Part shown: positions 1-64,000 of the stretch, one piece after another
Layout of the letters: each line of letters starts with the position of its first letter
Numbering within the stretch: position 1 is the first letter of the stretch
Source of the DNA: Methanococcoides methylutens MM1
GTDB lineage: Archaea; Halobacteriota; Methanosarcinia; Methanosarcinales; Methanosarcinaceae
DNA length: 64,000 bases
Direction: 5' to 3'
Assembly (NCBI RefSeq): GCF_000970325.1
Contig: NZ_CP009518.1
Coordinates: 1,488,001 to 1,552,000 of the forward strand
The notes under the pieces: model-generated
Told to the model about the DNA's origin: nothing
The model's input: only the letters and a program-made list of their open reading frames with translations
The model's database searches: none
Translations under genes and position numbers: made by a program

Positions 1-352
1 GGATGTTGCCAACATCACTGACGAGCATTTCAAAGAGACCTTCGAGATCGTCTCATCAGGTGACGTTGCCAAAGAGGGTATCGAACAGATCCTCCGCCAT
101 GTTGCAAAGAAACCTAAGGCCAATATCAGGGACAGTCTGGAAGAACTCGGACTTACAGCCATAGATACATCAGAGATCGAGGCATTCATAGCAAAGGTAG
201 TCTCTGAAAGGCAGGAGTTTGTGGCAGAAAAGGGAATGGGAGCCGTTGGTCCACTCATGGGAGTTGTCATGGGAGAATTCCGCGGAAAAGTTGACGGAAA
301 GGTACTCAGTGAACTCCTGAAACAAAAGATTAATGAGCAAATCAATACATAA
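1..352 (+). CDS. gatE: Glu-tRNA(Gln) amidotransferase subunit E, 3' end (partial)
   Basis: The reading frame is open from the window edge (first full codon at 2) to TAA at 350-352, giving the last 116 residues. The helical YqeY-like tail ends in GPLMGVVMGEFRGKVDGK, typical of the tRNA-binding C-terminus of GatB/GatE proteins that help convert Glu-tRNA(Gln) to Gln-tRNA(Gln). The GPLMG...RGKVDGK ending fits GatE (the archaeal GatDE enzyme) better than GatB, but the catalytic part lies outside the window, so GatB cannot be excluded. Confidence 0.75.
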   Translation, partial: DVANITDEHFKETFEIVSSGDVAKEGIEQILRHVAKKPKANIRDSLEELGLTAIDTSEIEAFIAKVVSERQEFVAEKGMGAVGPLMGVVMGEFRGKVDGKVLSELLKQKINEQINT

Positions 353-367
353 TGTCTTATAGATATT

Positions 368-1438
368 ATGATGGTTGGAAGGAATTACACGGGGACATTG
401 GTGTTAAAGATTGCATTGATCGCGTCACTTCTATTGATATCAGCTACTATGGCAAGTGCTGTGACAGTAGGAGAGACAGAACAACTTACCTTTGAGGTCA
501 ACCAGAGAGCGCCTGCATGGAGTCCGGACGGACAGCTCATTACTTATTCTTCAGAGCAGGCAATCTGGTCCATGAATGCTGATGGTTCTGAACAGACAAG
601 GATCTATGATACCATTGCATGGGAAGGAGAACCTTCTTTCAGTGCAGATGGCAAATATATCTATTTTGCTACGGAGCATGTCCAGCCATTCTCTTCCAAC
701 TTTATCAGTATCCGCAAGGTAGAGATTGCGGAAAAGAGCAACAGCTTACAGGTAGCTGATTCCACTGCTGACAAGAGAGCTCCTGTTATGAGCCCTGATG
801 GGACAAAGATAGCATATCTTTCAAAAGCTGCAGGAAACTATGACATCTGGGTAATGAACCCTGATGGCAGTAGCAACAGGCAGATAACAGATTCCAGTTC
901 CGACGAGGGAGCTCCGGCATGGTCACCTGATGGTAAGATGCTGGTGTACTCACTGGAAGGCAACATCTGGGAAGTTGGTATTGATGGCAGTGTTCCTGTT
1001 GTCCTCAGGGATGATGCTTTTGAGAACACACACCCGGTGTTCAGTCCGGATGGTACAAAGATAGCATTTGTATCGGACAGATCAGGGAATTCTGACCTGT
1101 GGGTGATGAACTCTGATAATTTGGGTATAGAACAGATCACATTTGATAATTCCAGCCAGACGCATCCAGCCTGGAGCCCTGAAGGCGATAAACTCGCATT
1201 TGCATCCAATGAAGGCGGTGACTTCAATATCTGGACAATCGCACTTTCAGATATAGACAGTCCAATTGAGCTGGGACAGGACAAGGAACTGATAATTGAA
1301 GAAGAACCTTTTAACATCGTAAAAGAAATAGAAGATTTTGTACTAGAATCACCATTAAGGACGCTTATGATACTGTTTGCAATGTCGGTAGTGATAATGT
1401 TGTTCTTCCTGAGGAACTTCCTGAAAGGCCTGGACTGA
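368..1438 (+). CDS. TolB-like PD40 beta-propeller protein, membrane-anchored
   Basis: A 356-residue protein with an N-terminal hydrophobic export segment (about residues 10-31) and a C-terminal transmembrane helix (about 330-350). Between them are at least six PD40/WD40-like repeats with the signature P-x-W/F/M-S-P-D/E-G, such as PAWSPDG and PVFSPDGTKIAF. This is the repeat seen in TolB and in surface propellers of Methanosarcina. The topology places the propeller outside the cell, held by the C-terminal anchor. The ligand is unknown. It starts 15 nt after gatE, so it may be read through from it. A start at 371 (second Met) is equally possible. Confidence 0.8.
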   Translation: MMVGRNYTGTLVLKIALIASLLLISATMASAVTVGETEQLTFEVNQRAPAWSPDGQLITYSSEQAIWSMNADGSEQTRIYDTIAWEGEPSFSADGKYIYFATEHVQPFSSNFISIRKVEIAEKSNSLQVADSTADKRAPVMSPDGTKIAYLSKAAGNYDIWVMNPDGSSNRQITDSSSDEGAPAWSPDGKMLVYSLEGNIWEVGIDGSVPVVLRDDAFENTHPVFSPDGTKIAFVSDRSGNSDLWVMNSDNLGIEQITFDNSSQTHPAWSPEGDKLAFASNEGGDFNIWTIALSDIDSPIELGQDKELIIEEEPFNIVKEIEDFVLESPLRTLMILFAMSVVIMLFFLRNFLKGLD

Positions 1439-1466
1439 CAGGCCTTTGCCTTTTTATTTTTTATTA
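1424..1466 (+). terminator. Hairpin terminator overlapping the stop of the propeller gene
   Basis: AAAGGCCT (1424-1431) pairs with AGGCCTTT (1440-1447) around an 8-nt loop that contains the TGA stop, followed by a T-rich run to 1466. Perfect 8-bp stem. Confidence 0.65.
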
Positions 1467-1589
1467 TTATCGTATATTATCCTACTATTTTACAGAAAAA
1501 ACTCTTAAAGCTTATAATTGTTTTAAAAACCATAGATTCCATCGTAACGCTTATAGCCTATTCATGACATGTATTCGCAGGTTCGGATG

Positions 1590-2684
1590 ATGTCTGCAGT
1601 AATAGGATTAGAAGATGGAACAATTTTAAAAGGTACTGGTTTTGGTGCCGAAGGTATCGTTTGCGGAGAACTTGTTTTTACTACCCAGTACACAGGATAT
1701 GAGGAGTCACTCACCGACCCTTCATACGCTGGTCAGATATTAATGTTCACGTACCCTCTTATAGGGAATTATGGTGTCAATGATGAGACCTTCCAGTCCG
1801 ACGGCGTAAAGGCCGAAGGGCTTGTTGTAAGGGAAGCCTGCCCTTCCCCAAGTCATCACCTGTCAACTCGTAACATCTACAAGTTGATGGAAGACGAAGG
1901 TAAACCGGGAATCTCCGGAATTGACACACGTATGCTCACCATAGGTACCAGGGAGCATGGTACCATGCGTGCCGCGTTGATAAACGGCAGCGACGATGGT
2001 GAGGAAGCTGTCAGGCTTGCAAGGGAACAGCCTGATATCTCAACCCTTGACCTTATCTCAAGGGTCACCTGCAAGGAGCCCTACACAATAGAAAGTAAGG
2101 TCAAGACAGGTGATAAAAAACACGTTGTGCTCTTTGATCTTGGTATGAAGAAGAACATCTCAGTAAGTCTTTTGAACAGGGGTGTGGATGTCACAGTAGT
2201 ACCGGCCAGCACACCTACATCTGTGATCGAGGAATACAACCCTGACCTGCTTTTCCTTTCCAACGGTCCGGGAGACCCACAGAATGCACAGAATGCTATC
2301 AATGTCGTAAAGGACCTGGCAGGAAGCATGCCTATCTCAGGTATCTGCCTTGGACATCAGGTCATCTCAAGGGCACTTGGAGCAGATACATACAAACTTA
2401 AGTTCGGACACCGCGGAGCAAACCAGCCTGTAAAGGACCTGGAATCCGGAATAGTCCACATTACATCACAGAATCACGGTTTTGCTGTCGATGGAGACTC
2501 TTTTGACGGCACCGATGTGAATGTGACACAGATCAACACTAACGATAATACAGTAGAAGGTATCGAACACAACGATCTTGACATCTTCAGTGTCCAGTAC
2601 CATCCGGAAGCCAATGCCGGACCAAGGGACACTGAAAAGATATTCTTTGGAAAGGTCATGAAAGCTATGGGAGGCAGGGTATAA
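1590..2684 (+). CDS. carA: Carbamoyl-phosphate synthase small (glutaminase) subunit
   Basis: Hydrolyses glutamine and passes ammonia to CarB for carbamoyl phosphate, used in arginine and pyrimidine synthesis. The N-terminal CPSase_sm domain begins AVIGLEDGTILKGTG. The C-terminal class I glutamine amidotransferase domain has the nucleophile motif GICLGHQ and the His/Glu pair in YHPEANAG. The frame is open from 1569, but family members begin right before AVLGLEDG, so ATG 1590 (or 1587) is preferred over 1569. Its stop overlaps the carB start by one base (TAATG at 2682-2686), which implies translational coupling and fixed stoichiometry. The upstream 130 nt are AT-rich and hold the likely promoter. 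Confidence 0.95.
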   Translation: MSAVIGLEDGTILKGTGFGAEGIVCGELVFTTQYTGYEESLTDPSYAGQILMFTYPLIGNYGVNDETFQSDGVKAEGLVVREACPSPSHHLSTRNIYKLMEDEGKPGISGIDTRMLTIGTREHGTMRAALINGSDDGEEAVRLAREQPDISTLDLISRVTCKEPYTIESKVKTGDKKHVVLFDLGMKKNISVSLLNRGVDVTVVPASTPTSVIEEYNPDLLFLSNGPGDPQNAQNAINVVKDLAGSMPISGICLGHQVISRALGADTYKLKFGHRGANQPVKDLESGIVHITSQNHGFAVDGDSFDGTDVNVTQINTNDNTVEGIEHNDLDIFSVQYHPEANAGPRDTEKIFFGKVMKAMGGRV

Positions 2685-5600
2685 TGACAAAACGAACAGA
2701 TATTAAGAAGATCCTGCTTATCGGTTCCGGACCGATCATGATCGGACAGGCTGCAGAATTCGATTTCTCAGGAAGTCAGGCCTGCAGGTCACTCAGGGAA
2801 GAAGGATATGAGGTCGTTCTCGTTAACTCCAACCCGGCAACCATCATGACAGACCCTGAAACGGCAGATGCGGTCTACATCGAGCCGATCGAGGCAAAGA
2901 TCATTGCCAAGATCATCGAGAAGGAACGACCGGACGGTATCATTGCAGGTATTGGTGGTCAGACCGGACTGAACATCACAAGTGAACTTGCTGATATGGG
3001 AGTTTTCGAAAAGTTCAATGTCGAATTGCTTGGAACATCCCTTGAAGCCATTAAGAACACCGAGGACCGTGAACTTTTCAAACAGAAGATGTATGAGATC
3101 GGTGAGAAAGTGCCAAGAAGTGTGGCAGTCTCTTCACTGAAAGAAGCTGAAGCCCTCATTGACGAACTCGGACTTCCACTTATCATCCGCCCTGCATACA
3201 CCCTTGGTGGTGCTGGTGGCGGTATCGCGTACACAAGAGAACAGCTTCTCGAGATAAGCGAGAGAGGACTTCGCCGCAGCAGGATCAACCAGGTTCTCAT
3301 CGAAGAGAGTGTGCTCGGCTGGAAAGAGTTCGAGTATGAGGTCATGCGTGACTCCAATGACACATGTATTGTCATATGTAACATGGAGAACCTCGACCCA
3401 ATGGGAGTTCACACCGGGGAGTCCATTGTGGTAACACCATCCCAGACACTGAACGATATCGAGCACCAGATGCTGAGAACAGCAGCTATCAAGATCATAC
3501 GTGCTCTCGGAATCGAAGGTGGATGTAACATCCAGTTCGCTGCAAAGGACGGGGAATACAGGATCGTAGAGGTCAACCCACGTGTTTCAAGATCATCAGC
3601 TCTTGCATCAAAGGCAACCGGTTACCCGATCGCCAGGGTAACAGCAAAGATCGCTATTGGTATGACACTTGACCAGATCCTCAACGATGTTACCAAGAAG
3701 ACACCTGCATCTTTTGAGCCTACAATCGACTACGTGGTCACAAAGATCCCAAGGTGGCCTTTCGACAAGTTCGTGACCGCGGACAAGACACTTACAACTG
3801 CCATGAAAAGTACCGGCGAGGTAATGTCCATTGGACGTACCATTGAAGAATCACTCCAGAAAGCGGTACGTTCCCTTGATATCGACATGAAGTTCGGAAG
3901 CAATACATGGGACGAGGCAGAAGCCAGAACACTTCTGAAAACACCTACGAGTGAAAGGCTTTTCGTTATCTTCGATGCACTGAAGAACGGTATGAGCATT
4001 GAGGAGGTCTCAGAACTTTCAGGCTATGATATATTCTTTGTAACTAAGATCAACAACATCGTCGAGATGGAGAACGATCTTGAGAACAAGATGTTCACAG
4101 GTGAGCCGGACATTGACATGCTCCGGGATGCCAAGCAGATGGGATTCACCGATGGCAGAATCGCAGAGCTTACAGGCAAGACCCGTGAGGAGATCAATGA
4201 CCTCCGCCGTGAGAATGTCAATACCACCTACAAGATGGTAGATACCTGTGCTGCAGAATTCGCTGCAGAGACGCCTTACTATTATTCATGCTATGAGACC
4301 ATGTGCGAAGACCAGCCAACAGACAGGAAGAAGATCCTGATCCTTGGTGCAGGTCCTATACGCATCGGCCAGGGTATCGAGTTCGACTACTGTACTGTCC
4401 ACGCTGTCACAGCCATCCGTGAGGAAGGCCTTGAGGCACATATCATCAACAACAACCCAGAGACGGTATCAACTGACTACGATACATCCGACAAGCTGTT
4501 CTTCGAGCCTCTTACACTTGAAGATGTCATGAACATCATCGATCGTGAGAAACCATACGGTGTACTTGTCCAGTTCGGTGGACAGACATCCGTGAACCTC
4601 GCGATGCCTCTCCAGAAGGAGCTCGACCGCCGTGATGACATCGATACAATAATCCTCGGAACATCCCCTGAAGATATCGATATGGCAGAGGACAGGGAGA
4701 AATTCAATGTAATGATGAGCAAGCTTGGCGTTGCACAGCCTGAAGCAGGTTATGCAACATCTCAGGAAGATGCTATTGCGATCGCAACACGCATCGGATA
4801 TCCTGTGCTTGTCAGACCATCATACGTTCTCGGCGGACGTGCAATGGAGATCGTCTATGAGCAGGCAGATCTTGAACGTTACATGAGGGAAGCAGTTCGT
4901 GTATCCCCTGAGCACCCGATCCTTATCGACGACTTCCTCGAGGGAGCAGTTGAGATCGATGTGGATGCTGTCTGTGACGGAAAGGATGTCCTCATCGGCG
5001 CTATCATGGAACACATCGAAGAAGCAGGTGTTCACTCCGGTGACTCTGCATGTGTGATCCCACCATACTCACTCTCCGAGGAAACACTGGCAACAGTACG
5101 TGATTACACTCGAAAGATCGCACTTGCGCTCAATGTGAAGGGACTTATCAACATCCAGATGGCAGAGCAGAACGGCAAGGTCTATGTGCTTGAAGCAAAC
5201 CCACGTTCCAGCCGAACGATACCATTCGTATCAAAGGCTGTGGGAGTTCCACTTGCCAAGATAGCTGCACAGGTCATTATCGGCCATACTCTTGATGACC
5301 TTGGATATGCAAACCATGATGAGACTCATGTGGAACACTACTCTGTCAAGGAAGTATTGCTTCCGTTCGACAAACTCCCAGGTGCAGACCCTGTGCTCAG
5401 CCCTGAGATGAAGAGTACCGGAGAGGTCATGGGAATTGACTATGACTTCGGACGCGCTTTCTTCAAGGCACAGCTCAGTGCTGACAACATCCTGCCATTG
5501 AGCGGTTATGTCTTCCTGTCCATCAGGAGGAACGACAAAGAAGCATTCGTTGAGACCGCACGCAAGCTACAGGATGCAGGACTTAAGCTGATCGGTACCA

Positions 5601-5911
5601 AGGGAACTGTGAACTACCTTGCCGAGAAAGGCATCAACATGGAAGCAGTGATGAAAGTACACGAGGGCAGTCCGAACGTTATCGACATGATGCGCAGGGA
5701 CGAGGTTGCACTCATCGTGAACACCCCAACAGGAAGGCAGTCACGAAAAGACGGATACCACATCCGCCGTGCAGCAGTGGACTTCAAGGTACCTTACATC
5801 ACCACCATCCAGGCTGCAAAGGCAGCAGCTGATGCAATTGTCTCCATGAAGAAGGGAGATATTACTATCAAGTCCATCAATGACTATCACAAGGATATCA
5901 TCAGGGACTAA
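2684..5911 (+). CDS. carB: Carbamoyl-phosphate synthase large subunit
   Basis: Full-length 1075-residue CarB, not split in two as in some methanogens. The two homologous ATP-grasp halves are visible: the first begins at KKILLIGSGPIMIGQAAEFD near residue 10, the second at KKILILGAGPIRIGQGIEFD near residue 550. Each carries a RPxYxLGGxG-type nucleotide-binding loop (RPAYTLGGAGGG and RPSYVLGGRA). The C-terminal 140 residues form the MGS-like allosteric domain (KLIGTKGTVNYLAEKG). It uses bicarbonate, ammonia and two ATP. Coupled to carA upstream and followed after 24 nt by argG, forming an arginine-oriented operon. Confidence 0.97.
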   Translation: MTKRTDIKKILLIGSGPIMIGQAAEFDFSGSQACRSLREEGYEVVLVNSNPATIMTDPETADAVYIEPIEAKIIAKIIEKERPDGIIAGIGGQTGLNITSELADMGVFEKFNVELLGTSLEAIKNTEDRELFKQKMYEIGEKVPRSVAVSSLKEAEALIDELGLPLIIRPAYTLGGAGGGIAYTREQLLEISERGLRRSRINQVLIEESVLGWKEFEYEVMRDSNDTCIVICNMENLDPMGVHTGESIVVTPSQTLNDIEHQMLRTAAIKIIRALGIEGGCNIQFAAKDGEYRIVEVNPRVSRSSALASKATGYPIARVTAKIAIGMTLDQILNDVTKKTPASFEPTIDYVVTKIPRWPFDKFVTADKTLTTAMKSTGEVMSIGRTIEESLQKAVRSLDIDMKFGSNTWDEAEARTLLKTPTSERLFVIFDALKNGMSIEEVSELSGYDIFFVTKINNIVEMENDLENKMFTGEPDIDMLRDAKQMGFTDGRIAELTGKTREEINDLRRENVNTTYKMVDTCAAEFAAETPYYYSCYETMCEDQPTDRKKILILGAGPIRIGQGIEFDYCTVHAVTAIREEGLEAHIINNNPETVSTDYDTSDKLFFEPLTLEDVMNIIDREKPYGVLVQFGGQTSVNLAMPLQKELDRRDDIDTIILGTSPEDIDMAEDREKFNVMMSKLGVAQPEAGYATSQEDAIAIATRIGYPVLVRPSYVLGGRAMEIVYEQADLERYMREAVRVSPEHPILIDDFLEGAVEIDVDAVCDGKDVLIGAIMEHIEEAGVHSGDSACVIPPYSLSEETLATVRDYTRKIALALNVKGLINIQMAEQNGKVYVLEANPRSSRTIPFVSKAVGVPLAKIAAQVIIGHTLDDLGYANHDETHVEHYSVKEVLLPFDKLPGADPVLSPEMKSTGEVMGIDYDFGRAFFKAQLSADNILPLSGYVFLSIRRNDKEAFVETARKLQDAGLKLIGTKGTVNYLAEKGINMEAVMKVHEGSPNVIDMMRRDEVALIVNTPTGRQSRKDGYHIRRAAVDFKVPYITTIQAAKAAADAIVSMKKGDITIKSINDYHKDIIRD

Positions 5912-5935
5912 TTATCATTTAAGGAACGAATCAAC

Positions 5936-7114
5936 ATGTCAAAGAAAGTAGTACTTGCTTATTCCGGAGGACTGGACACATCCATCTGTATCCCACTCCT
6001 CAAAGAAGAATACGGATATGATGAAGTCATAACAGTGGCAGTCGATGTCGGACAGCCAAAGGAAGATGTCACTCAGGCAGAAGAGAAGGCAAAGAAGATC
6101 AGTGACCTCCATTTCACACTTGATGTTCGCGAGGAGTTCGTGAACGACTACATCTTCCCTCTGATAAGAGCCAACGGTGATTACGAAGGCTATGTAATGG
6201 GAACGTCCATCGCACGCCCTCTCATCGCCAAGAAGGTCGTCGAGATCGCAGAGCAGGAAGGCGCTGTTGCACTGGCACACGGCTGTACCGGTAAAGGCAA
6301 CGACCAGCTTCGTTTCGAAGCAGTGTTCAGGCTCACCGACATGGATGTCATCGCACCTATGAGGGAGATGAACCTGACCCGTGAATGGGAGATCGAGTAC
6401 GCAAAGGAACATGGAATTCCAGTAGGTGTCACCACTGCAAAACCATGGAGCGTTGACGAGAACATCTGGAGCAGAAGCATCGAAGGCGGAAAGCTCGAAG
6501 ACCCGGGATACATCCCACCTGAGGAGATCTACAAGTGGACAGCTTCACCAGAGGACGCACCTGATGCCCAGACCATCGTTATCGGTTTCGAGAACGGTGT
6601 GCCTGTCTCACTCGATGGTGAGAAGATGGGCGGTGTGGAGCTCATCGAGAAGCTGAATGTCATTGCAGGTACACACGGTGTCGGACGTACAGACATGATC
6701 GAAGACCGTGTCCTCGGACTCAAGGCACGTGAGAACTACGAGCACCCTGCAGCAACCGTACTTCTTGCAGCACATAGGGACCTCGAGAAACTGGTACTCA
6801 CCCGCTCAGAGCTCAAGTTCAAAGCAATGGTGGATGAGCAGTGGTCCGAACTCGCATACTACGGTCTTGTGGACGAGCCACTCTACGATGACCTCAACGC
6901 ATTCATTGACAACACACAGACACGTGTCAACGGTACAGTCACCCTGAAACTGTACAAGGGAAGCCTCACGATCCTTGCAAGGACATCCCCGGCAGCACTC
7001 TACTCAGAGGAGCTTGTATCCTTCGATGGAACCACCATCGACCAGAAGGATGCCGAAGGATTCGCAAAATACCACGGATTCCAGGCACGCCTGTTCAGGA
7101 AATTCGTTGATTAA
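5936..7114 (+). CDS. argG: Argininosuccinate synthase
   Basis: Joins citrulline and aspartate using ATP. The N-type ATP pyrophosphatase loop AYSGGLDTS lies at residues 8-16, and [15 protein letters not shown], the citrulline/aspartate contact region, near residue 115. 392 residues is normal for the family. A purine-rich stretch (AAGGAACG) precedes ATG 5936. Being the third gene after carA-carB, it suggests the operon channels carbamoyl phosphate towards arginine. A strong hairpin terminator follows. Confidence 0.97.
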
Positions 7115-7130
7115 AACTAAAATTAATTAC

Positions 7131-7168
7131 TCGTATGCGTTTGTCGCATACGAACTTCTTTTTTCTTT
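7131..7168 (+). terminator. Terminator of carA-carB-argG
   Basis: Perfect 9-bp stem: TCGTATGCG (7131-7139) pairs with CGCATACGA (7145-7153), loop TTTGT, then a T/C-rich run. Confidence 0.8.
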
Positions 7169-7351
7169 TCTGTTATTGATCTTGATTTGATTCAACCCGA
7201 TCCTTAACTTCAGTTCTTTTTAATTAATATTATCAACTGTTACTGATCAATAAGGCAAAAAGCAGGAGATTGGAAAGATCCAAACAATCCCCTTAAACCA
7301 AAATAAAATCCTTCATCAGGAAGAATGCTGAGATGGAAGGAACTGAGAAGA

Positions 7352-9073
7352 TTAGTCTTCAGAAACATGTTTTATGTATGGCCCCAGGATCATATCCTTA
7401 TAAGATTCTCCTGCCGGAACCTTCGGATACAGGATCTCTTCCCTGTCTGTGCAAACTTCCAGGAAACAAGGCCCCTCTGCATTCATGAATTCTTCAATGC
7501 TCTTTTTTAACTCATTTCTGTTGCTGATCCTCTCTGCGTAAGTAAAACCAAATGAACTTGCAATATCTGCAAAATTAACATCTTTTGATCTTTGTGTTCC
7601 TATGCGGACACCTTCATATTCTGTGTCTTGCAGGTTCTGGACCATTCCATCGCTATTGTTGTTCAGCATAAGTATCTTTATCGGCAGTTCCAATGATGCA
7701 ATGGTATGCAACTCCCCAAGGTTCATTCGCAGGCTACCATCACCATCAATAGCCAGGACTCTTGAATGCGGGTTCGCATAATGGATACCGATCGCTGTGG
7801 GCAGACAAAAGCCCATTGTTCCAAAGGAACCGGAAGTCATGAAAGATTTTGCTATTTGCATAGGAAGATACTGTGCTGCAAGCATCTGGTGGTTGCCTAC
7901 ACCCGTAGCTATCTTTGTATTTTCATCAACATAATCTGCAAGATTTGCCATTACTTCGGCAGATTGTATACATTCATATTCTCGGTTGTAATCCAATGGC
8001 CATGATCTTTTCAGATACGCTGCACGCTTCTGCCACTCCTGAATATCGAGGCAGATTTTGTGTTTCCTGGCATAGTTTAGCAGGTCACCAATAGCTGTTG
8101 CAGCATCTCCTATGAATGTGAATTTAGGTTCACGTTCGATCTTAATCTGATGCATTTTCTCAGGGTCAATATTGATATAGGCGATGTCAGCCCCGATTGC
8201 AAATCCTACCTTTTCCGCAACCCTGTCATCCCATCTAACACCAATGGCGAAAAAGAAATCGTTCTCCTGGATAAGCATGTTCGCATATGGTGTACCGAAC
8301 ATCCCCAGCATCCCCAGGTTCAGATCATCCCTTTCATCAACGGTGCCTTTTGCCATTAGTGTATTGACAGAAGGTATCCCAAAAAGATCATTGAATTCCC
8401 TGATGGTCTGCTTTCCATACTCTGAGTTCAGTCCACCTCCAAGATAGAGCAATGGTCTTTTGGAATTGAGGAGCAGTTTAAAAAAGTCCTCACATTGTTG
8501 ATCGCTCAGGTGTCTGTCATCATGATAACTATCCCTGAACTTTGTGACATCCATGTTCTGGTAATAATGGACCTTCTGCTGTTTGTCAAGAGGGAAATCT
8601 ATGACAACGGGGCCGGGTTTTCCTGATCTTGCAAAGTAATAGGCATCCTTGACTATGGATTCGATGTCATCATCATTGGACAGTTGTATTACCTTCTTTG
8701 TTACATCTCCGAAAATACCTTTGACATTAATATGCTGAAAGGAATCGGTGCCTATCTTGTGCTCAGGGACCTGACCTGCAAATACAACTAGAGGAATGCT
8801 ATCACTATACGCATCAGCAACACTTGTAAGTGTATTAGTTATGGCAGGTCCGGATGTGACCATAGCTATGCCGACCTGATCGCTTGACCTTGAATAACCA
8901 GCTGCGCTAAATGCTGATGACTGCTCATTGGAATTAATAATTATCTCAATATCACTCTGCCGGAGGGCGTGGAATACTGGAAGTATTGCTGCTCCCGTAT
9001 AACCAAAGATATGTTTGACACCAAGGTCTTCCAGGCATTTAATCAGAACTTCTGCTCCGTTCATTTCTTCCAT
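7352..9073 (-). CDS. Acetolactate-synthase-like thiamine-diphosphate enzyme (divergent paralogue)
   Basis: A 573-residue ThDP enzyme with all three domains of the acetolactate synthase family. The ThDP-activating Glu lies in SNEQSSAFSAAGY near residue 50, the central domain follows, and the cofactor motif is GDGSLRMN...NNNSDGMV near residues 440-475. It differs from the true IlvB at 34137 at telling places: GYTGAA replaces GYPGG, and GMVQNLQ replaces GMVRQWQ, so the Arg and Trp that shape the 2-ketoacid pocket are lost. There is no small-subunit gene beside it, and it stands alone on the minus strand. It may be a 2-ketoacid decarboxylase or a carboligase with another substrate. GAG-rich sequence precedes the ATG at 9073; an internal ATG three codons in is also possible. 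Confidence 0.75.
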   Translation of the reverse strand: MEEMNGAEVLIKCLEDLGVKHIFGYTGAAILPVFHALRQSDIEIIINSNEQSSAFSAAGYSRSSDQVGIAMVTSGPAITNTLTSVADAYSDSIPLVVFAGQVPEHKIGTDSFQHINVKGIFGDVTKKVIQLSNDDDIESIVKDAYYFARSGKPGPVVIDFPLDKQQKVHYYQNMDVTKFRDSYHDDRHLSDQQCEDFFKLLLNSKRPLLYLGGGLNSEYGKQTIREFNDLFGIPSVNTLMAKGTVDERDDLNLGMLGMFGTPYANMLIQENDFFFAIGVRWDDRVAEKVGFAIGADIAYINIDPEKMHQIKIEREPKFTFIGDAATAIGDLLNYARKHKICLDIQEWQKRAAYLKRSWPLDYNREYECIQSAEVMANLADYVDENTKIATGVGNHQMLAAQYLPMQIAKSFMTSGSFGTMGFCLPTAIGIHYANPHSRVLAIDGDGSLRMNLGELHTIASLELPIKILMLNNNSDGMVQNLQDTEYEGVRIGTQRSKDVNFADIASSFGFTYAERISNRNELKKSIEEFMNAEGPCFLEVCTDREEILYPKVPAGESYKDMILGPYIKHVSED

Positions 9074-9228
9074 ATTTAAACTCCTTAGAAAGAAACCAAA
9101 CTGGCATGAGGTACACTAATCAGTATAATAACCAAAAAACAACCACTTGAGCCAGAAAGTTTCTTTTTCTTGCTCAAGCTACTAAAGCTACCACTACTAC
9201 AGATACAGGTAAATTGAATACATTGTAG

Positions 9229-9462
9229 TCAGTGATATAATTTAGCATTGCAAAGCGAAATGGATGAGGTTTTATTTAAGATTTGCCGTAATCTATTTAG
9301 CAATCGACTATTTCTTTGATCAAATGCTCCTACATAAATCATCATTATCATTCTCTGATTAAAGACGTTAGCCTCAATAAGCTTCCTGGCAAGTTTTACC
9401 TTTGTGTCCTGATCTTCCATAAGCATGATACTGAGCAAACTTTGCCTTGATACTCGATACAT
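9229..9462 (-). pseudogene. Possible Cas1 fragment (77-residue remnant)
   Basis: The short frame contains KVKLARKLIEANVFNQRMIM, which resembles the Cas1 helix pattern (LA+.hV.aKI.NQR..L). It is preceded by an Arg/Gln segment and followed by a Leu-rich helix (LLNRLRQIL), in the same order as in Cas1. The metal-ligand regions of Cas1 (the EG..A..YF stretch) are absent and a TGA lies six codons before the start. No CRISPR repeats or other cas genes are seen nearby. If the match is right, this is the debris of an adaptation module or casposon. It could instead be an unrelated small helical protein. Confidence 0.35.
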
Positions 9463-9545
9463 TTTTATCGAACATCACTTAATGAGTATATTGTAAAATT
9501 TGCAATTAATGCAAGTTCAACCAACTTTAATAGGAGAAAATAATA

Positions 9546-9722
9546 ATGGTAGCTGTAATTAACAGGGACGAATGTGTAGGATGCGGAGTATGTGTAGATG
9601 ACTGCCCAGCTGAAGCAATTTCAATGGACGGCGACAACATCGCTGTAGTAGATGCTGACGCATGCACTGAATGTGGTATATGTGTGGACTCCTGTCCATC
9701 CGAAGCAATTTCAATGGAATAA
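9546..9722 (+). CDS. 2[4Fe-4S] ferredoxin, 58 residues
   Basis: A short gene with two classical cluster motifs: [12 protein letters not shown] at residues 10-21 and [12 protein letters not shown] at about 40-51, each followed by AEAISM/SEAISM. Eight cysteines bind two [4Fe-4S] clusters, so the protein is a small soluble low-potential electron carrier. In methanogens such ferredoxins serve CODH/acetyl-CoA synthase, hydrogenases and the Rnf complex. AGGAG lies about 10 nt before ATG 9546. It is monocistronic, and its 3' end is followed by T-rich DNA (9729-9757). The internal symmetry between the two halves is high. Confidence 0.95.
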
Positions 9723-9795
9723 GAAGGTTTATTCCATTTATTTTTCTATTTTTTATTCAATAGTTTCGTTTCCAGTTCCTGTTCTGCCTGTTGCT

Positions 9796-10431
9796 TCAAT
9801 TCTTCCTGTCCTTAAATTCAGCACTGGAGTGCCGGCCGTCACAGAATGGTTTATTTCGGGATTTACCGCATCTGCAGAGAGCATAATGGTCCTGGGTTTC
9901 AGGTACTGAACCATCAGGGTCATCAAGTCTGACTCCGGTAACATTGTAAGGCCCATCCTTCAGGACAAAAATTTCCGGACCATGAGAATAATCCTTATGC
10001 AATTCCCCATTAACAGTATAACTCAACGCGCCAGAAGGACAGGTCCTGATGAGTCTTGCTATCTCTTCCGGGTCGGCAGCATCCGGATCTGCCCAGGGTT
10101 CTTCACCCTTTTTGAAAACAGAAGGTAGATTACGAACACAGTGCCCTACGTGAGAACACACATCCCTGTTACGATGAATGGTAATATGTTTTCCGACGTA
10201 AGAATCAACCCTGTCGGGAACACGGTCTTTTTCTTTTTCCCCGGAAAAATCGTTCTTTAAATGTGTCCCATCACAAAATGGCATATTTGATGACCCTCCA
10301 CATCTGCAAAGTGCTATAACAGGCTTTGTCTCGATGAAAACACCCTTTGAATTCCTGAGTGTTTTAAGGTCTTTCACAATATATGGTCCATTTTTTGATA
10401 CGTTTATTGAAGGGCTGGTTTCTTTCTCCAC
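9796..10431 (-). CDS. Double CDGSH iron-sulfur protein with central divergent ferredoxin domain
   Basis: Three modules in 211 residues. The first CDGSH motif is CRCGGSSNMPFCDGTH (about 42-57). A central Fer4_19-like domain with Cys-rich CSHVGHC and a terminal TCPSGAL follows (about 82-140). The second CDGSH motif is CRCGKSRNKPFCDGRH (about 187-202). CDGSH sites bind [2Fe-2S] through three Cys and one His. The middle domain resembles divergent 4Fe-4S/3Fe-4S ferredoxins. The role is probably electron transfer or cluster handling; the partner is unknown. It lies convergent to the ferredoxin gene, 73 nt apart. Confidence 0.85.
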   Translation of the reverse strand: MEKETSPSINVSKNGPYIVKDLKTLRNSKGVFIETKPVIALCRCGGSSNMPFCDGTHLKNDFSGEKEKDRVPDRVDSYVGKHITIHRNRDVCSHVGHCVRNLPSVFKKGEEPWADPDAADPEEIARLIRTCPSGALSYTVNGELHKDYSHGPEIFVLKDGPYNVTGVRLDDPDGSVPETQDHYALCRCGKSRNKPFCDGRHSSAEFKDRKN

Positions 10432-10533
10432 TCACACACCTCTGTAAAAAGAAATAATAATACATCACATTTCTATTTTTTGTAAGGAACAGCGTTTGTA
10501 AATAAATTCAAGTTAATTATTAACCTTCAGCAA

Positions 10534-11709
10534 TCACCCATTCAGAAAACCATCGAGCCTCTTCATACCTTCCTCAATGTTCTCGATATTGTTCGCATAC
10601 GAGAACCTGATATAACCTTCAGCACCATCCCCGAAATCAATTCCAGGAGTGACAGCCACACCTGCCTCGTTCAGTATCATGCGGCTCATCTCAAGCGAAT
10701 CGTTCCCGAACTCACTGGCATCAGCAAGCACATAGAAAGCGCCCATTGGTTCATAACCAACCCTGAAACCAATGTCCTTCAGCCTCTTCAGCATGTACTT
10801 CCTGCGTTCGTCATACGTCTCCACCATTCTGTCAACATGGTCCTGAGGACCACGAAGTGCAGCGATCCCGGCTTCCTGAACGAAGCTGTTGGCACAGATG
10901 AAGAAGTTCTGCTGGAGCTTTTGGAGCACTCGCATGCAGTCAAGAGGTGCGATCAGGTATCCGAGACGCCAGCCCGTCATGCAGTACTTCTTGGAGAAGC
11001 CGTTGAGGACAAAGGCATTGTCAGTATATTCCAGAATACTGTGGTCCTTTCCACCATAGATCAGTCCCTGGTAGATCTCATCTGAAATTATAGGGATATT
11101 ACCTTCCGATTCTGCTATTTCTGCGATTCCCTGCATTTCCTTTGATGATATCACATATCCCGTCGGGTTTGAGGGACTGTTGATGAGGATCGCACTGGTC
11201 TCAGGATCAAGGTTCTCAGACACAAGTCCGGGGGTCAGGCCAAAGCCGTTCTCTTCAGATGTGTATGCAAAGTTCGAATGGCAGCCAAGAGCACTTACAA
11301 AGTTCGGATAGCAGGCATAATGCGGGTTTGGCAGGAGACATTTATCTCCCTGGTCCAGTAGTGCCATAAAGGATAACATCAGTGCGGGACTTGTACCGGA
11401 TGTCACAAGCACCTGCTCGGGAACAAGGTCGAGACCGAACCGGTTGTTGTAATCGTCCACTATCGCGCTTCTAAGCTCAGGCAGACCCTGGCTGTGGGTA
11501 TAGCGGGTGTTGCAGGATGCAAGAGATTGGTTTGCTGCATCACAGATATGTGGTGCTGTTGGGAAGTCCGGTTCACCGATCTCAAGATGAACGATATCCC
11601 TTCCGGTAGCTTCCAGTTTCTGGGCGCTTTCAAGCACTTCCATGACATAGAAAGGAGGAATGTTCACAGACCTTTGGGATAATGATGAAGAGGTAGATAA
11701 ATGGCTCAT
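10534..11709 (-). CDS. PLP-dependent class I/II aminotransferase (aspartate/aromatic type)
   Basis: 391 residues, fold type I. NSPSNPTG lies near residue 171, the PLP Asp/Tyr pair in SDEIYQG near 205, the Schiff-base Lys in GFSKKYCMTGWRLGY near 235, and the carboxylate-binding Arg in GYIRFSYA near 368. This is the AspB/PatA-like group that handles aspartate, aromatic or branched 2-oxo acids; substrate cannot be read from sequence. The first 20 residues are Ser-rich and poorly conserved-looking, so a later start (for example the Met before EVLESAQ) is possible. Single gene. Confidence 0.88.
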   Translation of the reverse strand: MSHLSTSSSLSQRSVNIPPFYVMEVLESAQKLEATGRDIVHLEIGEPDFPTAPHICDAANQSLASCNTRYTHSQGLPELRSAIVDDYNNRFGLDLVPEQVLVTSGTSPALMLSFMALLDQGDKCLLPNPHYACYPNFVSALGCHSNFAYTSEENGFGLTPGLVSENLDPETSAILINSPSNPTGYVISSKEMQGIAEIAESEGNIPIISDEIYQGLIYGGKDHSILEYTDNAFVLNGFSKKYCMTGWRLGYLIAPLDCMRVLQKLQQNFFICANSFVQEAGIAALRGPQDHVDRMVETYDERRKYMLKRLKDIGFRVGYEPMGAFYVLADASEFGNDSLEMSRMILNEAGVAVTPGIDFGDGAEGYIRFSYANNIENIEEGMKRLDGFLNG

Positions 11710-11888
11710 TCTAATTGGCTCCTGATCCTGAGTTCTTACGTTTTTAGTTGATATGTTCCTGAGTTTTATTTAAGGCTAACTTATTGCACATTCGATCGAT
11801 AGAGAAATTCAGGATCGAGGACTTCCAGTCCATCATATAAAACTAAAAATGAAAATACAGTCATACCTGCCTGCAATGGAATATCCGA

Positions 11889-13118
11889 TCAGTCATCCCC
11901 TTTCACTGGTCCATTGCAATATTCCTTTTCATCGGCAATACAGGCTTCATATAACTGCTCACGAAGATCAGGCATGGCTGAGAGGGCACGGGTCCAGTCA
12001 GGCATGAGTACGTCTGAAGGATGCTCAAGGTAATCCTCACCTGCTCTTCTGATCACACGTGCGAACATGTCAACATAAAGCTCTTCCTCGTGTCTGTTAT
12101 AACATAGGCCATTGCAGAGGGCATCAGCATGATACCTTCGTATCAGGTCCTGTCCGAGACGTTTGTACTTTACATGGATGCCATGCAGGTACGATGGAGA
12201 TATCCTGTTATCCGTGGATTCTGTTGCTATCCTCATGAAGGTAGTGAAAATATCACCGACCATTTTGCAAAGGCCTTCTGATCTGTTGGAACCTACATCC
12301 TGATGCTTGTGGTCGTAATAACCAAGATCTGTCTGGCACACCTTTTTAGTTGTCGTGTTCCTGTAGACCTCTGCAAGAAGGCCAACTTCTAGTCCCCAGT
12401 CAGCAGGAATGCGTATGTTCATCGCAAGGTCACTTGTCATGGCAAATTCTCCTGCAAGGGTGTATCGGAAAGCAAGAAGGTAGCGAAGGATGTCCGCTTT
12501 GGAATCCATCTGGAGGGTGTCGAGCAGAGGACGGATGAAAAGCCTGAAAACACGACCATGCATGGTCTTATTTTCCATATTGATCCTGGCGTAATATCCT
12601 TTGTTGAAGAAGAAGTTGAGTTCGGGTTCAACAACAGGATAGAGGAGTTTGGCAGGGAAATCCTTTGAATAAGTTACAATATCAGCATCGTGGTAGGCGA
12701 TCGCATATGAGTCAATAGTTGCTATTCCAGTAGCGATCCAGACATCTTTTCCTTTACCTTTATAGGACGTCAGGTCAATGCCCATCTTTTTCATGGTGAA
12801 CAGGATATGCTGGATCCTGGGGCCATCGCACCACACGATCACATGAGGTACTTTAAGTTCACTGAAAAACTCCACCACATGAATGTACTGCTCTTTATTT
12901 TCAGCAGCAAGGGCAACGACAACCTGGTTAAGACATGTACACTCATTAAGATTCGAAATTATATTCTTAAGAGGAGGATTGTTAACTTCCTCGTACAGAA
13001 TAGGAATGACCAGTGTTGCAGGTCTGCGACCTTTAAGTTCGTTGATCCTCTTGATGAGCCTTTCTTTATCAATACTGAAATCATGAATTGTTGTAATGTA
13101 TTCCTGATAAAAATCCAT
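11889..13118 (-). CDS. gpgS: Glucosyl-3-phosphoglycerate synthase
   Basis: A GT-A fold glycosyltransferase of the GT81-like GpgS family, 409 residues. VIPILYEEVNN starts the nucleotide-sugar domain near residue 37, and HDAD at 143-146 is the metal-binding DxD-type motif. It transfers glucose from an NDP-glucose to 3-phosphoglycerate, the first step to the compatible solute glucosylglycerate, known from Methanococcoides burtonii. The divergent neighbour at 13361 is the matching phosphatase, which supports the assignment. The 242-nt spacer (13119-13360) is AT-rich with TATATATAG near 13242 and likely holds both promoters. Confidence 0.88.
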   Translation of the reverse strand: MDFYQEYITTIHDFSIDKERLIKRINELKGRRPATLVIPILYEEVNNPPLKNIISNLNECTCLNQVVVALAAENKEQYIHVVEFFSELKVPHVIVWCDGPRIQHILFTMKKMGIDLTSYKGKGKDVWIATGIATIDSYAIAYHDADIVTYSKDFPAKLLYPVVEPELNFFFNKGYYARINMENKTMHGRVFRLFIRPLLDTLQMDSKADILRYLLAFRYTLAGEFAMTSDLAMNIRIPADWGLEVGLLAEVYRNTTTKKVCQTDLGYYDHKHQDVGSNRSEGLCKMVGDIFTTFMRIATESTDNRISPSYLHGIHVKYKRLGQDLIRRYHADALCNGLCYNRHEEELYVDMFARVIRRAGEDYLEHPSDVLMPDWTRALSAMPDLREQLYEACIADEKEYCNGPVKGDD

Positions 13119-13360
13119 CTAACTCCCCGATAGCGTTGATAGGTCTACAAAGTGCTCATAGCCCGGCAAACAGACAAAGAAATGCATGCCCCCAACTGTC
13201 GATGCATTACCCCATTCCCGTTGTATGATAAGTCTGAATACCTATATATAGAACATTCAATATAAACTTTTATACGAAAGGGAAATGTAAAACCGGCAGC
13301 GGCTCCCTAAAATTTTAACAGCAAGTCACATATTTTTTAAATGCCGGCGGGGGAATTATC

Positions 13361-14170
13361 TTGACATATGTCGTATTTACAGACCTTGACGGAACTCTGG
13401 TAGACCATGATAGTTATTCATACGAAGCGGCCAGACCTGCAATTGACCTATTGAAACAAAAGGGAATACCACTCATATTTTGCACCAGCAAAACACGGGC
13501 TGAGCTTGAAGTTTATGTTGAAGAGCTGGACTGCCGCCATCCCTTCATATCAGAGAACGGAGGAGGTATCTTTATTCCGGAAGGGTATTTTGATATTGAC
13601 ATCGATTTCGACCACAAGGTCGGGAACTACGATGTCATAGAGCTCGGGACCGGCTATTCCGCATTGAAGGATACACTCATGGATATCAGCAATGGATCCG
13701 GCATTGGGATCATCAATTTCGGGAATATGACCACTGAGGAGGTCAGCAAGGACACCGGGCTTGACATTCGCTCTGCAGAACTTGCTAAGATGCGAGACTA
13801 TGATGAAGCGTTCAGGATAATCGATGAGGATGAAAACAAGGCCTCGAAGATGAAAGAGAAGATCGGTGCTGCAGGGTATAACTACACGAGGGGAGGAAGA
13901 TACTGGCATATTATCGGGGACAACGACAAGGGCAAAGCTGTCAGGATCCTTACCGATATCTACAGGCAGCAGTTCACTGACATTACCACCATCGGTCTCG
14001 GTGACAGCCAGAACGACCTTCCAATGCTGGAATCTGTGGATATATCCGTCCTTGTGCAAAAACCTGGAGGCTCGCATGATCCTTCAATAACCAATACGAA
14101 GATAAAGCGGATAGAGGGGATCGGACCCATAGGCTGGAACAACGCGATCAATGAAATAATCGGCAGGTAA
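13361..14170 (+). CDS. gpgP: Glucosyl-3-phosphoglycerate phosphatase (HAD, MPGP family)
   Basis: A 269-residue haloacid-dehalogenase phosphatase. FTDLDGTLVD carries the nucleophile and acid Asp (residues 8 and 10), CTSKTR is motif II, and GLGDSQNDLPML near residue 207 holds the Mg-binding Asp pair. It belongs to the mannosyl/glucosyl-3-phosphoglycerate phosphatase group and would dephosphorylate the product of GpgS to glucosylglycerate. The start is TTG 13361, placed 6-7 nt after a strong CGGGGGA site. First gene of a likely three-gene unit with 14208 and 14744. Confidence 0.88.
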   Translation: MTYVVFTDLDGTLVDHDSYSYEAARPAIDLLKQKGIPLIFCTSKTRAELEVYVEELDCRHPFISENGGGIFIPEGYFDIDIDFDHKVGNYDVIELGTGYSALKDTLMDISNGSGIGIINFGNMTTEEVSKDTGLDIRSAELAKMRDYDEAFRIIDEDENKASKMKEKIGAAGYNYTRGGRYWHIIGDNDKGKAVRILTDIYRQQFTDITTIGLGDSQNDLPMLESVDISVLVQKPGGSHDPSITNTKIKRIEGIGPIGWNNAINEIIGR

Positions 14171-14207
14171 TGGCAAATCGATGGTAGTTAAGTAAGGGGG
14201 AAATGAA

Positions 14208-14738
14208 TTGATAAGAATTGAGAATCTTATTTCAAGAGCCTTTTTGATAGGCATTATCAAAATGGTGGACAAGAACGGAGCCCAGAACGCACTGGAATGG
14301 TTACGCGAGATCGGAGAAGAACTGGCTGAGATCGAAGGTCCGGGATTTGAAGGTGCCCGTGAAGATGAGGTCAACTATTTACCAGTATGCCCGTTCTCGA
14401 ATACGCTTCTTGACTTTATAAAGATGTACGGAGAGAGACCTTCACAGTTCATTGAACTCGTGAACCTTTCTAACAAGCAGATGATGGAAGCAGATGACGG
14501 ATGGGAATATCCTGCACTTACAACAGTCACAGGTATACTCCATCACAGCTACATAAGACGAAGAGGTGAACTGGCAGGTGTTGAACTCCTCAACGTCGGA
14601 TCCAGATGCCCCCGGACCAACAATGTAGTCTACAATGAGAAAGCCCTTGAAAAGGCAAATATGACAAAAGAAGAAGTTGACAAATTTCTCGAAAAAGCAT
14701 ATTACGTTTGCAAGATAAACCACCTTGAAAAGGAGTGA
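14208..14738 (+). CDS. Conserved-looking protein of unknown function in the glucosylglycerate locus
   Basis: 176 residues, TTG start at 14208 with a clear AAGGGGG site at 14194-14200. I do not recognise a family. The protein is soluble, with an acidic N-terminal half, a CPFSNTLLDFIKMYGERP segment near residue 66, and a single HHSYIRRR motif that might bind an anion. It ends with GTGA/TGA overlap against the next gene, so it is translationally coupled to the GH15-like hydrolase. A role in osmolyte metabolism is inferred from position only. Confidence 0.75.
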   Translation: MIRIENLISRAFLIGIIKMVDKNGAQNALEWLREIGEELAEIEGPGFEGAREDEVNYLPVCPFSNTLLDFIKMYGERPSQFIELVNLSNKQMMEADDGWEYPALTTVTGILHHSYIRRRGELAGVELLNVGSRCPRTNNVVYNEKALEKANMTKEEVDKFLEKAYYVCKINHLEKE

Positions 14739-14743
14739 ATTCT

Positions 14744-15967
14744 TTGAATCTGATCGAAGCTGAAAAACTATACGAAAACAGCGTGAAGATCCTGAAAAAC
14801 AACCAGCATGAAAAAGGAGGGTTCTATGCAAGTCCCCCGGGAACACGTTATCCTTTCATCTACCCCAGGGACCACTCGGTGGCAATACTTGGATGTATTG
14901 ATGCCGAAATGCTGGATGAGGCCCGAAAAGGGCTTGAGTTTGTATTGAATTCCCAGAAACCGCTGGGTGAATTTTCCCAGAGATATGATGTTGACGGAAA
15001 TGATGCCAGCTATAAGGATCTGCAGATCGACGGAAACGGACTGGTCCTCTATGCAATGGGAAAATACTTCGAAGCAACAGGAGGACTCTTCTTTGAATCT
15101 ATGGCAGACAGGGCCTTTGTGGAAAAGCACTGGGAAACGGTCAAAAAGGCAGTTGAGTTCATACTGATGAACAAGAACGAAGAGGTAGACCTAATCCATA
15201 CCGTGAACAGTATCCATGAGTATCCGGCATACGAACATGGATTTGAGATATATGCCAACTCCGCCTGCTGTGCAGGTATCCAGGCAGCAGTGAAGATGGG
15301 AGAAGCTCTCGAGGAAGATGTAGATACCTGGAAAGCAGAAGCTGAAAAGATCAGGGAGGCGATCCTTACCCGCATGTACAGCCCCCGCAGGCGCTCATTC
15401 ATCAAATGCATCCGTGTAAAAGAGAAAAGCAGCAACCCAATCGGATATGATGCCTTTGCCTCAAGCGTCATCGATGTTGATGTTGTGGAATACGCGCCTG
15501 CATACTTCGGGCTCATAGACCAGCACGACATCAAGAACCGCTATACTGTCAGAAGGATACATGACAAGCTCTGGGACAAGGAGATCGGCGGCCTGAATCG
15601 CTATCCTGAAATGTGGGACAGGAACAACGGAGGATATGGCCCATGGTGCCACTTCACTTGCCAGCTTGCAAACCACTATGTTGAGATAGATGACCAGGAC
15701 ATGGCAGAGATGTATCTGGGCTGGGTGGTTGACATGGCACACAACTACCAGTTACCTGAGCATATTTCGACCATCGAAAGGTTCGAGATTTGGCATGAGG
15801 ACTACACCAATGCAAAGATCCTCAGGGACAGCAAACTCACCATGATCGAGAACGTACGCAGCCATCCTAAATGGAACGATGGAATGGCATACGTAACAAT
15901 ACCCCTGATCTGGCCTCATGCTGAGTATATCAGGGCATACAAGAACTATGTCGAAAAATTCGGATAA
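14744..15967 (+). CDS. GH15-like glycoside hydrolase (glucoamylase family)
   Basis: About 407 residues with the alpha/alpha-toroid pattern of glucoamylase-like enzymes: YPRDHSVAILG near residue 46, QIDGNGLVLYAMG near 95 and a late TIPLIWPHAEYIRA. Two starts are possible: GTG 14735 overlapping the previous stop, or TTG 14744, eight nt after AAGGAG at 14730-14735. The latter has the better spacing. No signal peptide is seen, so it acts in the cytoplasm. Substrate is unknown. Its place beside gpgP suggests it hydrolyses glucosylglycerate or a related glucoside or short glucan, perhaps recycling the solute when salinity drops (inference). Confidence 0.78.
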   Translation: MNLIEAEKLYENSVKILKNNQHEKGGFYASPPGTRYPFIYPRDHSVAILGCIDAEMLDEARKGLEFVLNSQKPLGEFSQRYDVDGNDASYKDLQIDGNGLVLYAMGKYFEATGGLFFESMADRAFVEKHWETVKKAVEFILMNKNEEVDLIHTVNSIHEYPAYEHGFEIYANSACCAGIQAAVKMGEALEEDVDTWKAEAEKIREAILTRMYSPRRRSFIKCIRVKEKSSNPIGYDAFASSVIDVDVVEYAPAYFGLIDQHDIKNRYTVRRIHDKLWDKEIGGLNRYPEMWDRNNGGYGPWCHFTCQLANHYVEIDDQDMAEMYLGWVVDMAHNYQLPEHISTIERFEIWHEDYTNAKILRDSKLTMIENVRSHPKWNDGMAYVTIPLIWPHAEYIRAYKNYVEKFG

Positions 15968-16062
15968 GATAGAATCGGGAGAGTGATACTGAAGCCACTT
16001 CCTTCTTCTACTTCTTTTTCTTTTTTTATCGTTATATTTATCTTTATCTTTATTTGTTCGCC

Positions 16063-17799
16063 TTATTCATCTTCTATCGGGGACACAAGACTGAACTTCT
16101 CAACATCAAAAAGACCCATGTCCGTAAGCCTCAGGGATGGGATCACCGGGAGAGCTATGAAAGAGTGAGTTATGAAAGGTGCCGGGAGGTCACAGCCTAT
16201 ACTCTTTACTGCACTGTGCAGCTCATTCAGTTGTTTCTCAACCTCTTCAACCGGAAGAGTGCTCAGCAATCCTGCAAAAGGAAGTTCAAGTTTTCCTGCC
16301 ACCTTGCCATCGCTAACAACACATATGCCGCCATTCATCTCACGGATGGTGTTGGCACACAATGCCATGTCCGAATGGTTATCCCCGGTCACAACAACAT
16401 TGTGACTGTCATGACCTATGCTCTGGCCGATAGCACCGTTCTTTATGCCTATTCCCTTGATGAAGCCAAGACCTATGTTGCCACTTCTACCATGCCTTTC
16501 GATCACAGCAACACTCAGGATATCATTATCAAGGTCCGGAAGCAGCACTCCATTGCTGTCCGAATGAAGGATGGCACTTTCTTTTTCCGTAAGGATCAGA
16601 TCAGGCAGGACCTTTATCACTGAAACCCTGTGATCACTGTCAGGACCTGCTTTTAACTGCAGGTCTGATTCACTTACCTGTGAGAATTGTACCGTGTTAA
16701 AAACTGCATCAGGATATTCGTAGGAAGGAATGAAGCCATCAACCGGCTTTCCCGCTGCATAGACCGAATCTATGCTGAACGTTTCAAGGTCGTCAAGAAC
16801 GATCAGGTCAGCCTTCCTGCCGATGGAAATGGAACCAACCACATTGTCAAGATGGTAGTGCTTTGCAGTATTGATGCTGGCCATGCAGATAGCATCCATA
16901 GGAGAGAGTCCCATAGCTATGGCCCTTCTCACGATCACATCCATGTAACCTTTCATCAGATCAGATGGATGCTTATCATCGGTGACAAAGAAAACGTTTT
17001 CAAGGGAGATTCCTTCCTCAATAAGCCGTGGCAGGAATCGATCAAGAGATTTAGCTGCAGACCCTTCTCTTATCATAAGCTTCATTCCAAGACGCAGTTT
17101 CTCAAGCGCTTCTTCGTATTCAATGGATTCGTGGTCCGTGGAAATTCCGGCTGCCATATAGCCCCATAGCTGTTCACCGGAAATTGCAGGACAGTGGCCA
17201 TCGACCACAAGCCTGTCCCTGAGTGCAGCCCTTATCATGGACAGTTTGTTCTCATCTCCCCCCAATACACCGGGATAGTCCATCATCTCGCCAAGCCCAA
17301 CTACGTTCTCGTTGTCGATGAGGGAATCAATATCACCTGCACTGATGGCTGCACCAGCTGTTTCAAAGGCAGTTGCAGGAACGCAGGATGAGATCGCAAC
17401 AAAGGCATTCAATGGCAGTGATGCTGCTTCTTCAAGCACTAGTTCAATGCCTTTCCTGCCAAGGACATTGGCTATCTCATGGGGATCGATCACAACAGAT
17501 GTTGTACCGTGCTCAAGGGCAGGTACTGAAAACTGGCTCAGGGTAACCATACTGGATTCAAAATGAACATGACCATCGATGAGACCCGGAGAAATATAGC
17601 GGCCACCTACATCGATGACCCTGGTGTCATCTCCCTTCAGGCAGGAAACGTCACCGATACCTACAATATAGCCATCCTTTACAGCAATGTCCCTGTCAAG
17701 AATCTCTTTCGTATTAACGTTAACAATACGACCGCCGGTAAAGATAGAATCTGCTTTTATCACACCTGTAGCTGCAAGTATCCTGTCCCTGATATCCAT
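16063..17799 (-). CDS. ade: Adenine deaminase
   Basis: A 578-residue amidohydrolase that converts adenine to hypoxanthine in purine salvage. The metal-binding motif DGHVHFESSM is near residue 75, and the IDPHEIANV region near 105 and the DGHCPAISG and TDDKHPSDL motifs typical of microbial Ade follow. The C-terminal adenine deaminase domain is complete (VTGDNHSDM...GGICVV). The length fits the family. The convergent spacer to the GH15 gene is only 95 nt, T-rich on the plus strand (16000-16058). It lies 54 nt downstream of lhr on the same strand. Confidence 0.93.
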   Translation of the reverse strand: MDIRDRILAATGVIKADSIFTGGRIVNVNTKEILDRDIAVKDGYIVGIGDVSCLKGDDTRVIDVGGRYISPGLIDGHVHFESSMVTLSQFSVPALEHGTTSVVIDPHEIANVLGRKGIELVLEEAASLPLNAFVAISSCVPATAFETAGAAISAGDIDSLIDNENVVGLGEMMDYPGVLGGDENKLSMIRAALRDRLVVDGHCPAISGEQLWGYMAAGISTDHESIEYEEALEKLRLGMKLMIREGSAAKSLDRFLPRLIEEGISLENVFFVTDDKHPSDLMKGYMDVIVRRAIAMGLSPMDAICMASINTAKHYHLDNVVGSISIGRKADLIVLDDLETFSIDSVYAAGKPVDGFIPSYEYPDAVFNTVQFSQVSESDLQLKAGPDSDHRVSVIKVLPDLILTEKESAILHSDSNGVLLPDLDNDILSVAVIERHGRSGNIGLGFIKGIGIKNGAIGQSIGHDSHNVVVTGDNHSDMALCANTIREMNGGICVVSDGKVAGKLELPFAGLLSTLPVEEVEKQLNELHSAVKSIGCDLPAPFITHSFIALPVIPSLRLTDMGLFDVEKFSLVSPIEDE

Positions 17800-17853
17800 G
17801 ACAGGTTTTTTGGATTTACAAAGTATAAGGACGTTGCGCCATATTACTTATTC

Positions 17854-20688
17854 TTATTTCCAGAACTGCTTGTTCTTGGCGTAGTTCCTTTCTGCAGCCA
17901 TGATATCCCTGTAGAAAGCTTCCTCATCCACACGCATCTTCTCGATAACACGGGAAGCGGTCTCCGGACCAATTCCACGACTTGCAAGAGCTATCACCGC
18001 AAGCTTACCGTTTGCCATCACGATCCCTGCATTCCGATATACCCGCTGGATACGTTTCACATCTTCCTTTGCAGTTACCTTGCCCTGCTTTCGGACAAGC
18101 TTGATCTCCTCCTCTTCCCAGGGTTTGAGTGCAGCAACCATTCTTGAATCACATACCGGGCATACGATCTCATCAGGAACGTTCATGACCTTCCTGCGTG
18201 ATACCCAGGTCTTGCAGTGAACACAAAAGAGTATGATCCGATCATGCATTATCCTGTCTTTAAGGGCGAGCACGATGGACCTGTCTGCTTTTTCAGGAGC
18301 CACAAGGTCACGTCTCATTGCAAATCCTGCCGAGCCGATGGGTGTTGGAGCAGGACTTACCAGTATCACCATTTCCTCTGAGGCTATCCGACCGAGCACA
18401 TCCCTTGCCTGGTCCACGTCCAGCATGTTATGGAAGATCTCACGCATGACCTCATCGTACATGGAAGTGCCCCTGTAGATCTCAAGCAGCTTTTTCATAC
18501 TAATGCGGTCATAATCGATGTCCTTGCTCAATGCACCGAACTTTCGTGCCACATGGACCATCTTCCACTTCATCACCGAAGTGTTCTTCAGGGTCATCTC
18601 AATTATCGGCTCAATGTGCTCGGGCTTGATGTCGTAGATCATCTCCTGGATATGCAGGGCCTTCATACGCCTGGGGAGCTGCATCCTTATCCTGTAAGGA
18701 TCGATCTCCTGGGTCACACTGCTACCGAAGCGTGCAGCAAGAAGGGAAGTGATTACCTTTCCTATGGTCTCATTGGTGGTGTGGCCGAAACATGAATTGA
18801 TAATAACGGCCTCACCCTCATCCTCGATCACGATAGTATCATTATCAGGAAGTGGACATCCTTTTGAGAGGTGCTCTTTTACCAGTTCTATAACCTCAAG
18901 TGCACTGTGAATATCAACAGGATATTCCTCCATCAGTACTTCGGCTATCTCTTCATCGGTTTTCCCATCGTGTACAAGGAAAGATATCTTAAACCGGATA
19001 CGACCAACTTCCTGTGCCACTGCGAACGGGACCGGGATCTCCTCACCTACCCAGCTCGGGATCTCACCCATGGTCTTGACAGGTTCCACTTTTATCCGAT
19101 CCCGGTCGGTATTCATCTCAATGACACGCCACATGTCACCCTTGGTGATGAATACTGCACCAGGAGATGCAAAATTAACAACAAATGCCTCATCCAGCAT
19201 CCCCACGGATCTTCCGGAAACAATATCGTAGATCTCGAACTTCCTCTCATCAGGTATCATCGAGAGGTTATCATAATAATATTGCCAGCTCTTCTTTCGC
19301 CTGCTGATGCTGGTGGAACCCTCATCACGCCAGACCATTCTGTAATCGATTATCTGGTTGATCACACGTTCAAGCTGTTCGATGGAAAGGTCCCTGAAAG
19401 GATAGGTCCGTGTCAGTATGGAATGGATCTTTTTTATCTCAACATCACCAAAATCGATAACCATCCCGGATATCTGGTTTGCCACAACGTCAAGGGAACC
19501 ACTATGAGGAGTTATATCTTCAACCTCACCTGCCATGGCAGCCTTTGTGATCGCCATGCTCTCAACGATATCATCCGAACCCATTGCCAGAATAGTACCT
19601 CTGGAGACCTCGTGTATCCTGTGTCCTGCCCTTCCAACACGCTGGAGAAGGCGTGAGACCTGTCTTGGGGAACCATACTGGACCACATGATCAACTTTAC
19701 CAATATCAATACCAAGCTCCATTGATGAAGTACAAATAAGTCCCTTTATGTCGCCTGCCTTGAAGGATTCCTCGGCTTCAATACGTGCATCCACGGAAAG
19801 AGAACCGTGATGAACACCTATTGATGCTTCAAGTATCTTGAAACCCGAAGCAAGAGCTTCGGCACTTTGTCTTGTATTAACGAAAATAAGAGTTGAAAGA
19901 TGGGTATCCACGATCTCACGGATACATCGCAGGTGGGATGCAAACTCCGGCTCACAACCGATCTTCTTCCCGATAGCAACATCTTCGTCGGTTACCTGCG
20001 GGCTGACCACATTGAACTCAAGCAGGCTTATCATGGATACCTGTACAACAGATACCTCCCTGCCTGACCCAACAAGGAACTGAGCCACAACCTCCGGATT
20101 ACCCACGGTGGCTGAAAGTCCCACCCTCAGGAACTCACCGGAGATCTCCAAAAGCCTTTCGAGTCCTACGGAAAGCTGTGCACCTCTCTTGGATGATGCA
20201 AGTTCATGGATCTCATCCACCACAACATAGCTGACGCTCTCAAGGTTCTTTCGAAGACGTGAGCCTGTGAACATAGCCTGAAGCGTCTCAGGAGTTGTGA
20301 TCAGAAGATCAGGAGGATTCCGGGATTGCTTCTGCCTCTGATAAGGTGTAGTATCACCATGGCGCACGTCCACAGTTATTCCTAACTCCTGACCCCATGT
20401 CTGGATACGTGTGAGCATATCACGGTTGAGGGCACGCAATGGAGTAATGTAAAGAGCAGAGATACCCGTGCGCCCTTCTTCACTTTTATGAAGAATATGA
20501 TGGAACATTGGGAGTATTGCAGATTCGGTCTTACCAGAGCCTGTGGGTGCGATCAGGAATGTATGCTCCGCTGCAAGGATATGGGGGAAGCACATCTCCT
20601 GAGGTTTGGTTGGAGCTGTGAACCCCATTTTTCGGAGGGTTTCCTGAATTGCAGGATGGAAATTATCAAACTGGTTGCCAAAACTCAT
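17854..20688 (-). CDS. lhr: Lhr-family ATP-dependent helicase
   Basis: 944 residues. The superfamily 2 motifs appear in order: Q-motif region TKPQEMCFP, Walker [11 protein letters not shown] near 48, DEIHEL (motif II) near 155, SATVGN (III) near 199, and QRVGRAGHR (VI) near 352. A long winged-helix and Lhr core follows, with a C-terminal zinc-finger-like pair CVHC...CPVC near residue 850. Lhr helicases unwind DNA and DNA:RNA hybrids and are linked to DNA repair. The start overlaps the preceding phosphoesterase stop by 4 nt (ATGA at 20685-20688), so the pair is co-translated. Confidence 0.9.
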
Positions 20689-21593
20689 TTCCGGGCCTCC
20701 GTAGAGGTTTTCTGTTTTGAGCGGCTGGCTCTGCTCTTCTTGTTATCCCTTTTGCTTCGACCAACCTTACTCCTGCTTCTGTCTGATTGTGTCTCCTCCA
20801 GTTTTCTGATGTTCTTCAACATCCCGAGATAGGTACCGTCCAGCATATAGACGTCAGAGTGATCGATATCAAGCGCACCGGATGAAAATATCGGTCCCAG
20901 AAGGTCGTCAAGCATCGATTCATTGAAAGCCACACCTCCACAAAGTTCGTTGAAGGCCGGAACCACTACGACATTGGGATCTGACCATGCATCACTTTCT
21001 TCCGATAGGTCAGCACTCTTGAAGTGGCCTGCAAGAACCTCCCTTTCGAACCGTGCCCTTATCCAGACCTGTTCCACAACGGAGTATCCCATCGAGTCCG
21101 TAAAGCGTACTGTGGGATGATTGTGAGCAACGATAACATGTTCCGCAGATAGCAGTTCCACTGATGGCCATGTGTGACCATGGAAATAGCCGACTCCATC
21201 AATAACATCACCTCGTGCCGGATAAACGTTCACGTCACTATCAGGAGGCAGCAGGAACTCTATTCCACCATCGTGATTCCCAGGGAAGATGTCAACGGTT
21301 GCATTCTCTGCAAGAGTCTCGAGGAAATAAGGGATCTCATCACGTTCCTGCCAGGAAACCTGAGGTACGTTGTGTTTGACGTCCCCAAGAAGCACGATCC
21401 TGTCAGGTCCTTCCTGCTCCACAAGGGCCATGATCCGCTCAAGTCGCTGCTCTATCTGACTGGGAATGGAAAAACCGCTCCTGTAGAGATCCCATTCGAT
21501 GCCAAGATGAATATCTGCCAGTACAAGGGCCTTTGTATTGGAATTTACTACAAGGGCAGGTTCATTGACCACAGGTTCGACAGTTATCGTCAT
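20685..21593 (-). CDS. Calcineurin-like metallophosphoesterase (PdeM-like), Lhr partner
   Basis: The dinuclear-metal motifs are in order: ADIHLG near residue 27, GDVKHN near 72, GNHDGG near 105 and HGHTWPS near 138. They are followed by AHNHP. This matches the small DNA-repair-associated phosphoesterases that sit beside lhr in many genomes. The last 35 residues are Lys/Arg/Ser-rich, a likely nucleic-acid-binding tail. Overlaps both neighbours by ATGA, placing it in the middle of a tightly coupled three-gene unit. Confidence 0.85.
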
Positions 21594-22000
21594 TGTTCTT
21601 TCTGTCCCTCTCTGCTCAGGGAATCTACCTTTTCCTGCAATTCCTTTACCATGGACTGCATCTCACGCATTTCTTCATGCATCTCCACAAGGCGATTGTA
21701 CATGGGACTCCTGTTATCCTTTACAGCCTGCTCCTGCGAGAACTTCTGCTTGCTCGGGAATATGTAGACATATGCAAGCCACATTCCTATGAAAGCTACG
21801 GCGAACATTCCCAGAAGGAAAAAGGAATATTCAGGAAATATAGTCCTTGCAAACGAGTCACCTGAACTGTAATACTGAAGACGGGTGATCATTATGAAGT
21901 TCAGGATGGAAAACAGGAACATGGTCTCACCTACGAGGATAAGGATTCCTCCAAGGCGAGTGGAAGTTGTTCTCTGTTTTGGAATTAGTCGTTCAAACAT
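21590..22000 (-). CDS. Membrane protein with two helices and a C-terminal coiled coil
   Basis: 136 residues: two transmembrane helices (about 16-38 and 60-84) joined by a short external loop, then a cytoplasmic tail with a heptad-rich region (MHEEMREMQSMVKELQEKV). No family recognised. It is the first gene of the unit with the phosphoesterase and lhr (ATGA overlap at 21590-21593), so it is expressed with them, though a direct role in DNA repair is not obvious. Membrane tethering of the complex is one possibility. Confidence 0.7.
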   Translation of the reverse strand: MFERLIPKQRTTSTRLGGILILVGETMFLFSILNFIMITRLQYYSSGDSFARTIFPEYSFFLLGMFAVAFIGMWLAYVYIFPSKQKFSQEQAVKDNRSPMYNRLVEMHEEMREMQSMVKELQEKVDSLSREGQKEQ

Positions 22001-22199
22001 ATTGGTGCCTCGATTAAAGGTCAGTGATCATTGTTAAACTCAATTATCAAGAATTGTCTTGAAACTACTGAATTGAATATTGCATAAAAGTCCTTTCTCA
22101 AGTGAATTAAATCTAATGGATAGAGTTAGGAAAACATAGAGATTACTAAAATTTAAAAGAAGGAAAAATTGAAGAAGATATAAAAGAAAAAACTGCAAA

Positions 22200-23390
22200 T
22201 TATCTTCTTCTGATAAACAAAAGTGCCAAAACCGACAAACATAGAATTATAGCTGCATTCTGATCAAGACTTTCATCTTCTTCAGTAGGTTCAGCAGCTT
22301 CTGCTACTTCCTCAATGACCTCTTCTGAAATGTCCCCTACGATCACAAATGGAGAAAATTCAGTTGTGCTGGATTCATAATTAACATAACTACTTGTCTC
22401 ACTGATCTTCGTGGTTGGAAGAGGTATCCAGGAGTCCTGCTCATAGCGATACAGCATTACAGAACTATCAGATATACGGTTGTCATCAAACCATGAATTG
22501 TCAACCCTGAATCCAATAACTGAATCCTTAATATCTGCTTCTGTTCCATACCCGGGCTTCCCCATCCAGATATTTACATTTTTATATACTGTACCAGGAG
22601 GAGCAGATGAAACGAAACGAGAAGGACCATTAAGTACTTCGATCGTTGCTATTACATTACCGGCGTTTGCGAGGGACTCATAATTGATATATCGGATCGG
22701 GTTTTCCGATTTATCGAACTGATAGGAAACCTGAGAACCCAGATAAACAGCCTGGCGTTCTCGTTCAATAGCCTCAAATGTTTCATATGACTCACTTGTG
22801 GTAGTGATTTCCGGGGATCCCTCATCATCGCTTCCATCACTTGAAACTGATTTGTCTGATGAGGATGTTTCAGATGAGATTATGATCGATCCATTGACAA
22901 TTTCCGTAGGTATGATCTGTCCCTGCGAATCACTTACTACAACATTGGACAGGTGAAAAGTACTTGTACCTGAAATATTACCGGCATTCATCTGGATGAC
23001 TGCAACTGAACCTGGTCCGGTGACGCTTGTCTTGTCAAGTATCAGACCATATATAGAATCAACCATCCCGCTTGAACTTTCAATATTACCAGGATTGAAC
23101 AAGACGAGAGCACCATCCTGCCCTAAGAAATCACCCTCAGAAACGGTGACCACATTAACAAGATCACTGTCATATATCAGATCGAACTGAATACCAGCAA
23201 CTGGACGATCTGGCTCCAGATATACGTTTACAGAGAATTCCTGCATTTCCTGTACAGACTCAGAGGCAGGCGTGATACTGATGTAAGTAGTAGCACCGGC
23301 GAATCCGCTAAGGCAGGTGATCGTTACTAAAGAAAAAATAAGTAAGGAAAAGACATTACTTTTACCAGAGATGAGAATATCCCATTTCAT
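22200..23390 (-). CDS. Exported cohesin-domain protein with PGF-pre-PGF domain and C-terminal anchor
   Basis: 396 residues. A signal peptide spans about residues 12-34. A cohesin-like beta-sandwich (SVNVYLEPDRPVAGIQFDL to about 170) is followed by a Ser/Asp-rich linker (about 172-195), a PGF-pre-PGF domain (about 215-350, with SYQFDKSENPI and STTEFSPFVIVGD) and a C-terminal hydrophobic helix ending in RRR. This layout is typical of archaeal surface-layer-attached proteins. Cohesins bind dockerins; the next gene downstream in the opposite sense of reading order, at 23412, carries both. They are 21 nt apart on the same strand and probably co-transcribed. Confidence 0.85.
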   Translation of the reverse strand: MKWDILISGKSNVFSLLIFSLVTITCLSGFAGATTYISITPASESVQEMQEFSVNVYLEPDRPVAGIQFDLIYDSDLVNVVTVSEGDFLGQDGALVLFNPGNIESSSGMVDSIYGLILDKTSVTGPGSVAVIQMNAGNISGTSTFHLSNVVVSDSQGQIIPTEIVNGSIIISSETSSSDKSVSSDGSDDEGSPEITTTSESYETFEAIERERQAVYLGSQVSYQFDKSENPIRYINYESLANAGNVIATIEVLNGPSRFVSSAPPGTVYKNVNIWMGKPGYGTEADIKDSVIGFRVDNSWFDDNRISDSSVMLYRYEQDSWIPLPTTKISETSSYVNYESSTTEFSPFVIVGDISEEVIEEVAEAAEPTEEDESLDQNAAIILCLSVLALLFIRRR

Positions 23391-23411
23391 CGGAATCCCT
23401 TACCTACCATA

Positions 23412-24068
23412 TTAATCCATGTGAGATAATACTAGCATCAGATCAAGAACATTTACAATGTCATCCTGATTTACATCCCATGAAGGATAAGGATATGAAG
23501 TTGTTTCATCGAAATGCTGTTCAACCAAACCATAATCCTCGAAATCAACCACACCATCCTGATTAATATCAACTATTACAACAGAGATAACTGCATTTGT
23601 TAATTCAATGTCCACAGCATTACCTGATGGATCACTTATGATGACATCCTTCAGTACCAGCTCAGACCTACCGTTGGACTGCTCTGTTGCTGTTACAGTA
23701 ACACTGGCAAAGTTTGCCGGTGTTGCTACATCCGAAGCACCAAGGATGCAACCGTAAGCATCGTTGAGTAGACCGGAATTTACTGAACCTGCAACGAAAA
23801 ACGTATCCATTCCACTTTGTTTGAACAGGCTACCTTCACTTGCTTCTGATACCTGGAACTGGGAGCTGTCAAAGACAAGATCGAACTGCATCCCTGCAAT
23901 ATCCACATCAGGAGATACGAATATATTTACTGTGAAAGTATCACCCGGCGTAACGATCTGGGATGATGGTTCCAGGGTTACATCTGAAGCTGCGGCAGAA
24001 ACATTAGCTGTGGCTGCAAATAGCGCGAACATAGCTGCTACTATTAAAAACTTTTTTATCCCAAACAT
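23412..24068 (-). CDS. Exported cohesin plus dockerin protein
   Basis: About 218 residues. The start at ATG 24068 is chosen because AAAGGA lies just upstream and the protein then begins with a clean signal peptide (FGIKKFLIVAAMFALFAATA). A cohesin-like domain (TFTVNIFVSPDVDIAGMQFD) fills residues 30-150. The C-terminus is a type I dockerin with two calcium-loop repeats, DINQDGVVDFEDYGLV and DVNQDDIVNVLDLMLV. A cohesin and a dockerin in one chain can self-associate or chain with the neighbour at 22200. There is no membrane anchor, so the protein is likely released or held through the neighbour. Confidence 0.85.
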   Translation of the reverse strand: MFGIKKFLIVAAMFALFAATANVSAAASDVTLEPSSQIVTPGDTFTVNIFVSPDVDIAGMQFDLVFDSSQFQVSEASEGSLFKQSGMDTFFVAGSVNSGLLNDAYGCILGASDVATPANFASVTVTATEQSNGRSELVLKDVIISDPSGNAVDIELTNAVISVVIVDINQDGVVDFEDYGLVEQHFDETTSYPYPSWDVNQDDIVNVLDLMLVLSHMD

Positions 24069-24526
24069 GTTTTTTCCTTTGTTATTAAATGCATTGATAA
24101 GTTGAACTGACTTGATCGCAATTACCAAAGTTCAAAATCCCCATATTCCAATTGGAAATAGTGGTATATAAACATTGTGAAAAAAGCATAGAAGTTATGA
24201 TACTCATCATTATGAGATTTATTGCAGACTAATATAATAGAAATTAATAAAATGATGGACAACACCAATACAATAAATAACATTAATTTATACACCTTAA
24301 AATTCTGACGTGACTTGTGCTGACAAAAATAAATAAGTAAATAAATACACAAACTAATGAAAATTAAATGCTTAAATTATAAAAATAAGCTTAAAAAGCT
24401 TGTATGATCAATATGACAAGTGAAAAATAGGAATATCAATGATGAATGCCAAAACATCAAAACAATCTAAAAATATACTTACTACATTCCAACATCATTG
24501 TGTTATAACAAACAAAAGGTTCTTTC
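24069..24526. other. AT-rich gap upstream of the carrier-protein cluster
   Basis: About 460 nt, strongly AT-rich, with divergent promoters expected for the cohesin-dockerin gene (minus) and the phosphopantetheinyl transferase (plus). A 76-codon frame on the minus strand with one hydrophobic stretch is judged to be chance. No RNA structure stands out. Confidence 0.5.
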
Positions 24527-25240
24527 ATGGATATTAAAACAGTAGAATCATCAACTACTTTGTCGTCTTCATCGATCCATAAACTATGGAATAAGAACGA
24601 AGCCCTTATTTTTTTGATCGATCTGGAAATAGATGAGCAATTACGACTATCAGATCTAACCATTGATGAAAAAGATTATCTTAACACATTAAAAACGGAA
24701 TATTTTAGAAAAAGGTTCATTGTATCCCGATCACTCCTGAAGACCGTTCTTCAGCATATCCTTAAAAAAAGGTCATCATCAGACATATCCCTCTATCGAA
24801 ACAATAAAGGACGTGTATGCGTTAAGAACCACGAGGATATCTATATCTGTATCTCATATTCCGAGAACCTCGTTGCTATCTCATTATCAAAACAAAAAAT
24901 AGGAATTGACATTGAGCACATAAGGCAAATTGATCTGAACATTTTTTCAAAATATTTCCAAGATAAAAGATTTGAAAGAGATATGCTTCAAGAAGACAAT
25001 ATTAATCTGCTAAAAGAATGGACATTAAAAGAAGCGTATTGTAAACTGACAGATCAGAGTATGCTGGCATGCTTGAATAAAGAAATTGTCCTTGATCATC
25101 TCGATCACCATCAACTCAGTATAAATGATAAGTACATAATTTCTGTAGTTCTCACTTCAAAAAGCAATGAGATCAATATATGCCATCTCCAAAAAGGAGT
25201 TCCTATAAAAATAGAAAAACTACTTCTAAAGTCCATATAA
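24527..25240 (+). CDS. Sfp-type 4'-phosphopantetheinyl transferase
   Basis: 237 residues. The two signature motifs of the Sfp/AcpT superfamily are present: IGIDIEHIR near residue 125 (Mg-binding Asp/Glu) and LKEWTLKEAYCK near 163 (W-x-x-KEAxxK). It moves the phosphopantetheine arm of coenzyme A onto a Ser of a carrier protein; the target is almost surely the acyl carrier protein encoded 266 nt downstream. Sfp-type enzymes are rare in archaea. AAAGG precedes ATG 24527 at about 7 nt. Codon use is visibly AT-richer than the housekeeping genes. Confidence 0.9.
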   Translation: MDIKTVESSTTLSSSSIHKLWNKNEALIFLIDLEIDEQLRLSDLTIDEKDYLNTLKTEYFRKRFIVSRSLLKTVLQHILKKRSSSDISLYRNNKGRVCVKNHEDIYICISYSENLVAISLSKQKIGIDIEHIRQIDLNIFSKYFQDKRFERDMLQEDNINLLKEWTLKEAYCKLTDQSMLACLNKEIVLDHLDHHQLSINDKYIISVVLTSKSNEINICHLQKGVPIKIEKLLLKSI

Positions 25241-25506
25241 GCTACACTGGACAATTCTGATAATTTTGAGATTTGAAATATTAATAAACTAACGTAACTA
25301 GCTAAACAATCATATTCAAACCTCATCAAGTTGAATGAAGTATCTGCTATAGAAATATCTTATATACTAGAGAAGTTAATTTATTAGTGGGGAATTAGGT
25401 CAAACAGTTAAGATGCATAGAGTATTCCATTTACATCCACTGCACTACTTTTTGATCACTGTTAAGTTATCGTTCTCTTTAGAAACAAACAGAATGGGTT
25501 GACAAC

Positions 25507-25752
25507 ATGGATGAGATCAAACAAGACATAATTGGGTTTTTACAAAATAATTCGTTTATGGACAGTAACACACAATTAGAAGATGATGATTCTTTAACAA
25601 TGAACGGAATTATCGATTCAATTGGGTTGATCGAATTTTTAGATTTTATTTCTGAAAAGTATTCCATAGATATTCCAGAGGACATGTTAACTCCTGAAAA
25701 TTTTGATTCGATCAACGGCATTGCAAATACGATTCAAAAATTGATAAAGTGA
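25507..25752 (+). CDS. Acyl carrier protein
   Basis: 81 residues, acidic, the usual carrier size. The modification site is in GIIDSIGLIEFLDF (Ser in the DSI motif, near residue 38), followed by the helix II/III pattern YSIDIPEDMLTPENFDSI. With the PPTase upstream it can be turned into the holo form. The ligase starts 4 nt downstream, so the pair is co-translated. A TATA-like TTATATAC lies near 25359-25366, about 140 nt upstream. Archaeal lipid synthesis does not need such a protein, which marks this as part of a special pathway. Confidence 0.93.
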   Translation: MDEIKQDIIGFLQNNSFMDSNTQLEDDDSLTMNGIIDSIGLIEFLDFISEKYSIDIPEDMLTPENFDSINGIANTIQKLIK

Positions 25753-25756
25753 AAAC

Positions 25757-27235
25757 ATGAAGCTCGATCAATATGTTGCAAAACATGCCAGAGAAACTCC
25801 TCAAAGAATTGCATTGGAAGAAAAAAGCAGATCAATATCCTATGCTCATCTTGATGAAGATATAAACACCATAGCAACAGAAATAGAGGACTTCGATCAA
25901 TGCAAATTTGCTATCTTCGCCGAATCAGGTATAGAGTACATTCGGGCCTTAATGGCAGTGTATAGATCGAACAACATTGCTGTACCTCTTCCTGTGGAAC
26001 TTACAGAATCTAATATTCAGCAGATACTGGATAGCAACCGCATAAATAATATTATTGTCACCGAACAACAATATTCAAGATTTGAAAGTACATTCTTTGA
26101 CCGGTTCAGTACTTTGATCCGGATTTCAAAAGACTCATCCGTGAAAAACTTACGTAAAAATGTAATTAGTGAAAATAATAATGATCTATTACGACTCGTT
26201 ATGTACACATCCGGAACAACAGGAGCACCAAAAGGTGTCATGTTAAGTGATGAAAACCTGATCTCGAACGCAAATTCCATAATCGAAGTACTCAGCATAA
26301 CACCTGAAGACAAGGCTGCACAGGTAATTTCTCCACACCATGCTTTTGGAAATTCCATTGTAAATTCCCAATTGGTTGCAGGAGGATCTATAGCGATCGG
26401 AGGTCTTACTTTCCTCAAATCGACATTCGAGCTCATAGAATCAGGAGTAACCATATTCTATGGAGTTCCAAGCACATATCGTATCCTTCTAAAATACCCA
26501 TCCAGCTTCCAGAAAGCATTCAGGAATGTCAGGCTTGCTGCATCCGCAGGCGGAGCCATGGAAACAGAGATCACAAAGAAGATCAAAGAATTGAATGAAA
26601 ACATTGAGATTATTCCAATGTATGGACAAACAGAAGCAACTGCCAGACTTGCTTATGTTCCATCCGAAGAACTGGAAGAGTATTCCGATACCATCGGAAG
26701 ACCTATCCCAGGAGTTGAACTTGATGTTGTTGACGATAATAGAAATACGGTAGAACCAGGAATTACAGGAGAATTGATAGCCAGAGGAAAGAACATACTG
26801 ATAGGTTACCTTAATGATGAAGAAGCTACCCGCAAAAAAATAATCGATGGCTGGATGTATACCGGAGACCTGGCACAAAAACTGCCAAATGGTTACTTCA
26901 AATTGTTAGGTCGCAAAGATGACCTGATCAAAGTTGCTGATCATCGTATAAATCCGAGGGAAGTGGAAAAATACATTGGGAAAAACAATGAGGTTTCAGA
27001 TGTATTTGTCGTGCCGGTAGATCATGAGTATATGGGAAATGCCATCAGTCTTATGGTGATCCCAACGGAAGATACTGAAGTTGAAACACTATATTCGTTT
27101 TGCAGGAAGAACCTACCCGGTTTCCTGTGTCCACTGGAAATAATTCTTATCGAAAACTTACCACTAAGCAAAAGTGGAAAAATATCAAACAGGTCCATAA
27201 TAGAGGCGTATCAAAATGTCAAAACTAATATGTAA
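25757..27235 (+). CDS. Adenylate-forming acyl/amino-acid:ACP ligase
   Basis: 492 residues, ANL superfamily. The phosphate loop YTSGTTGAPKGVML is near residue 150, the A5 motif YGQTEATAR near 292, A7 YTGDLAQ near 374, the hinge GRKDDLIKVADHRINPREVE near 390, and the catalytic Lys in LPLSKSGKIS near 475. It activates a carboxylic acid as an adenylate and hands it to a thiol, here most likely the ACP encoded just upstream. The pocket residues do not identify the acid. It overlaps the next gene by 20 nt. Confidence 0.9.
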   Translation: MKLDQYVAKHARETPQRIALEEKSRSISYAHLDEDINTIATEIEDFDQCKFAIFAESGIEYIRALMAVYRSNNIAVPLPVELTESNIQQILDSNRINNIIVTEQQYSRFESTFFDRFSTLIRISKDSSVKNLRKNVISENNNDLLRLVMYTSGTTGAPKGVMLSDENLISNANSIIEVLSITPEDKAAQVISPHHAFGNSIVNSQLVAGGSIAIGGLTFLKSTFELIESGVTIFYGVPSTYRILLKYPSSFQKAFRNVRLAASAGGAMETEITKKIKELNENIEIIPMYGQTEATARLAYVPSEELEEYSDTIGRPIPGVELDVVDDNRNTVEPGITGELIARGKNILIGYLNDEEATRKKIIDGWMYTGDLAQKLPNGYFKLLGRKDDLIKVADHRINPREVEKYIGKNNEVSDVFVVPVDHEYMGNAISLMVIPTEDTEVETLYSFCRKNLPGFLCPLEIILIENLPLSKSGKISNRSIIEAYQNVKTNM

Positions 27236-28229
27236 AAGATGTATTTTAGATTCAGACATTCCTGGTATAAAAATAAATGAGGAAACCGGTCTTTGCCAGT
27301 TCTGTGAGAAGTACGAACCCCTTTCTTCGGAAGATAAGATAAAATATCTGGGAATTATGGAAAACCTGCTTAAAGAAAAAAGTGGGGAAGGGGAATATGA
27401 TGCTATTTTTGCACTCTCAGGGGGAAAAGATTCCTCATACGGCCTCTACAAGCTGAAGAAGGAATATCCATTCCTGAAAATACTTGCAGTTCAGTTTGAT
27501 AATGCCTTCATTTCAGACACTGCTGTTGCTAATGCAAAAAAGATGTGTGAGATCGCAGGATGCGACTACTTCAAGCTGACCATGGATGAAAAGGCACTTT
27601 GTGATACATTTAGGAAAGCAGCAGTATCTACCAAAGCATACTCTAAATTTGCCAGATACAGAGCCAGTGACATATGTAACACATGCATTAGCATAATCAA
27701 ACAGAAACTTATAGAGCAGGCAATTATTCGCAGAGCACCTTTCATTGTTTTTGCTTTTACAGCCGGGCAGTCACCTACTCCTATAATTGACCTTCAGGCT
27801 AATTTCATAAAATGGTCCCGGGACCTTTTTGAGAAACAACTTCAAAATATCGGGGTGGATGACAAGGATGAGAGTTTCGTTCTAAAAAATGATATTATAA
27901 ACAGCATAGATAAAGAAAACATCCCAATGATCTTACACCCAATGTGCCTGTGGGATTACAATGAAGAGAAGATCATAGAGACTCTGATCGACCTCGGATG
28001 GACACCTCCAAAGATCAGTGACAGCAACTCAACAAACTGTCTCCTGAATGCATTTGCCTGCCAGAATCATATTGATAAATACAATATACACCCGTATGCT
28101 TTCGATATAGCAGGACTTGTGAGAAGTGGAGATATGACCAGGGAAGAGGGTCTGGAGAAATTGCATAAGGAATTGTCAAAACCATTGATAGAAATGGCCT
28201 CTAAGAAACTTGATCTGGAAGTGGAATAA
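27216..28229 (+). CDS. N-type ATP pyrophosphatase, N-acetyl-sugar-amidotransferase-like (WbpG/PseA-like)
   Basis: 337 residues. The N-terminal zinc-knuckle-like pairs CKRC (residues 6-9) and CQFC (27-30) are as in the WbpG/PseA family. The pyrophosphatase loop is ALSGGKDSS near residue 66, and ICNTC near 150 forms another Cys pair. Family members adenylate a carbonyl or carboxyl and insert ammonia, for example making acetamidino sugars, usually with HisH/HisF-like ammonia donors, none of which are seen here. The gene begins inside the ligase gene (20-nt overlap), indicating tight coupling. Could also be a thiolation enzyme. Confidence 0.82.
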   Translation: MSKLICKRCILDSDIPGIKINEETGLCQFCEKYEPLSSEDKIKYLGIMENLLKEKSGEGEYDAIFALSGGKDSSYGLYKLKKEYPFLKILAVQFDNAFISDTAVANAKKMCEIAGCDYFKLTMDEKALCDTFRKAAVSTKAYSKFARYRASDICNTCISIIKQKLIEQAIIRRAPFIVFAFTAGQSPTPIIDLQANFIKWSRDLFEKQLQNIGVDDKDESFVLKNDIINSIDKENIPMILHPMCLWDYNEEKIIETLIDLGWTPPKISDSNSTNCLLNAFACQNHIDKYNIHPYAFDIAGLVRSGDMTREEGLEKLHKELSKPLIEMASKKLDLEVE

Positions 28230-28259
28230 AAGCGTAGATAATGCCAGTGGTGAAGTAAT

Positions 28260-29228
28260 ATGAAAATAATTGAGGAGATAAATAAAGATACAGAAAAGAA
28301 CGCCTCTAAGATCAGGACTTTCATTAAAGACTGTGTGAAGGACTTTAAGAAAAGGGGAGTTGTGGTCGGAGTTTCAGGAGGTATCGATTCTGCAGTCATA
28401 CTCACACTGGCTGTTCAGACACTGGGTAAGGAGAATGTTTACGGATTACTGCTTCCTGAAGAAGAATCAGCTTCAGCCAGCAAAGAACTCGGAGCAAGAC
28501 TTTGTGACACATTGGGTGTTTCTTATGAAGAGGTCCCCATTACCCCTATCCTAGAAGCACTTGACATATACGGGAAAAAGGAGCAGATAATAAAGAGAAC
28601 CTGCCCGGAATATAATCCGGATATTCACAAGACGTCACTTGTCCTGCCAAGTCTCTTAGAAGATAATATGATTACAATCCCATCCATCAGACTTGTGAAA
28701 GACGGTGAAATCGTTTCAAAGAATCGGTTGAAAGCAAAGGACTATCTCGAACTCATAGGGATCCAGAACGTGAAACAGAGATCAAGAATGTTGGTCCAAT
28801 ATATGTACGCTGAAAAGAACAATTATCTTGTATGCGGTACCACTAATAAGACCGAATACTTCCTTGGCCAATTCGTTAAATATGGTGATGGTGGAGTGGA
28901 TATCGAACCTCTTTCAGACTGTTATAAAACCCAGGTCTACGCACTGGCAGAGCTGCTAGATGTCGATAAAGAAATAATAGATAGACCTCCAAGTGCAGAT
29001 ACATGGAGCAGCTACACATCTGATGAGGACTTCTTCTGGCGTATGCCAATTCATATCATGGACCAACTATTGTATTCTCAGGAACATGAACTACCTGTGG
29101 ATGTGATTAAAGAGAATACAGAACTACCTGAGGAAACAATAAACAAAGCAAAAAGAGGCATTGAAAAAATAAGGGATGCATCCAAATATATCACATCGAA
29201 CCCTCCGATATGCTATCTTGAAAAATGA
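28260..29228 (+). CDS. NAD-synthase-like ammonia-dependent ATP pyrophosphatase
   Basis: 322 residues. The loop GVSGGIDSAV is near residue 38. NadE signatures follow: GTTNKTEYFLGQFVKYGDGG near 198 and RPPSADTW near 238. It is about 50-70 residues longer than ordinary NadE, with extra sequence near residues 95-160. It may be the cell's NAD synthase, but its position between a sugar-amidotransferase-like enzyme and FabG suggests an amide-forming enzyme recruited to the pathway. There is no glutaminase domain, so it would use free ammonia. 30 nt after the previous gene. Confidence 0.85.
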   Translation: MKIIEEINKDTEKNASKIRTFIKDCVKDFKKRGVVVGVSGGIDSAVILTLAVQTLGKENVYGLLLPEEESASASKELGARLCDTLGVSYEEVPITPILEALDIYGKKEQIIKRTCPEYNPDIHKTSLVLPSLLEDNMITIPSIRLVKDGEIVSKNRLKAKDYLELIGIQNVKQRSRMLVQYMYAEKNNYLVCGTTNKTEYFLGQFVKYGDGGVDIEPLSDCYKTQVYALAELLDVDKEIIDRPPSADTWSSYTSDEDFFWRMPIHIMDQLLYSQEHELPVDVIKENTELPEETINKAKRGIEKIRDASKYITSNPPICYLEK

Positions 29229-29300
29229 ATACTGAAACAGAGGTAAAATCCATCAGATATTATTATTTTGACCTGCTTTTTCGATGAAAGGAACACATAC

Positions 29301-30041
29301 ATGCTCAAAGACAAAGTAATACTGATCACGGGAGCCAGCCGGGGAATTGGAAGAGCTACAGCATTATTAGCAGCAGAGAACCATGCAACTGTGATCATCA
29401 ACTACAACGAAAGTAAAAATGGAGCTACTGATCTTGTAGATGAAATTACAGAGAAAGGTTATAAGGCGACCATGGTAAAAGCTGATGTATCTGTTGAGGG
29501 CGAAGTAAAGGAGATGTTCGACCTCATCAAAAACCAATACAATAAACTCGACATACTTGTCAATAATGCCGGAATAATGCAAAACAATCTTTTGATGATG
29601 ACAAGTACAGAGTCCTTTGATCATATGATTGATGTGAATCTGAAAGGAACTTTCCTATGCACCCGATATGCTTCGAACATAATGAGAAAGCAACGATCTG
29701 GAAAGATCATTAACCTCTCATCTATAATAGGACTGAATGGAAATGCCGGTCAAACCGCATACTCGGCCAGCAAAGCAGGAGTGGTAGGGTTCACTAAATC
29801 TGCAGCAAAAGAACTTGGAAGATATGGAGTTACTGTAAATGCCATTGCACCAGGGTTCATTGAAACTGACCTGACAAGAGATGTGAAAGAAGAAATTCGT
29901 GAAAAACTTATAGCTAATATCGCTCTTGGTCGAAGTGGCAGACCGGAAGACGTTGCAAAAGTTGTTCTATTTTTAAGTTCAGAGCTTGGGAATTATGTAA
30001 GCGGCCAGGTTATATCTGTTGATGGGTGCCAGGTTATCTGA
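29301..30041 (+). CDS. FabG-like 3-oxoacyl-ACP reductase (SDR family)
   Basis: Classical short-chain dehydrogenase: cofactor loop TGASRGIGRA, NNAG near residue 90, catalytic Ser-Tyr-Lys in SSIIGLNG...YSASKAG near 140-160, and C-terminal SGQVISVDGC. ATG 29301 is chosen over 29268 because GAAAGGAA precedes it and the protein then starts at the first beta strand. In this cluster it most likely reduces a beta-keto group on the ACP-bound chain. Last gene of the cluster; convergent with mdh. Confidence 0.9.
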   Translation: MLKDKVILITGASRGIGRATALLAAENHATVIINYNESKNGATDLVDEITEKGYKATMVKADVSVEGEVKEMFDLIKNQYNKLDILVNNAGIMQNNLLMMTSTESFDHMIDVNLKGTFLCTRYASNIMRKQRSGKIINLSSIIGLNGNAGQTAYSASKAGVVGFTKSAAKELGRYGVTVNAIAPGFIETDLTRDVKEEIREKLIANIALGRSGRPEDVAKVVLFLSSELGNYVSGQVISVDGCQVI

Positions 30042-30126
30042 ATAAACCACAAAATAAAGATTAAGTTGAAACTACAAAAAACAGAATGATATATACAGAG
30101 ATGAAATCAATCCGGTCTTATATATA

Positions 30127-31050
30127 TCACAGCTGCAATTTCAATATGCTTTTACGTATATGATCAGCAGATATCGAAAATGCCTCTTTCTGACTTTCCG
30201 TCAGTTCAAGCTCGATAACCTTTTCTATGCCATTTTTACCTAAAATTACAGGTACTCCCAGATACAAACCTTCCTCATCATATTCACCCTGCAAATAAGA
30301 GGATGCTGGAATTACTCGTTTTTGGTCATTAACTATGGATTCCACCATCGATCCGATGGCTGCTGCAGGAGCAAAGAAGGAACTACCTGTCTTGAGGTAG
30401 TTGACAATTTCAGTTCCTGCATTGACAGTTCGGTTTACAAGCCTCTCTATCGTATCTTCAGGAAGCAGTTCAGGTAATGGCACTCCTGATACTGTAGTAT
30501 ATTGTGGCAATGCGACCATGGAGTCACCGTGCCCACCAAGTACCAACGCAGAAACATCCTTTGTAGAAATTCCAAGTTCCATAGCAATGAAAGCTGCAAA
30601 CCTACTCGAATCAAGCATCCCGCTCATTCCAAATACCCTATTTGTATCAAATCCGGTACATTTCTGTGCAGCATACGTCATGATGTCAAGTGGATTAGTT
30701 ACAGTGATAACTATAGCATCTGGTGCATATAGTAAGATCTTTTCAGAAACCTCTTTTATGATATTTGCATTGACCTTCATCAAATCATCACGTACCATTC
30801 CTTTTTTACGTGCAACTCCTGCGGCAATGACCACAATATCAGAACCTTCAATATCAGAGTAATCACTGGTACCCAGTATCTCAACATCATAGCCGAGAAC
30901 GGGGGCAGCCTCAATGATATCAAGTGCCTTCCCTTTAGCCACACCCTCAGTAGCATCGGTCATGACAATATTTCCAATTTCAAGCTCTGCGATACGTTGA
31001 ACAGTAGCGCAACCAACGTTACCTGATCCTATGACTGCAATTTTTTTCAT
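30127..31050 (-). CDS. mdh: Malate dehydrogenase
   Basis: 307 residues, LDH/MDH family. The Rossmann loop IGSGNVG is at residues 6-12, and the cofactor Asp in MTDATEG near 31 points to NAD(H). GVARKKGMVRDDL near 78 carries the substrate Arg pair, VTNPLD near 116 follows, and the catalytic His lies in GGHGDSM near 168. It interconverts malate and oxaloacetate in the partial TCA route. Convergent with FabG; divergent from the M42 peptidase, with both promoters in 31051-31192. Confidence 0.92.
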   Translation of the reverse strand: MKKIAVIGSGNVGCATVQRIAELEIGNIVMTDATEGVAKGKALDIIEAAPVLGYDVEILGTSDYSDIEGSDIVVIAAGVARKKGMVRDDLMKVNANIIKEVSEKILLYAPDAIVITVTNPLDIMTYAAQKCTGFDTNRVFGMSGMLDSSRFAAFIAMELGISTKDVSALVLGGHGDSMVALPQYTTVSGVPLPELLPEDTIERLVNRTVNAGTEIVNYLKTGSSFFAPAAAIGSMVESIVNDQKRVIPASSYLQGEYDEEGLYLGVPVILGKNGIEKVIELELTESQKEAFSISADHIRKSILKLQL

Positions 31051-31192
31051 ATCTGTAACACCCCCGAATAGACAGATATAGCAAATAGTTAAGCTATAAT
31101 CTAAGATTGATACTCAAAAGTAATATATTTTTCTTGGTAACCCCTTACTCAAACATTTATATCCTCAAAGACCAATCTACCACCGATCAGCT

Positions 31193-32245
31193 ATGGAACT
31201 AGAGAAGCTACTTGAAAAGTTATCCAACGCACACGGCATATCCGGATATGAAAACACTATCAAGGATATCATGGAAGAAGAGATCAAACCATATGTAGAT
31301 GAGGCAAGGACAGACAAGATGGGAAATCTCATCACCACAAAGAAAGGTGAAGGTCCTGCCATTATGCTGGCAGCACACATGGACGAGATTGGACTTATGG
31401 TCCAGTACATCGACGACAATGGATTCCTTCGTTTTGTGAAAATAGGAGGATGGTTCGACCAGACACTTCACAGCCAGAGAGTGGTCGTTCACGGAAGCAA
31501 CGGTCCTATTACAGGCGTCATCGGTTCAAAACCACCTCATGTCATGAAGGATGAAGACAGGAAACTACCCGTAAAGGCAGAAGATATGTTCGTCGATATC
31601 GGTGCGAAGGACAAGGAGGACGCCATCAACATGGGAGTTGATGTAGGAACCGCAATCTCCATTGACAGGGATTACGTACCTCTTGCAAACGGCCTTGTCA
31701 CATGTAAGGCATTCGATAACCGTGCAGGCGTTGCAATGCTCATTGATGCAATGAAACAGCTCTCTGAAACCGATGTAAAGGCAACTGTCCATGCTGTGGG
31801 AACCGTGCAGGAAGAAGTAGGTCTTAAAGGTGCACGCACATCCGCATTTGGACTGAACCCTGATGTTGCCATTGCAGTTGATGTTACATTCCCCGGAGAT
31901 CATCCGGGTATTGACAAAAAGGATTCTGCATTGGAAATGGGAAAAGGTGCAGTTATCACTGTCGTGGATGCATCCGGAAGAGGGCTTATCGCAGATAGGA
32001 ATGTCGTGAAATGGCTTAAGGAGACCGCTGAGGAGAATGACATCCCATACCAGCTCAATGTAGGCGGTGGCGGTACAACAGATGCTACTGCAATTCACCT
32101 CACCCGAGAAGGTATTCCTTCAAGCACCATCAGCGTACCTACAAGATACATCCACTCCCCTGTTGAAGTTCTGTCCCTGGAAGACCTTCAGGCATGTGCA
32201 GACCTTATCGCAAAGGCAGTGCTCAATATAGAAAAGTACTTCTAA
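31193..32245 (+). CDS. M42 family metallo-aminopeptidase
   Basis: 350 residues of the FrvX/TET-like peptidase family. The metal ligands are in AAHMDEIGLM near residue 62, FDNRAG near 178 and VQEEVGLKGA near 210, and GGGTTDA near 285 plus RYIHSP near 310 complete the site. Such enzymes form large tetrahedral particles that trim peptides in the cytosol. Some homologues are misnamed endoglucanase. TTTATAT near 31156 lies about 36 nt before ATG, so the leader is very short. A hairpin terminator follows. Confidence 0.92.
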   Translation: MELEKLLEKLSNAHGISGYENTIKDIMEEEIKPYVDEARTDKMGNLITTKKGEGPAIMLAAHMDEIGLMVQYIDDNGFLRFVKIGGWFDQTLHSQRVVVHGSNGPITGVIGSKPPHVMKDEDRKLPVKAEDMFVDIGAKDKEDAINMGVDVGTAISIDRDYVPLANGLVTCKAFDNRAGVAMLIDAMKQLSETDVKATVHAVGTVQEEVGLKGARTSAFGLNPDVAIAVDVTFPGDHPGIDKKDSALEMGKGAVITVVDASGRGLIADRNVVKWLKETAEENDIPYQLNVGGGGTTDATAIHLTREGIPSSTISVPTRYIHSPVEVLSLEDLQACADLIAKAVLNIEKYF

Positions 32246-32254
32246 TCTGCTTCT

Positions 32255-32281
32255 GATGCCTCTATGGCATCTCTTTTTTTA
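32255..32281 (+). terminator. Terminator of the M42 peptidase gene
   Basis: GATGCC (32255-32260) pairs with GGCATC (32266-32271) around TCTAT, then a T-run to 32281. Confidence 0.75.
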
Positions 32282-32571
32282 TTGTTGTGACTTAACATTA
32301 TAAATCCACGTCAAGAAACCAGATCCTGTCCAGGAATTATGTTTATGAAAGGATCACTGAAAATTATTATGCAAATAAGCCGTTAAATCCACACCAAAAG
32401 TACTAAAACCAATAGAAGTATTATTTTGGCTGTGATAGTCAGCGACATGCATCTATAAATAACATCCTGATTATTAGTGATAAATTCAGAGATTACTTAT
32501 AGAACAGAGAAAAGACGTCGCTGAAATAAAAAAACAACTGAGGGATTACATTATTCGAAAATATCCGGTTT
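32282..32571 (+). promoter_or_regulatory. Leader and promoter region of the branched-chain operon
   Basis: About 290 nt without a gene. CTATAAATA near 32453-32461 is a good TATA box and would give a leader of roughly 80 nt. The leader contains GACGTC and an AAA-rich stretch but no obvious attenuator hairpin or Shine-Dalgarno site for the TTG at 32572. Confidence 0.5.
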
Positions 32572-34029
32572 TTGGACACAACTTTACGAGACGGTGAACA
32601 GACACCTGGTGTCGCACTGAAAACAGAAGAGAAAGTCTGGATCGCACGCAAGCTCGACGATCTGGGAGTAGACATCATCGAAGCAGGTTCTGCAATTACT
32701 TCAGAGGGCGAGCGCGAAGCAATTCGTGCTGTGACAGCTGAAGGTCTGGACGCAGAGATCTGCAGCTACTGCCGCATTATGCAGCAGGATGTGGACTACG
32801 CCTTAGAATGTGATGTGGATTCAATTCACCTCGTGGCACCTGTATCAGACCTTCATATTAATGTGAAGCTCAAGAAAGACAGAGAAGCATTAAAGGAAAT
32901 GGCATTAAATGCCACCGAATATGCGAAGGACCATGGCCTAATAGTGGAGCTTAGCGGAGAGGATGCATCAAGAGCAGATCTGGATTTCTTAACGGACCTG
33001 TACAAGGCAGGTGTGGAAGTAGGTGCTGACAGGGTATGTTTCTGTGACACTGTGGGATTGCTTGTTCCAGAAAAGACGACCGAGATATTCAAAGAACTTT
33101 CATCAGCTATCGACGTACCGGTAGCCATCCACTGCCATAATGACTTCGGCATGGCGGTCTCTAACACCATCGCTGCGCTGAACGGTGGTGCAAAAGAAGC
33201 ACACATGACCATCAATGGCATCGGAGAAAGGGCAGGAAATACTGCGCTTGAAGAAGTAGTGATGGTACTTGAGTGGCTCTACAAATACAACACCGGAATC
33301 AAGACCGATGAGCTTTACAAGACCTCAAGACTTGTCAGCCGCCTGACAGGACTGGCTGTAGCATCGAACAAGCCTCTTGTCGGTGGAAATGCATTCACCC
33401 ACGAGGCAGGTATCCATGTGCATGGATTACTGGCAGATACATCCACATATGAACCGATAACTCCTGAAAGCATCGGACGTGAAAGGCAGATCGTGCTTGG
33501 AAAGCATGCAGGCAAGAGCTCAGTGACACTTGCATTAAAGGAACTTGGACTTGATGTGGATGAATCTCAGCTCAATGAGATCGTGGGTCGTGTCAAAGAG
33601 TTAGGTGACCACGGCAAACGTGTCACAGATGCAGACCTCCAGACAATCGCTGAAGCTGTGCTTGATATCTACCGCGAATCAAAGGTCAAGCTCGAGGAGT
33701 TCACTGTTGTCTCAGGTAACAAGGCAATACCAACCGCTTCCGTGAGGCTTACCGTTGACGGAAAGGAGATCGTGGAAGCAGGTATTGGAGACGGACCTGT
33801 GGATGCAACCTTCGAGGGAATTCGCAAAGCCATATCCGGATTTGCTGACATCCAGCTTGAAGAATATCATGTGGATGCCATCACCGGTGGTACCGATGCG
33901 CTTGTAGAAGTACTGGTCAAACTTTCCAGGGAAGGAAAGATGGTCACTTCAAGAGGTGCGCGTACAGATATAATCCTGGCATCTGTAGAAGCGATCATAA
34001 ACGGAATCAACCAGCTGATACAGGACTGA
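32572..34029 (+). CDS. leuA: 2-isopropylmalate synthase or (R)-citramalate synthase
   Basis: A DRE-TIM acyltransferase with C-terminal LeuA allosteric domain. The catalytic loop LDTTLRDGEQTPG is at the very start of the frame, with HCHNDFGMA near residue 188 and GIGERAGN near 217. It condenses acetyl-CoA with 2-ketoisovalerate (LeuA) or pyruvate (CimA); sequence alone does not decide, and either fits an operon with ilvBNC. The start is odd: TTG 32572 lies inside a conserved beta strand. The frame is open back to 32542 and encodes ENIRF before LDTT, so a rare start such as ATT 32545 is plausible. Confidence 0.85.
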   Translation: MDTTLRDGEQTPGVALKTEEKVWIARKLDDLGVDIIEAGSAITSEGEREAIRAVTAEGLDAEICSYCRIMQQDVDYALECDVDSIHLVAPVSDLHINVKLKKDREALKEMALNATEYAKDHGLIVELSGEDASRADLDFLTDLYKAGVEVGADRVCFCDTVGLLVPEKTTEIFKELSSAIDVPVAIHCHNDFGMAVSNTIAALNGGAKEAHMTINGIGERAGNTALEEVVMVLEWLYKYNTGIKTDELYKTSRLVSRLTGLAVASNKPLVGGNAFTHEAGIHVHGLLADTSTYEPITPESIGRERQIVLGKHAGKSSVTLALKELGLDVDESQLNEIVGRVKELGDHGKRVTDADLQTIAEAVLDIYRESKVKLEEFTVVSGNKAIPTASVRLTVDGKEIVEAGIGDGPVDATFEGIRKAISGFADIQLEEYHVDAITGGTDALVEVLVKLSREGKMVTSRGARTDIILASVEAIINGINQLIQD

Positions 34030-34136
34030 ACATCCATATACAGGATATAACAGCCGAACAAACTGAAAAACAAATGTTTGAACACATATTGATAAATTGA
34101 TAATATCTTACCGATCAACTAAAAGGAAAAGATAGC

Positions 34137-35828
34137 ATGACCGGAAAACCAGAAAGAATGACAGGCGCAAGAGCATTCGTCGAGTGCCTGTACAGGGAAA
34201 ATGTCGAAGTTCTATTCGGATACCCGGGCGGCGTGCTGCTCCCTATCTATGATGAACTCTATGATGCACACCTGCACCATCTACTCGTCAGGCACGAGCA
34301 GGCAGCAGTCCATGCAGCCGAAGGATACGCAAGGGCTACAGGAAAGGTAGGCGTCTGCCTGGCAACATCAGGTCCAGGAGCAACAAACCTTGTCACCGGT
34401 ATCGCAAACGCATACATGGATTCAATTCCACTCGTAGCATTTACAGGACAGGTACCAAGCTCAATGTTAGGTAACGATGCTTTCCAGGAAGCTAACATCA
34501 CAGGCATCACGATGCCTATCACAAAACACAACTATCTCGTACAGGATGCAAAAGACCTGCCAAGGATAATCAAAGAGGCTTTCCATATCGCCTCCACAGG
34601 CAGGCCGGGTCCTGTTCTTATTGATATGCCAAAGGATGTCACAACCGATGAGATCGATTTTGTATATCCTGACAAGGTCGAGCTTCGCGGCTACAAGCCA
34701 ACATACAAAGGCAACAGCCAGCAGATCAAAAGAGCTGCATCAGCCATCGCAAAATCAAAAAGACCTGTTATCTACGCAGGTGGTGGCGTAATCGGTTCAG
34801 ATGCAAGCAAGGAACTGCTTTCCTTTGCAGAAAAGATCAGGGCACCTGTCACAACAACACTGACCGGCATAGGCGGTTTCCCCAACGACAATGAACTTTA
34901 CCTAGGGATGCCCGGAATGCACGGTACAAAGTATGCAAACTATGCGATACAGGAATCAGACCTCCTGATCGCTGTAGGTGCACGTTTTGACGACAGGGTC
35001 ACAGGAAAGCTCAAGTCATTTGCACCAAATGCAAAGATAATTCACATTGATATCGATCCTGCAGAGATCTCAAAGAACATCACTGTGGACATACCCATCG
35101 TTGGAGATGCTAAAAACATCCTCAAGTCACTCCTCCCACATGTTAGCGAATGTGACACAAAGGAATGGCTTGACAAGATCGCCATATGGAAACGCGACTT
35201 CCCACTTCATTATATCAACCGGGAAGATGCCATCAAGCCACAGTATATCATCGAGCAGATCAACGAGGCATGTCCTGATGCCATCATTGTAACAGAGGTC
35301 GGACAACACCAGATGTGGGCAGCCCAGTACTTCAAGTACAAGGAGCCACGCACATTCATAACCTCTGGCGGACTGGGAACCATGGGATACGGATTCCCCG
35401 CAGCTATCGGTGCAAAGCTCGGAAGGCCTGACAAGGTCGTCTTCGACGTTTCCGGTGACGGATCTTTCCAGATGAACTCACAGGAAATGGCAACCATCGT
35501 GCAGAACGATATCCCGATCATCATCGCACTGTTCAACAACGGCTATCTTGGAATGGTCAGGCAGTGGCAGGCATTGTTCTTTGAACACCGCTATTCACAC
35601 ACCACAATCGAGGACAGCGTTGACTTCGTCAAACTGGCAGAGGCCTACGGCGCTCTTGGAATTCGTGTTGAGAAGCCATCAGATGTCAGACCTGCAATTG
35701 AAAAGGCTATTGAAGCGAACAGGCCTGTGATCCTTGACTTCATCGTCGAGAGGGAAGAGAACGTATCACCAATGGTACCGGCAGGCGCAGCGATCAACGA
35801 AATACTTGACCTGGAGAGGACACAATGA
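34137..35828 (+). CDS. ilvB: Acetolactate synthase large subunit
   Basis: 563 residues. [14 protein letters not shown] near residue 27, the ThDP Glu in [15 protein letters not shown] near 50, SGDGSFQMN near 440, and [12 protein letters not shown] near 467 with the pocket Trp intact. It condenses two pyruvates, or pyruvate plus 2-ketobutyrate, using ThDP, Mg and FAD. AAAGGAAAAG precedes ATG 34137. It overlaps ilvN by ATGA (35825-35828). Confidence 0.96.
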
Positions 35829-36310
35829 AACATACACTTGCAGTTCTGGTAGAGAACAAATATGGAGTACTGACAAGGGTTGCAGGGCTATTCTCACGTC
35901 GTGGATTCAATATTGACAGCCTTGCAGTGGGAATCACTGAAGACCCCACCATCTCAAGGATGACGATTGTTGTTCGCGGTGATGAACATGTGCTTGAGCA
36001 GGTCACAAAGCAGCTTAACAAGCTGATCGAAGTCATTCGTGTAACAGACCTTGGCGCTGATGAATCCGTTGAAAGAGAACTGGCACTAATAAAAGTGAAT
36101 ACCGATGCCAGTAACCGTGCTGAGATCATCCAGATAGTGGACATCTTCAGGGCAAGAATCATTGACGTTGCTTCAAAATCAGTTACCATTGAGGTCACAG
36201 GAGATGCTAATAAGATAAAGGCGATCCAGACATTGCTGAGACCTTTCGGCATCAAGGAAATGGCAAGGACCGGTAAGGTAGCACTTACAAGAGGTTCTAA
36301 AAGTTCATAA
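35825..36310 (+). CDS. ilvN: Acetolactate synthase regulatory subunit
   Basis: 161 residues. The N-terminal ACT domain [20 protein letters not shown] begins at residue 2, [12 protein letters not shown] follows, and the C-terminal ALS_ss domain ([18 protein letters not shown]) follows from about 95. It binds valine and activates IlvB. Translation is coupled through the 4-nt overlap. Confidence 0.95.
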
Positions 36311-36349
36311 TTGAATTAATCTGATCTATTAAAATACGGAGAAATAAAC

Positions 36350-37357
36350 ATGGTAGAAATGTTCTATGACAAAGACGCCGATCTTGGCGCACTTAAAGGT
36401 AAAACAGTAGCTGTAATGGGCTACGGTAGCCAGGGACACGCACAGGCACAGAACCTTCACGACTCAGGCCTTGATGTTGTCATCGGTCTCAGAGAAGGCA
36501 GCCGCCGCTGGGCACAGGCAGAGAACGATGGTCTTAAGGTAATGACAGTTGCAGATGCTGCAAAGGCTGCAGACGTCATCCAGATCCTCCTTCCTGATGA
36601 GATCCAGTCACAGGTTTACTATGCAGAGATCGAGCCAGGGCTTGAAGCAGGCAATGCACTTGTATTCTCCCACGGTTTCAACATCCACTACAACCAGATC
36701 GTACCATCAAAGGATGTAGACGTATATATGGTCGCACCAAAGAGCCCGGGACACCTTGTAAGAAGGACATACAATGAAGGCGCTGGCGTACCAGGTCTTA
36801 TCGCTGTCTACCAGGATGCAACAGGCAATGCCCGCAAGATGGCACTCGCACACGCAAAGGGTGTCGGTTGTACAAGAGCCGGTGTTATCGAGACAACCTT
36901 CCGTGAAGAAACCGAGACAGACCTGTTCGGTGAGCAGGTAGACCTCTGTGGTGGTGTCGCAAGCCTCATCAAGACATCCTTCGAAGTACTCGTTGAAGCA
37001 GGCTACCAGCCAGAGATGGCATACTTCGAGACACTCCACGAGCTCAAGCTCATCGTTGACCTCATCCACGAGGGCGGTCTTGAGAAGATGTGGTATTCAG
37101 TCTCCAACACAGCAGAATACGGTGGTCTCACAGTTGGCCCACAGGTCATCAACGAAGAGTCCCGTGAAGCAATGTACATTGCACTCGAGAGGATCCAGAA
37201 CGGTGAGTTCGCACGTGAGTTCGTCCTTGAAGGACAGACAAACCACGCTGTACTTACCTCCATGGAGCGCCTGGAGAACGAGCACCCTGTCGAGGTCGTT
37301 GGTAAGAAGCTCAGGGCAATGATGCCATGGCTCAACAGCGAGCTCAACGAAGAGTAA
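36350..37357 (+). CDS. ilvC: Ketol-acid reductoisomerase
   Basis: 335 residues, class I. The NADPH loop is [11 protein letters not shown] near residue 22, with GLREGSRRW next. The metal/substrate domain has [17 protein letters not shown] near 190 and the Glu-rich [14 protein letters not shown] near 228. It converts acetolactate to dihydroxyisovalerate. GGAGAAATAAAC precedes ATG 36350. Last gene of the operon before a strong hairpin. Confidence 0.97.
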
Positions 37358-37381
37358 CCTAAAAATCGATCCTAAAATACA

Positions 37382-37420
37382 TTTTTCAGGACACATGTCC
37401 TGAAAAACCATTCTTTTTTT
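37382..37420 (+). terminator. Terminator of the ilv operon
   Basis: Near-perfect palindrome: TTTTTCAGGACA (37382-37393) with TGTCCTGAAAAA (37396-37407), then T7. Confidence 0.8.
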
Positions 37421-37437
37421 GATGATCCTGTGATAAC

Positions 37438-37971
37438 ATGTCAGCTACTATAGAGACCATATTTGCACGCAGAAGCATCAGGGAATACACAGAAGACCCT
37501 GTAAGCAACAATGACATCAACACCATCCTGGATTGTGGCAGGTGGGCACCGTCAGGCCTTAACAACCAGCCCTGGAAGTTCATCGTGATCCGTAACGAGG
37601 ACACCATCAATGAACTGGCAGACTGCACACATTACTCAAAGATAGTCCTGCAGGCAAACATCCTGATAGCAGTATATCTCGATCAGGAGACGATGTATCA
37701 CCACGACAAGGATGTACTTGCCATCGGTGCTTCCATACAGAACATGCTTCTGGCATGCGAGGACCTTGGACTTGGAGCGGTGTGGCTCGGAGAGATCCTC
37801 AAAAAGAGCGAACAGGTAAATGCCATTCTTGAAGTACCGGACAGTCTTGAGCTTATGGCAGTCCTTGCTATCGGCAAGCCGGTGAAAAGAGAACGCTCAT
37901 CAACAAGGAAAGCTCTCGAGGAGATCACATTCAACGAAAAGTATGGTGAAAAGTGGACAGGAGATAACTAA
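37438..37971 (+). CDS. Nitroreductase-family flavoprotein
   Basis: 177 residues. FARRSIREYTEDPV near residue 9 is the FMN-phosphate site, and APSGLNNQPWKFIV near 36 is the second family motif. GLGAVWLGEIL near 120 closes the fold. Such proteins bind FMN as dimers and reduce nitro groups, quinones or flavins; the physiological substrate is unknown. It starts 80 nt after ilvC beyond the terminator, so it probably has its own promoter. Confidence 0.88.
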   Translation: MSATIETIFARRSIREYTEDPVSNNDINTILDCGRWAPSGLNNQPWKFIVIRNEDTINELADCTHYSKIVLQANILIAVYLDQETMYHHDKDVLAIGASIQNMLLACEDLGLGAVWLGEILKKSEQVNAILEVPDSLELMAVLAIGKPVKRERSSTRKALEEITFNEKYGEKWTGDN

Positions 37972-38026
37972 ACCCTGCCATCTTTTTAAATTTTAAGTTT
38001 CAAGATTTGAAATTTAAATCTTAAAT

Positions 38027-40384
38027 TTATTCTCTGGCCCTAGCCTTCCTAATCGCATCCTTACGGGCTGTAGCTGCTGCTTCACATTTACGATTGGCAC
38101 AGTATTCTTTTGCATCCTTGCCCTGCTCTTTTACCCTTATGAAGTGCCATCCACACCCTTCACAGACCTTATCAGTCACTGTCAGACGCCCTTTCTTAGG
38201 GACCGATTGAGTATGCCCACACCTTTTGGTGCATCCCAGGAATCGGGAGTCCTTTGTAGCAATAAGGAACATCTGACCATCACAGGACGGGCACGGACCT
38301 ATCACTTCAGGCGGGAAGCATTCCTTTTCCTTCTCACATGAAAAACACGGACCTATGCCAACAGACCAGAAATATTTGTTCCCGACCTTTATCACCGCAA
38401 TGCCATCTTTTTTGCACTTCCTGGAGCGCTGTACCGCAAGGGCACCTGCCTTTGGAAGCGGATATGTGTTCTTACACTGAGGATATCCAGTACAGCCCAC
38501 GAACCGACCTTTGTCCGTAATGACCATGCGAAGCATACGACCACATTCCGGACATGTACCAACGTGGTTCTTCTTGTCCGCCGCTACAGCCTCATCAGTA
38601 ATTGTTCCTGCGATCTGCGAGACCATAAGGTCACGGTTCTTCAGCAGGTGAGAATACATCTCCTTGATAAGGGAAGTGCCTTCCTCAAGAGCCTGAGGGA
38701 ACTTCTTTGTTCCGTCCTCAACCTCCTGAATGAGAGCTTCAATTCTGGAACGGATATCGGGTTTTATAAGTATGGGAACAGAGCTGTTCAGTGCATCCAT
38801 CAAAGTGAATCCTGTATCCATTATTGCAATGGTCTTGCCCTTCGTCTCGAAATAGCCACGTTTCTTGTTGGTCTCAATATGAGAAGGAGCGGTTGCCTTG
38901 GTACCGATACCATGCTTGTCCATGAGTGTCAGCAGTTCAGCTTCCGTAAGCTTCTTTGGAGGCGTTGTCTGTGACTTGATGTTGTTGATCTTCTTTACGT
39001 CAATAACATCATTCTCTTCAAGGAGTGGCAGAAGCTTGTCCTGCGGCTTCTCAAAAGGATATACTGCAAGCCAGCCGGCGCTCTTCTGGACAGAACCTGT
39101 GGAATCGAAAAGCTCGCCTTCTGCTGTAAGCTCAAAGCGGGTCTTCTCAAAGATAGCCTCAGGAAGGAGGTTTGCAATAAAGTGTCTTACGATAAGGTCA
39201 TAGACATCCCATGCACGGGGCATCTTGACAGCTTTTTCAACCTCTGCGCGGGAGCCGGCCTTGATCGGATGAATAGGAGGGTGGTCATGTCCGTCTTTTT
39301 TTCCGTTACGTGGAGTTATCTTATCCTGGGAAATAAGCAGCATGGCAAAGTCCTGATAATCTCCTCTGGCAAAGCCCTTGAGGATCTTTTTGAAATCCAT
39401 GTCATCGGCATACTTGTTGGTCTCTGTCCTCGGGTAACTTGTAAATCCGGAAAGATAGAGCTGTTCTGCGATCTCCAGGGCCTGTTCGGGACTTACACCG
39501 AGGTATTTGGATGAACGTTTCAGGAATTCGTTGGTGTTAAGCGGGAACGGAGGATTTGTCTTCATCTCCTTGACGGTCTTCTTCGATACCACCGCGGTCC
39601 TGCAATTCTTCAACTTGCTGAATATTGCATCGGCCTTTTCCTTTTCATATATGTGACCTCCGCGGTGGGCACCTGTAAAATCGGTACCATTTCCGTTGAA
39701 GATACCCTCGATCTTCCAGAAGTCCTTTGGATCGAACTTCCGTATAGCAAGCTCACGCTCATAGACGAAACCACATGTGGGTGTCTGGCAGGGACCGATG
39801 GACAGGACACCCTTTGTTCTTGCACGTTCCCTTACGGAAAGTGTGACAAAACGAGTGAATGCTGCACCCATCTTGAGGTCAAGTATCTGTCTTGCCTCTG
39901 CGGACATTGCCATGTTCTCATCCGGCTCCACAAGATCAGTGAAGGCCTTGTCGATCTCACTTTTTGAAAGAGAGGAGAACCTTGCACGCATGACAGTTGA
40001 ACCGGATACCTTTTCGGCTATGGATTTTGCTTCAAAGCCGATATTTTCCCCTTCCCGGTCAAAATCGCAGGCAAGGACAAGAAGGTCAGCATCCTTTGAA
40101 AGCTTCAGTATAGCACTGCCAAACTGGGCCTTAGTTACCTTTTTTATCGGCTCGGTGTCCAGAAGCATAGCAGGATCAACATCCCTCCAGTTACTGAACT
40201 CCTCAGGGTAATCATATCCCATGATATGGCCTGCAAGTCCCATTACTTTCCAGGGGACACCGTCCCTCTGAAACTCATAAACAGGAACCCCGTCTACAAT
40301 TGTTCGTCTGGCCGAGCCTCCGGCCAATATGTTCGAGATCTGGGCTGCAGCTTTGTTCTTCTCTGTAAATACGACTGTGGTCAT
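38027..40384 (-). CDS. topA: DNA topoisomerase I (type IA)
   Basis: 785 residues. The TOPRIM domain begins VVFTEKNKAAAQIS with the acidic DFDREGENI near residue 110. The catalytic Tyr lies in SYPRTETNKY near 318. The C-terminus has several four-Cys zinc modules, starting with CPECGRML...CTGYPQC near 610. It relaxes negative supercoils by single-strand passage. Single gene with an upstream region shared divergently with 40553. Confidence 0.95.
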   Translation of the reverse strand: MTTVVFTEKNKAAAQISNILAGGSARRTIVDGVPVYEFQRDGVPWKVMGLAGHIMGYDYPEEFSNWRDVDPAMLLDTEPIKKVTKAQFGSAILKLSKDADLLVLACDFDREGENIGFEAKSIAEKVSGSTVMRARFSSLSKSEIDKAFTDLVEPDENMAMSAEARQILDLKMGAAFTRFVTLSVRERARTKGVLSIGPCQTPTCGFVYERELAIRKFDPKDFWKIEGIFNGNGTDFTGAHRGGHIYEKEKADAIFSKLKNCRTAVVSKKTVKEMKTNPPFPLNTNEFLKRSSKYLGVSPEQALEIAEQLYLSGFTSYPRTETNKYADDMDFKKILKGFARGDYQDFAMLLISQDKITPRNGKKDGHDHPPIHPIKAGSRAEVEKAVKMPRAWDVYDLIVRHFIANLLPEAIFEKTRFELTAEGELFDSTGSVQKSAGWLAVYPFEKPQDKLLPLLEENDVIDVKKINNIKSQTTPPKKLTEAELLTLMDKHGIGTKATAPSHIETNKKRGYFETKGKTIAIMDTGFTLMDALNSSVPILIKPDIRSRIEALIQEVEDGTKKFPQALEEGTSLIKEMYSHLLKNRDLMVSQIAGTITDEAVAADKKNHVGTCPECGRMLRMVITDKGRFVGCTGYPQCKNTYPLPKAGALAVQRSRKCKKDGIAVIKVGNKYFWSVGIGPCFSCEKEKECFPPEVIGPCPSCDGQMFLIATKDSRFLGCTKRCGHTQSVPKKGRLTVTDKVCEGCGWHFIRVKEQGKDAKEYCANRKCEAAATARKDAIRKARARE

Positions 40385-40552
40385 GGGAATCGAAAGTGAA
40401 TCAAGTATTCAGATAACGGTACTGTTCCTCAAAAAGGTGTGACATAAGATGGTACTTACAGTACATTAATTATCGTATGAGATAAGGGAATCTACGGGAA
40501 CTTATCAAAAACTTCATAACCGTTCGTACCAATATAATATTGGAGGGTAACC

Positions 40553-40759
40553 ATGCAATGTGCTGTTTGCGGAGTTGAAACTAAGAACAAATATTGTAAC
40601 GATTGTGAAAAGATAATGGACGAGATAATCCACAAGGTCGGGGAAAAGAGGTGGAATGCGATCGATGACTGCTCCTACATCTATCCAATGGTCAAAAGGG
40701 CAACAAAAGGGGAGCTTACGGTCAATGATATAATCAATGCAATGGAAGTTGAAGATTGA
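40553..40759 (+). CDS. Small zinc-finger-like protein
   Basis: 68 residues. CAVC (residues 3-6) and CNDC (15-18) form a four-Cys zinc site, followed by helices. GGAGG lies 7 nt before ATG 40553, a strong site. Unknown function; small proteins of this layout are common in Methanosarcinaceae. Divergent from topA. Confidence 0.75.
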   Translation: MQCAVCGVETKNKYCNDCEKIMDEIIHKVGEKRWNAIDDCSYIYPMVKRATKGELTVNDIINAMEVED

Positions 40760-40791
40760 AGATAAAGAATTAAGGTTGAAATAAACAAAAT

Positions 40792-40835
40792 GGTAGCTGG
40801 AACCACAGGTTCTTGCTACCTATGCCATCCTTACC
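40792..40835 (+). terminator. Interrupted hairpin after the zinc-finger gene
   Basis: GGTAGC (40792-40797) with GCTACC (40815-40820), and inner AACC (40801-40804) with GGTT (40808-40811), followed by T/C-rich sequence. Confidence 0.55.
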
Positions 40836-40928
40836 ACTTTTCCATTTCTTGCTATTCTTATGACTTAAAAATAAAAATGAAATGGAACAAACAAGGAAAC
40901 GAGGCTGTTAAAAAAGAATAATATGACC

Positions 40929-41375
40929 TCATCTTGAGATCATAACATCCACTTTTGAGTGACGGACAACTTCCTCTGCAACACTTCCAAGAAGTAATCT
41001 TGTAAGTCCGGTCTTACCAAGGCTTCCCATTACAATAAGATCGATCTCGTTCTCTTCAGCAAACTTGATGATCTCTTCTGCAGGATGCCCTTCAAGAACC
41101 AGCTTCTCAACCTCAACCTCACATGATGAACATGCATCGGCAACCTGCTGAACGGCCTTTTCAGCCTCATCCATCATTACCTGAAATGGCACTTCCCATT
41201 GCATCATCCTGGAGCCTATAGGCATAGATGAGGATGGATGGGTAGGTACTACACAAATAGCATATACCTTTGCACCAAGTTTCTTTGCAATGTCGATACC
41301 AGACAATATAGCAGTATCAGCATTCTCAGACCCGTCAGTAGCTATCAGGATCTTCTTATAGTCTTTAGCAGTCAC
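40929..41375 (-). CDS. Universal stress protein (UspA family)
   Basis: 148 residues from GTG 41375, chosen because AAGGGGGT lies 5-8 nt upstream; the frame itself is open to 41417. KKILIATDGSENAD starts the fold, and the ATP-binding pattern G-x2-G-x9-G-S is visible in GSLGKTGLTRLLLGSVAEE. A nucleotide-binding stress protein with no defined partner. Single gene. Confidence 0.9.
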   Translation of the reverse strand: MTAKDYKKILIATDGSENADTAILSGIDIAKKLGAKVYAICVVPTHPSSSMPIGSRMMQWEVPFQVMMDEAEKAVQQVADACSSCEVEVEKLVLEGHPAEEIIKFAEENEIDLIVMGSLGKTGLTRLLLGSVAEEVVRHSKVDVMISR

Positions 41376-41574
41376 ACAATTACCCCCTTGTTGATCTGTT
41401 AGATGTGCATTTTGCACTTTTATACATAAATATTGACCTCACTGATATATGAACTTTCCCAAAACATAACAAGAGATAGGAATGCCGGATTGTGAAACAT
41501 ATATATGTATCATTGCTGTATTGAATCCTAAGAACAGCCTACGATCATTCTAAAAATCATCATTCGGAGTAACA

Positions 41575-42864
41575 ATGACATTAATGGAAGATGCAAAGAA
41601 GGGCCTTATCACTCCTGAGATAAAAAGTGTTGCAGAGGTAGAAGGCATCGATGCTGATACAGTTAGATCTTGTGTTGCAAAAGGTCTTGTGACGATCCCA
41701 AGGAACATCAAGGGAAAATCCCGGGCTTTTGGTATCGGGAAATATATGAGCGTGAAGATCAACGCCAATATCGGAACCTCCAGGGACTTTGTGGACATTG
41801 ATGACGAAGTTGAGAAAGCAAAGGTCGCTGTAGAATACGGTGCTGACACGATAATGGACCTTTCCACAGGCGGAGACCTTGACCTGATACGTGCAAGGAT
41901 CATGGATGCAGTGGATGTACCGATAGGTACCGTGCCAATATACCAGGCTGCTGCTTCCCACAAGACAGTCGTTGATATGACATCCGATGACATGTTCAAT
42001 GCCGTACGCAAGCATGCCGAGGACGGTGTGGACTTTGTAACGGTACATGCAGGTGTCAATTACAACGCAATTGAAAGGCTCAAGAACAGCGACAGGATCA
42101 CGAACATGGTAAGCCGTGGTGGTTCATTCACCTTTGCCTGGATGATCCACAACGAGCAGGAGAACCCATTCTATGCTGAATATGACTATCTTGTCGAGAT
42201 CGCAAAGGAATATGACCTTACCTTAAGCCTTGGTGACGGTATGAGACCGGGATGCATACATGACGCATCCGACGGACCGAAGTTCATGGAATTTATCACA
42301 CTCGGAGAACTTGTGAGCAAGGCGAGGAAGTCCGACGTGCAGACCTTTGTGGAAGGTCCTGGACACGTACCCCTCAACGAGGTAGAGCTCAGCGTAAGAG
42401 CAATGAAAGAACTTTGCCACGAAGCACCACTTTACCTGCTTGGCCCGCTGGTCACTGACATTGCACCTGGCTTTGACCACATCACAGGAGCCATCGGCGG
42501 CACCCTTGCCGGCATGTGCGGAGCTGATTTCCTCTGTATGACAACTCCGGCAGAACACCTTGCACTACCAACTGCCGATGACATCCGTGAAGGAGCTACC
42601 GTCACCAGAATTGCTGCTCACGCTGCCGACCTTACCCGTGACGGCCAGAAAGAACGTGCACGTGCAGTGGATGAAAGAATGGCAGTAGCCCGTGCAGAAC
42701 TTGACTGGGACACACAGTATAAGACCGCTATTGATACTGAAAGAGCACGCACCATAAGGGAGAACAGGTATACAGGAAGCGATGCATGTTCCATGTGTGG
42801 CGAACTTTGTGCAATGAAAATAGTCAAGAGTGCACTGGAAGAAAGCAGGCAGAAAGACAATTGA
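41575..42864 (+). CDS. thiC: Phosphomethylpyrimidine synthase
   Basis: 429 residues. A radical-SAM enzyme that turns aminoimidazole ribotide into hydroxymethylpyrimidine phosphate for thiamine. The cluster motif CSMCGELC (CxxCxxxxC) is near the C-terminus (about 408). NANIGTS near residue 62, [13 protein letters not shown] near 88 and EGPGHVPL near 260 are family blocks. It lacks the long N-terminal domain of plant and bacterial forms, as in archaea. ATATATATG near 41501 may be the promoter. No THI-box-like riboswitch is seen in the 157-nt upstream region. T-rich DNA follows the stop. Confidence 0.95.
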
Positions 42865-43137
42865 TCTTTCTGATCCTCTTTTTAATATTTTGTATACATT
42901 TTTTGTTCTGCTCGTAATTTTCCATATTTCTTTTTTTTGTTCACATCATATTATTTCCATTTATTCCCCCTTCACTTTGATGTTGTCGCTTTTAGATACT
43001 GAACCCCTTCTTAACTGACCATTTTGTATGGATCAAATCATCAAACCTGACTAAATATCGAAAGGTTTAAATTGTTAACCTTCGTATTATTACCTGACGA
43101 AAAATCGACAAGTTTGCAGATATTCGGAGATGGAGCA

Positions 43138-43845
43138 ATGGTCGTTCTGACTGAACAAAATAAACGGGAACAAGAGACAGTTATCGAAACAATTGGATTA
43201 AAGAAGAGCTACTACCTGACAGATGTTGAGGTACCCATACTTCATGACATTAACATCGAAGTGAAAAAAGGGGATTTCGTAGCAATAATGGGTCCATCCG
43301 GTTCCGGTAAAAGTACTCTGATGAACATGCTTGGATGTCTTGACCGGCCCAGTGAAGGCCATGTGATGGTCATGGGGATGGACATCAACAGGATCTCCGA
43401 TATGGAACTGGCAAAGCTCAGAGGGATGGAGATAGGGTTCGTGTTCCAGAACTTCAACCTTGTCTCCAGGCTCTCTGCCCTACAGAATGTACTCTTGCCA
43501 ACCTATGCAAACCACAGGCCGAATATCGACATGAATGAACGTGCACGGAAATTGCTGGAACTTGTGGGACTTTCAGACCGCGTGGACCACAAGCCAACTG
43601 AGCTCTCAGGAGGACAATCCCAGAGGGTTGCCATTGCCCGGGCACTGATCAACGATCCTGCCATAATCCTTGCAGATGAACCTACAGGGAACCTTGACTC
43701 AAAGACAAGTGTTGAGATCATGGAACTCTTTTCCGACCTCCACAGGAAAGGAAGTACGATAATCATGATCACACACGACCCTGAAACTTCAGAATATGCT
43801 GACAGGACGATCCATGTGAAGGACGGCTATATCGAGAACAACTGA
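43138..43845 (+). CDS. ABC transporter ATP-binding protein (MacB/LolD type)
   Basis: About 236 residues. Walker A is GPSGSGKST near residue 53, the signature LSGGQSQRVAIARAL near 155, Walker B ILADEPTGNLDS near 175, and the His switch MITHD near 210. ATG 43138 is chosen over TTG 43072 because CGGAGA lies 7 nt upstream and family members begin near there. Partner of the FtsX/MacB permease at 45106; TTTAAATTG at 43066 could be the promoter. Confidence 0.92.
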   Translation: MVVLTEQNKREQETVIETIGLKKSYYLTDVEVPILHDINIEVKKGDFVAIMGPSGSGKSTLMNMLGCLDRPSEGHVMVMGMDINRISDMELAKLRGMEIGFVFQNFNLVSRLSALQNVLLPTYANHRPNIDMNERARKLLELVGLSDRVDHKPTELSGGQSQRVAIARALINDPAIILADEPTGNLDSKTSVEIMELFSDLHRKGSTIIMITHDPETSEYADRTIHVKDGYIENN

Positions 43846-43846
43846 G

Positions 43847-45100
43847 ATGATCATAATGCAAAGAAGTAACCTGAAGATAACAAAAGAATTATCTGGACTC
43901 GTGGTCCTGTTGATGCTGTTGACATGTATGCTGAGTCCGGCATCAGCCCAGGAAAGCAGTTCCACAAGCCTTGATGTGGATGTGCAGAAGTACGAACCAT
44001 ATCCGGCAGAGATAGGACAATACGTCGATGTCTGGATCAAGGTAGAGAACTTCCGATCAGGACAATCAGATGACGTTTCCATAAGACTTGTACCTGAATA
44101 CCCCCTTTCCCTGGATTCAGAGAACAATGCCATTAAAAATATCGGCATACTCTCACCAGGCACTGCATCTGTACAGGAATATCGCCTGTATGTTGATGAA
44201 AATGCAAAACCCGGAACAGCTTCTTTTGATGTCTACTACAGGGGCGATAGCGACAGCACCTGGCTAAAAGATACTTTTGAGATGAAGGTCGGCTCTACAA
44301 CATTTGAAAGCAGGGGAACACTTGAACTGGAAGAGACCACAGCAGATCCGGGAGTCTTCACCCCCGGCGATACAGGAACCATCAGTTTTACACTCACCAA
44401 CACTGCTACACAGAACACGATAACCTTCGAAGGAAAGGACTATGACACCAATGCACGCATCCAGTCCGCATTCCTTTCCGGCTCTGACAATATACTTGTC
44501 ACAAGCAGTGAACAAGATGCAGGTATTATCGGACCGGGAAATTCTGTCACACTTACATTCAATGTAGAGATCCCCGATGATACTCCGGATGGAACATACT
44601 ACCTTGACCTCTCGGTCCTCGGGAATTCACACGCATACAATAACAACTGGAGAGTCCCGGTCACTGTTGACAGTTCTGCCCTCAAGATGATTCCCTCAAA
44701 ACCTTTGACACTTGTCAATGGGGAAGGAAAGGTCCAATTCGATGTGGCAAACCTTCATCAGAACACGCTTTCATCCGTAAGTGTCAGACCTGAAGCAGAA
44801 GGAGTCCGATTCTCACCTGCAGAATATTTCATAGGCACCATGAAACCTGATGAGCTCTTTACCATCGAGTTCACTGCAGTAGTGGAAAATGAAGAAGCAC
44901 TTACACCCCTTAACCTGACAGCAGAATACAGGAATGGATTCAACGAGCATTCGAACACAGAAGAGATCGGCAGCTTTGACATAACAGAGGAAAATGATGG
45001 CAATACAACTACAACTGCTGCTGCCTTTGGACTTGTAGCTGTTGCCGGATCATCCCTATTTGTCTACAGGAAGAAGAAACAGGACAAAATTCAGGAGTAA
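43847..45100 (+). CDS. Exported COG1361-type Ig-like protein with C-terminal anchor, ABC partner
   Basis: 417 residues. A signal peptide (about 15-35, ending SPASA) is followed by three or more beta-sandwich, NPCBM/COG1361-like modules. The linker NDGNTTTTAA leads to a C-terminal helix and a KKKQDK tail. It sits between the ATPase and the permease, the place of a MacA-like adaptor, but it is not a membrane-fusion protein by sequence. It is likely the extracellular part of the transporter or a surface mechanotransmission subunit. TAATG overlap with the next gene. Confidence 0.82.
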   Translation: MIIMQRSNLKITKELSGLVVLLMLLTCMLSPASAQESSSTSLDVDVQKYEPYPAEIGQYVDVWIKVENFRSGQSDDVSIRLVPEYPLSLDSENNAIKNIGILSPGTASVQEYRLYVDENAKPGTASFDVYYRGDSDSTWLKDTFEMKVGSTTFESRGTLELEETTADPGVFTPGDTGTISFTLTNTATQNTITFEGKDYDTNARIQSAFLSGSDNILVTSSEQDAGIIGPGNSVTLTFNVEIPDDTPDGTYYLDLSVLGNSHAYNNNWRVPVTVDSSALKMIPSKPLTLVNGEGKVQFDVANLHQNTLSSVSVRPEAEGVRFSPAEYFIGTMKPDELFTIEFTAVVENEEALTPLNLTAEYRNGFNEHSNTEEIGSFDITEENDGNTTTTAAAFGLVAVAGSSLFVYRKKKQDKIQE

Positions 45101-45105
45101 TGTAC

Positions 45106-46320
45106 ATGGTCAACCTCAGGCAGTCACTTGAGATCGCAACAGGAAGCATCTTCAACTCAAAGCTTCGTTCCACCCTGACAACCCTTGGTATCGTAATAGG
45201 AGTAGCTGCCGTGATAGCAAATGTTGCCATCGGTGCAAGCTTTAATCAGTACTTCGACGAGGAGATAGGTACCATCGGATCAAACTTCATATATATCGGA
45301 GCAAACGAGCCGAATGTCCTGTTCGATAACGAACTTGAGGTAGTCCAAAAAACACCTGGTGTTGTAAGGGCTTCCCCCCTAAATGAACAGGTTGCTGAGG
45401 TGACATACATGTCGGACTCGAGGAGAGTGTCGATAATAGGAGTGGCAGGCGACTATGACGAGGTCGCCAATATCCAGCTCAGTGAAGGAAATTTCCTCAA
45501 GGACAACGACCAGTATGTTGCCGTAATCGGAAACGAGATATCAGAAAATACTTTCGACCGCAGACTGGCAAACAAGAACTCCATTGACATCACCTTCCGA
45601 ACACGTGACGGTGAAGTGATCACACAGACCTTTCAGGTAAAAGGTATTATTGAAAAATCCGAAGCTAGTTTCATCTCAACCGGAATGGACTCCGATACAA
45701 GCATATTCATCCCGATCTCCACCATGAACGAGATCATCAAAGTGGATGATTATTCAGGAATATTCGCAGAAGGGGAATCCATAGACACCGTAACCGAGAC
45801 CTCAGATGAGATAGACAGCAGACTTGGCAGATATATGGGAATATCATCCAGAGATATGGAAAAAGATGATGTCAAGCCCTACTTCATCGTTGACCAGCAG
45901 GAGTTGCTCGAAGAAGCAGGAAGCCTTTCAGATGCACTCACCGCACTGCTTACAGCAGTTGCACTTATCTCACTTGTAGTGGGCTCGATCGGTATCATGA
46001 ACATCATGCTGGTGACAGTGACAGAACGCACATCCGAGATCGGATTGATGAAAGCTATCGGATATTCCAATTATGATGTCCTTACGATGTTCATAGTGGA
46101 ATCTGCTGTTGTGGGAACCCTCGGAGGGGTTCTTGGCGTGATCCTCGGATGTGGTGGAGCCTATGCTGCTGCGACCTTCATGAGCCTGCCAGTGGTCCTG
46201 CCTGCAGGGAAAATATTCGCAGGTTTTGTAGTTTCTATTGTTGTGGGTCTGATAGCAGGTGCCTATCCTGCCAACAAAGCTGCGAAGATGAAACCAGTGG
46301 ATGCACTCCGCCATGACTGA
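45106..46320 (+). CDS. MacB/FtsX-like ABC permease
   Basis: About 404 residues. The N-terminal helix SKLRSTLTTLGIVIGVAAVI is followed by a large extracytoplasmic MacB_PCD domain (about 45-275) and three C-terminal helices with VTERTSEIGLMKAIG and a terminal PANKAAKMKPVDALR, the classic FtsX-family ending. ATG 45106 is 8 nt after AGGAG and is preferred over ATG 45100. This type of permease drives conformational work across the membrane rather than import. Confidence 0.92.
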   Translation: MVNLRQSLEIATGSIFNSKLRSTLTTLGIVIGVAAVIANVAIGASFNQYFDEEIGTIGSNFIYIGANEPNVLFDNELEVVQKTPGVVRASPLNEQVAEVTYMSDSRRVSIIGVAGDYDEVANIQLSEGNFLKDNDQYVAVIGNEISENTFDRRLANKNSIDITFRTRDGEVITQTFQVKGIIEKSEASFISTGMDSDTSIFIPISTMNEIIKVDDYSGIFAEGESIDTVTETSDEIDSRLGRYMGISSRDMEKDDVKPYFIVDQQELLEEAGSLSDALTALLTAVALISLVVGSIGIMNIMLVTVTERTSEIGLMKAIGYSNYDVLTMFIVESAVVGTLGGVLGVILGCGGAYAAATFMSLPVVLPAGKIFAGFVVSIVVGLIAGAYPANKAAKMKPVDALRHD

Positions 46321-46420
46321 AGAAGAAATCAGGAAAGAGAATAAAAAGAACATCGAAAAATGGAAAGAAAAAGAAGAAGGTGAACATAGATGCTTGATAG
46401 CTGGATATTTTTCCCGATAA
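46313..46420 (+). CDS. Possible 35-residue charged small protein
   Basis: ATG 46313 overlaps the permease stop in another frame and encodes a Lys/Glu-rich peptide (MTEEEIRKENKKNIEKW), then runs out of frame into the next gene to TAA 46418-46420. The position after a permease and the helical, charged sequence suggest a real coupled small gene, but the last third is only an overlap artefact-like tail. Weak. Confidence 0.25.
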   Translation: MTEEEIRKENKKNIEKWKEKEEGEHRCLIAGYFSR

Positions 46421-46644
46421 ACGCAATATTGTTCCTGACATTTGCAGGACTTGCAATAGCAGGCACATTATTCTGGCTCTGGATGCTTATCGACTGTGCA
46501 ATGAACGAACCGTCACAGGGTAATGATAAGCTTATATGGGTAATTATAATAATATTTGCCCAGTTTGTCGGAGCACTGATCTATTTCTTCATCAGAAGAC
46601 CAAAAAGGATTGCACAAGAAGCTGTGATGGATCCAGAAAAATGA
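46390..46644 (+). CDS. Small PLDc_N-domain membrane protein
   Basis: 84 residues with two transmembrane helices (about 10-34 and 47-67). FWLWMLIDCAMNEPSQGNDK matches the PLDc_N (phospholipase D nuclease N-terminal) domain pattern W-x-x-x-DC. Such domains occur alone in membrane proteins near two-component or ABC genes. AAGGTG precedes the ATG at 10 nt. Likely part of the ABC operon. Confidence 0.8.
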   Translation: MLDSWIFFPINAILFLTFAGLAIAGTLFWLWMLIDCAMNEPSQGNDKLIWVIIIIFAQFVGALIYFFIRRPKRIAQEAVMDPEK

Positions 46645-46693
46645 TAAAGGTATAAATAAAAATAAAAAGAATAGGGTAAAGGACGGGGTAGAT

Positions 46694-47488
46694 ATGAAAG
46701 AAAGAGGAATAAGCAGTATTATAAGAGACTTTTTTGGAGTGGTGGCGCGTAAGCAGACCTACCTGAACCTCACATACCTGTTGTTCTCTTTCCCGCTTGG
46801 AACAGCTTATTTCATATTCCTCGTGACAGGACTTTCAATGGGACTGAGCCTGTCAATAACCCTTATCGGAATTCCCATACTGATATTGATGCTTGTGGCA
46901 TGGTGGGAACTGGCATCCTTTGAAAGGCAACTTGCCATCTGGCTCCTGGGAATTGACATACCACCAATGGAACCCCGAAAGATATCAAACCAGAAGATGA
47001 CGGAGAAGCTGAAAGGATACATCCTCAATCCTGTTACATGGAAAGGGCTTGTATTCCTGCTCATCAAGTTCCCGCTTGGAATATTCACACTGGTAGTCGC
47101 GTTCATACTCCTGATGTTCACACTGGTATTGATCTCAATGCCTTTTATCTACAACACCAGTTACGTGAACTTCGGAGAAGCTGAAGTAGAGACCATAGGA
47201 GTTGCACTTATGCTGATGTTTGGTGGCCTGCTTCTGGGATTCGTCTCACTGCACATCATGAACGCCCTTGCAAAGCTTTCCGGAGCACTGGCCTATAACC
47301 TGCTTGGAAGTACGGGATCTGCAGGCACTAATGAAAGCGATTATACATACATCGAGGATTTCGAGGACATCGATGAAGATGATATGGAAGATGAACTGGA
47401 GTATGATGCTGAAAATGACATGGATGATAAGCTCTCAGGAACAGCAGTTGAAGCTAACGATGAAGCATCAACAGCCTCATTAAAATAA
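46694..47488 (+). CDS. Membrane protein with putative sensor domain (PF13796-like)
   Basis: 264 residues. Two pairs of helices are arranged as a tandem: LTYLLFSFPLGTAYFIFLVTG near 30, matched by LVFLLIKFPLGIFTLVVAF near 125. This is the hallmark of the 'Sensor' domain usually fused to histidine kinases. Here it is free, with an acidic Asp/Glu-rich tail (about 220-255). A candidate membrane sensor linked to the ABC system upstream. Confidence 0.78.
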   Translation: MKERGISSIIRDFFGVVARKQTYLNLTYLLFSFPLGTAYFIFLVTGLSMGLSLSITLIGIPILILMLVAWWELASFERQLAIWLLGIDIPPMEPRKISNQKMTEKLKGYILNPVTWKGLVFLLIKFPLGIFTLVVAFILLMFTLVLISMPFIYNTSYVNFGEAEVETIGVALMLMFGGLLLGFVSLHIMNALAKLSGALAYNLLGSTGSAGTNESDYTYIEDFEDIDEDDMEDELEYDAENDMDDKLSGTAVEANDEASTASLK

Positions 47489-47525
47489 ACAACGAACAAA
47501 AGTTAATAAAATTACTGAGCCGGGA

Positions 47526-47819
47526 TCAGACCTTCATTTTAGCAAGGTCTTCGTAGAACTCAAGTATGAGTAATGTCAGCTCATTATCAAGATTCAGGCT
47601 AAAGGTGCGTATCTGCTTGCCAAGGCGTTTCTCGGTTACGATGTCCGCTTTGAGCAGAGGTTCGATGACCCTTGCGACACTTGAATGGGAAAGACCGGTC
47701 TCATCCGCAATACCTGAAAGGTAGGTGGACTCACCTTTGTGGAGAATAAGGTTCTTCAGAACAGTGATCTGAGCTGTCTTTCCGAATATTTTTTCAAGAG
47801 CATCCATTAGTATCAACAT
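47526..47819 (-). CDS. Winged-helix transcriptional regulator
   Basis: 97 residues; a start at ATG 47807 (MDALEKIFG) is also possible. A compact winged helix-turn-helix: LKNLILHKGESTYLSGIADETGLSHSSVARVIEPLLKAD, with SHSSVARVI as the recognition helix, then a short dimer helix. It lies convergent with the ABC/sensor operon and divergent from the response regulator at 47950, and could control either. Confidence 0.8.
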   Translation of the reverse strand: MLILMDALEKIFGKTAQITVLKNLILHKGESTYLSGIADETGLSHSSVARVIEPLLKADIVTEKRLGKQIRTFSLNLDNELTLLILEFYEDLAKMKV

Positions 47820-47949
47820 AAAATATACAATTATGACTTATAAGACTTTCTAATAATTGGCTGGCCGATTCAAAATATGAATAGACCTTATCATATTTAG
47901 AAAGGCTTTAATAATATCATTCTTTAATAATTATCCATATTTCAAAGTT

Positions 47950-48471
47950 GTGGTATATATGGAAAAGGAAACGCTTGACAAAGACATCCTGAGACTTCTT
48001 GAGGAACAGCCTGACATCAGCAGCAAAGAAATTGCAGATAAACTATCTGTTCCTGAAGAAGATGTTGCAAAAAGAGTAGCAGCCCTTTCAGATACAAGGG
48101 AAATGATCCTTATTGTAGACGATGAACCGGATGCTGTCATCGCTACCAAAAGGGCACTTGAGGCAGATGGGTACAATGTCATCGATGCAGAGAATGGAGC
48201 CATGGCTTTCGATATGCTGAAATCAGATGTTCCTGACGTGATCCTTCTCGATGTAATGATGCCTGAAATGGACGGCTTCGAGGTTTGCAAAAGACTGAAA
48301 GATGATCCGGCTTACAGGGACATACCGGTAATAATGCTTACCGCAAAGGGAGAGATCGATGATAAGGTAGGCGGTCTTGATATCGGTGCGGATGACTACG
48401 TAACAAAGCCTTTCAACCTGAAGGAGCTCAAAGCAAGGATCAAAACTGTGTTGAGAAGAACACAGGACTAA
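47950..48471 (+). CDS. Response regulator with N-terminal winged helix
   Basis: 173 residues (GTG 47950; ATG 47959 is equally likely). An AsnC/MarR-like helix-turn-helix (SSKEIADKLSVPEEDVAKRV) lies in residues 10-50 and a receiver domain in 52-170. The receiver has acidic DDEPD, phospho-acceptor Asp in LLDVMMP near 105, Thr in MLTAKG near 133 and Lys in YVTKPF near 153. The DNA-binding part is N-terminal, the reverse of most bacterial regulators. Pairs with the kinase 31 nt downstream. Confidence 0.9.
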   Translation: MVYMEKETLDKDILRLLEEQPDISSKEIADKLSVPEEDVAKRVAALSDTREMILIVDDEPDAVIATKRALEADGYNVIDAENGAMAFDMLKSDVPDVILLDVMMPEMDGFEVCKRLKDDPAYRDIPVIMLTAKGEIDDKVGGLDIGADDYVTKPFNLKELKARIKTVLRRTQD

Positions 48472-48501
48472 ACTACAACGCACATTATGTGCTGACCTCA
48501 C

Positions 48502-50280
48502 ATGTTTGCCAAAAAAAGCAGATGGAATGCGATCATCGTTCTTATCATAACGATGCTCTTTATCAGCTCGATCCTTTTTCTGGGGATCAGGGCCAACGCT
48601 GAGGTCGAAGAGCAGTTCATAGACCAGTTTGCACAGGGGCAGACATCACAGGCACAACAGATCTCCAACGGCATAACGACCTTCCTTAATGAAAAGGTCA
48701 CCATGCTTGAGGTTCTTTCCATACAGCCTCATCAGATACCAGATGACAATTTCACAAGAACGTTCGAAAATATATATGAGAAGTCGAAGGGCTTCTACGT
48801 CATCGAATATGTGGACAAAAACGGAACAATAGTCTCAGGATATCCTGAAGAAAATACTCCTCTGGGATACAACCTGTACGAGAATGAAAGGAGCATCCCT
48901 TTTGACATCGTTCGGGAAACAGGCAAGACCTATATCACTGATCCGCTGACAACATTTGAAAAGGAACTGGCGATCTATGTATGGGTACCTGTTTACGTAG
49001 GAGAGGATGAGTTTGAAGGTGCCTTTATTGCGGTCATTGAGATCGACAAGATCACAGAGGAGACAATAAAAACAGAAAATCCGGCAGGATATATCTACCT
49101 TATCAACGACAATGCAAGGCTTCTGTACGATAGTGCCGAAACAGACCTCATCGGAAAGAATTACTTTGACATCATAAACGAGCCCGATGTCAGCCGCCTT
49201 GAGATAATCGGCATGCAGACAGAAGGACTTTCAGGCAGCGGGACATTCTCGGAAAGGAATGAGAACGGTTTCCTGGAGCAAAAGATCATCTCCTACGAAC
49301 CTGTGATATGGAAGAACCAGCAGTGGTCCGTAGGTGTTGTTACACCATTATGGTACGTTGAATCACTGGTACAGTCAATATACGTAAAACAGGGTTTGTT
49401 TGCAATGATCTCTGTTGCATTCATCCTCTTCATCGGCTCATTCATAGCACTGATCCTGTTCTCCTGGAACAAGACACTTGAAGATGAAGTACAAAGCAAG
49501 ACGTCAGAACTGGAAAAATCCAATGAATACCTGCAAAATGCCAACCGTAAGCTCAAGGAGCTTGACAGGCTCAAGAACGACTTCGTATCAATGGTATCGC
49601 ATGAGCTAAAGACACCGCTGACCGCCATGAAGACCTCAAGCGAGTTCATGAAGGAAACAGAATGCGATCCAGAGGTAAAGGAAGAGATGCTTGACCTGAT
49701 CATAAGGAACATCGACCGCCAGTCAAGGATGGTTGATGACCTGCTGGATATCTCACGCATTGAATCCGGCAGGATGAAGTTCAACCCAGAAGATGTGAAT
49801 ATCAGGGAAATCATTGAGACATCCCTCCAGACAGTTGAAAAGCAGGCAAAGGACAAAGGAATCAATCTCAAGGTCGGATATCCACAAGAGAGCCTGACGA
49901 TCAGGACCGATAAGGACAAGCTTATCAGGGTATTTGTGAACCTGCTGACGAATGCCATCAAGTTCACACCACATGAAGGAGATGTGGAGATCAGTGTAAC
50001 TGATACCGGTGACAACATACAGGCCAGCATAAAGGACAATGGTATCGGCATACCACCGGAGAAACGTGATAAGATATTCGACAAGTTCTACCAGGTGGAC
50101 AGCACTGCCACAAGAAAGGCAGGCGGCACCGGCCTTGGACTTGCCATCATCAAAGGCATTATCGACGGACAGGGCGGCAACATATTTGTGGAAAGCGATA
50201 ACGGAAAGGGAAGCACATTCACATTCAGATTACCAAAAGAACTGAAGGAAGAAGACTTCACCGAGATAGAGCAGCATTAA
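48502..50280 (+). CDS. Membrane sensor histidine kinase with Cache-like ectodomain
   Basis: 592 residues. TM1 is about 10-32, the extracellular double-Cache/PAS-like domain about 35-295, TM2 about 300-325, and a coiled coil precedes the HisKA motif VSHELKTPLTAMK near 368. The HATPase has NLLTNAIKFT (N box) near 480, DNGIGIP (G1) near 512 and GTGLGLAI (G2) near 545. It most likely phosphorylates the regulator at 47950. The ligand is unknown. Followed immediately by a lipoprotein gene. Confidence 0.93.
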   Translation: MFAKKSRWNAIIVLIITMLFISSILFLGIRANAEVEEQFIDQFAQGQTSQAQQISNGITTFLNEKVTMLEVLSIQPHQIPDDNFTRTFENIYEKSKGFYVIEYVDKNGTIVSGYPEENTPLGYNLYENERSIPFDIVRETGKTYITDPLTTFEKELAIYVWVPVYVGEDEFEGAFIAVIEIDKITEETIKTENPAGYIYLINDNARLLYDSAETDLIGKNYFDIINEPDVSRLEIIGMQTEGLSGSGTFSERNENGFLEQKIISYEPVIWKNQQWSVGVVTPLWYVESLVQSIYVKQGLFAMISVAFILFIGSFIALILFSWNKTLEDEVQSKTSELEKSNEYLQNANRKLKELDRLKNDFVSMVSHELKTPLTAMKTSSEFMKETECDPEVKEEMLDLIIRNIDRQSRMVDDLLDISRIESGRMKFNPEDVNIREIIETSLQTVEKQAKDKGINLKVGYPQESLTIRTDKDKLIRVFVNLLTNAIKFTPHEGDVEISVTDTGDNIQASIKDNGIGIPPEKRDKIFDKFYQVDSTATRKAGGTGLGLAIIKGIIDGQGGNIFVESDNGKGSTFTFRLPKELKEEDFTEIEQH

Positions 50281-50745
50281 GTGAGAAACATGAAATTAAA
50301 GATCAAAGCATTAGCAGGCCTTATCATTTTAGCGGCAATCATCCTTAGCGGATGCACCTCCATAGATGAAGAGAGCTTCAATGCAGATATACAAGGATAT
50401 GCAGAGCCTATTGCAGAGAATGCACTCCAGGCCCTCAATGAGAAGAATTATACGAGATTCTCCGCTGACCTGGACCCGACTATGAAAAAGGCATTCACAG
50501 AAGAGGTTTTCCTCAAATCTGCAGACATTATTCAGGACGAGCTTGGAAACTATACCTCAAAAGAACTCCTGGAGATCAATACAGGTGAGAAGCATACTGT
50601 TGTAGTATATCAGGCTAACTTCGAGAAACAGACCGACGATGTGATCCTGAGACTTATATTCGTAAATTCCGAAGGACAGGTGGAGCTCAGAGGTATCTGG
50701 TTTGAATCACCACAATTAAAGAAACGCATGGCTCTGGAACGATAA
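50281..50745 (+). CDS. DUF3887-like lipoprotein
   Basis: 154 residues from GTG 50281; ATG 50290 is an alternative start. The lipobox ILSGC is at about residue 25, so the protein is a surface lipoprotein. The rest fits the DUF3887 pattern (YAEPIAENALQALNEKNYTRFS), a small NTF2-like fold. It abuts the kinase stop and may be an accessory sensor protein for it. T-rich stretches at 50765-50810 probably end the transcript. Confidence 0.82.
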   Translation: MRNMKLKIKALAGLIILAAIILSGCTSIDEESFNADIQGYAEPIAENALQALNEKNYTRFSADLDPTMKKAFTEEVFLKSADIIQDELGNYTSKELLEINTGEKHTVVVYQANFEKQTDDVILRLIFVNSEGQVELRGIWFESPQLKKRMALER

Positions 50746-50887
50746 ATTAGTACCCGGAGTCGTTCTGTCTTTTTTCAATCATTTTGCTCTATCCCCTGCT
50801 TTTCTCTTTTTTGATCCCATCTACAAAGGACCAGCAACTAAAAAAACCCATATTTAAATTCAAAAAGAAGAGATAGGAGTAATCAGA

Positions 50888-50980
50888 AGAGAACTTCGAG
50901 TTGGAAGGGAGTGTGTGGTGTTTGTGTGTGTTTTAGGGTAGTGACTCATCAGTTGTTCAAGAAACTACTCAAAGTTCTCT
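50888..50980. ncRNA. Candidate long-hairpin RNA
   Basis: AGAGAACTTCGAGT (50888-50901) pairs with ACTCAAAGTTCTCT (50967-50980), 13 of 14 positions, enclosing a 65-nt G/T-rich (plus) or A/C-rich (minus) loop. TATTTAAA at 50851-50858 sits about 30 nt before the plus-strand stem. On the minus strand a TATA-like TTAAGTATAA precedes it and T5 follows it. The direction is therefore unsettled. No coding frame fits. Confidence 0.4.
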
Positions 50981-51180
50981 GCCAATGTACAATTCAATAA
51001 ATGCACGAATTATACTTAAACCTTTCTATTTTTAGACGGGTTTATGAATATATCCTCGTTTTAATAATAAGACCTACAATAAATTGCCGTTAACCTTATA
51101 GCCCATCAAACCCATGTAATGGTTCAGTAGCACCTGAAAATGAAAAAAGGTCAACATTTCAGGTCAAAACAAATTAAAAT

Positions 51181-51254
51181 GGGCTCGTGGTCTAGCTGGT
51201 CATGACGTTGCCTTCACACGGCAGAGGTCGGGTGTTCGAATCTCCCCGGGCCCA
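51181..51254 (+). tRNA. tRNA-Val(CAC)
   Basis: The acceptor GGGCTCG (51181-51187) pairs with CGGGCCC (51247-51253), discriminator A at 51254. The anticodon loop TTCACAC gives anticodon CAC, decoding the valine codon GTG. The T loop is TTCGAAT. One U-U mismatch is seen in the T stem. CCA is not encoded. No intron. Confidence 0.95.
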
Positions 51255-51341
51255 TCAACATCCTATTCTTTTGATTTAGCAACGAAGAGCTTTGTTTTTG
51301 TGATTTGAAGTATCAATTGACTATTCCGTTGTACAATAAGG

Positions 51342-51395
51342 GAGGTGTTGAGCTACGCTCAACACCTCGGTCCGCGCTCCAGAAGCGAGATCTGG
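51342..51395. other. GC-rich double hairpin downstream of tRNA-Val
   Basis: A perfect 12-bp stem, GAGGTGTTGAGC (51342-51353) with GCTCAACACCTC (51357-51368), loop TAC, is followed by CCAGA (51379-51383) with TCTGG (51391-51395). The stretch is far richer in G+C than its surroundings and codes for nothing evident. No T-run follows the first hairpin. It could be an RNA domain, a bidirectional terminator or a remnant of an element next to the tRNA. Confidence 0.45.
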
Positions 51396-51425
51396 CTGCA
51401 GAAACGTGACCTTACGCATGCAATC

Positions 51426-52124
51426 TCATGACCCCATTTCGGGTATCTTACCACCCTTCAACAAAAGCCAGATCATAAACAACAATTCTCCCCAACCCAG
51501 ACTCTGACTGATGGCCAGATCGAAACCCGGGAAAAGAAAGATAGCAAAATAATCTATCAGATAGCTAAAACCTGCAATTACCAGAAAGACACCCAGAATT
51601 CTAGGAATGTAGTCTGACTTGAAAACCAAATAACCAAGCAGCACAAGATGAAGCCCAAAAAATATGAGTCCTATATCCCACATTTGATCAAAAGCACCCA
51701 GAGATAGCATCATCTGAGCATGCAACTGATCTGTTTCAAATGATGAAAGATAATCAGCCCCACTTAAAAGCTGAAGAACAGCAAAAAGGTCAGCCAGAGC
51801 GACTCCAAAAATAGCTGCATACACCAAACGGGACCAGGCAGTAAGCAATGAGAGAGCACTGTCCACAGGTTTGAGCAGAATATAAAGTGCCCAGGCAACC
51901 AACACATCAAGAATGATCACTATAAGATAGCTACAGATAGCAACCCGGAACAGAAACTCACCAGCAATGATATTATTTGCTGTTGTTGCTGTATCCCCCG
52001 GTACAATAAGATCAGGGAGAATTAAATAATGAGCAACAATAGCAAATATGGTCATTCCCAGAAGCCCAAGTCCTGCAACTATTGCAGCTTTGGGCTGTGA
52101 TAGATCTGCAATCTGATTTGTCAT
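51426..52124 (-). CDS. DUF4386-family membrane protein
   Basis: 232 residues with about six transmembrane helices. The spacing and the motifs AGEFLFRVAICSYLIVIILD and LLSGADYLSSF fit the DUF4386 family, which has no known function. Single gene, AATTCACCT-rich start region (good ribosome site on the minus strand: AGGTGAATT before ATG). Confidence 0.82.
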   Translation of the reverse strand: MTNQIADLSQPKAAIVAGLGLLGMTIFAIVAHYLILPDLIVPGDTATTANNIIAGEFLFRVAICSYLIVIILDVLVAWALYILLKPVDSALSLLTAWSRLVYAAIFGVALADLFAVLQLLSGADYLSSFETDQLHAQMMLSLGAFDQMWDIGLIFFGLHLVLLGYLVFKSDYIPRILGVFLVIAGFSYLIDYFAIFLFPGFDLAISQSLGWGELLFMIWLLLKGGKIPEMGS

Positions 52125-52207
52125 TTCAATTCACCTTAATTGTAGGATTGTGTTCCAAAGTATAGTTTTTAACAGTGAAATCATCCCGGTCAGTCTCTTA
52201 GCACATC

Positions 52208-52747
52208 TCACTCCTCCACGTAGAACCCAGACCCCACAAGATATGTCTCATTCCCTATCGATGTCCTCTTGATGAACGTGTGCTTCATTGAAGCCTCACT
52301 CTCACCAGGCCTTGGCCAGTAGTAATCAACCCATCCCTCACCTTCTTCGCTAAGAGCTGTATCAATGAAGATCTGGCCTATGGGTTTATCATTGAAATCC
52401 ACAAGTTCGCTCATATACTGGCCTTCACCACTCAGGTCCGGCGGATAGACAACACGCAGTCCGTCTGTTCTCCAGATGAATATATAGAAATCATCGTGGA
52501 ACCACTCACTATCGGCCTCCCTGAACTCAGGGAATGCCATTTCACCCCTCTCTTCTATCAGGTCAATGGCCGCATTGACCTGTGATACCGTATACTCTTC
52601 CTCAGAGGACAGGGCGGGTTGTTGCTCTTCAACTGTCTGGCCCTCCTGCTCAGAAGCGGAAGTGTCATCTGACTGCACACAGCCAGCGACTGTCAGTAAG
52701 AGGACAGCCGTGAATAGAATATAGATTATAGCCTTAAGATCGTTCAT
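52208..52747 (-). CDS. Cache-domain lipoprotein
   Basis: 179 residues. The lipobox TVAGC ends near residue 23, a Glu/Gln/Ser-rich spacer follows, then a single Cache (Cache_2-like) domain with FIWRTDGLRVVYPPD near 88 and the closing THE-like FIKRTSIGNETYLVGSGFY. Cache domains bind small ligands outside the cell. Found free rather than fused to a kinase, it may be a binding protein for a sensor such as the MEDS kinase upstream (inference). Confidence 0.82.
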   Translation of the reverse strand: MNDLKAIIYILFTAVLLLTVAGCVQSDDTSASEQEGQTVEEQQPALSSEEEYTVSQVNAAIDLIEERGEMAFPEFREADSEWFHDDFYIFIWRTDGLRVVYPPDLSGEGQYMSELVDFNDKPIGQIFIDTALSEEGEGWVDYYWPRPGESEASMKHTFIKRTSIGNETYLVGSGFYVEE

Positions 52748-52938
52748 ATTATACCCCCTAATAGAAAATGAATTCCGACCGTTATATTAAATTTTACTTT
52801 ATGGAAGAAAAAGGTATGCTTTGGATCTTATGATGGACGAGAAAGTCGTTAATTTGTAGCAGATTCCACCTGAATTTTGAACTCAATTAGGATAATGTGC
52901 ACTTACAACCGCTTATATTGGAAGAAACAGAAATAAGG

Positions 52939-55047
52939 TCATTCAGGAGACAAAGGAACACTAAAACCAAACGTGCTTCCAACACCGTGTTCACTTTCGA
53001 CCCAAACATTACCACCATGCATATCTACTAATTTTTTAACAAGGGAAAGGCCAAGACCTGTTCCTTCAAACTTGCGATTCGAAGCTGAATCCACCTGTGT
53101 AAAAGGATGAAATAGATTATCTTGTTCCGACCTTGGAATTCCAATGCCTGTATCTTCAACTTTGATGACTAAAGAGTTAGTATTCCTTTTGACCCTGATA
53201 ATTACTGAACCGTCATCAGGAGTGAACTTAATAGCATTTGAAACCAGATTGAAAATTACCTGCTTTAATTTTAACTTGTCAGCATTAATGCAAAAATTAT
53301 CAGATTCAACAATTGTATCCAGGAATAAGTCCTTGTGCTTCGCAAGAGGAGAAACAATTGACAATACTTCATCCAACATATCTAAAAATATGAATGTTTC
53401 ATAGTGAAGCTCCGCTTTACCAGCTTCTATCTTTGAAAGATCAAGAATATTATTAATAAGACTTAATAAATGCCTGCCACTCTTAGATATATTCGAAATA
53501 TATCTAATTTGTTTATCATTAAACAAACCTTCATCATTATAGAGAAGGATATCTGAAAATCCAATAATAGAGTTCAAAGGAGTACGAAGTTCATGGCTCA
53601 TATTAGCCAGGAATTCACTTTTTAATTTATTTGATGCCTCTGCGTTGGACTTTGCTTCTAAAAGGGCTTTTTCTATCTTTTTGCGTGCAGTTATATCTCT
53701 GGAAATGCTCAGAATAGCTACGTTACCATTATATTCGATAAAATGGGCGCTCATTTCAACTGGAATTTCAGATCCATCTTTTCGAAGATGTACCATTTCA
53801 AAGATGCACCCACCAGTATGGAAAAAATCAGTCATCTTTTTGTGGAAAACCGCCACACATTCCGGGCTGAATGTATCAAGTATGTTCTTCTTCAACAATG
53901 TGTCTCTTGTGTAACCTAGCCACTCACATAATTTGTCATTCACTTCATAAATATAACCCGTTAGATCGTAAAGGGAAACTGCATCATTTGAATGATCAAA
54001 GAGAGTTTTGAACCTTAGCTCTGTTTTTTTTAGAGCTTCTTCTGCAAGTTTCTTTTCGGTAATATCTACAATAATTCCCTGAAAACGAGTTGGTTGTCTG
54101 GAATTATCTAACTCTATAAGTGACGTTTCAGTTACCCACCGAATATTACGTTCAGAATCTATTATCCTATATTCTTTTGTAAATTCTGAGTTGCCATTTT
54201 TCATGCATTCAGAAAAGGACAAAAAATAATCAGAAACATCCTCAGAATGAATTATATCCTCATAAAGTACCTTATCAGACATTAGACATGCTGCTGAATA
54301 TCCAAACTGGGATATGTTCTCAGAAACGAATTCAACAGGAAAACCGTTTTCCGAGTTCCTGAGAAATGCCACCACCGGGCTGTTCCTATAGATCGATTTC
54401 AGCTCTTTTTCCTTCTTCATTAACTCGGGAGAAGTTCGCAGGTGTTTCCTGTACTTGCTACTGAGTTGATCTACCAGGTTGATCCACCCCCCTTCCGCCT
54501 TCATGATAATCTTTTCCCGATCATCCATCAATTCGAGAAACTCTGAAGAAGAAAAAGACTCAAGCGAGGAGGTAAATAAGGTAGTAAGATAGAAAACCGA
54601 ACTTAAGGAAATTATAGAATTTTGACACTCTCTTAGAAAAGGAAGCATCTCAACTTCATCTCTGATAAGATCGATATTGATACTCAATCCATTAAATCCA
54701 TTTTCAATAGCATATTTCTGTTTATTTTCTATAATTTCCATTATAGCATTGCAATATGCACCCGCATCAGAGAATAAATTTGGGTTAATAAGAACAAGAT
54801 CGAAATTGGGGGAACAGGAATTATGATCTTCATAGATTGCACTTTGCCTGAAAAGCTCACCCATGTTTTCATTATCTTTTGTCCCGGGAGTAAGCCAAAC
54901 ACATAGATCATGACGTTCAAAACCTGAAGCTAAGAAAGAGTGGACAAAATCAATTACATTGTCATCATCTTTATAAATAAGAGTGAGGTGTTCGCCGCAA
55001 GGAACATCTGATACAGGCAATTTGATTTTTCTTGAATATCCATACAT
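52939..55047 (-). CDS. MEDS-PAS-PAS sensor histidine kinase
   Basis: 702 residues, no transmembrane helices. The N-terminal MEDS domain (about 1-190; HLTLIYKDDDNVIDFVHSFL) is the sensory module of methanogens and methylotrophs. Two PAS domains (about 228-335 and 345-455) follow, then HisKA with MSHELRTPLNSI near 480 and HATPase with NLVSNAIKFT near 595, DTGIGIP near 633 and GTGLGLSL near 665. A soluble kinase with no receiver gene adjacent. The next gene upstream is a free MEDS protein 73 nt away. Confidence 0.92.
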   Translation of the reverse strand: MYGYSRKIKLPVSDVPCGEHLTLIYKDDDNVIDFVHSFLASGFERHDLCVWLTPGTKDNENMGELFRQSAIYEDHNSCSPNFDLVLINPNLFSDAGAYCNAIMEIIENKQKYAIENGFNGLSINIDLIRDEVEMLPFLRECQNSIISLSSVFYLTTLFTSSLESFSSSEFLELMDDREKIIMKAEGGWINLVDQLSSKYRKHLRTSPELMKKEKELKSIYRNSPVVAFLRNSENGFPVEFVSENISQFGYSAACLMSDKVLYEDIIHSEDVSDYFLSFSECMKNGNSEFTKEYRIIDSERNIRWVTETSLIELDNSRQPTRFQGIIVDITEKKLAEEALKKTELRFKTLFDHSNDAVSLYDLTGYIYEVNDKLCEWLGYTRDTLLKKNILDTFSPECVAVFHKKMTDFFHTGGCIFEMVHLRKDGSEIPVEMSAHFIEYNGNVAILSISRDITARKKIEKALLEAKSNAEASNKLKSEFLANMSHELRTPLNSIIGFSDILLYNDEGLFNDKQIRYISNISKSGRHLLSLINNILDLSKIEAGKAELHYETFIFLDMLDEVLSIVSPLAKHKDLFLDTIVESDNFCINADKLKLKQVIFNLVSNAIKFTPDDGSVIIRVKRNTNSLVIKVEDTGIGIPRSEQDNLFHPFTQVDSASNRKFEGTGLGLSLVKKLVDMHGGNVWVESEHGVGSTFGFSVPLSPE

Positions 55048-55120
55048 CCCATTAACACCTGAAAATCTTCAATAATAACAATCCATAACGTCCAATTTAA
55101 TGCTCATCGACTATTGTACT

Positions 55121-55750
55121 TCAACAAGTGTGTGAAAGAGAGCATTGCTTCATGCATTTGCTACTGACCATGTCCACCAGATCCGTCCACATTCCATTCG
55201 TTTTCAGGATCGTTTTTTCCCGGCCATCAGCCAGTTCAAGGACCTCTGAAGAGGATAATGAATCCATAGGGCATGTGAACAATGTTGTAAGGTCCATAGC
55301 TGAAGTTGAAGAGATAATAGATTCCCGGCACTGTTTGAGGAAAGGAAGCATTTGACCTTGATTTGTGATCAGGTCAACATTGATCCGCAGGCCATTAAAA
55401 CCGCTTTTAAGAACATATTTCTGCTTTTTTTCAATAAGTTCCAGTATAGAATTACAGAACAAACTCACATTTGAAAGTATTTCTGGATTTACAAGAACAA
55501 GATTGAAATTCGCAGAACAAGAATTATGGTTTACATAAATCGTATTTTCTTTGAAAATATTATCCGTATATTCTTTAGCTTTCATCCCAGGTGTAATCCA
55601 TACGCATAGATCGTTTCGCCTGAATCCGGACCTTAAAAAAGATGAAACAAAATCAAGTGCATCATCATCATTTTTATAAACCAGCGTTATATGGTCGCCA
55701 TGAGGAACGTCTGATATAGGCAAACCAATTTTCCTTGAATGTTCCTTCAT
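55121..55750 (-). CDS. Stand-alone MEDS-domain protein (truncated kinase paralogue)
   Basis: About 209 residues from ATG 55750, preceded by AAAGGTGT; the frame is open to 55792. Clearly paralogous to residues 1-200 of the kinase at 52939 (HSRKIGLPISDVPHGDHITL versus YSRKIKLPVSDVPCGEHLTL), but it stops in a Cys-rich tail (CMKQCSLSHTC) before the kinase part. Either a functional free sensor domain that could dimerise with the kinase or a recently truncated copy. Confidence 0.8.
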   Translation of the reverse strand: MKEHSRKIGLPISDVPHGDHITLVYKNDDDALDFVSSFLRSGFRRNDLCVWITPGMKAKEYTDNIFKENTIYVNHNSCSANFNLVLVNPEILSNVSLFCNSILELIEKKQKYVLKSGFNGLRINVDLITNQGQMLPFLKQCRESIISSTSAMDLTTLFTCPMDSLSSSEVLELADGREKTILKTNGMWTDLVDMVSSKCMKQCSLSHTC

Positions 55751-56003
55751 GCCTTTTAACACCTTTTTTTGGATCCAAACCATCTGTAGCAACTAAATTA
55801 CGTGAGTGAAAGCAATTGTTGATTAAAACAAATTAACTTTATATCCGACAAGTTCGACTGTAAAACAGCATTATATATAAAAGTTACCCATCGGAGTAAG
55901 GTATATCATCATTTATACAAACGAAGTGGCAAAAGAATCATTGAAAATAACTCAAATATAACATTCCGAAATCATAATAACCCATCCAGACTATCCAATA
56001 GCT

Positions 56004-56516
56004 ATGTCCCTCTTATCAAAAAATGAACTTAAAGAGCTTGTACTTGCGAATCCGCCTCTTGTAGAGAACATGATCGACATGGATATCCAGCTCCAGCCCA
56101 ATGGTGTGGAAATGACACTTCAGGAGGTCAGGAGCATTGATGGAGCAGGAGCAGTGGACTTTGACAATTCAGGAAGGAAGATATCAGGTGGGAAAAGGAT
56201 CGAATTCGATGAGAACGGCTGGATACACCTCGACCCCGGCATATACAAGGTCCTTTTGAATGAGGTCGTCAACATACCGAAGACACTGGCAGCGATCGCT
56301 AAACCCCGTTCCAGCCTTATCAGGTGCGGAGCCACCCTTGAAACTGCTGTATGGGATGCAGGATATTGTGGAAGGAGCGAATGCATGCTTGTAGTACACA
56401 ATTCCGCAGGGTTCGATCTTCAGAAAGATGCACGTATAATGCAGCTTCTTTTCTACCACCTTCACACAGAAGTGGAAGAAGGTTATTGTGGAAGATACCA
56501 GCATGAGAATATCTGA
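56004..56516 (+). CDS. dut: Archaeal-type dUTP diphosphatase (dCTP deaminase/dUTPase family)
   Basis: 170 residues. QLQPNGVEMTLQEV near residue 31 and KPRSSLIRCGATLETAVWDAGY near 100-120 (split here by family blocks) hold the nucleotide site, with AGFDLQKDARIMQLLF near 140. It removes dUTP and supplies dUMP. TATATATAA at 55872-55880 is a good TATA box, giving a leader of about 100 nt. A decayed second copy lies at 57801. Confidence 0.9.
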   Translation: MSLLSKNELKELVLANPPLVENMIDMDIQLQPNGVEMTLQEVRSIDGAGAVDFDNSGRKISGGKRIEFDENGWIHLDPGIYKVLLNEVVNIPKTLAAIAKPRSSLIRCGATLETAVWDAGYCGRSECMLVVHNSAGFDLQKDARIMQLLFYHLHTEVEEGYCGRYQHENI

Positions 56517-56711
56517 TGTGATATTTTGCTGACTTCTAAGTGAGAAACGTGAGATGCCGCATGAATGTGTCCGGATACCATTAGTATCCATTCGTTTCAA
56601 GAAGATCATTTATAGGATATTCATGTTCATCCGGCATTCACATCCATACGGAACATAAAGGAAAATGGATCGTTTGTATACTAAAAAGTTAAGCATTGAC
56701 CATTGATCCAT

Positions 56712-56891
56712 TTAAGGACCCTTCTGCAAGTTTCCTTTCAGTAATTTTGAAAGCTCAAATGCTTTCTTGTAAGCTTTTGATACTTCCTCATGATTCCCTA
56801 AGTTTGTAAGCACATCACCTTTTTTCTACCAAGTAATTTGGAACTGGGAATCAATCTCTATTGCTTTGTAGCCCTTAATGCACCGTCCAAA
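56712..56891 (-). pseudogene. Remnant of a TPR-repeat gene
   Basis: The minus strand encodes two tetratricopeptide units, GYKAIEIDSQFQITW and KGDVLTNLGNHEEVSKAYKK, then FELSKLLK to TAA at 56714-56712. They are in one frame but split by TAG at 56828-56826, where a Tyr codon is expected. No start or further repeats. A decayed piece of the large TPR proteins common in Methanosarcinaceae. Confidence 0.65.
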
Positions 56892-57009
56892 CGTTATATA
56901 TACAAGTAGTAGTATCCCCTGTTAAAACAACTTTTATTTACTGAGGGCAATTTTTGTTGACTAAAGTGTAAAGACAAGAGAATTATGAGGAGGAACTAAT
57001 ATTTCATAC

Positions 57010-57645
57010 TTGCAGATTGCGGAAAAAGCTATTGACAAGCTCCATAACACAAAAGGAGTGGAAAAAATATTTCTTCTTGATGAATATGATCGAAAGGAGA
57101 TAATCCACCTTGAAAAAAAGGATGAGCAGATGTCACCATTGGGTTTTGGTAAAAAACACAATGCAGGAATGAAGCGGGCACTTAGATCTGATATATTAAT
57201 ATCTTTTTTGACAAACAGAGAATATGACTGGCCAAAGAATAACCTAAAATTAATTCACCGGGGAGAAATCATCGGAGAAGACATTAGTGACCCTGATGAG
57301 ATCAACAGACTGAAACAGTCCGAACATCACTTATTTGGCAATATAGTCATATATAGCCATAAATTTGAAAAATTCAAAGAAGCCTGCGAACCCCCTGTGA
57401 TGCATATCAATGCCAACCCTTGTCCGGAAATTGAAGAAATAGCCCCTGTTTCTGAAGCTATAATAGCATCGCCATCGAGATTAACCGATAAATACATTAA
57501 ATCCAAAATAAACTCCAGAAATGAAATTCATATAGGAAGCTTCCTTGTAGGGGTAAATCTAGATAATACGTCTTTGGAGAAATCCTCAAATGAGTTAGAT
57601 GCAACCTTGACAGGTATGTCAAGACCATGTATTCAGTTTGCTTAA
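57010..57645 (+). CDS. Orphan protein of unknown function between gene remnants
   Basis: 211 residues from TTG 57010. The better-placed ribosome site GAGGAGG (56987-56993) sits 7 nt before ATT 57001, which is in frame, so the true start may be a non-standard ATT giving three more residues. TTATATATA at 56894-56902 is a good TATA box. No family recognised. The protein is hydrophilic with KKHNAGMKRALRSDILISFL in the middle and no signal or membrane segment. An intact frame amid decayed genes suggests it is either recent or selected. Confidence 0.65.
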   Translation: MQIAEKAIDKLHNTKGVEKIFLLDEYDRKEIIHLEKKDEQMSPLGFGKKHNAGMKRALRSDILISFLTNREYDWPKNNLKLIHRGEIIGEDISDPDEINRLKQSEHHLFGNIVIYSHKFEKFKEACEPPVMHINANPCPEIEEIAPVSEAIIASPSRLTDKYIKSKINSRNEIHIGSFLVGVNLDNTSLEKSSNELDATLTGMSRPCIQFA

Positions 57646-57797
57646 GGATTTCTACAGAGCCCATTTTTCTTCTTCATCAACTCCGGAGAAGATCGCAGGT
57701 GTTTTCTGTACTTGCTGTTAAGCAGGTCTGTCAGGCTGGTCCACAGACCATTCTTTTTCATGATGGTGTTGTCCCGACCAGCCATAAGTTCAAAGAC
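57642..57797 (-). pseudogene. Remnant of a MEDS kinase gene
   Basis: Minus-strand translation reads VFELMAGRDNTIMKKNGLW, then SKYRKHLRSSPELMKKKNGL to TAA at 57644-57642. This matches the MEDS-to-PAS linker of the kinase at 52939 (EFLELMDDREKIIMK...SKYRKHLRTSPELMKK). A stop lies just before the homology and everything else is missing. Confidence 0.8.
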
Positions 57798-57800
57798 GTT

Positions 57801-57998
57801 TTATGAAGAAAAGATCTTCGAGAGCTTGTACTTGCAACCCCCCTCTTTTGAAGAACATAATTAATATGGACACCCAGCTTCAGCCCAATGGTGTGGAGAT
57901 TACCCTTCAGAAGGTCAGGACCATTGAGGGTGCAGGGGCATTCACGCAGAAGTGGAAGAAACATGTTGTGGAAGATAACAGCATGATAATCTCTGACA
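57801..57998 (+). pseudogene. dut: Decayed second copy of dut
   Basis: Nucleotide similarity to 56015-56518 runs from the start codon region through QLQPNGVEITLQKV, then jumps by internal deletion of about 300 nt to the last codons (GAAGTGGAAGAA...) and past the stop. A one-base deletion near 57835 also shifts the frame. No product expected. Confidence 0.85.
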
Positions 57999-58055
57999 TG
58001 ACAATAAGTAACACCTACGCAAAGGATATGTAATATAATAGGAATCTCCCGTAGC

Positions 58056-58847
58056 ATGAGTGAAATTGGCAAATCTGTCAGGATGGAGCGTATTTTCGAC
58101 AGAAATACGGGTAATGCTATAATAATACCAATGGACCATGGTGTCGGTGCAGGACCTATCAAAGGTCTGATCGACATGCCATCAACCGTAAATAAGGTTG
58201 CAGAGGGCGGTGCAAATGCTGTCCTTGGCCACATGGGACTTGCAAAACACGGGCACCGTGGCTATGGAAGGGATGTAGGACTTATCATTCATCTCTCCGG
58301 TTCCACTGCACTGGGACCTGATCCAAACCACAAGGTCCTTGTCACAACCGTTGAGGAAGCTATAAAGGTCGGTGCAGATGCGGTCTCTGTCCACATCAAC
58401 GTCGGTGCAGATGATGAAGCGGAAATGCTCCAGGATCTCGGATATACCGCAAAGAAATGTGACGAGTGGGGAATGCCACTTCTGGCAATGACATACCCAA
58501 GAGGTGCAAAAGTTGTATCCGAGACTGACGTGGAATACGTGAAGCACGCAGCAAGGGTTGGTGCTGAACTTGGTGCTGACATCGTCAAGACAAGCTACAC
58601 TGGCGACCCTGATTCTTTCAAAGAGGTAATTGACGGCTGTCCGGTCCCTGTAGTGATTGCAGGCGGTCCACAGATGGACACCGAAAAGGAGATACTTGAA
58701 ATGGTCTACGATGCACTTCAGGTCGGCTGCAAGGGTGTCGCAATGGGCAGGAATGTGTTCCAGTCCGATAATACAACAAGACTTGTGACCAGGATCTCAA
58801 AGGTCGTCCACGGCGAAATGACAGCAGACGAAGCCATGGAAGACTAA
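58056..58847 (+). CDS. aroA': 2-amino-3,7-dideoxy-D-threo-hept-6-ulosonate synthase (DhnA-type aldolase)
   Basis: 263 residues of the archaeal class I aldolase family. [10 protein letters not shown] near residue 25, the Schiff-base Lys in [10 protein letters not shown] near 178, and VIAGGP near 200 and [10 protein letters not shown] near 230 form the phosphate site. It begins the archaeal route to dehydroquinate and aromatic amino acids; a fructose-bisphosphate aldolase role is the alternative. The usual partner aroB' is not adjacent. The first codon lies 58 nt after the dut remnant. Confidence 0.88.
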
Positions 58848-58872
58848 GAACAATATTATTCACATATTCACA

Positions 58873-58899
58873 TGCCGAAATTTCCGGCACTCTTTTTTT
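58873..58899 (+). terminator. Terminator of the aldolase gene
   Basis: TGCCG (58873-58877) with CGGCA (58885-58889), then T7. Confidence 0.65.
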
Positions 58900-58993
58900 A
58901 TTTACGAATATTTATGACATGAAATCCGGGATATAGCTTTGGCTATAATATATGAATAGATTTACAGGGAGAAATGGATAGAATAAAAAGGAT

Positions 58994-59066
58994 AGCAAGA
59001 TCGGTGATGGAATAACCAACAAAATCAGTTAGTAGTGGTGGTACAATATGATTTTACGATCTTGCT
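58994..59066 (-). ncRNA. Candidate small RNA, copy 1 of a tandem pair
   Basis: On the minus strand a 10-bp outer stem is formed by AGCAAGATCG (59066-59057) and CGATCTTGCT (59003-58994). Inside, AAAATCA pairs with TGATTTT around an ACCACCAC-containing loop. TATATATAA (59098-59090) lies about 28 nt upstream and TTTTT (58989-58985) lies just downstream. Promoter, structure and terminator together suggest a 70-85 nt transcript. The middle part is conserved in copy 2. Confidence 0.65.
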
Positions 59067-59089
59067 CGACTACTAGAATATATTATTTA

Positions 59090-59098
59090 TTATATATA
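59090..59098 (-). promoter_or_regulatory. TATA box of small RNA copy 1
   Basis: TATATATAA on the minus strand, centred about 28 nt before the RNA stem, the normal archaeal distance. Confidence 0.6.
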
Positions 59099-59255
59099 AC
59101 TTCCGAAATCGTTTTTATGTTCCTATAAATAAAAAAATAGGATTTTAATCCAGGCATTAAATTAAGTTCGAAAAAGATTCTATAGAACCAGAATTCATCT
59201 TTGAGCAAAGATCCAGAGCTAAAAAACTGAAGATAAGAAAGGAATGAAGAGTAAT

Positions 59256-59334
59256 AGCAAGACCGTGATGGAATGACCAATAAAAAATCAGTTTGTGGTG
59301 GTGGTGGTACGATATGATTTTCTTCGGCCTTGCC
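59256..59334 (-). ncRNA. Candidate small RNA, copy 2 of a tandem pair
   Basis: The outer stem GGCAAGGCCG (59334-59325) pairs fully with CGGTCTTGCT (59265-59256), using two G-U pairs. One position has changed from U-A in copy 1 to C-G here, a compensatory change. The inner AAAATCA/TGATTTT helix and the loop GTACCACCACCACCAC are kept, as is TTGGTCATTCCATCA in the 3' part. A TATA box (59367-59359) lies about 29 nt upstream. Confidence 0.65.
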
Positions 59335-59358
59335 TAAATACTACTATAAAGTAGATAG

Positions 59359-59367
59359 TATATAAAA
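59359..59367 (-). promoter_or_regulatory. TATA box of small RNA copy 2
   Basis: TTTTATATA on the minus strand at the same distance from its stem as in copy 1. Confidence 0.55.
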
Positions 59368-59468
59368 CTATTGCATTCTATGATAATAATGATGATGTGT
59401 CTGTTGTGTTGATAATACAAATTGCTAAGAGAAGAAATAAAAAAGATGGGAAGAGGATTAAATCTGAC

Positions 59469-59497
59469 ATTATTTCCATAATATATATGGAAATAAT
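59469..59497 (-). terminator. Palindrome after the ABC importer operon
   Basis: ATTATTTCCATA (59469-59480) and TATGGAAATAAT (59486-59497) form a perfect 12-bp stem with a 5-nt loop, 15 nt after the ATPase stop. It probably ends the minus-strand operon; an operator role is possible. Confidence 0.55.
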
Positions 59498-59512
59498 TTT
59501 TAATCAAACGTT

Positions 59513-60301
59513 TCAGATACCAATACCAATATTAAGTTGCTTAAGTGGCATAACATAAGGCGTTTCTGCATGACTATGTACGCGCGCTTCAACTCCATAG
59601 ACCTTTGCTATGTTCTCAGTTGTAAGGACCTCACAAGGCTCACCTGCAGAAACAACTTTACCATCTTTCATCATCAGGATCTGATCGGAATATCTGGAAG
59701 CCAAATTCAGGTCGTGTACAGCCATTAAGGCTGTGACCTTCTTTTCCTTTACAAGCTTTTGCACGCTCTCCATGACATCCAGTTGATGCCAGATATCCAG
59801 ATTGCTGGTGGGTTCATCAAGTAGAATAACACCTGTATCCTGTGCAAGTGCCCTTGCAATAAGGATCTTTTGTTGCTGACCACCGCTCAGTTCATCAAAA
59901 CTACATAAGGCAAGATCATCAATACCCATTTCCTCAAGCACCTGCCAGACCTTTTCCTTGTCCTCTTCATTACTGAACCAGCCAATATGCGGCCTTCTTC
60001 CCATCAATACAGTCTCAAAGACCGTTGTAGGAAATACCCTGTTAGAACTCTGGGGAACATAAGCAAGATTCCTTGCAATTTCCATACGCTTCATGTTTTT
60101 CAAATTGCATTCATTGATGTGTATATCGCCTGAATCAGGCATCAATATCTTGTTCATGCATTTTAGCATAGTCGATTTGCCAGCCCCGTTGGGACCTACA
60201 AGACTAACAAAGCTTGATCTGTGGATATCAACAGACACATCTTTCAATATTGGTGTACTGGCATAGCCAAAACACATGTCTTTGATCTTTACTTTCACCA
60301 T
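59513..60301 (-). CDS. ABC importer ATP-binding protein (iron-chelate/cobalamin type)
   Basis: About 262 residues from ATG 60301, preceded by AAGGAG; the frame is open further upstream. Walker A GPNGAGKST near residue 36, signature LSGGQQQKILIARAL near 138, Walker B VILLDEPTSNLD near 158, His switch AVHDLNLA near 190. FecE/BtuD/FhuC type. Starts just after the permease stop (TAA-t-ATG), so it is coupled to it. Confidence 0.92.
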   Translation of the reverse strand: MVKVKIKDMCFGYASTPILKDVSVDIHRSSFVSLVGPNGAGKSTMLKCMNKILMPDSGDIHINECNLKNMKRMEIARNLAYVPQSSNRVFPTTVFETVLMGRRPHIGWFSNEEDKEKVWQVLEEMGIDDLALCSFDELSGGQQQKILIARALAQDTGVILLDEPTSNLDIWHQLDVMESVQKLVKEKKVTALMAVHDLNLASRYSDQILMMKDGKVVSAGEPCEVLTTENIAKVYGVEARVHSHAETPYVMPLKQLNIGIGI

Positions 60302-60302
60302 A

Positions 60303-61424
60303 TTACCAGAACTCCTTCTTTTTCTTTTTAAGTATAAGATACATGAAGAAAGGCACTCCAAGCAGAGATGTCATAATGCCCGTCGGTATCATTGTGGGTC
60401 TGAGTATATTCATACCGGTAGCATCCGCTGAGATCAATATGAGAGCTCCAAGCAGACCGGATGCAGGGAACAGGTATTTGTGGTCCGAACCTATGACCAT
60501 GCGTGCCATATGGGGTGCAACCAGTCCTATAAAAGCGATAGTTCCCGTAAAACAGACTACAGTCGCTATAAGAAGACTGGCAAGAAGCATACTGAACATT
60601 CTTACCCGGTTTGCATCTATACCAAGGCTTTTAGCGTTTTCATCACCGATTGCCATTATATTCAGATCGTTTGCCTTCAGGTAGAGTAAAGGTGTGCAAA
60701 AAACAAATACACCAAGCAGAAGTGCAAAGTTGCTCCATGAAAAAGCGGACAGGTCACCCATACCCCAGCTTACCATAACTCTCAATTGTTCATCCGTTGC
60801 AAAATAGCGGAAAAGGTCACTGAGGGATCCAAAAAGATAATTTATCGCAATACCTGCAAGGATCAGGGTTTCGGAAGTTGCACCTTTAAAGCTTGCAAGC
60901 GCAATTATGAACAGTGCACATAACATTGCAAAAAGGAAGGCATTTCCCACCATAAGATATGGACCTCCAATAACACCTACCCCCATCACAGCTGCCACTG
61001 CCACACCAAAATTAGCCCCTGAAGAGATACCCAGAGTGAAGGGACTTGCAAGCGGGTTCTTAAGTACCGCCTGCATTACACAACCGCAGATACCCAGCCC
61101 GAAACCTGCCATTATACCGGCAACGATACGTGGAAGACGAATATTCCATACGATCTGTGAAGGTAACTCTTCACTCACAAAATAACCGGGAAATAAACTG
61201 GAGATCAATATTTTGTATACATCCGGAATTGAAATATCAAGCGGACCGATTGTAACTATAAAAGCTGAAAGTAAGGTTACCAGAACTAACATTGAAACAA
61301 GGAAAACAAGTTTTTTCCCCACATAACGATGGTAACTTTCCCTTACCTGAGTATTCGTCCCTGAACATGGAATGTCAGTATCTTCCAATCCGGAATCACG
61401 TTGTTTCTTGAAAATGTTTTGCAT
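60303..61424 (-). CDS. ABC importer permease (FecCD/BtuC type)
   Basis: About 373 residues from ATG 61424 with GGTGAG just upstream; the frame is open to 61466. About nine to ten transmembrane helices. RLPRIVAGIMAGFGLGICG near 95 and the coupling-helix region GLVAPHMARMVIGSDHKYLFP near 290 are typical of FecCD permeases for siderophores, haem or cobalamin. Confidence 0.93.
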   Translation of the reverse strand: MQNIFKKQRDSGLEDTDIPCSGTNTQVRESYHRYVGKKLVFLVSMLVLVTLLSAFIVTIGPLDISIPDVYKILISSLFPGYFVSEELPSQIVWNIRLPRIVAGIMAGFGLGICGCVMQAVLKNPLASPFTLGISSGANFGVAVAAVMGVGVIGGPYLMVGNAFLFAMLCALFIIALASFKGATSETLILAGIAINYLFGSLSDLFRYFATDEQLRVMVSWGMGDLSAFSWSNFALLLGVFVFCTPLLYLKANDLNIMAIGDENAKSLGIDANRVRMFSMLLASLLIATVVCFTGTIAFIGLVAPHMARMVIGSDHKYLFPASGLLGALILISADATGMNILRPTMIPTGIMTSLLGVPFFMYLILKKKKKEFW

Positions 61425-61537
61425 ATTCTCACCGCATCTGGACAAAAGAGGATATGAGAAGAGCATATGAGGTTGGAAATTTCAAAGGCTGCCAACCCAT
61501 ATCCTCCATAAGTCCTTGCTCCGGCAAACAGACCGGA

Positions 61538-62818
61538 TCAATTGACCTCCTTCAGGAAAGGCTGGTATTCCGCCATTTCGGTGTACACACCGTCAATTCC
61601 CAGGATCTGACGGTATACCTCGTTTCCTTCCTCTTCCAGGTCAAGATCCCTGAACTCTTCCGGATGAAGGCATTTTGCCATGTACATCATGTTCAAAAGG
61701 CTCCTGTCCAGCGGCCTGCCTCTGCAATATGGATAGATACAGGAGTAGACATTGTTGTCAGATACAGCAGGGATCTCTGAAAGTTCAGCTGTCTCCATTA
61801 CAAAATCAACACCATTGGGTTCACCAAATGCTGAAGTTGAAGACCATGCGACAAATATGTAGTCAGGCTTCCAGGCAACGATCTGTTCAGGAGGAACATT
61901 GACATTCTCGCCTGTACAGTCCCTTGCAACATTAATACCACCTGCAATATCCAGAGGCTCATAAACAGCTTCTGTGCGTGTGAAATCCCTTCCCTCGACA
62001 GCGTCATAGAAACCTTTCTTTGCACCTCGTGGTGCAAAATAGACCATTGGCTTCTCACTTTCCTCGATCTGTGAGGTCACTGATGCGATCATGTCAACCT
62101 TTGAACGAACATAATCTTCCAGTTCAACTGCCCTGTCCTGCTGATCCAGAACATTACCCAGCAACCTGATGTGATCATAGCTTTCCGCAAAAGTAAAACC
62201 TGCACCTGCATCAACACATGGACAGCCTACCTTCTCTTCGACCAGATCTCCCCTGTTGTACCAGGTTGTATCGAAAACGACATCCGGCTTAAGAATTGCC
62301 ATTGTCTCATAATCGATCTCTTTACGTGTATTTGTCTCCGGAAGATCATCGAGCTGACCTCCTTCATATATCCGGAGAGATTCCCAGGCGTTCTTCGCTA
62401 TTTTCTCATCATTTGCATCCCTTGGAAGAACACATCCGGAACGAGTGCACTCGTCGGTTGAGACTATTTTATCAAGATCACCAAGAGCAATGACCATCCT
62501 TGAGTTGTCAGGGTTGGTTGTGATTATCCTCTCCACAGGCCTGTAGAAAGTCACTTCCCTATCATGACTGTCAATGACAGACTTTGGTTTTCCTCCCCAG
62601 AAGGTCAGTATGTATGAAGCATCGCCTACATCATCAAGTGAATATGAACTGTCATCGAGCATGTAATCACAAATAGCACCTGAAACCTCATCATCTGTAA
62701 GGATGTCATCGCCATTGTCACATGGAAGAACTGAAGGTAATGCTGCTGCACTCATTACTGAAATGACCAAACATGTGATCATTAATGTTCCAGCTAAGAT
62801 CTTTGATATATACCTCAT
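61538..62818 (-). CDS. ABC importer substrate-binding protein with N-terminal EF-hand-like segment
   Basis: 426 residues. A signal peptide (about 1-27) is followed by a short calcium-loop-like segment DNGDDILTDDEV near residue 34, as in dockerins. The class III binding fold follows from DREVTFYRPVERIITTNPDN (about 85) to the end. Typical of methanogen iron/cobalamin-type binding proteins. It lacks a lipobox, so how it stays near the membrane is unclear; the coupled PGF-CTERM protein may help. ATGA overlap (62815-62818) with that gene. Confidence 0.88.
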   Translation of the reverse strand: MRYISKILAGTLMITCLVISVMSAAALPSVLPCDNGDDILTDDEVSGAICDYMLDDSSYSLDDVGDASYILTFWGGKPKSVIDSHDREVTFYRPVERIITTNPDNSRMVIALGDLDKIVSTDECTRSGCVLPRDANDEKIAKNAWESLRIYEGGQLDDLPETNTRKEIDYETMAILKPDVVFDTTWYNRGDLVEEKVGCPCVDAGAGFTFAESYDHIRLLGNVLDQQDRAVELEDYVRSKVDMIASVTSQIEESEKPMVYFAPRGAKKGFYDAVEGRDFTRTEAVYEPLDIAGGINVARDCTGENVNVPPEQIVAWKPDYIFVAWSSTSAFGEPNGVDFVMETAELSEIPAVSDNNVYSCIYPYCRGRPLDRSLLNMMYMAKCLHPEEFRDLDLEEEGNEVYRQILGIDGVYTEMAEYQPFLKEVN

Positions 62819-63429
62819 TTCTTATCACCTCTGCCATTATATCTTCGGAAAACAAGCATGCAACCAATAATCGCCAATGAAGCAATCGATATTCCAAAAC
62901 CAGGTGCATCAGAAGTTGAAGCTTCCTCTGTAACTTCTGAAATTGATGTAGGTCCTCCAGAGGCAGATAAAGTAGCAGGATCGGCGTTCGGATCAGTTAT
63001 CGGGATCCATCTTTCCTTACCTTCGTTGAGTTCCTGGGTCTGGAAAAGCATATCGACCCAATATCCTTTAAATGTGTATTCCCCGGTTCCGGAAGGTATC
63101 ACCTTGTATGTGACCTCATCTTCATTGCTTACAGAAAAAGCGATCTTACCTGCATTTCTGTCAACTTTGAAATGACTTGCATCCGAAACATCGGAATCTT
63201 CTTCAGGGAAGGAAAACCCTTCAGGTATGGTCTCAACAATGCCAACCATAAAAGGTGACTCTCCTGAAATTTCAAGTGTTATCTCAACGCTGCTTCCGGA
63301 TGGTAACTCGGAAGGAACGTTACGTGTGATCTCAAGAATATTCCCCTCCGCAGCAAGAGCTACAGGTGAGAATAAAGACCCTGCAATCATAAGCAGAGCT
63401 AAGTAGATAATCGATTTGTTAAATTTCAT
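62815..63429 (-). CDS. PGF-CTERM surface protein coupled to the importer
   Basis: 204 residues. A signal peptide (about 1-26) is followed by a beta-rich domain (about 28-150) and a Ser/Thr/Glu linker. The ending APGFGISIASLAIIGCMLVF plus a basic tail is a PGF-CTERM signal for archaeosortase processing and lipid anchoring. It is translated just before the binding protein, so it likely acts as its surface receptor or scaffold. The ligand is unknown. Confidence 0.85.
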   Translation of the reverse strand: MKFNKSIIYLALLMIAGSLFSPVALAAEGNILEITRNVPSELPSGSSVEITLEISGESPFMVGIVETIPEGFSFPEEDSDVSDASHFKVDRNAGKIAFSVSNEDEVTYKVIPSGTGEYTFKGYWVDMLFQTQELNEGKERWIPITDPNADPATLSASGGPTSISEVTEEASTSDAPGFGISIASLAIIGCMLVFRRYNGRGDKK

Positions 63430-63479
63430 TGGAATTCTCCAAAAGTTACAATGAAGTCTGAGACTTCATTTTTCAGATC

Positions 63480-64000
63480 TTATTTTGACCTAAGTTCTAT
63501 CAAAAAATCAGCAATCACGTCAACCTCCGGAACTGAGGTCAGGAACTCATCTCCCATAAGACCCGCCTTGAAGATGGACTCATGAATAGGAACGGTAGAG
63601 ATGATCCGATCTTCGGAAATGCCACAGCACAATATTTCCCTGCCTGCACCCTCAGCCCTGTTCAGTATATAGTAAAGCTGTTTACCGGCTTTTGCTGCAA
63701 GCTCACTGATCTTTTCAGAAAGACGTATGGATTCATAGGACGGGTCTACAACCATGAAAAGAACATCACAACCTTCTTCCACACCCCTGCCAAAGTGCTC
63801 TATTCCAGCCTCTGTATCAACGAGAACAAAATCATCATCCCCGAGATCTATATTCTGTATCAGCTGTTTTGCAAGAGCACCCATGGGACATGCACAGCCT
63901 TCCCCGAATTCATGGATCTTACCGACTGCCATCAATGACAGATTATCCTTTCTGCTGACATAACCCTGGGGGATAGTAGGTATCTCCCATTTCTGGTCGA
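63480..64000 (-). CDS. CooC-like nickel-insertion ATPase, 3' part (partial)
   Basis: The frame is open to the window edge, so the 173 residues seen lack the N-terminal P-loop. GCACPMG near the start is the CxC metal-binding motif of CooC. LVDTEAGIEHFGRG is the Walker B/switch region, and FMVVDPSYESIRL and YILNRAEG follow. CooC proteins use ATP to load nickel into carbon monoxide dehydrogenase. A TTG/ATG pair at 63935 is internal, not a start. It lies 50 nt upstream of the PGF-CTERM gene on the same strand. Confidence 0.82.
   Translation of the reverse strand, partial: DQKWEIPTIPQGYVSRKDNLSLMAVGKIHEFGEGCACPMGALAKQLIQNIDLGDDDFVLVDTEAGIEHFGRGVEEGCDVLFMVVDPSYESIRLSEKISELAAKAGKQLYYILNRAEGAGREILCCGISEDRIISTVPIHESIFKAGLMGDEFLTSVPEVDVIADFLIELRSK

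What the first reader, a model, noticed from the sequence alone, without database searches (positions are those of the whole stretch)
57642..57998. Decayed duplicate of the whole MEDS-dut locus
The intact order is MEDS protein (minus, 55121-55750) then dut (plus, 56004-56516). Downstream the same divergent order appears as fragments: a MEDS-kinase piece (minus, 57642-57797) directly followed by a dut piece (plus, from 57801) with an internal deletion and a frameshift. This is best explained by a tandem duplication of the locus that then decayed. It also explains why the intact MEDS protein looks like a truncated kinase.
Basis: seen in the sequence. Interest (0 to 1): 0.55.

Follow-up and report, generated by a model that had tools for sequence, protein, structure and literature searches.

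The report
Decayed remnant of duplicated kinase–dut pair
Next to an intact sensor-kinase and dUTPase gene cluster in a methane-producing archaeon lies a broken second copy; relatives suggest that the broken copy sits at the original site and the neighbouring copy took over, an ordinary case of gene duplication and loss.

Summary
Window 57658-57812 (minus) is a piece of a MEDS-PAS histidine kinase gene (codons ~165-216). Window 57801-57996 (plus) is a dut remnant with a 1-base and a 307-base deletion. Both score far above shuffles. The genome is a Methanococcoides. Three of 11 Methanococcoides genomes carry an array (kinase HK1, MEDS protein, dut1, remains of a second kinase–dut copy, ADHS); six of 11 have one kinase–dut–ADHS unit. 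dut lies just before ADHS in 13 of 20 named loci, so the broken copy occupies the ancestral site and the intact neighbour is the other copy. The kinase piece resembles full kinases more than this genome's short MEDS gene (114/155 against 86/155), so the claim that it explains that protein is not supported, although the MEDS gene of one relative (G004) matches at 113/155. The duplication is older than the split from the sister genome, probably as old as a six-species clade, and dut2 decayed differently in the three array genomes. Ordinary gene birth and death; low interest.

The parts
52939..55047 (-). HK1: intact MEDS-PAS-PAS-HisKA-HATPase histidine kinase, 702 aa
   Evidence: ORF; Pfam HATPase_c, HisKA, PAS_3, PAS_9; MEDS 22.5 bits, below its 29.8 cut-off
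55121..55750 (-). stand-alone MEDS-domain protein, 209 aa from ATG
   Evidence: Pfam MEDS 33.8 bits, over its 29.8 cut-off; present beside HK1 also in G003 and G004
56004..56516 (+). dut1: intact dUTPase/DCD-family gene, the only intact copy found in the genome
   Evidence: NCBIfam PRK02253 210.6 bits, cut-off 130
56689..56745 (-).
   Evidence: 302-nt alignment of window 56450-56745 to G003 at 86%, running from the dut1 end into the HK2 tail; in G003 HK2 is an open frame
56746..57657 (.). about 0.9 kb of inserted or replacing sequence with no blastn match in the same interval of G003 or G004
   Evidence: 56746-57010 also without a DNA match elsewhere in 11 genus genomes
57010..57645 (+). ORF of 211 aa (TTG start) inside the insert, family without a Pfam name
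   Evidence: homologues in 33 of 60 genomes, its own included
57658..57812 (-). kinase remnant, codons about 165-216 (end of MEDS domain and linker); the last 12 bases overlap the dut alignment
57801..57940 (+). dut2 remnant, 5' part (dut1 56013-56153, codons ~4-50), one base missing near 57835
57941..57996 (+). dut2 remnant, 3' end (dut1 56461-56516) after a 307-base internal deletion
57997..58055 (+). dut-ADHS spacer of the ancestral type, with a stretch shared by the six-species clade
   Evidence: similarity to the spacers of G005, G009 and G010 was reached by 0 of 500 shuffles in each comparison
58056..58847 (+). ADHS: 2-amino-3,7-dideoxy-D-threo-hept-6-ulosonate synthase, the ancestral right-hand neighbour of dut
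   Evidence: TIGR01949 374 bits, cut-off 299.45; next to dut in relatives

Best explanation
An ancestral Methanococcoides locus, kinase (minus)-dut (plus)-ADHS (plus), was duplicated in tandem, with further copies of the kinase's 5' part, at or before the divergence of a six-species clade. dut was then redundant, so one copy was free to decay. In this genome the copy next to ADHS, at the ancestral position, lost most of its kinase gene, its divergent intergenic region and about 60% of dut through several deletions, and about 0.9 kb of other sequence took the place of part of the rest. The upstream copy (HK1, MEDS protein, dut1) stayed intact and now supplies dut. Shown: the remnants, their order, the deletions, the arrays in two relatives and the usual dut-ADHS adjacency. 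Inferred: that the copies arose by tandem duplication rather than transfer, the number of rounds, and that the dut 3' end survives because it abuts the ADHS promoter.
For: Remnants far above shuffles. Gene order in 11 genomes: array in G000, G003, G004; single kinase-dut-ADHS in G001, G005, G006, G008, G009, G010; dut-ADHS without kinase in G007; neither neighbour found in the 16 kb taken of G002. dut is followed by ADHS within about 0.7 kb in 13 of the 20 named loci (all 5 Methanococcoides, 8 of 15 others). dut2 remnants differ: G000 keeps codons ~4-50 and the 3' end, G004 only about the last 35-47 codons, G003 about the last 13-27. HK2 in G003 and G004 stops at about the same place (347 and 346 aa), which points to one origin. 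HK1, MEDS and HK2 dS between G003 and G004 (0.77, 0.58, 0.75) are no lower than rpoB and ADHS (0.57, 0.54), so no recent transfer is seen. mcrA and rpoB trees join G004 with G005 and both with G009 and G010, apart from G000+G003, so an array shared by G004 and G000/G003 points to an ancestor of all six. A tree with all array-genome copies as one clade is weakly rejected (p-AU 0.031 and 0.039; the groups were named after a first tree had been seen).
Against: G005, G009 and G010 show no trace of HK1, MEDS or a second dut in the 3.8-5.8 kb held left of their kinase (blastn and tblastx at E 0.01, where the control rang; same result), so an old array needs clean losses there. The kinase piece of G000 is nearer the single kinases of G010, G005 and G009 (131, 126 and 126 of 155) than HK2 of its sister G003 (89 of 155 ungapped; 97 of 137 with gaps), so G000 may hold remains of two different copies; the short pieces do not settle this (p-AU 0.155). 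dut dS is 0.46-0.70 in 10 of 11 pairs, positional orthologues included, and does not date the dut duplication; mcrA dS is far lower than that of rpoB (0.07 for G003-G004), so the yardstick depends on the gene. The flank of dut1 shows no clear similarity to the dut-ADHS spacer, so the right-hand breakpoint is unknown.
Confidence: 0.72

Rival explanations
1. One reading: a tandem duplication of the MEDS-dut locus of this genome, whose downstream copy decayed; the short MEDS protein is a by-product.
For: Same divergent order and about 80% nucleotide similarity; the MEDS gene of G004 matches the kinase piece at 113/155.
Against: In this genome the piece is HK-like (114/155) rather than MEDS-like (86/155); two other species have the array; dut1 of G000 and G003 are 96.5% identical while the remnant is about 83% identical to either (162 and 160 of 196), so the copies split before G000 and G003 did.
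Confidence: 0.07
2. The upstream HK1-MEDS-dut1 block was acquired by recombination from another Methanococcoides lineage beside the native unit, which then decayed (transfer rather than duplication).
For: HK1 and MEDS fall outside the group of HK2 and the G005/G009/G010 kinases (96/94 support); all-copies-one-clade weakly rejected; patchy distribution and no trace in G005, G009, G010.
Against: No donor among the 11 genomes; dut1 lies within the six-species dut group; dS between G003 and G004 copies fits vertical descent.
Confidence: 0.2
3. Chance similarity or shared domain repeats, not a copied locus.
For: Only the presence of many PAS/HisKA paralogues in the genome.
Against: Scores 72-143 against shuffle maxima of 28-33; order and spacing match relatives.
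Confidence: 0.01

Closest known systems
Tandem duplication of archaeal two-component genes (census PMC5847659, passages seen)
   Same: [quoted passage not shown] here too kinase copies lie side by side.
   Different: The copies here are diverged, include a neighbouring metabolic gene (dut), and include kinase-less MEDS and MEDS-PAS versions.
MEDS-domain histidine kinases of Methanosarcinaceae, e.g. MA2082 of Methanosarcina acetivorans (PMC11784639, passages seen)
   Same: Kinases with a MEDS sensor domain.
   Different: The object here is a broken piece of such a gene; no direct comparison with MA2082 was made.
Archaeal dUTPase/DCD family (NCBIfam PRK02253)
   Same: dut1 is a clear member.
   Different: The remnant keeps about 38% of the gene (196 of 513 bases), with a frameshift.

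Membership tests
Pseudogene from tandem duplication | sequence similarity to an adjacent intact locus beyond chance | tested here: met
Pseudogene from tandem duplication | same gene order and orientation as the intact unit | tested here: met
   kinase minus then dut plus
Pseudogene from tandem duplication | reading frames disabled | tested here: met
   1-base deletion, 307-base deletion, no kinase codons before ~165 or after ~216 found next to it
Pseudogene from tandem duplication | copies descend from one unit within the lineage | tested here: inconclusive
   remnants too short: four clades tested gave p-AU 0.12-0.41, two further clades were in the best tree without firm support
   86/155 to MEDS against 114/155 to HK1 in the same genome; but MEDS of G004 gives 113/155
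dUTPase PRK02253 (dut1) | score over the curated cut-off | tested here: met
   210.6 against 130 bits
Pfam MEDS PF14417 (HK1) | score over the gathering cut-off | tested here: not met
   22.5 against 29.8 bits; the short protein reaches 33.8, and HK1 is 56% identical to it over residues 1-206

The most novel reading that the evidence does not exclude
The locus is a small gene nursery: repeated partial duplications of one MEDS kinase have spun off kinase-less MEDS and MEDS-PAS proteins that are kept by selection (dN/dS 0.14-0.29), while the co-duplicated dut copies were lost in different ways in different species, so that positional and true orthology of dut and the kinase no longer agree across Methanococcoides.
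Probability: 0.4. Interest if true: 0.35.

Novelty: new member of a known kind. Interest (0 to 1): 0.2.

Why it matters
It is a worked example of gene birth and death in an archaeal genus: a housekeeping gene is kept by one copy while the copy at the old site erodes. It warns that the kinase, and perhaps dut, may be mixed paralogues across Methanococcoides. It also suggests that stand-alone MEDS and MEDS-PAS proteins can arise from a kinase by partial duplication.

Tried and rejected
Rejected: chance similarity. Not favoured: the fragment as a copy of this genome's MEDS gene (the MEDS gene of G004, 113/155, speaks against a flat exclusion). Tried without support: similarity of the dut1 3' flank to the dut–ADHS spacer, which by eye in G004 looked like the right-hand breakpoint, was no better than shuffles (G004: 312, 373 and 393 of 500 shuffles equal or better; G003: 320, 189, 57; G000: 244, 350, 353). 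Similarity of the HK1 upstream stretch to the kinase–dut spacer: of 12 comparisons two were low (8 and 37 of 300 shuffles), ten ordinary (100 or more of 300). dS of dut as a clock was not informative. Trees of the short remnants do not resolve their nearest relative. No remnant of HK1, MEDS or dut1 was found left of the kinase in G005, G009 and G010 (repeated with a positive control). In one search the mcrA and rpoB dS values were wrong, because wrong reading frames were picked; they were discarded and redone. The concatenated mcrA+rpoB tree failed to run; only the two single-gene trees are used. A short peptide in the insert had no second copy in the genome. ORF211 had no match over a cut-off in Pfam, NCBIfam or PADLOC, nor did four homologues in Pfam; sub-threshold Pfam matches only (AAA-ATPase_like 0.081, DUF4080 0.22). 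Paper searches: one search listed 12 of 536 papers and one search listed 6 of 6; none of the listed titles or abstract starts is on this locus; two papers were seen as passages.

Full report
OBSERVATION. The window lies in a 2,394,636-base single-contig genome of a Methanococcoides: the five closest dut genes of the named-genome scan are from Methanococcoides at 83-90% protein identity. The dut remnant therefore lacks one base near 57835 and 307 bases between 56153 and 56461. Local scores of 103, 143 and 72 compare with maxima of 33, 31 and 28 in 200 dinucleotide shuffles each. The genome holds one intact dut and this remnant.

WHICH GENES. The kinase (52939-55047) has PAS, HisKA and HATPase domains and a MEDS match below the Pfam cut-off; the 209-aa protein at 55121-55750 passes the MEDS cut-off and is 56% identical to the kinase's first 206 residues. 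dut1 is NCBIfam PRK02253 and 58056-58847 is ADH synthase. Matches of the kinase remnant (ungapped, of 155): single kinases of G010 131, G005 126, G009 126, G006 121, G008 120, G001 114; HK2 of G004 119; HK1 of G003 117, G004 116, G000 114; MEDS of G004 113, G003 88, G000 86; HK2 of G003 89 (97/137 with gaps). So it is closest to full kinases. The MEDS genes of G000 and G003 are far off; the MEDS gene of G004, whose frame is longer (229 aa), is not, so an old MEDS-type source is not excluded by these numbers alone.

RELATIVES. In 11 Methanococcoides genomes: G000, G003 and G004 have the order HK1, MEDS, dut1, second kinase-like copy (remnants only in G000), dut2 remnant, ADHS. G001, G005, G006, G008, G009 and G010 have one kinase–dut–ADHS unit. 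G007 has dut–ADHS without the kinase, and in G002 neither neighbour was found in the 16 kb taken. The remnant before ADHS is thus at the ancestral site.

G003 and G004 carry HK2, open frames of 347 and 346 aa that keep the MEDS and first PAS regions but end before the kinase part. dN/dS between them is 0.14, so HK2 looks like a kept gene there. In G000 a 302-nt alignment at 86% to G003 runs from the end of dut1 into the HK2 tail and stops at 56745; 56689-56745 is this tail. From 56746 to about 57657 there is no blastn match in the same interval of G003 or G004. This stretch carries an ORF of 211 aa whose homologues occur in 33 of the 60 genomes searched, its own included, all 33 in the same taxonomic family, with no Pfam or NCBIfam match over a cut-off (four homologues in Pfam).

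AGE. mcrA and rpoB trees group G000 with G003, and G004 with G005 inside a group with G009 and G010 (the position of G009 and G010 is unresolved for rpoB). The array in both G004 and G000/G003 therefore points to an origin at or before the ancestor of all six, with loss in G005, G009 and G010, or to transfer. dS between G003 and G004 is 0.77 for HK1, 0.75 for HK2 and 0.58 for MEDS, against 0.57 for rpoB and 0.54 for ADHS: no sign of recent transfer; mcrA dS is much lower (0.07). HK2 of G004 is not the strict orthologue of the G005 kinase: dS 0.85 against rpoB 0.15, and that pairing is rejected (p-AU 0.0008 on the MEDS domain, 3e-126 on 340 columns). A single clade of all array-genome copies is weakly rejected (p-AU 0.031 and 0.039; groups chosen after a first tree was seen). 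dut dS is 0.46-0.70 in 10 of 11 pairs tested, positional orthologues such as G005–G009 (0.65) included, and says little. The dut remnant is about 83% identical to dut1 of G000 and of G003 (162 and 160 of 196) while those two are 96.5% identical: the duplication is older than the G000/G003 split. G005, G009 and G010 keep no detectable trace of the array left of their kinase.

DECAY. dut2 was lost differently in each array genome: G000 keeps codons ~4-50 and the 3' end, G004 about the last 35-47 codons, G003 about the last 13-27. All three keep the 3' end and the spacer before ADHS, which holds a stretch shared by the six species. That this is the ADHS promoter is my inference, and would explain its survival.

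LITERATURE. Passages of PMC5847659 state that there is in many cases evidence of tandem duplication of archaeal two-component genes and that MEDS is a sensor domain of methanogen kinases. Passages of PMC11784639 describe MA2082 as an orphan cytoplasmic MEDS kinase. Neither search listed a title or abstract start on this locus.

VERDICT. A real remnant of a kinase–dut unit beside an intact paralogous unit. Ordinary biology, low interest.

Noticed in passing
57010-57645 (+): 211-aa ORF in the insert belongs to a protein family with homologues in 33 of 60 genomes searched (its own included), two or three matches in each of the 11 Methanococcoides genomes, without a Pfam, NCBIfam or PADLOC match over a cut-off.
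   Followed up: partly
56715-56819 (-): Short open stretch, TPR-like by eye only (not tested), running from the insert across the HK2 tail in another frame; no second copy in the genome.
   Followed up: partly
L035:7749-8855 (G004) and the matching place in L034 (G003): HK2: kinase-less MEDS-PAS proteins of 346-347 aa with dN/dS 0.14 between the two genomes, probably functional.
   Followed up: yes
L039, L040, L043 (kinase gene beside dut): The single kinase of G006 has an in-frame stop at codon 75, and those of G001 and G008 have open frames of only 490 codons although similarity goes on, so this kinase may be eroding in the other Methanococcoides clade too.
   Followed up: partly
window 54748-55047 (-), HK1 residues 1-100, against HK1 of G004 in L035: The start of the MEDS domain of HK1 differs far more between G004 and G000 (49% identity) than the rest of the kinase (82-87% from residue 207 on), as if the sensor domain evolves fast or was exchanged.
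   Followed up: no

Follow-up and report, generated by a model that had tools for sequence, protein, structure and literature searches.

Results

Two tandem RNA elements in the window

The window, a 64,000-nucleotide stretch of the Methanococcoides methylutens MM1 genome, carries two short elements, copies A and B, which lie in tandem on the minus strand about 190 nt apart, between the genes for an aldolase and an ABC transporter ATPase (Table 1). Both share a common plan that consists of a TATA box, a ten-pair outer stem (P1), an inner helix and a C-rich loop, and both were located where the first-pass annotation had placed two elements of the same plan. The differences that it had described between the two outer stems, one U-A to C-G change on both sides and two A-U to G-U changes, were confirmed. 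The sequence also agrees with its proposal that each copy has its own promoter, in that a putative TATA box is correctly spaced in both copies and homologues also carry a TATA element upstream. A T/C-rich flank like that of copy A likewise follows the homologues. The predicted folding of copies A and B was better than that of all 200 dinucleotide shuffles made of each (z scores in Table 1). A short open reading frame runs across copy A (59083-59280); it is unsupported because the length of the element differs between homologues by non-multiples of three.

Table 1. Features of the two RNA elements and of their neighbors in the window.
Feature	Position	Strand	Remarks
sRNA copy A, ~80 nt	59255..59336	-	R2 83 bits, E 1.2e-13 in own genome; fold z -3.6
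sRNA copy B, ~75 nt	58993..59067	-	R2 76 bits, E 3.3e-12; fold z -4.9
Outer stem P1 5' arm, copy A	59325..59334	-	pairs with 59256-59265
Outer stem P1 3' arm, copy A	59256..59265	-	pairs with 59334-59325
Outer stem P1 5' arm, copy B	59057..59066	-	pairs with 58994-59003
Outer stem P1 3' arm, copy B	58994..59003	-	pairs with 59066-59057
Conserved exposed loop AUAUCGUACCACC, copy A, predicted antisense seed	59303..59315	-	near-invariant across genera
Loop AUAUUGUACCACC, copy B, one C-to-U change	59037..59049	-	from sequence
TATA box TTTATATA, copy A	59359..59366	-	center 26 nt upstream of stem
TATA box TATATATA, copy B	59091..59098	-	center 27 nt upstream of stem
Pyrimidine-rich 3' flank, copy A	59225..59253	-	probable termination region, from sequence
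Pyrimidine-rich 3' flank, copy B	58965..58991	-	probable termination region, from sequence
DeoC/LacD-family aldolase	58056..58847	+	Pfam DeoC 9.7e-69; convergent neighbor, conserved across genera
ABC transporter ATPase, FecCD-type block	59513..60361	-	promoter-side neighbor in window

In nearly all genomes the RNA is found between glyS, which is divergent, and the convergent DeoC/LacD aldolase gene, with a dCTP deaminase-like gene next after the aldolase. The glyS neighbor was named from its own sequence, and its start is typically about 180-190 nt from the RNA. In the window genome and in G008 a FecCD/ABC transporter block occupies the glyS side. The glyS gene of the window genome lies about 7.5 kb off, beyond this block, and the RNA is nevertheless retained, which shows that it is independent of glyS adjacency. 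Next to the aldolase gene in the window, positions 57803-58033 duplicate part of the dCTP deaminase-like gene (56004-56516) and look like a remnant. Farther away (52939-55792) stand tandem sensor-kinase-type genes with a common N-terminal SRKIGLPISDVPHGDHITLVYKNDDD block.

An RNA family of the Methanosarcinaceae

Searched at the DNA level, each of the ten other genomes of the genus yielded copies, and other genera yielded weaker ones. We built a covariance model, R2, from an alignment (A4) of 17 diverse members. At a cut-off of E <= 0.01, R2 matched 58 of 112 Methanosarcinaceae genomes, and the matched genomes represent 7 of 14 genera. A stem-plus-loop pattern, made of both stem ends and the loop, was screened over 84,980 species and gave 36 contig stretches, all of them from Methanosarcinaceae (Methanococcoides, Methanolobus, Methanomethylovorans, Methanohalophilus and unclassified members). 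The genomes have one to five copies each; R2 detected one in G077, four form a single intergenic cluster in G006, and further loci in Methanohalophilus carry additional copies. In the genera that lack the RNA, R2 gave no significant match with lax filters and no convincing match with the filters off beside glyS.

Homologues with stem covariation are thus present through much of the Methanosarcinaceae. The first-pass annotation had known of no named family with this plan, and the comparison with Rfam 15 agrees, since nothing scored above the gathering threshold and the sole sub-threshold match (E 1.6) was on the opposite strand. It had also reckoned with the elements turning out to be a mobile repeat, which did not materialize, given the conserved glyS/aldolase synteny and a search of viral contigs and plasmids that returned no match to the RNA pattern. 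By these comparisons, the RNA is a previously unnamed family common to related methanogens.

The outer stem covaries and the loop is exposed

Over 61 distinct sequences, 98.9% of the P1 pairings are standard and six of the nine pairs show double changes, an amount of covariation that was reached by none of 500 shuffles. G-U pairs are common in the stem and are compatible with the minus strand alone. P1 keeps a GCAAG/CUUGC sequence besides its pairing, and the inner helix varies between genera in both sequence and register. The compensatory changes, which had been seen between the two window copies and are found family-wide, show that the RNA structure is under selection. The loop CAUAUCGUACCACC is near-invariant across genera, and its CGUACCACC part has a mean unpaired probability of 0.82 over the 61 members.

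One detail of the initial description did not hold. The 3' segment TTGGT had been called conserved, and a TTGG-type segment is found in only about 8 of the 17 diverse members; a pseudoknot between TTGGT and an ACCA loop had been suggested, and TTGGT varies without compensation. The pseudoknot is therefore not a feature of the family.

Other hairpins that present related loops were also noticed. Two Methanolobus loci (L269:1283 and L276:1561) have the same loop CAUAUCGUACCACC on an outer stem that is wholly replaced (GGCCGGG/CCGGCC), and may be divergent relatives or convergent copies. At L183:1990 in Methanolobus G075, another hairpin (AACTAG/CTAGTT) presents ATATCGTACCACC and may be a further relative.

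The loop is complementary to translation starts

The reverse complement of the loop, GGTGGTACGATATG, resembles a Shine-Dalgarno sequence followed by a five-base spacer and ATG; that is, the loop complements GGUGGUACGAUAUG, a Shine-Dalgarno sequence plus start codon. In a first pattern search over ten genomes, exact 13-mers outside the RNA loci were found in Methanolobus, two or three per genome. We then used a wobble-aware pattern, GGTGGTRYRRTATG, which ends in ATG, with the reversed pattern as a control. The 62 genomes of RNA-bearing genera gave 211 matches (about 90 of them the RNA copies themselves) against 10 for the control, and the 50 genomes of RNA-lacking genera gave 3 against 5. Besides chance matches, the sites are of three kinds: the RNA itself, translation starts and a recurrent longer RNA of Methanolobus. 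In this sequence test, loop complements at the ribosome-binding site (RBS) and start of unlinked mRNAs exceed chance, and the excess of such sites in RNA-bearing genera supports the earlier suggestion that the C-rich loop could target G-rich ribosome sites.

At the start sites the ATG stands exactly at +11, and the encoded proteins have N-terminal signal-like sequences and DUF11, DUF7507, PKD, SdrD_B, lactonase-like propeller or DUF3344 domains, which are typical of secreted or surface proteins; the genes are adhesin-like. Such sites were found in Methanococcoides, Methanolobus, Methanohalophilus (L264-L266) and one further genus (L260). Two paralogous start-site genes lie at L167 in G006, and a 75%-identical relative is present in Methanolobus G085 (L286). 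The GGTGGTACAATATG targets in G006 have a one-base mismatch to the loop, and G006 has only C-type loops. Ahead of the real start of the Methanohalophilus surface-protein gene at L266, the leader (1340-1500) repeats the RBS/start-like GGTGGYRCGRTATGAAWGCTGC about four times. A small CxxC protein (MELVKVKCKNCGGEM...) has an exactly complementary start (L254:1205, L257:1634); in G002 and G003 its gene directly follows one for a surface-protein homologue.

Two other start matches were set aside. The mtrG start GGTGGTGTAATATG (L253, L255, L256, L258) is conserved in Methanococcoides and complements the loop of copy B with wobbles; it overlaps the mtrF coding sequence and is a probable coincidence. 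A match ahead of the gene for ribosomal protein L10 is also probably a coding coincidence.

Surface-protein homologues in Methanococcoides

None of the surface-gene starts of the window genome was an exact complement of the loop, and orthologues of the G006 propeller targets were absent. A search of this genome with a 15-mer allowing up to three mismatches gave mostly chance-level matches, and an RBS-only pattern was therefore used. It pointed to a gene for a secreted protein of 393 aa (G000:C1:1863866-), PKD/DUF11-like by eye, which is the best candidate in this genome and whose pairing with the loop has an internal mismatch. By eye, its N terminus is like those of the Methanohalophilus targets at L265 and L266, which are related to each other.

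For most target sites the match itself was the means of discovery, which makes their pairing energies partly circular. We used G000:C1:1863866- as a protein query and then read the start regions of its homologues. All 12 Methanococcoides N-terminal homologues (the query included) had starts complementary to the loop of copy A, with energies of -17.6 to -27.2 kcal/mol (median -23.3 kcal/mol) and z scores of -3.8 to -8.4 versus shuffles. In comparison, 51 window genes had a median of -12.8 kcal/mol, with the best of up to four starts taken for each (Mann-Whitney P 3e-7, the 12 homologues being related and non-independent). The start of the G006 homologue, GGUGGUAC-AUAUGAA, is complementary but for one bulged loop base.

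Longer RNAs of Methanolobus display the loop complement

The exact 13-nt complements in Methanolobus are mostly longer RNAs. These occur in Methanolobus and one relative, have a predicted length of about 180 nt, their own TATA element and a common upstream block, ATGATRCTCATNATATA, and present GGUGGUACGAUAUG within a small hairpin, where the GGUGGUACG portion is left partly unpaired. Loci in Methanolobus include L283:1289, L278:1258, L193:2060, L200:2028 and L201:2064, where the hairpin GGUGGUACGAUAUGG is the exact loop complement. The pattern of the promoter block had one site in genome G077. A comparison of the longer RNAs with Rfam gave no match, and the same patterns did not find them in Methanococcoides or Methanohalophilus. 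Judged from these complements, the longer RNAs are possibly sponges for the sRNA.

Discussion

The conservation of the family, the covariation of its stem, its synteny, the exposure of its loop and an excess of complementary sites, many of them at starts, only in the genera that bear it are observations. Because the loop is complementary to the RBS and start codon of surface-protein mRNAs, it probably blocks translation, and we consider it likely that the locus holds a tandem pair of genes whose product, a trans-acting sRNA, masks the RBS and start codon of such mRNAs and represses their translation. Each gene would be transcribed from its own TATA promoter, and the outer and inner stems would hold up the loop CAUAUCGUACCACC. 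The loop would pair with mRNA starts of the form GGUGG(U)-N5-AUG, roughly, and the duplex would cover the Shine-Dalgarno sequence and the start codon together, so that translation would be repressed. The predicted regulon consists mainly of secreted adhesin-like surface proteins (PKD, DUF11, DUF7507, SdrD_B, beta-propeller, DUF3344). The outcome may instead be activation or stabilization, although the position of the pairing predicts repression, and the GGTGG-rich starts could simply be the RBS habit of these surface genes.

The strong conservation of the loop across genera, stronger than antisense seeds often show, and the retention of the GCAAG/CUUGC sequence as well as pairing in the outer stem would also suit a structural or protein-bound RNA, whose loop docks an RNA-binding protein or a ribosomal component and whose matches to mRNAs are secondary. 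We regard this as rather unlikely, since it explains neither the restriction of frequent complementary sites to sRNA-bearing genera nor the complementary starts of homologous surface genes; moreover, at L269 and L276 the stem sequence is replaced and the loop stays. The position between glyS and the aldolase gene, conserved in nearly all genomes, and the complementarity of the C-rich loop to glycine GGU codons raise the question of a leader, attenuator or antisense regulator acting in cis on one of the two genes. The sRNA is not a glyS leader, because it is divergent from glyS and its G-U pairs demand its own strand; read as a plus-strand leader, they would turn into A-C mismatches. Control in cis of either gene seems quite improbable, as the sRNA persists in the window genome where glyS is separated from it and the Methanohalophilus copies lie at other loci.

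In Methanolobus, where most exact complements are the longer RNAs, with their own TATA element and upstream block and absent from Rfam, these RNAs displaying GGUGGUACGAUAUG might be the main partner of the sRNA and the effects on mRNAs indirect. As the sRNA is equally conserved in Methanococcoides and Methanohalophilus, where no longer RNAs were found by the same patterns, this seems very improbable. The tandem arrangement, with four copies in G006, is what mobile or repetitive DNA (MITE or REP-like) devoid of an RNA function would also produce; already disfavored above, this reading is hardly credible beside a synteny that is fixed across genera, only one to five copies per genome, the lack of matches among plasmids and viruses, covariation that is strand-specific and a loop complementary to start sites.

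The longer RNAs of Methanolobus point to a possible RNA sponge in archaea. In Methanolobus psychrophilus, nine conserved sRNAs that carry a "cold box" are reported to be induced by cold (PMC5378194). The longer RNAs found here are also from Methanolobus and share an upstream promoter block, and the likeness is only a lead. We tentatively propose, as an idea that is more doubtful than the repression itself, a two-RNA circuit that sets the surface coat of methylotrophic methanogens, in which the sRNA represses, the longer RNA acts as its sponge, and control is possibly by cold.

To our knowledge, few archaeal trans-acting sRNAs have known targets. The present family offers a clear, testable predicted regulon and a short loop open to mutation, and its distribution separates the genera of one archaeal family into those that have it and those that lack it. 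Masking of an RBS is not a new mode in archaea, because sRNA154 and sRNA41 are known to do so in Methanosarcina (PMC5867862); what does appear new is the present family, together with the genera that bear it and its predicted regulon of surface proteins.

Loop 2 of sRNA154 of Methanosarcina mazei is reported to mask the RBS of the glnA2 mRNA, and this sRNA has a nitrogen-fixation regulon and is reported to be conserved in Methanosarcina (PMC5867862). Both it and the present sRNA are structured intergenic archaeal sRNAs; by its description sRNA154 is set apart from the latter, which was undetected in the Methanosarcina-like genomes tested. For sRNA41 of M. mazei, translational repression of ACDS mRNAs is reported, and a title cited in the same review mentions an RBS within polycistronic mRNAs (PMC5867862). 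The present sRNA differs from it in its predicted secreted surface-protein targets, its one short loop and its genera. Also trans-acting is the archaeal sRNA162 of M. mazei, whose primary transcript of 191 nt has three stem loops and a single-stranded linker of 39 nt; its homologues are reported in Methanosarcina only (PMC3510493). R2 found no significant homologue of the present sRNA in Methanosarcina-like genomes, nor beside their glyS.

In bacteria, outer-membrane sRNAs such as MicA, RybB and OmrA/B each rely on one conserved seed to pair with many surface-protein mRNAs, at the RBS or close to it. There is no homology between these and the present sRNA, whose seed sits in a hairpin loop, but the working mode is the same as that predicted here. 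If the prediction is true, archaea would have, in cultured organisms such as Methanococcoides and Methanolobus, an equivalent of the sRNAs by which bacteria shape their outer surface.
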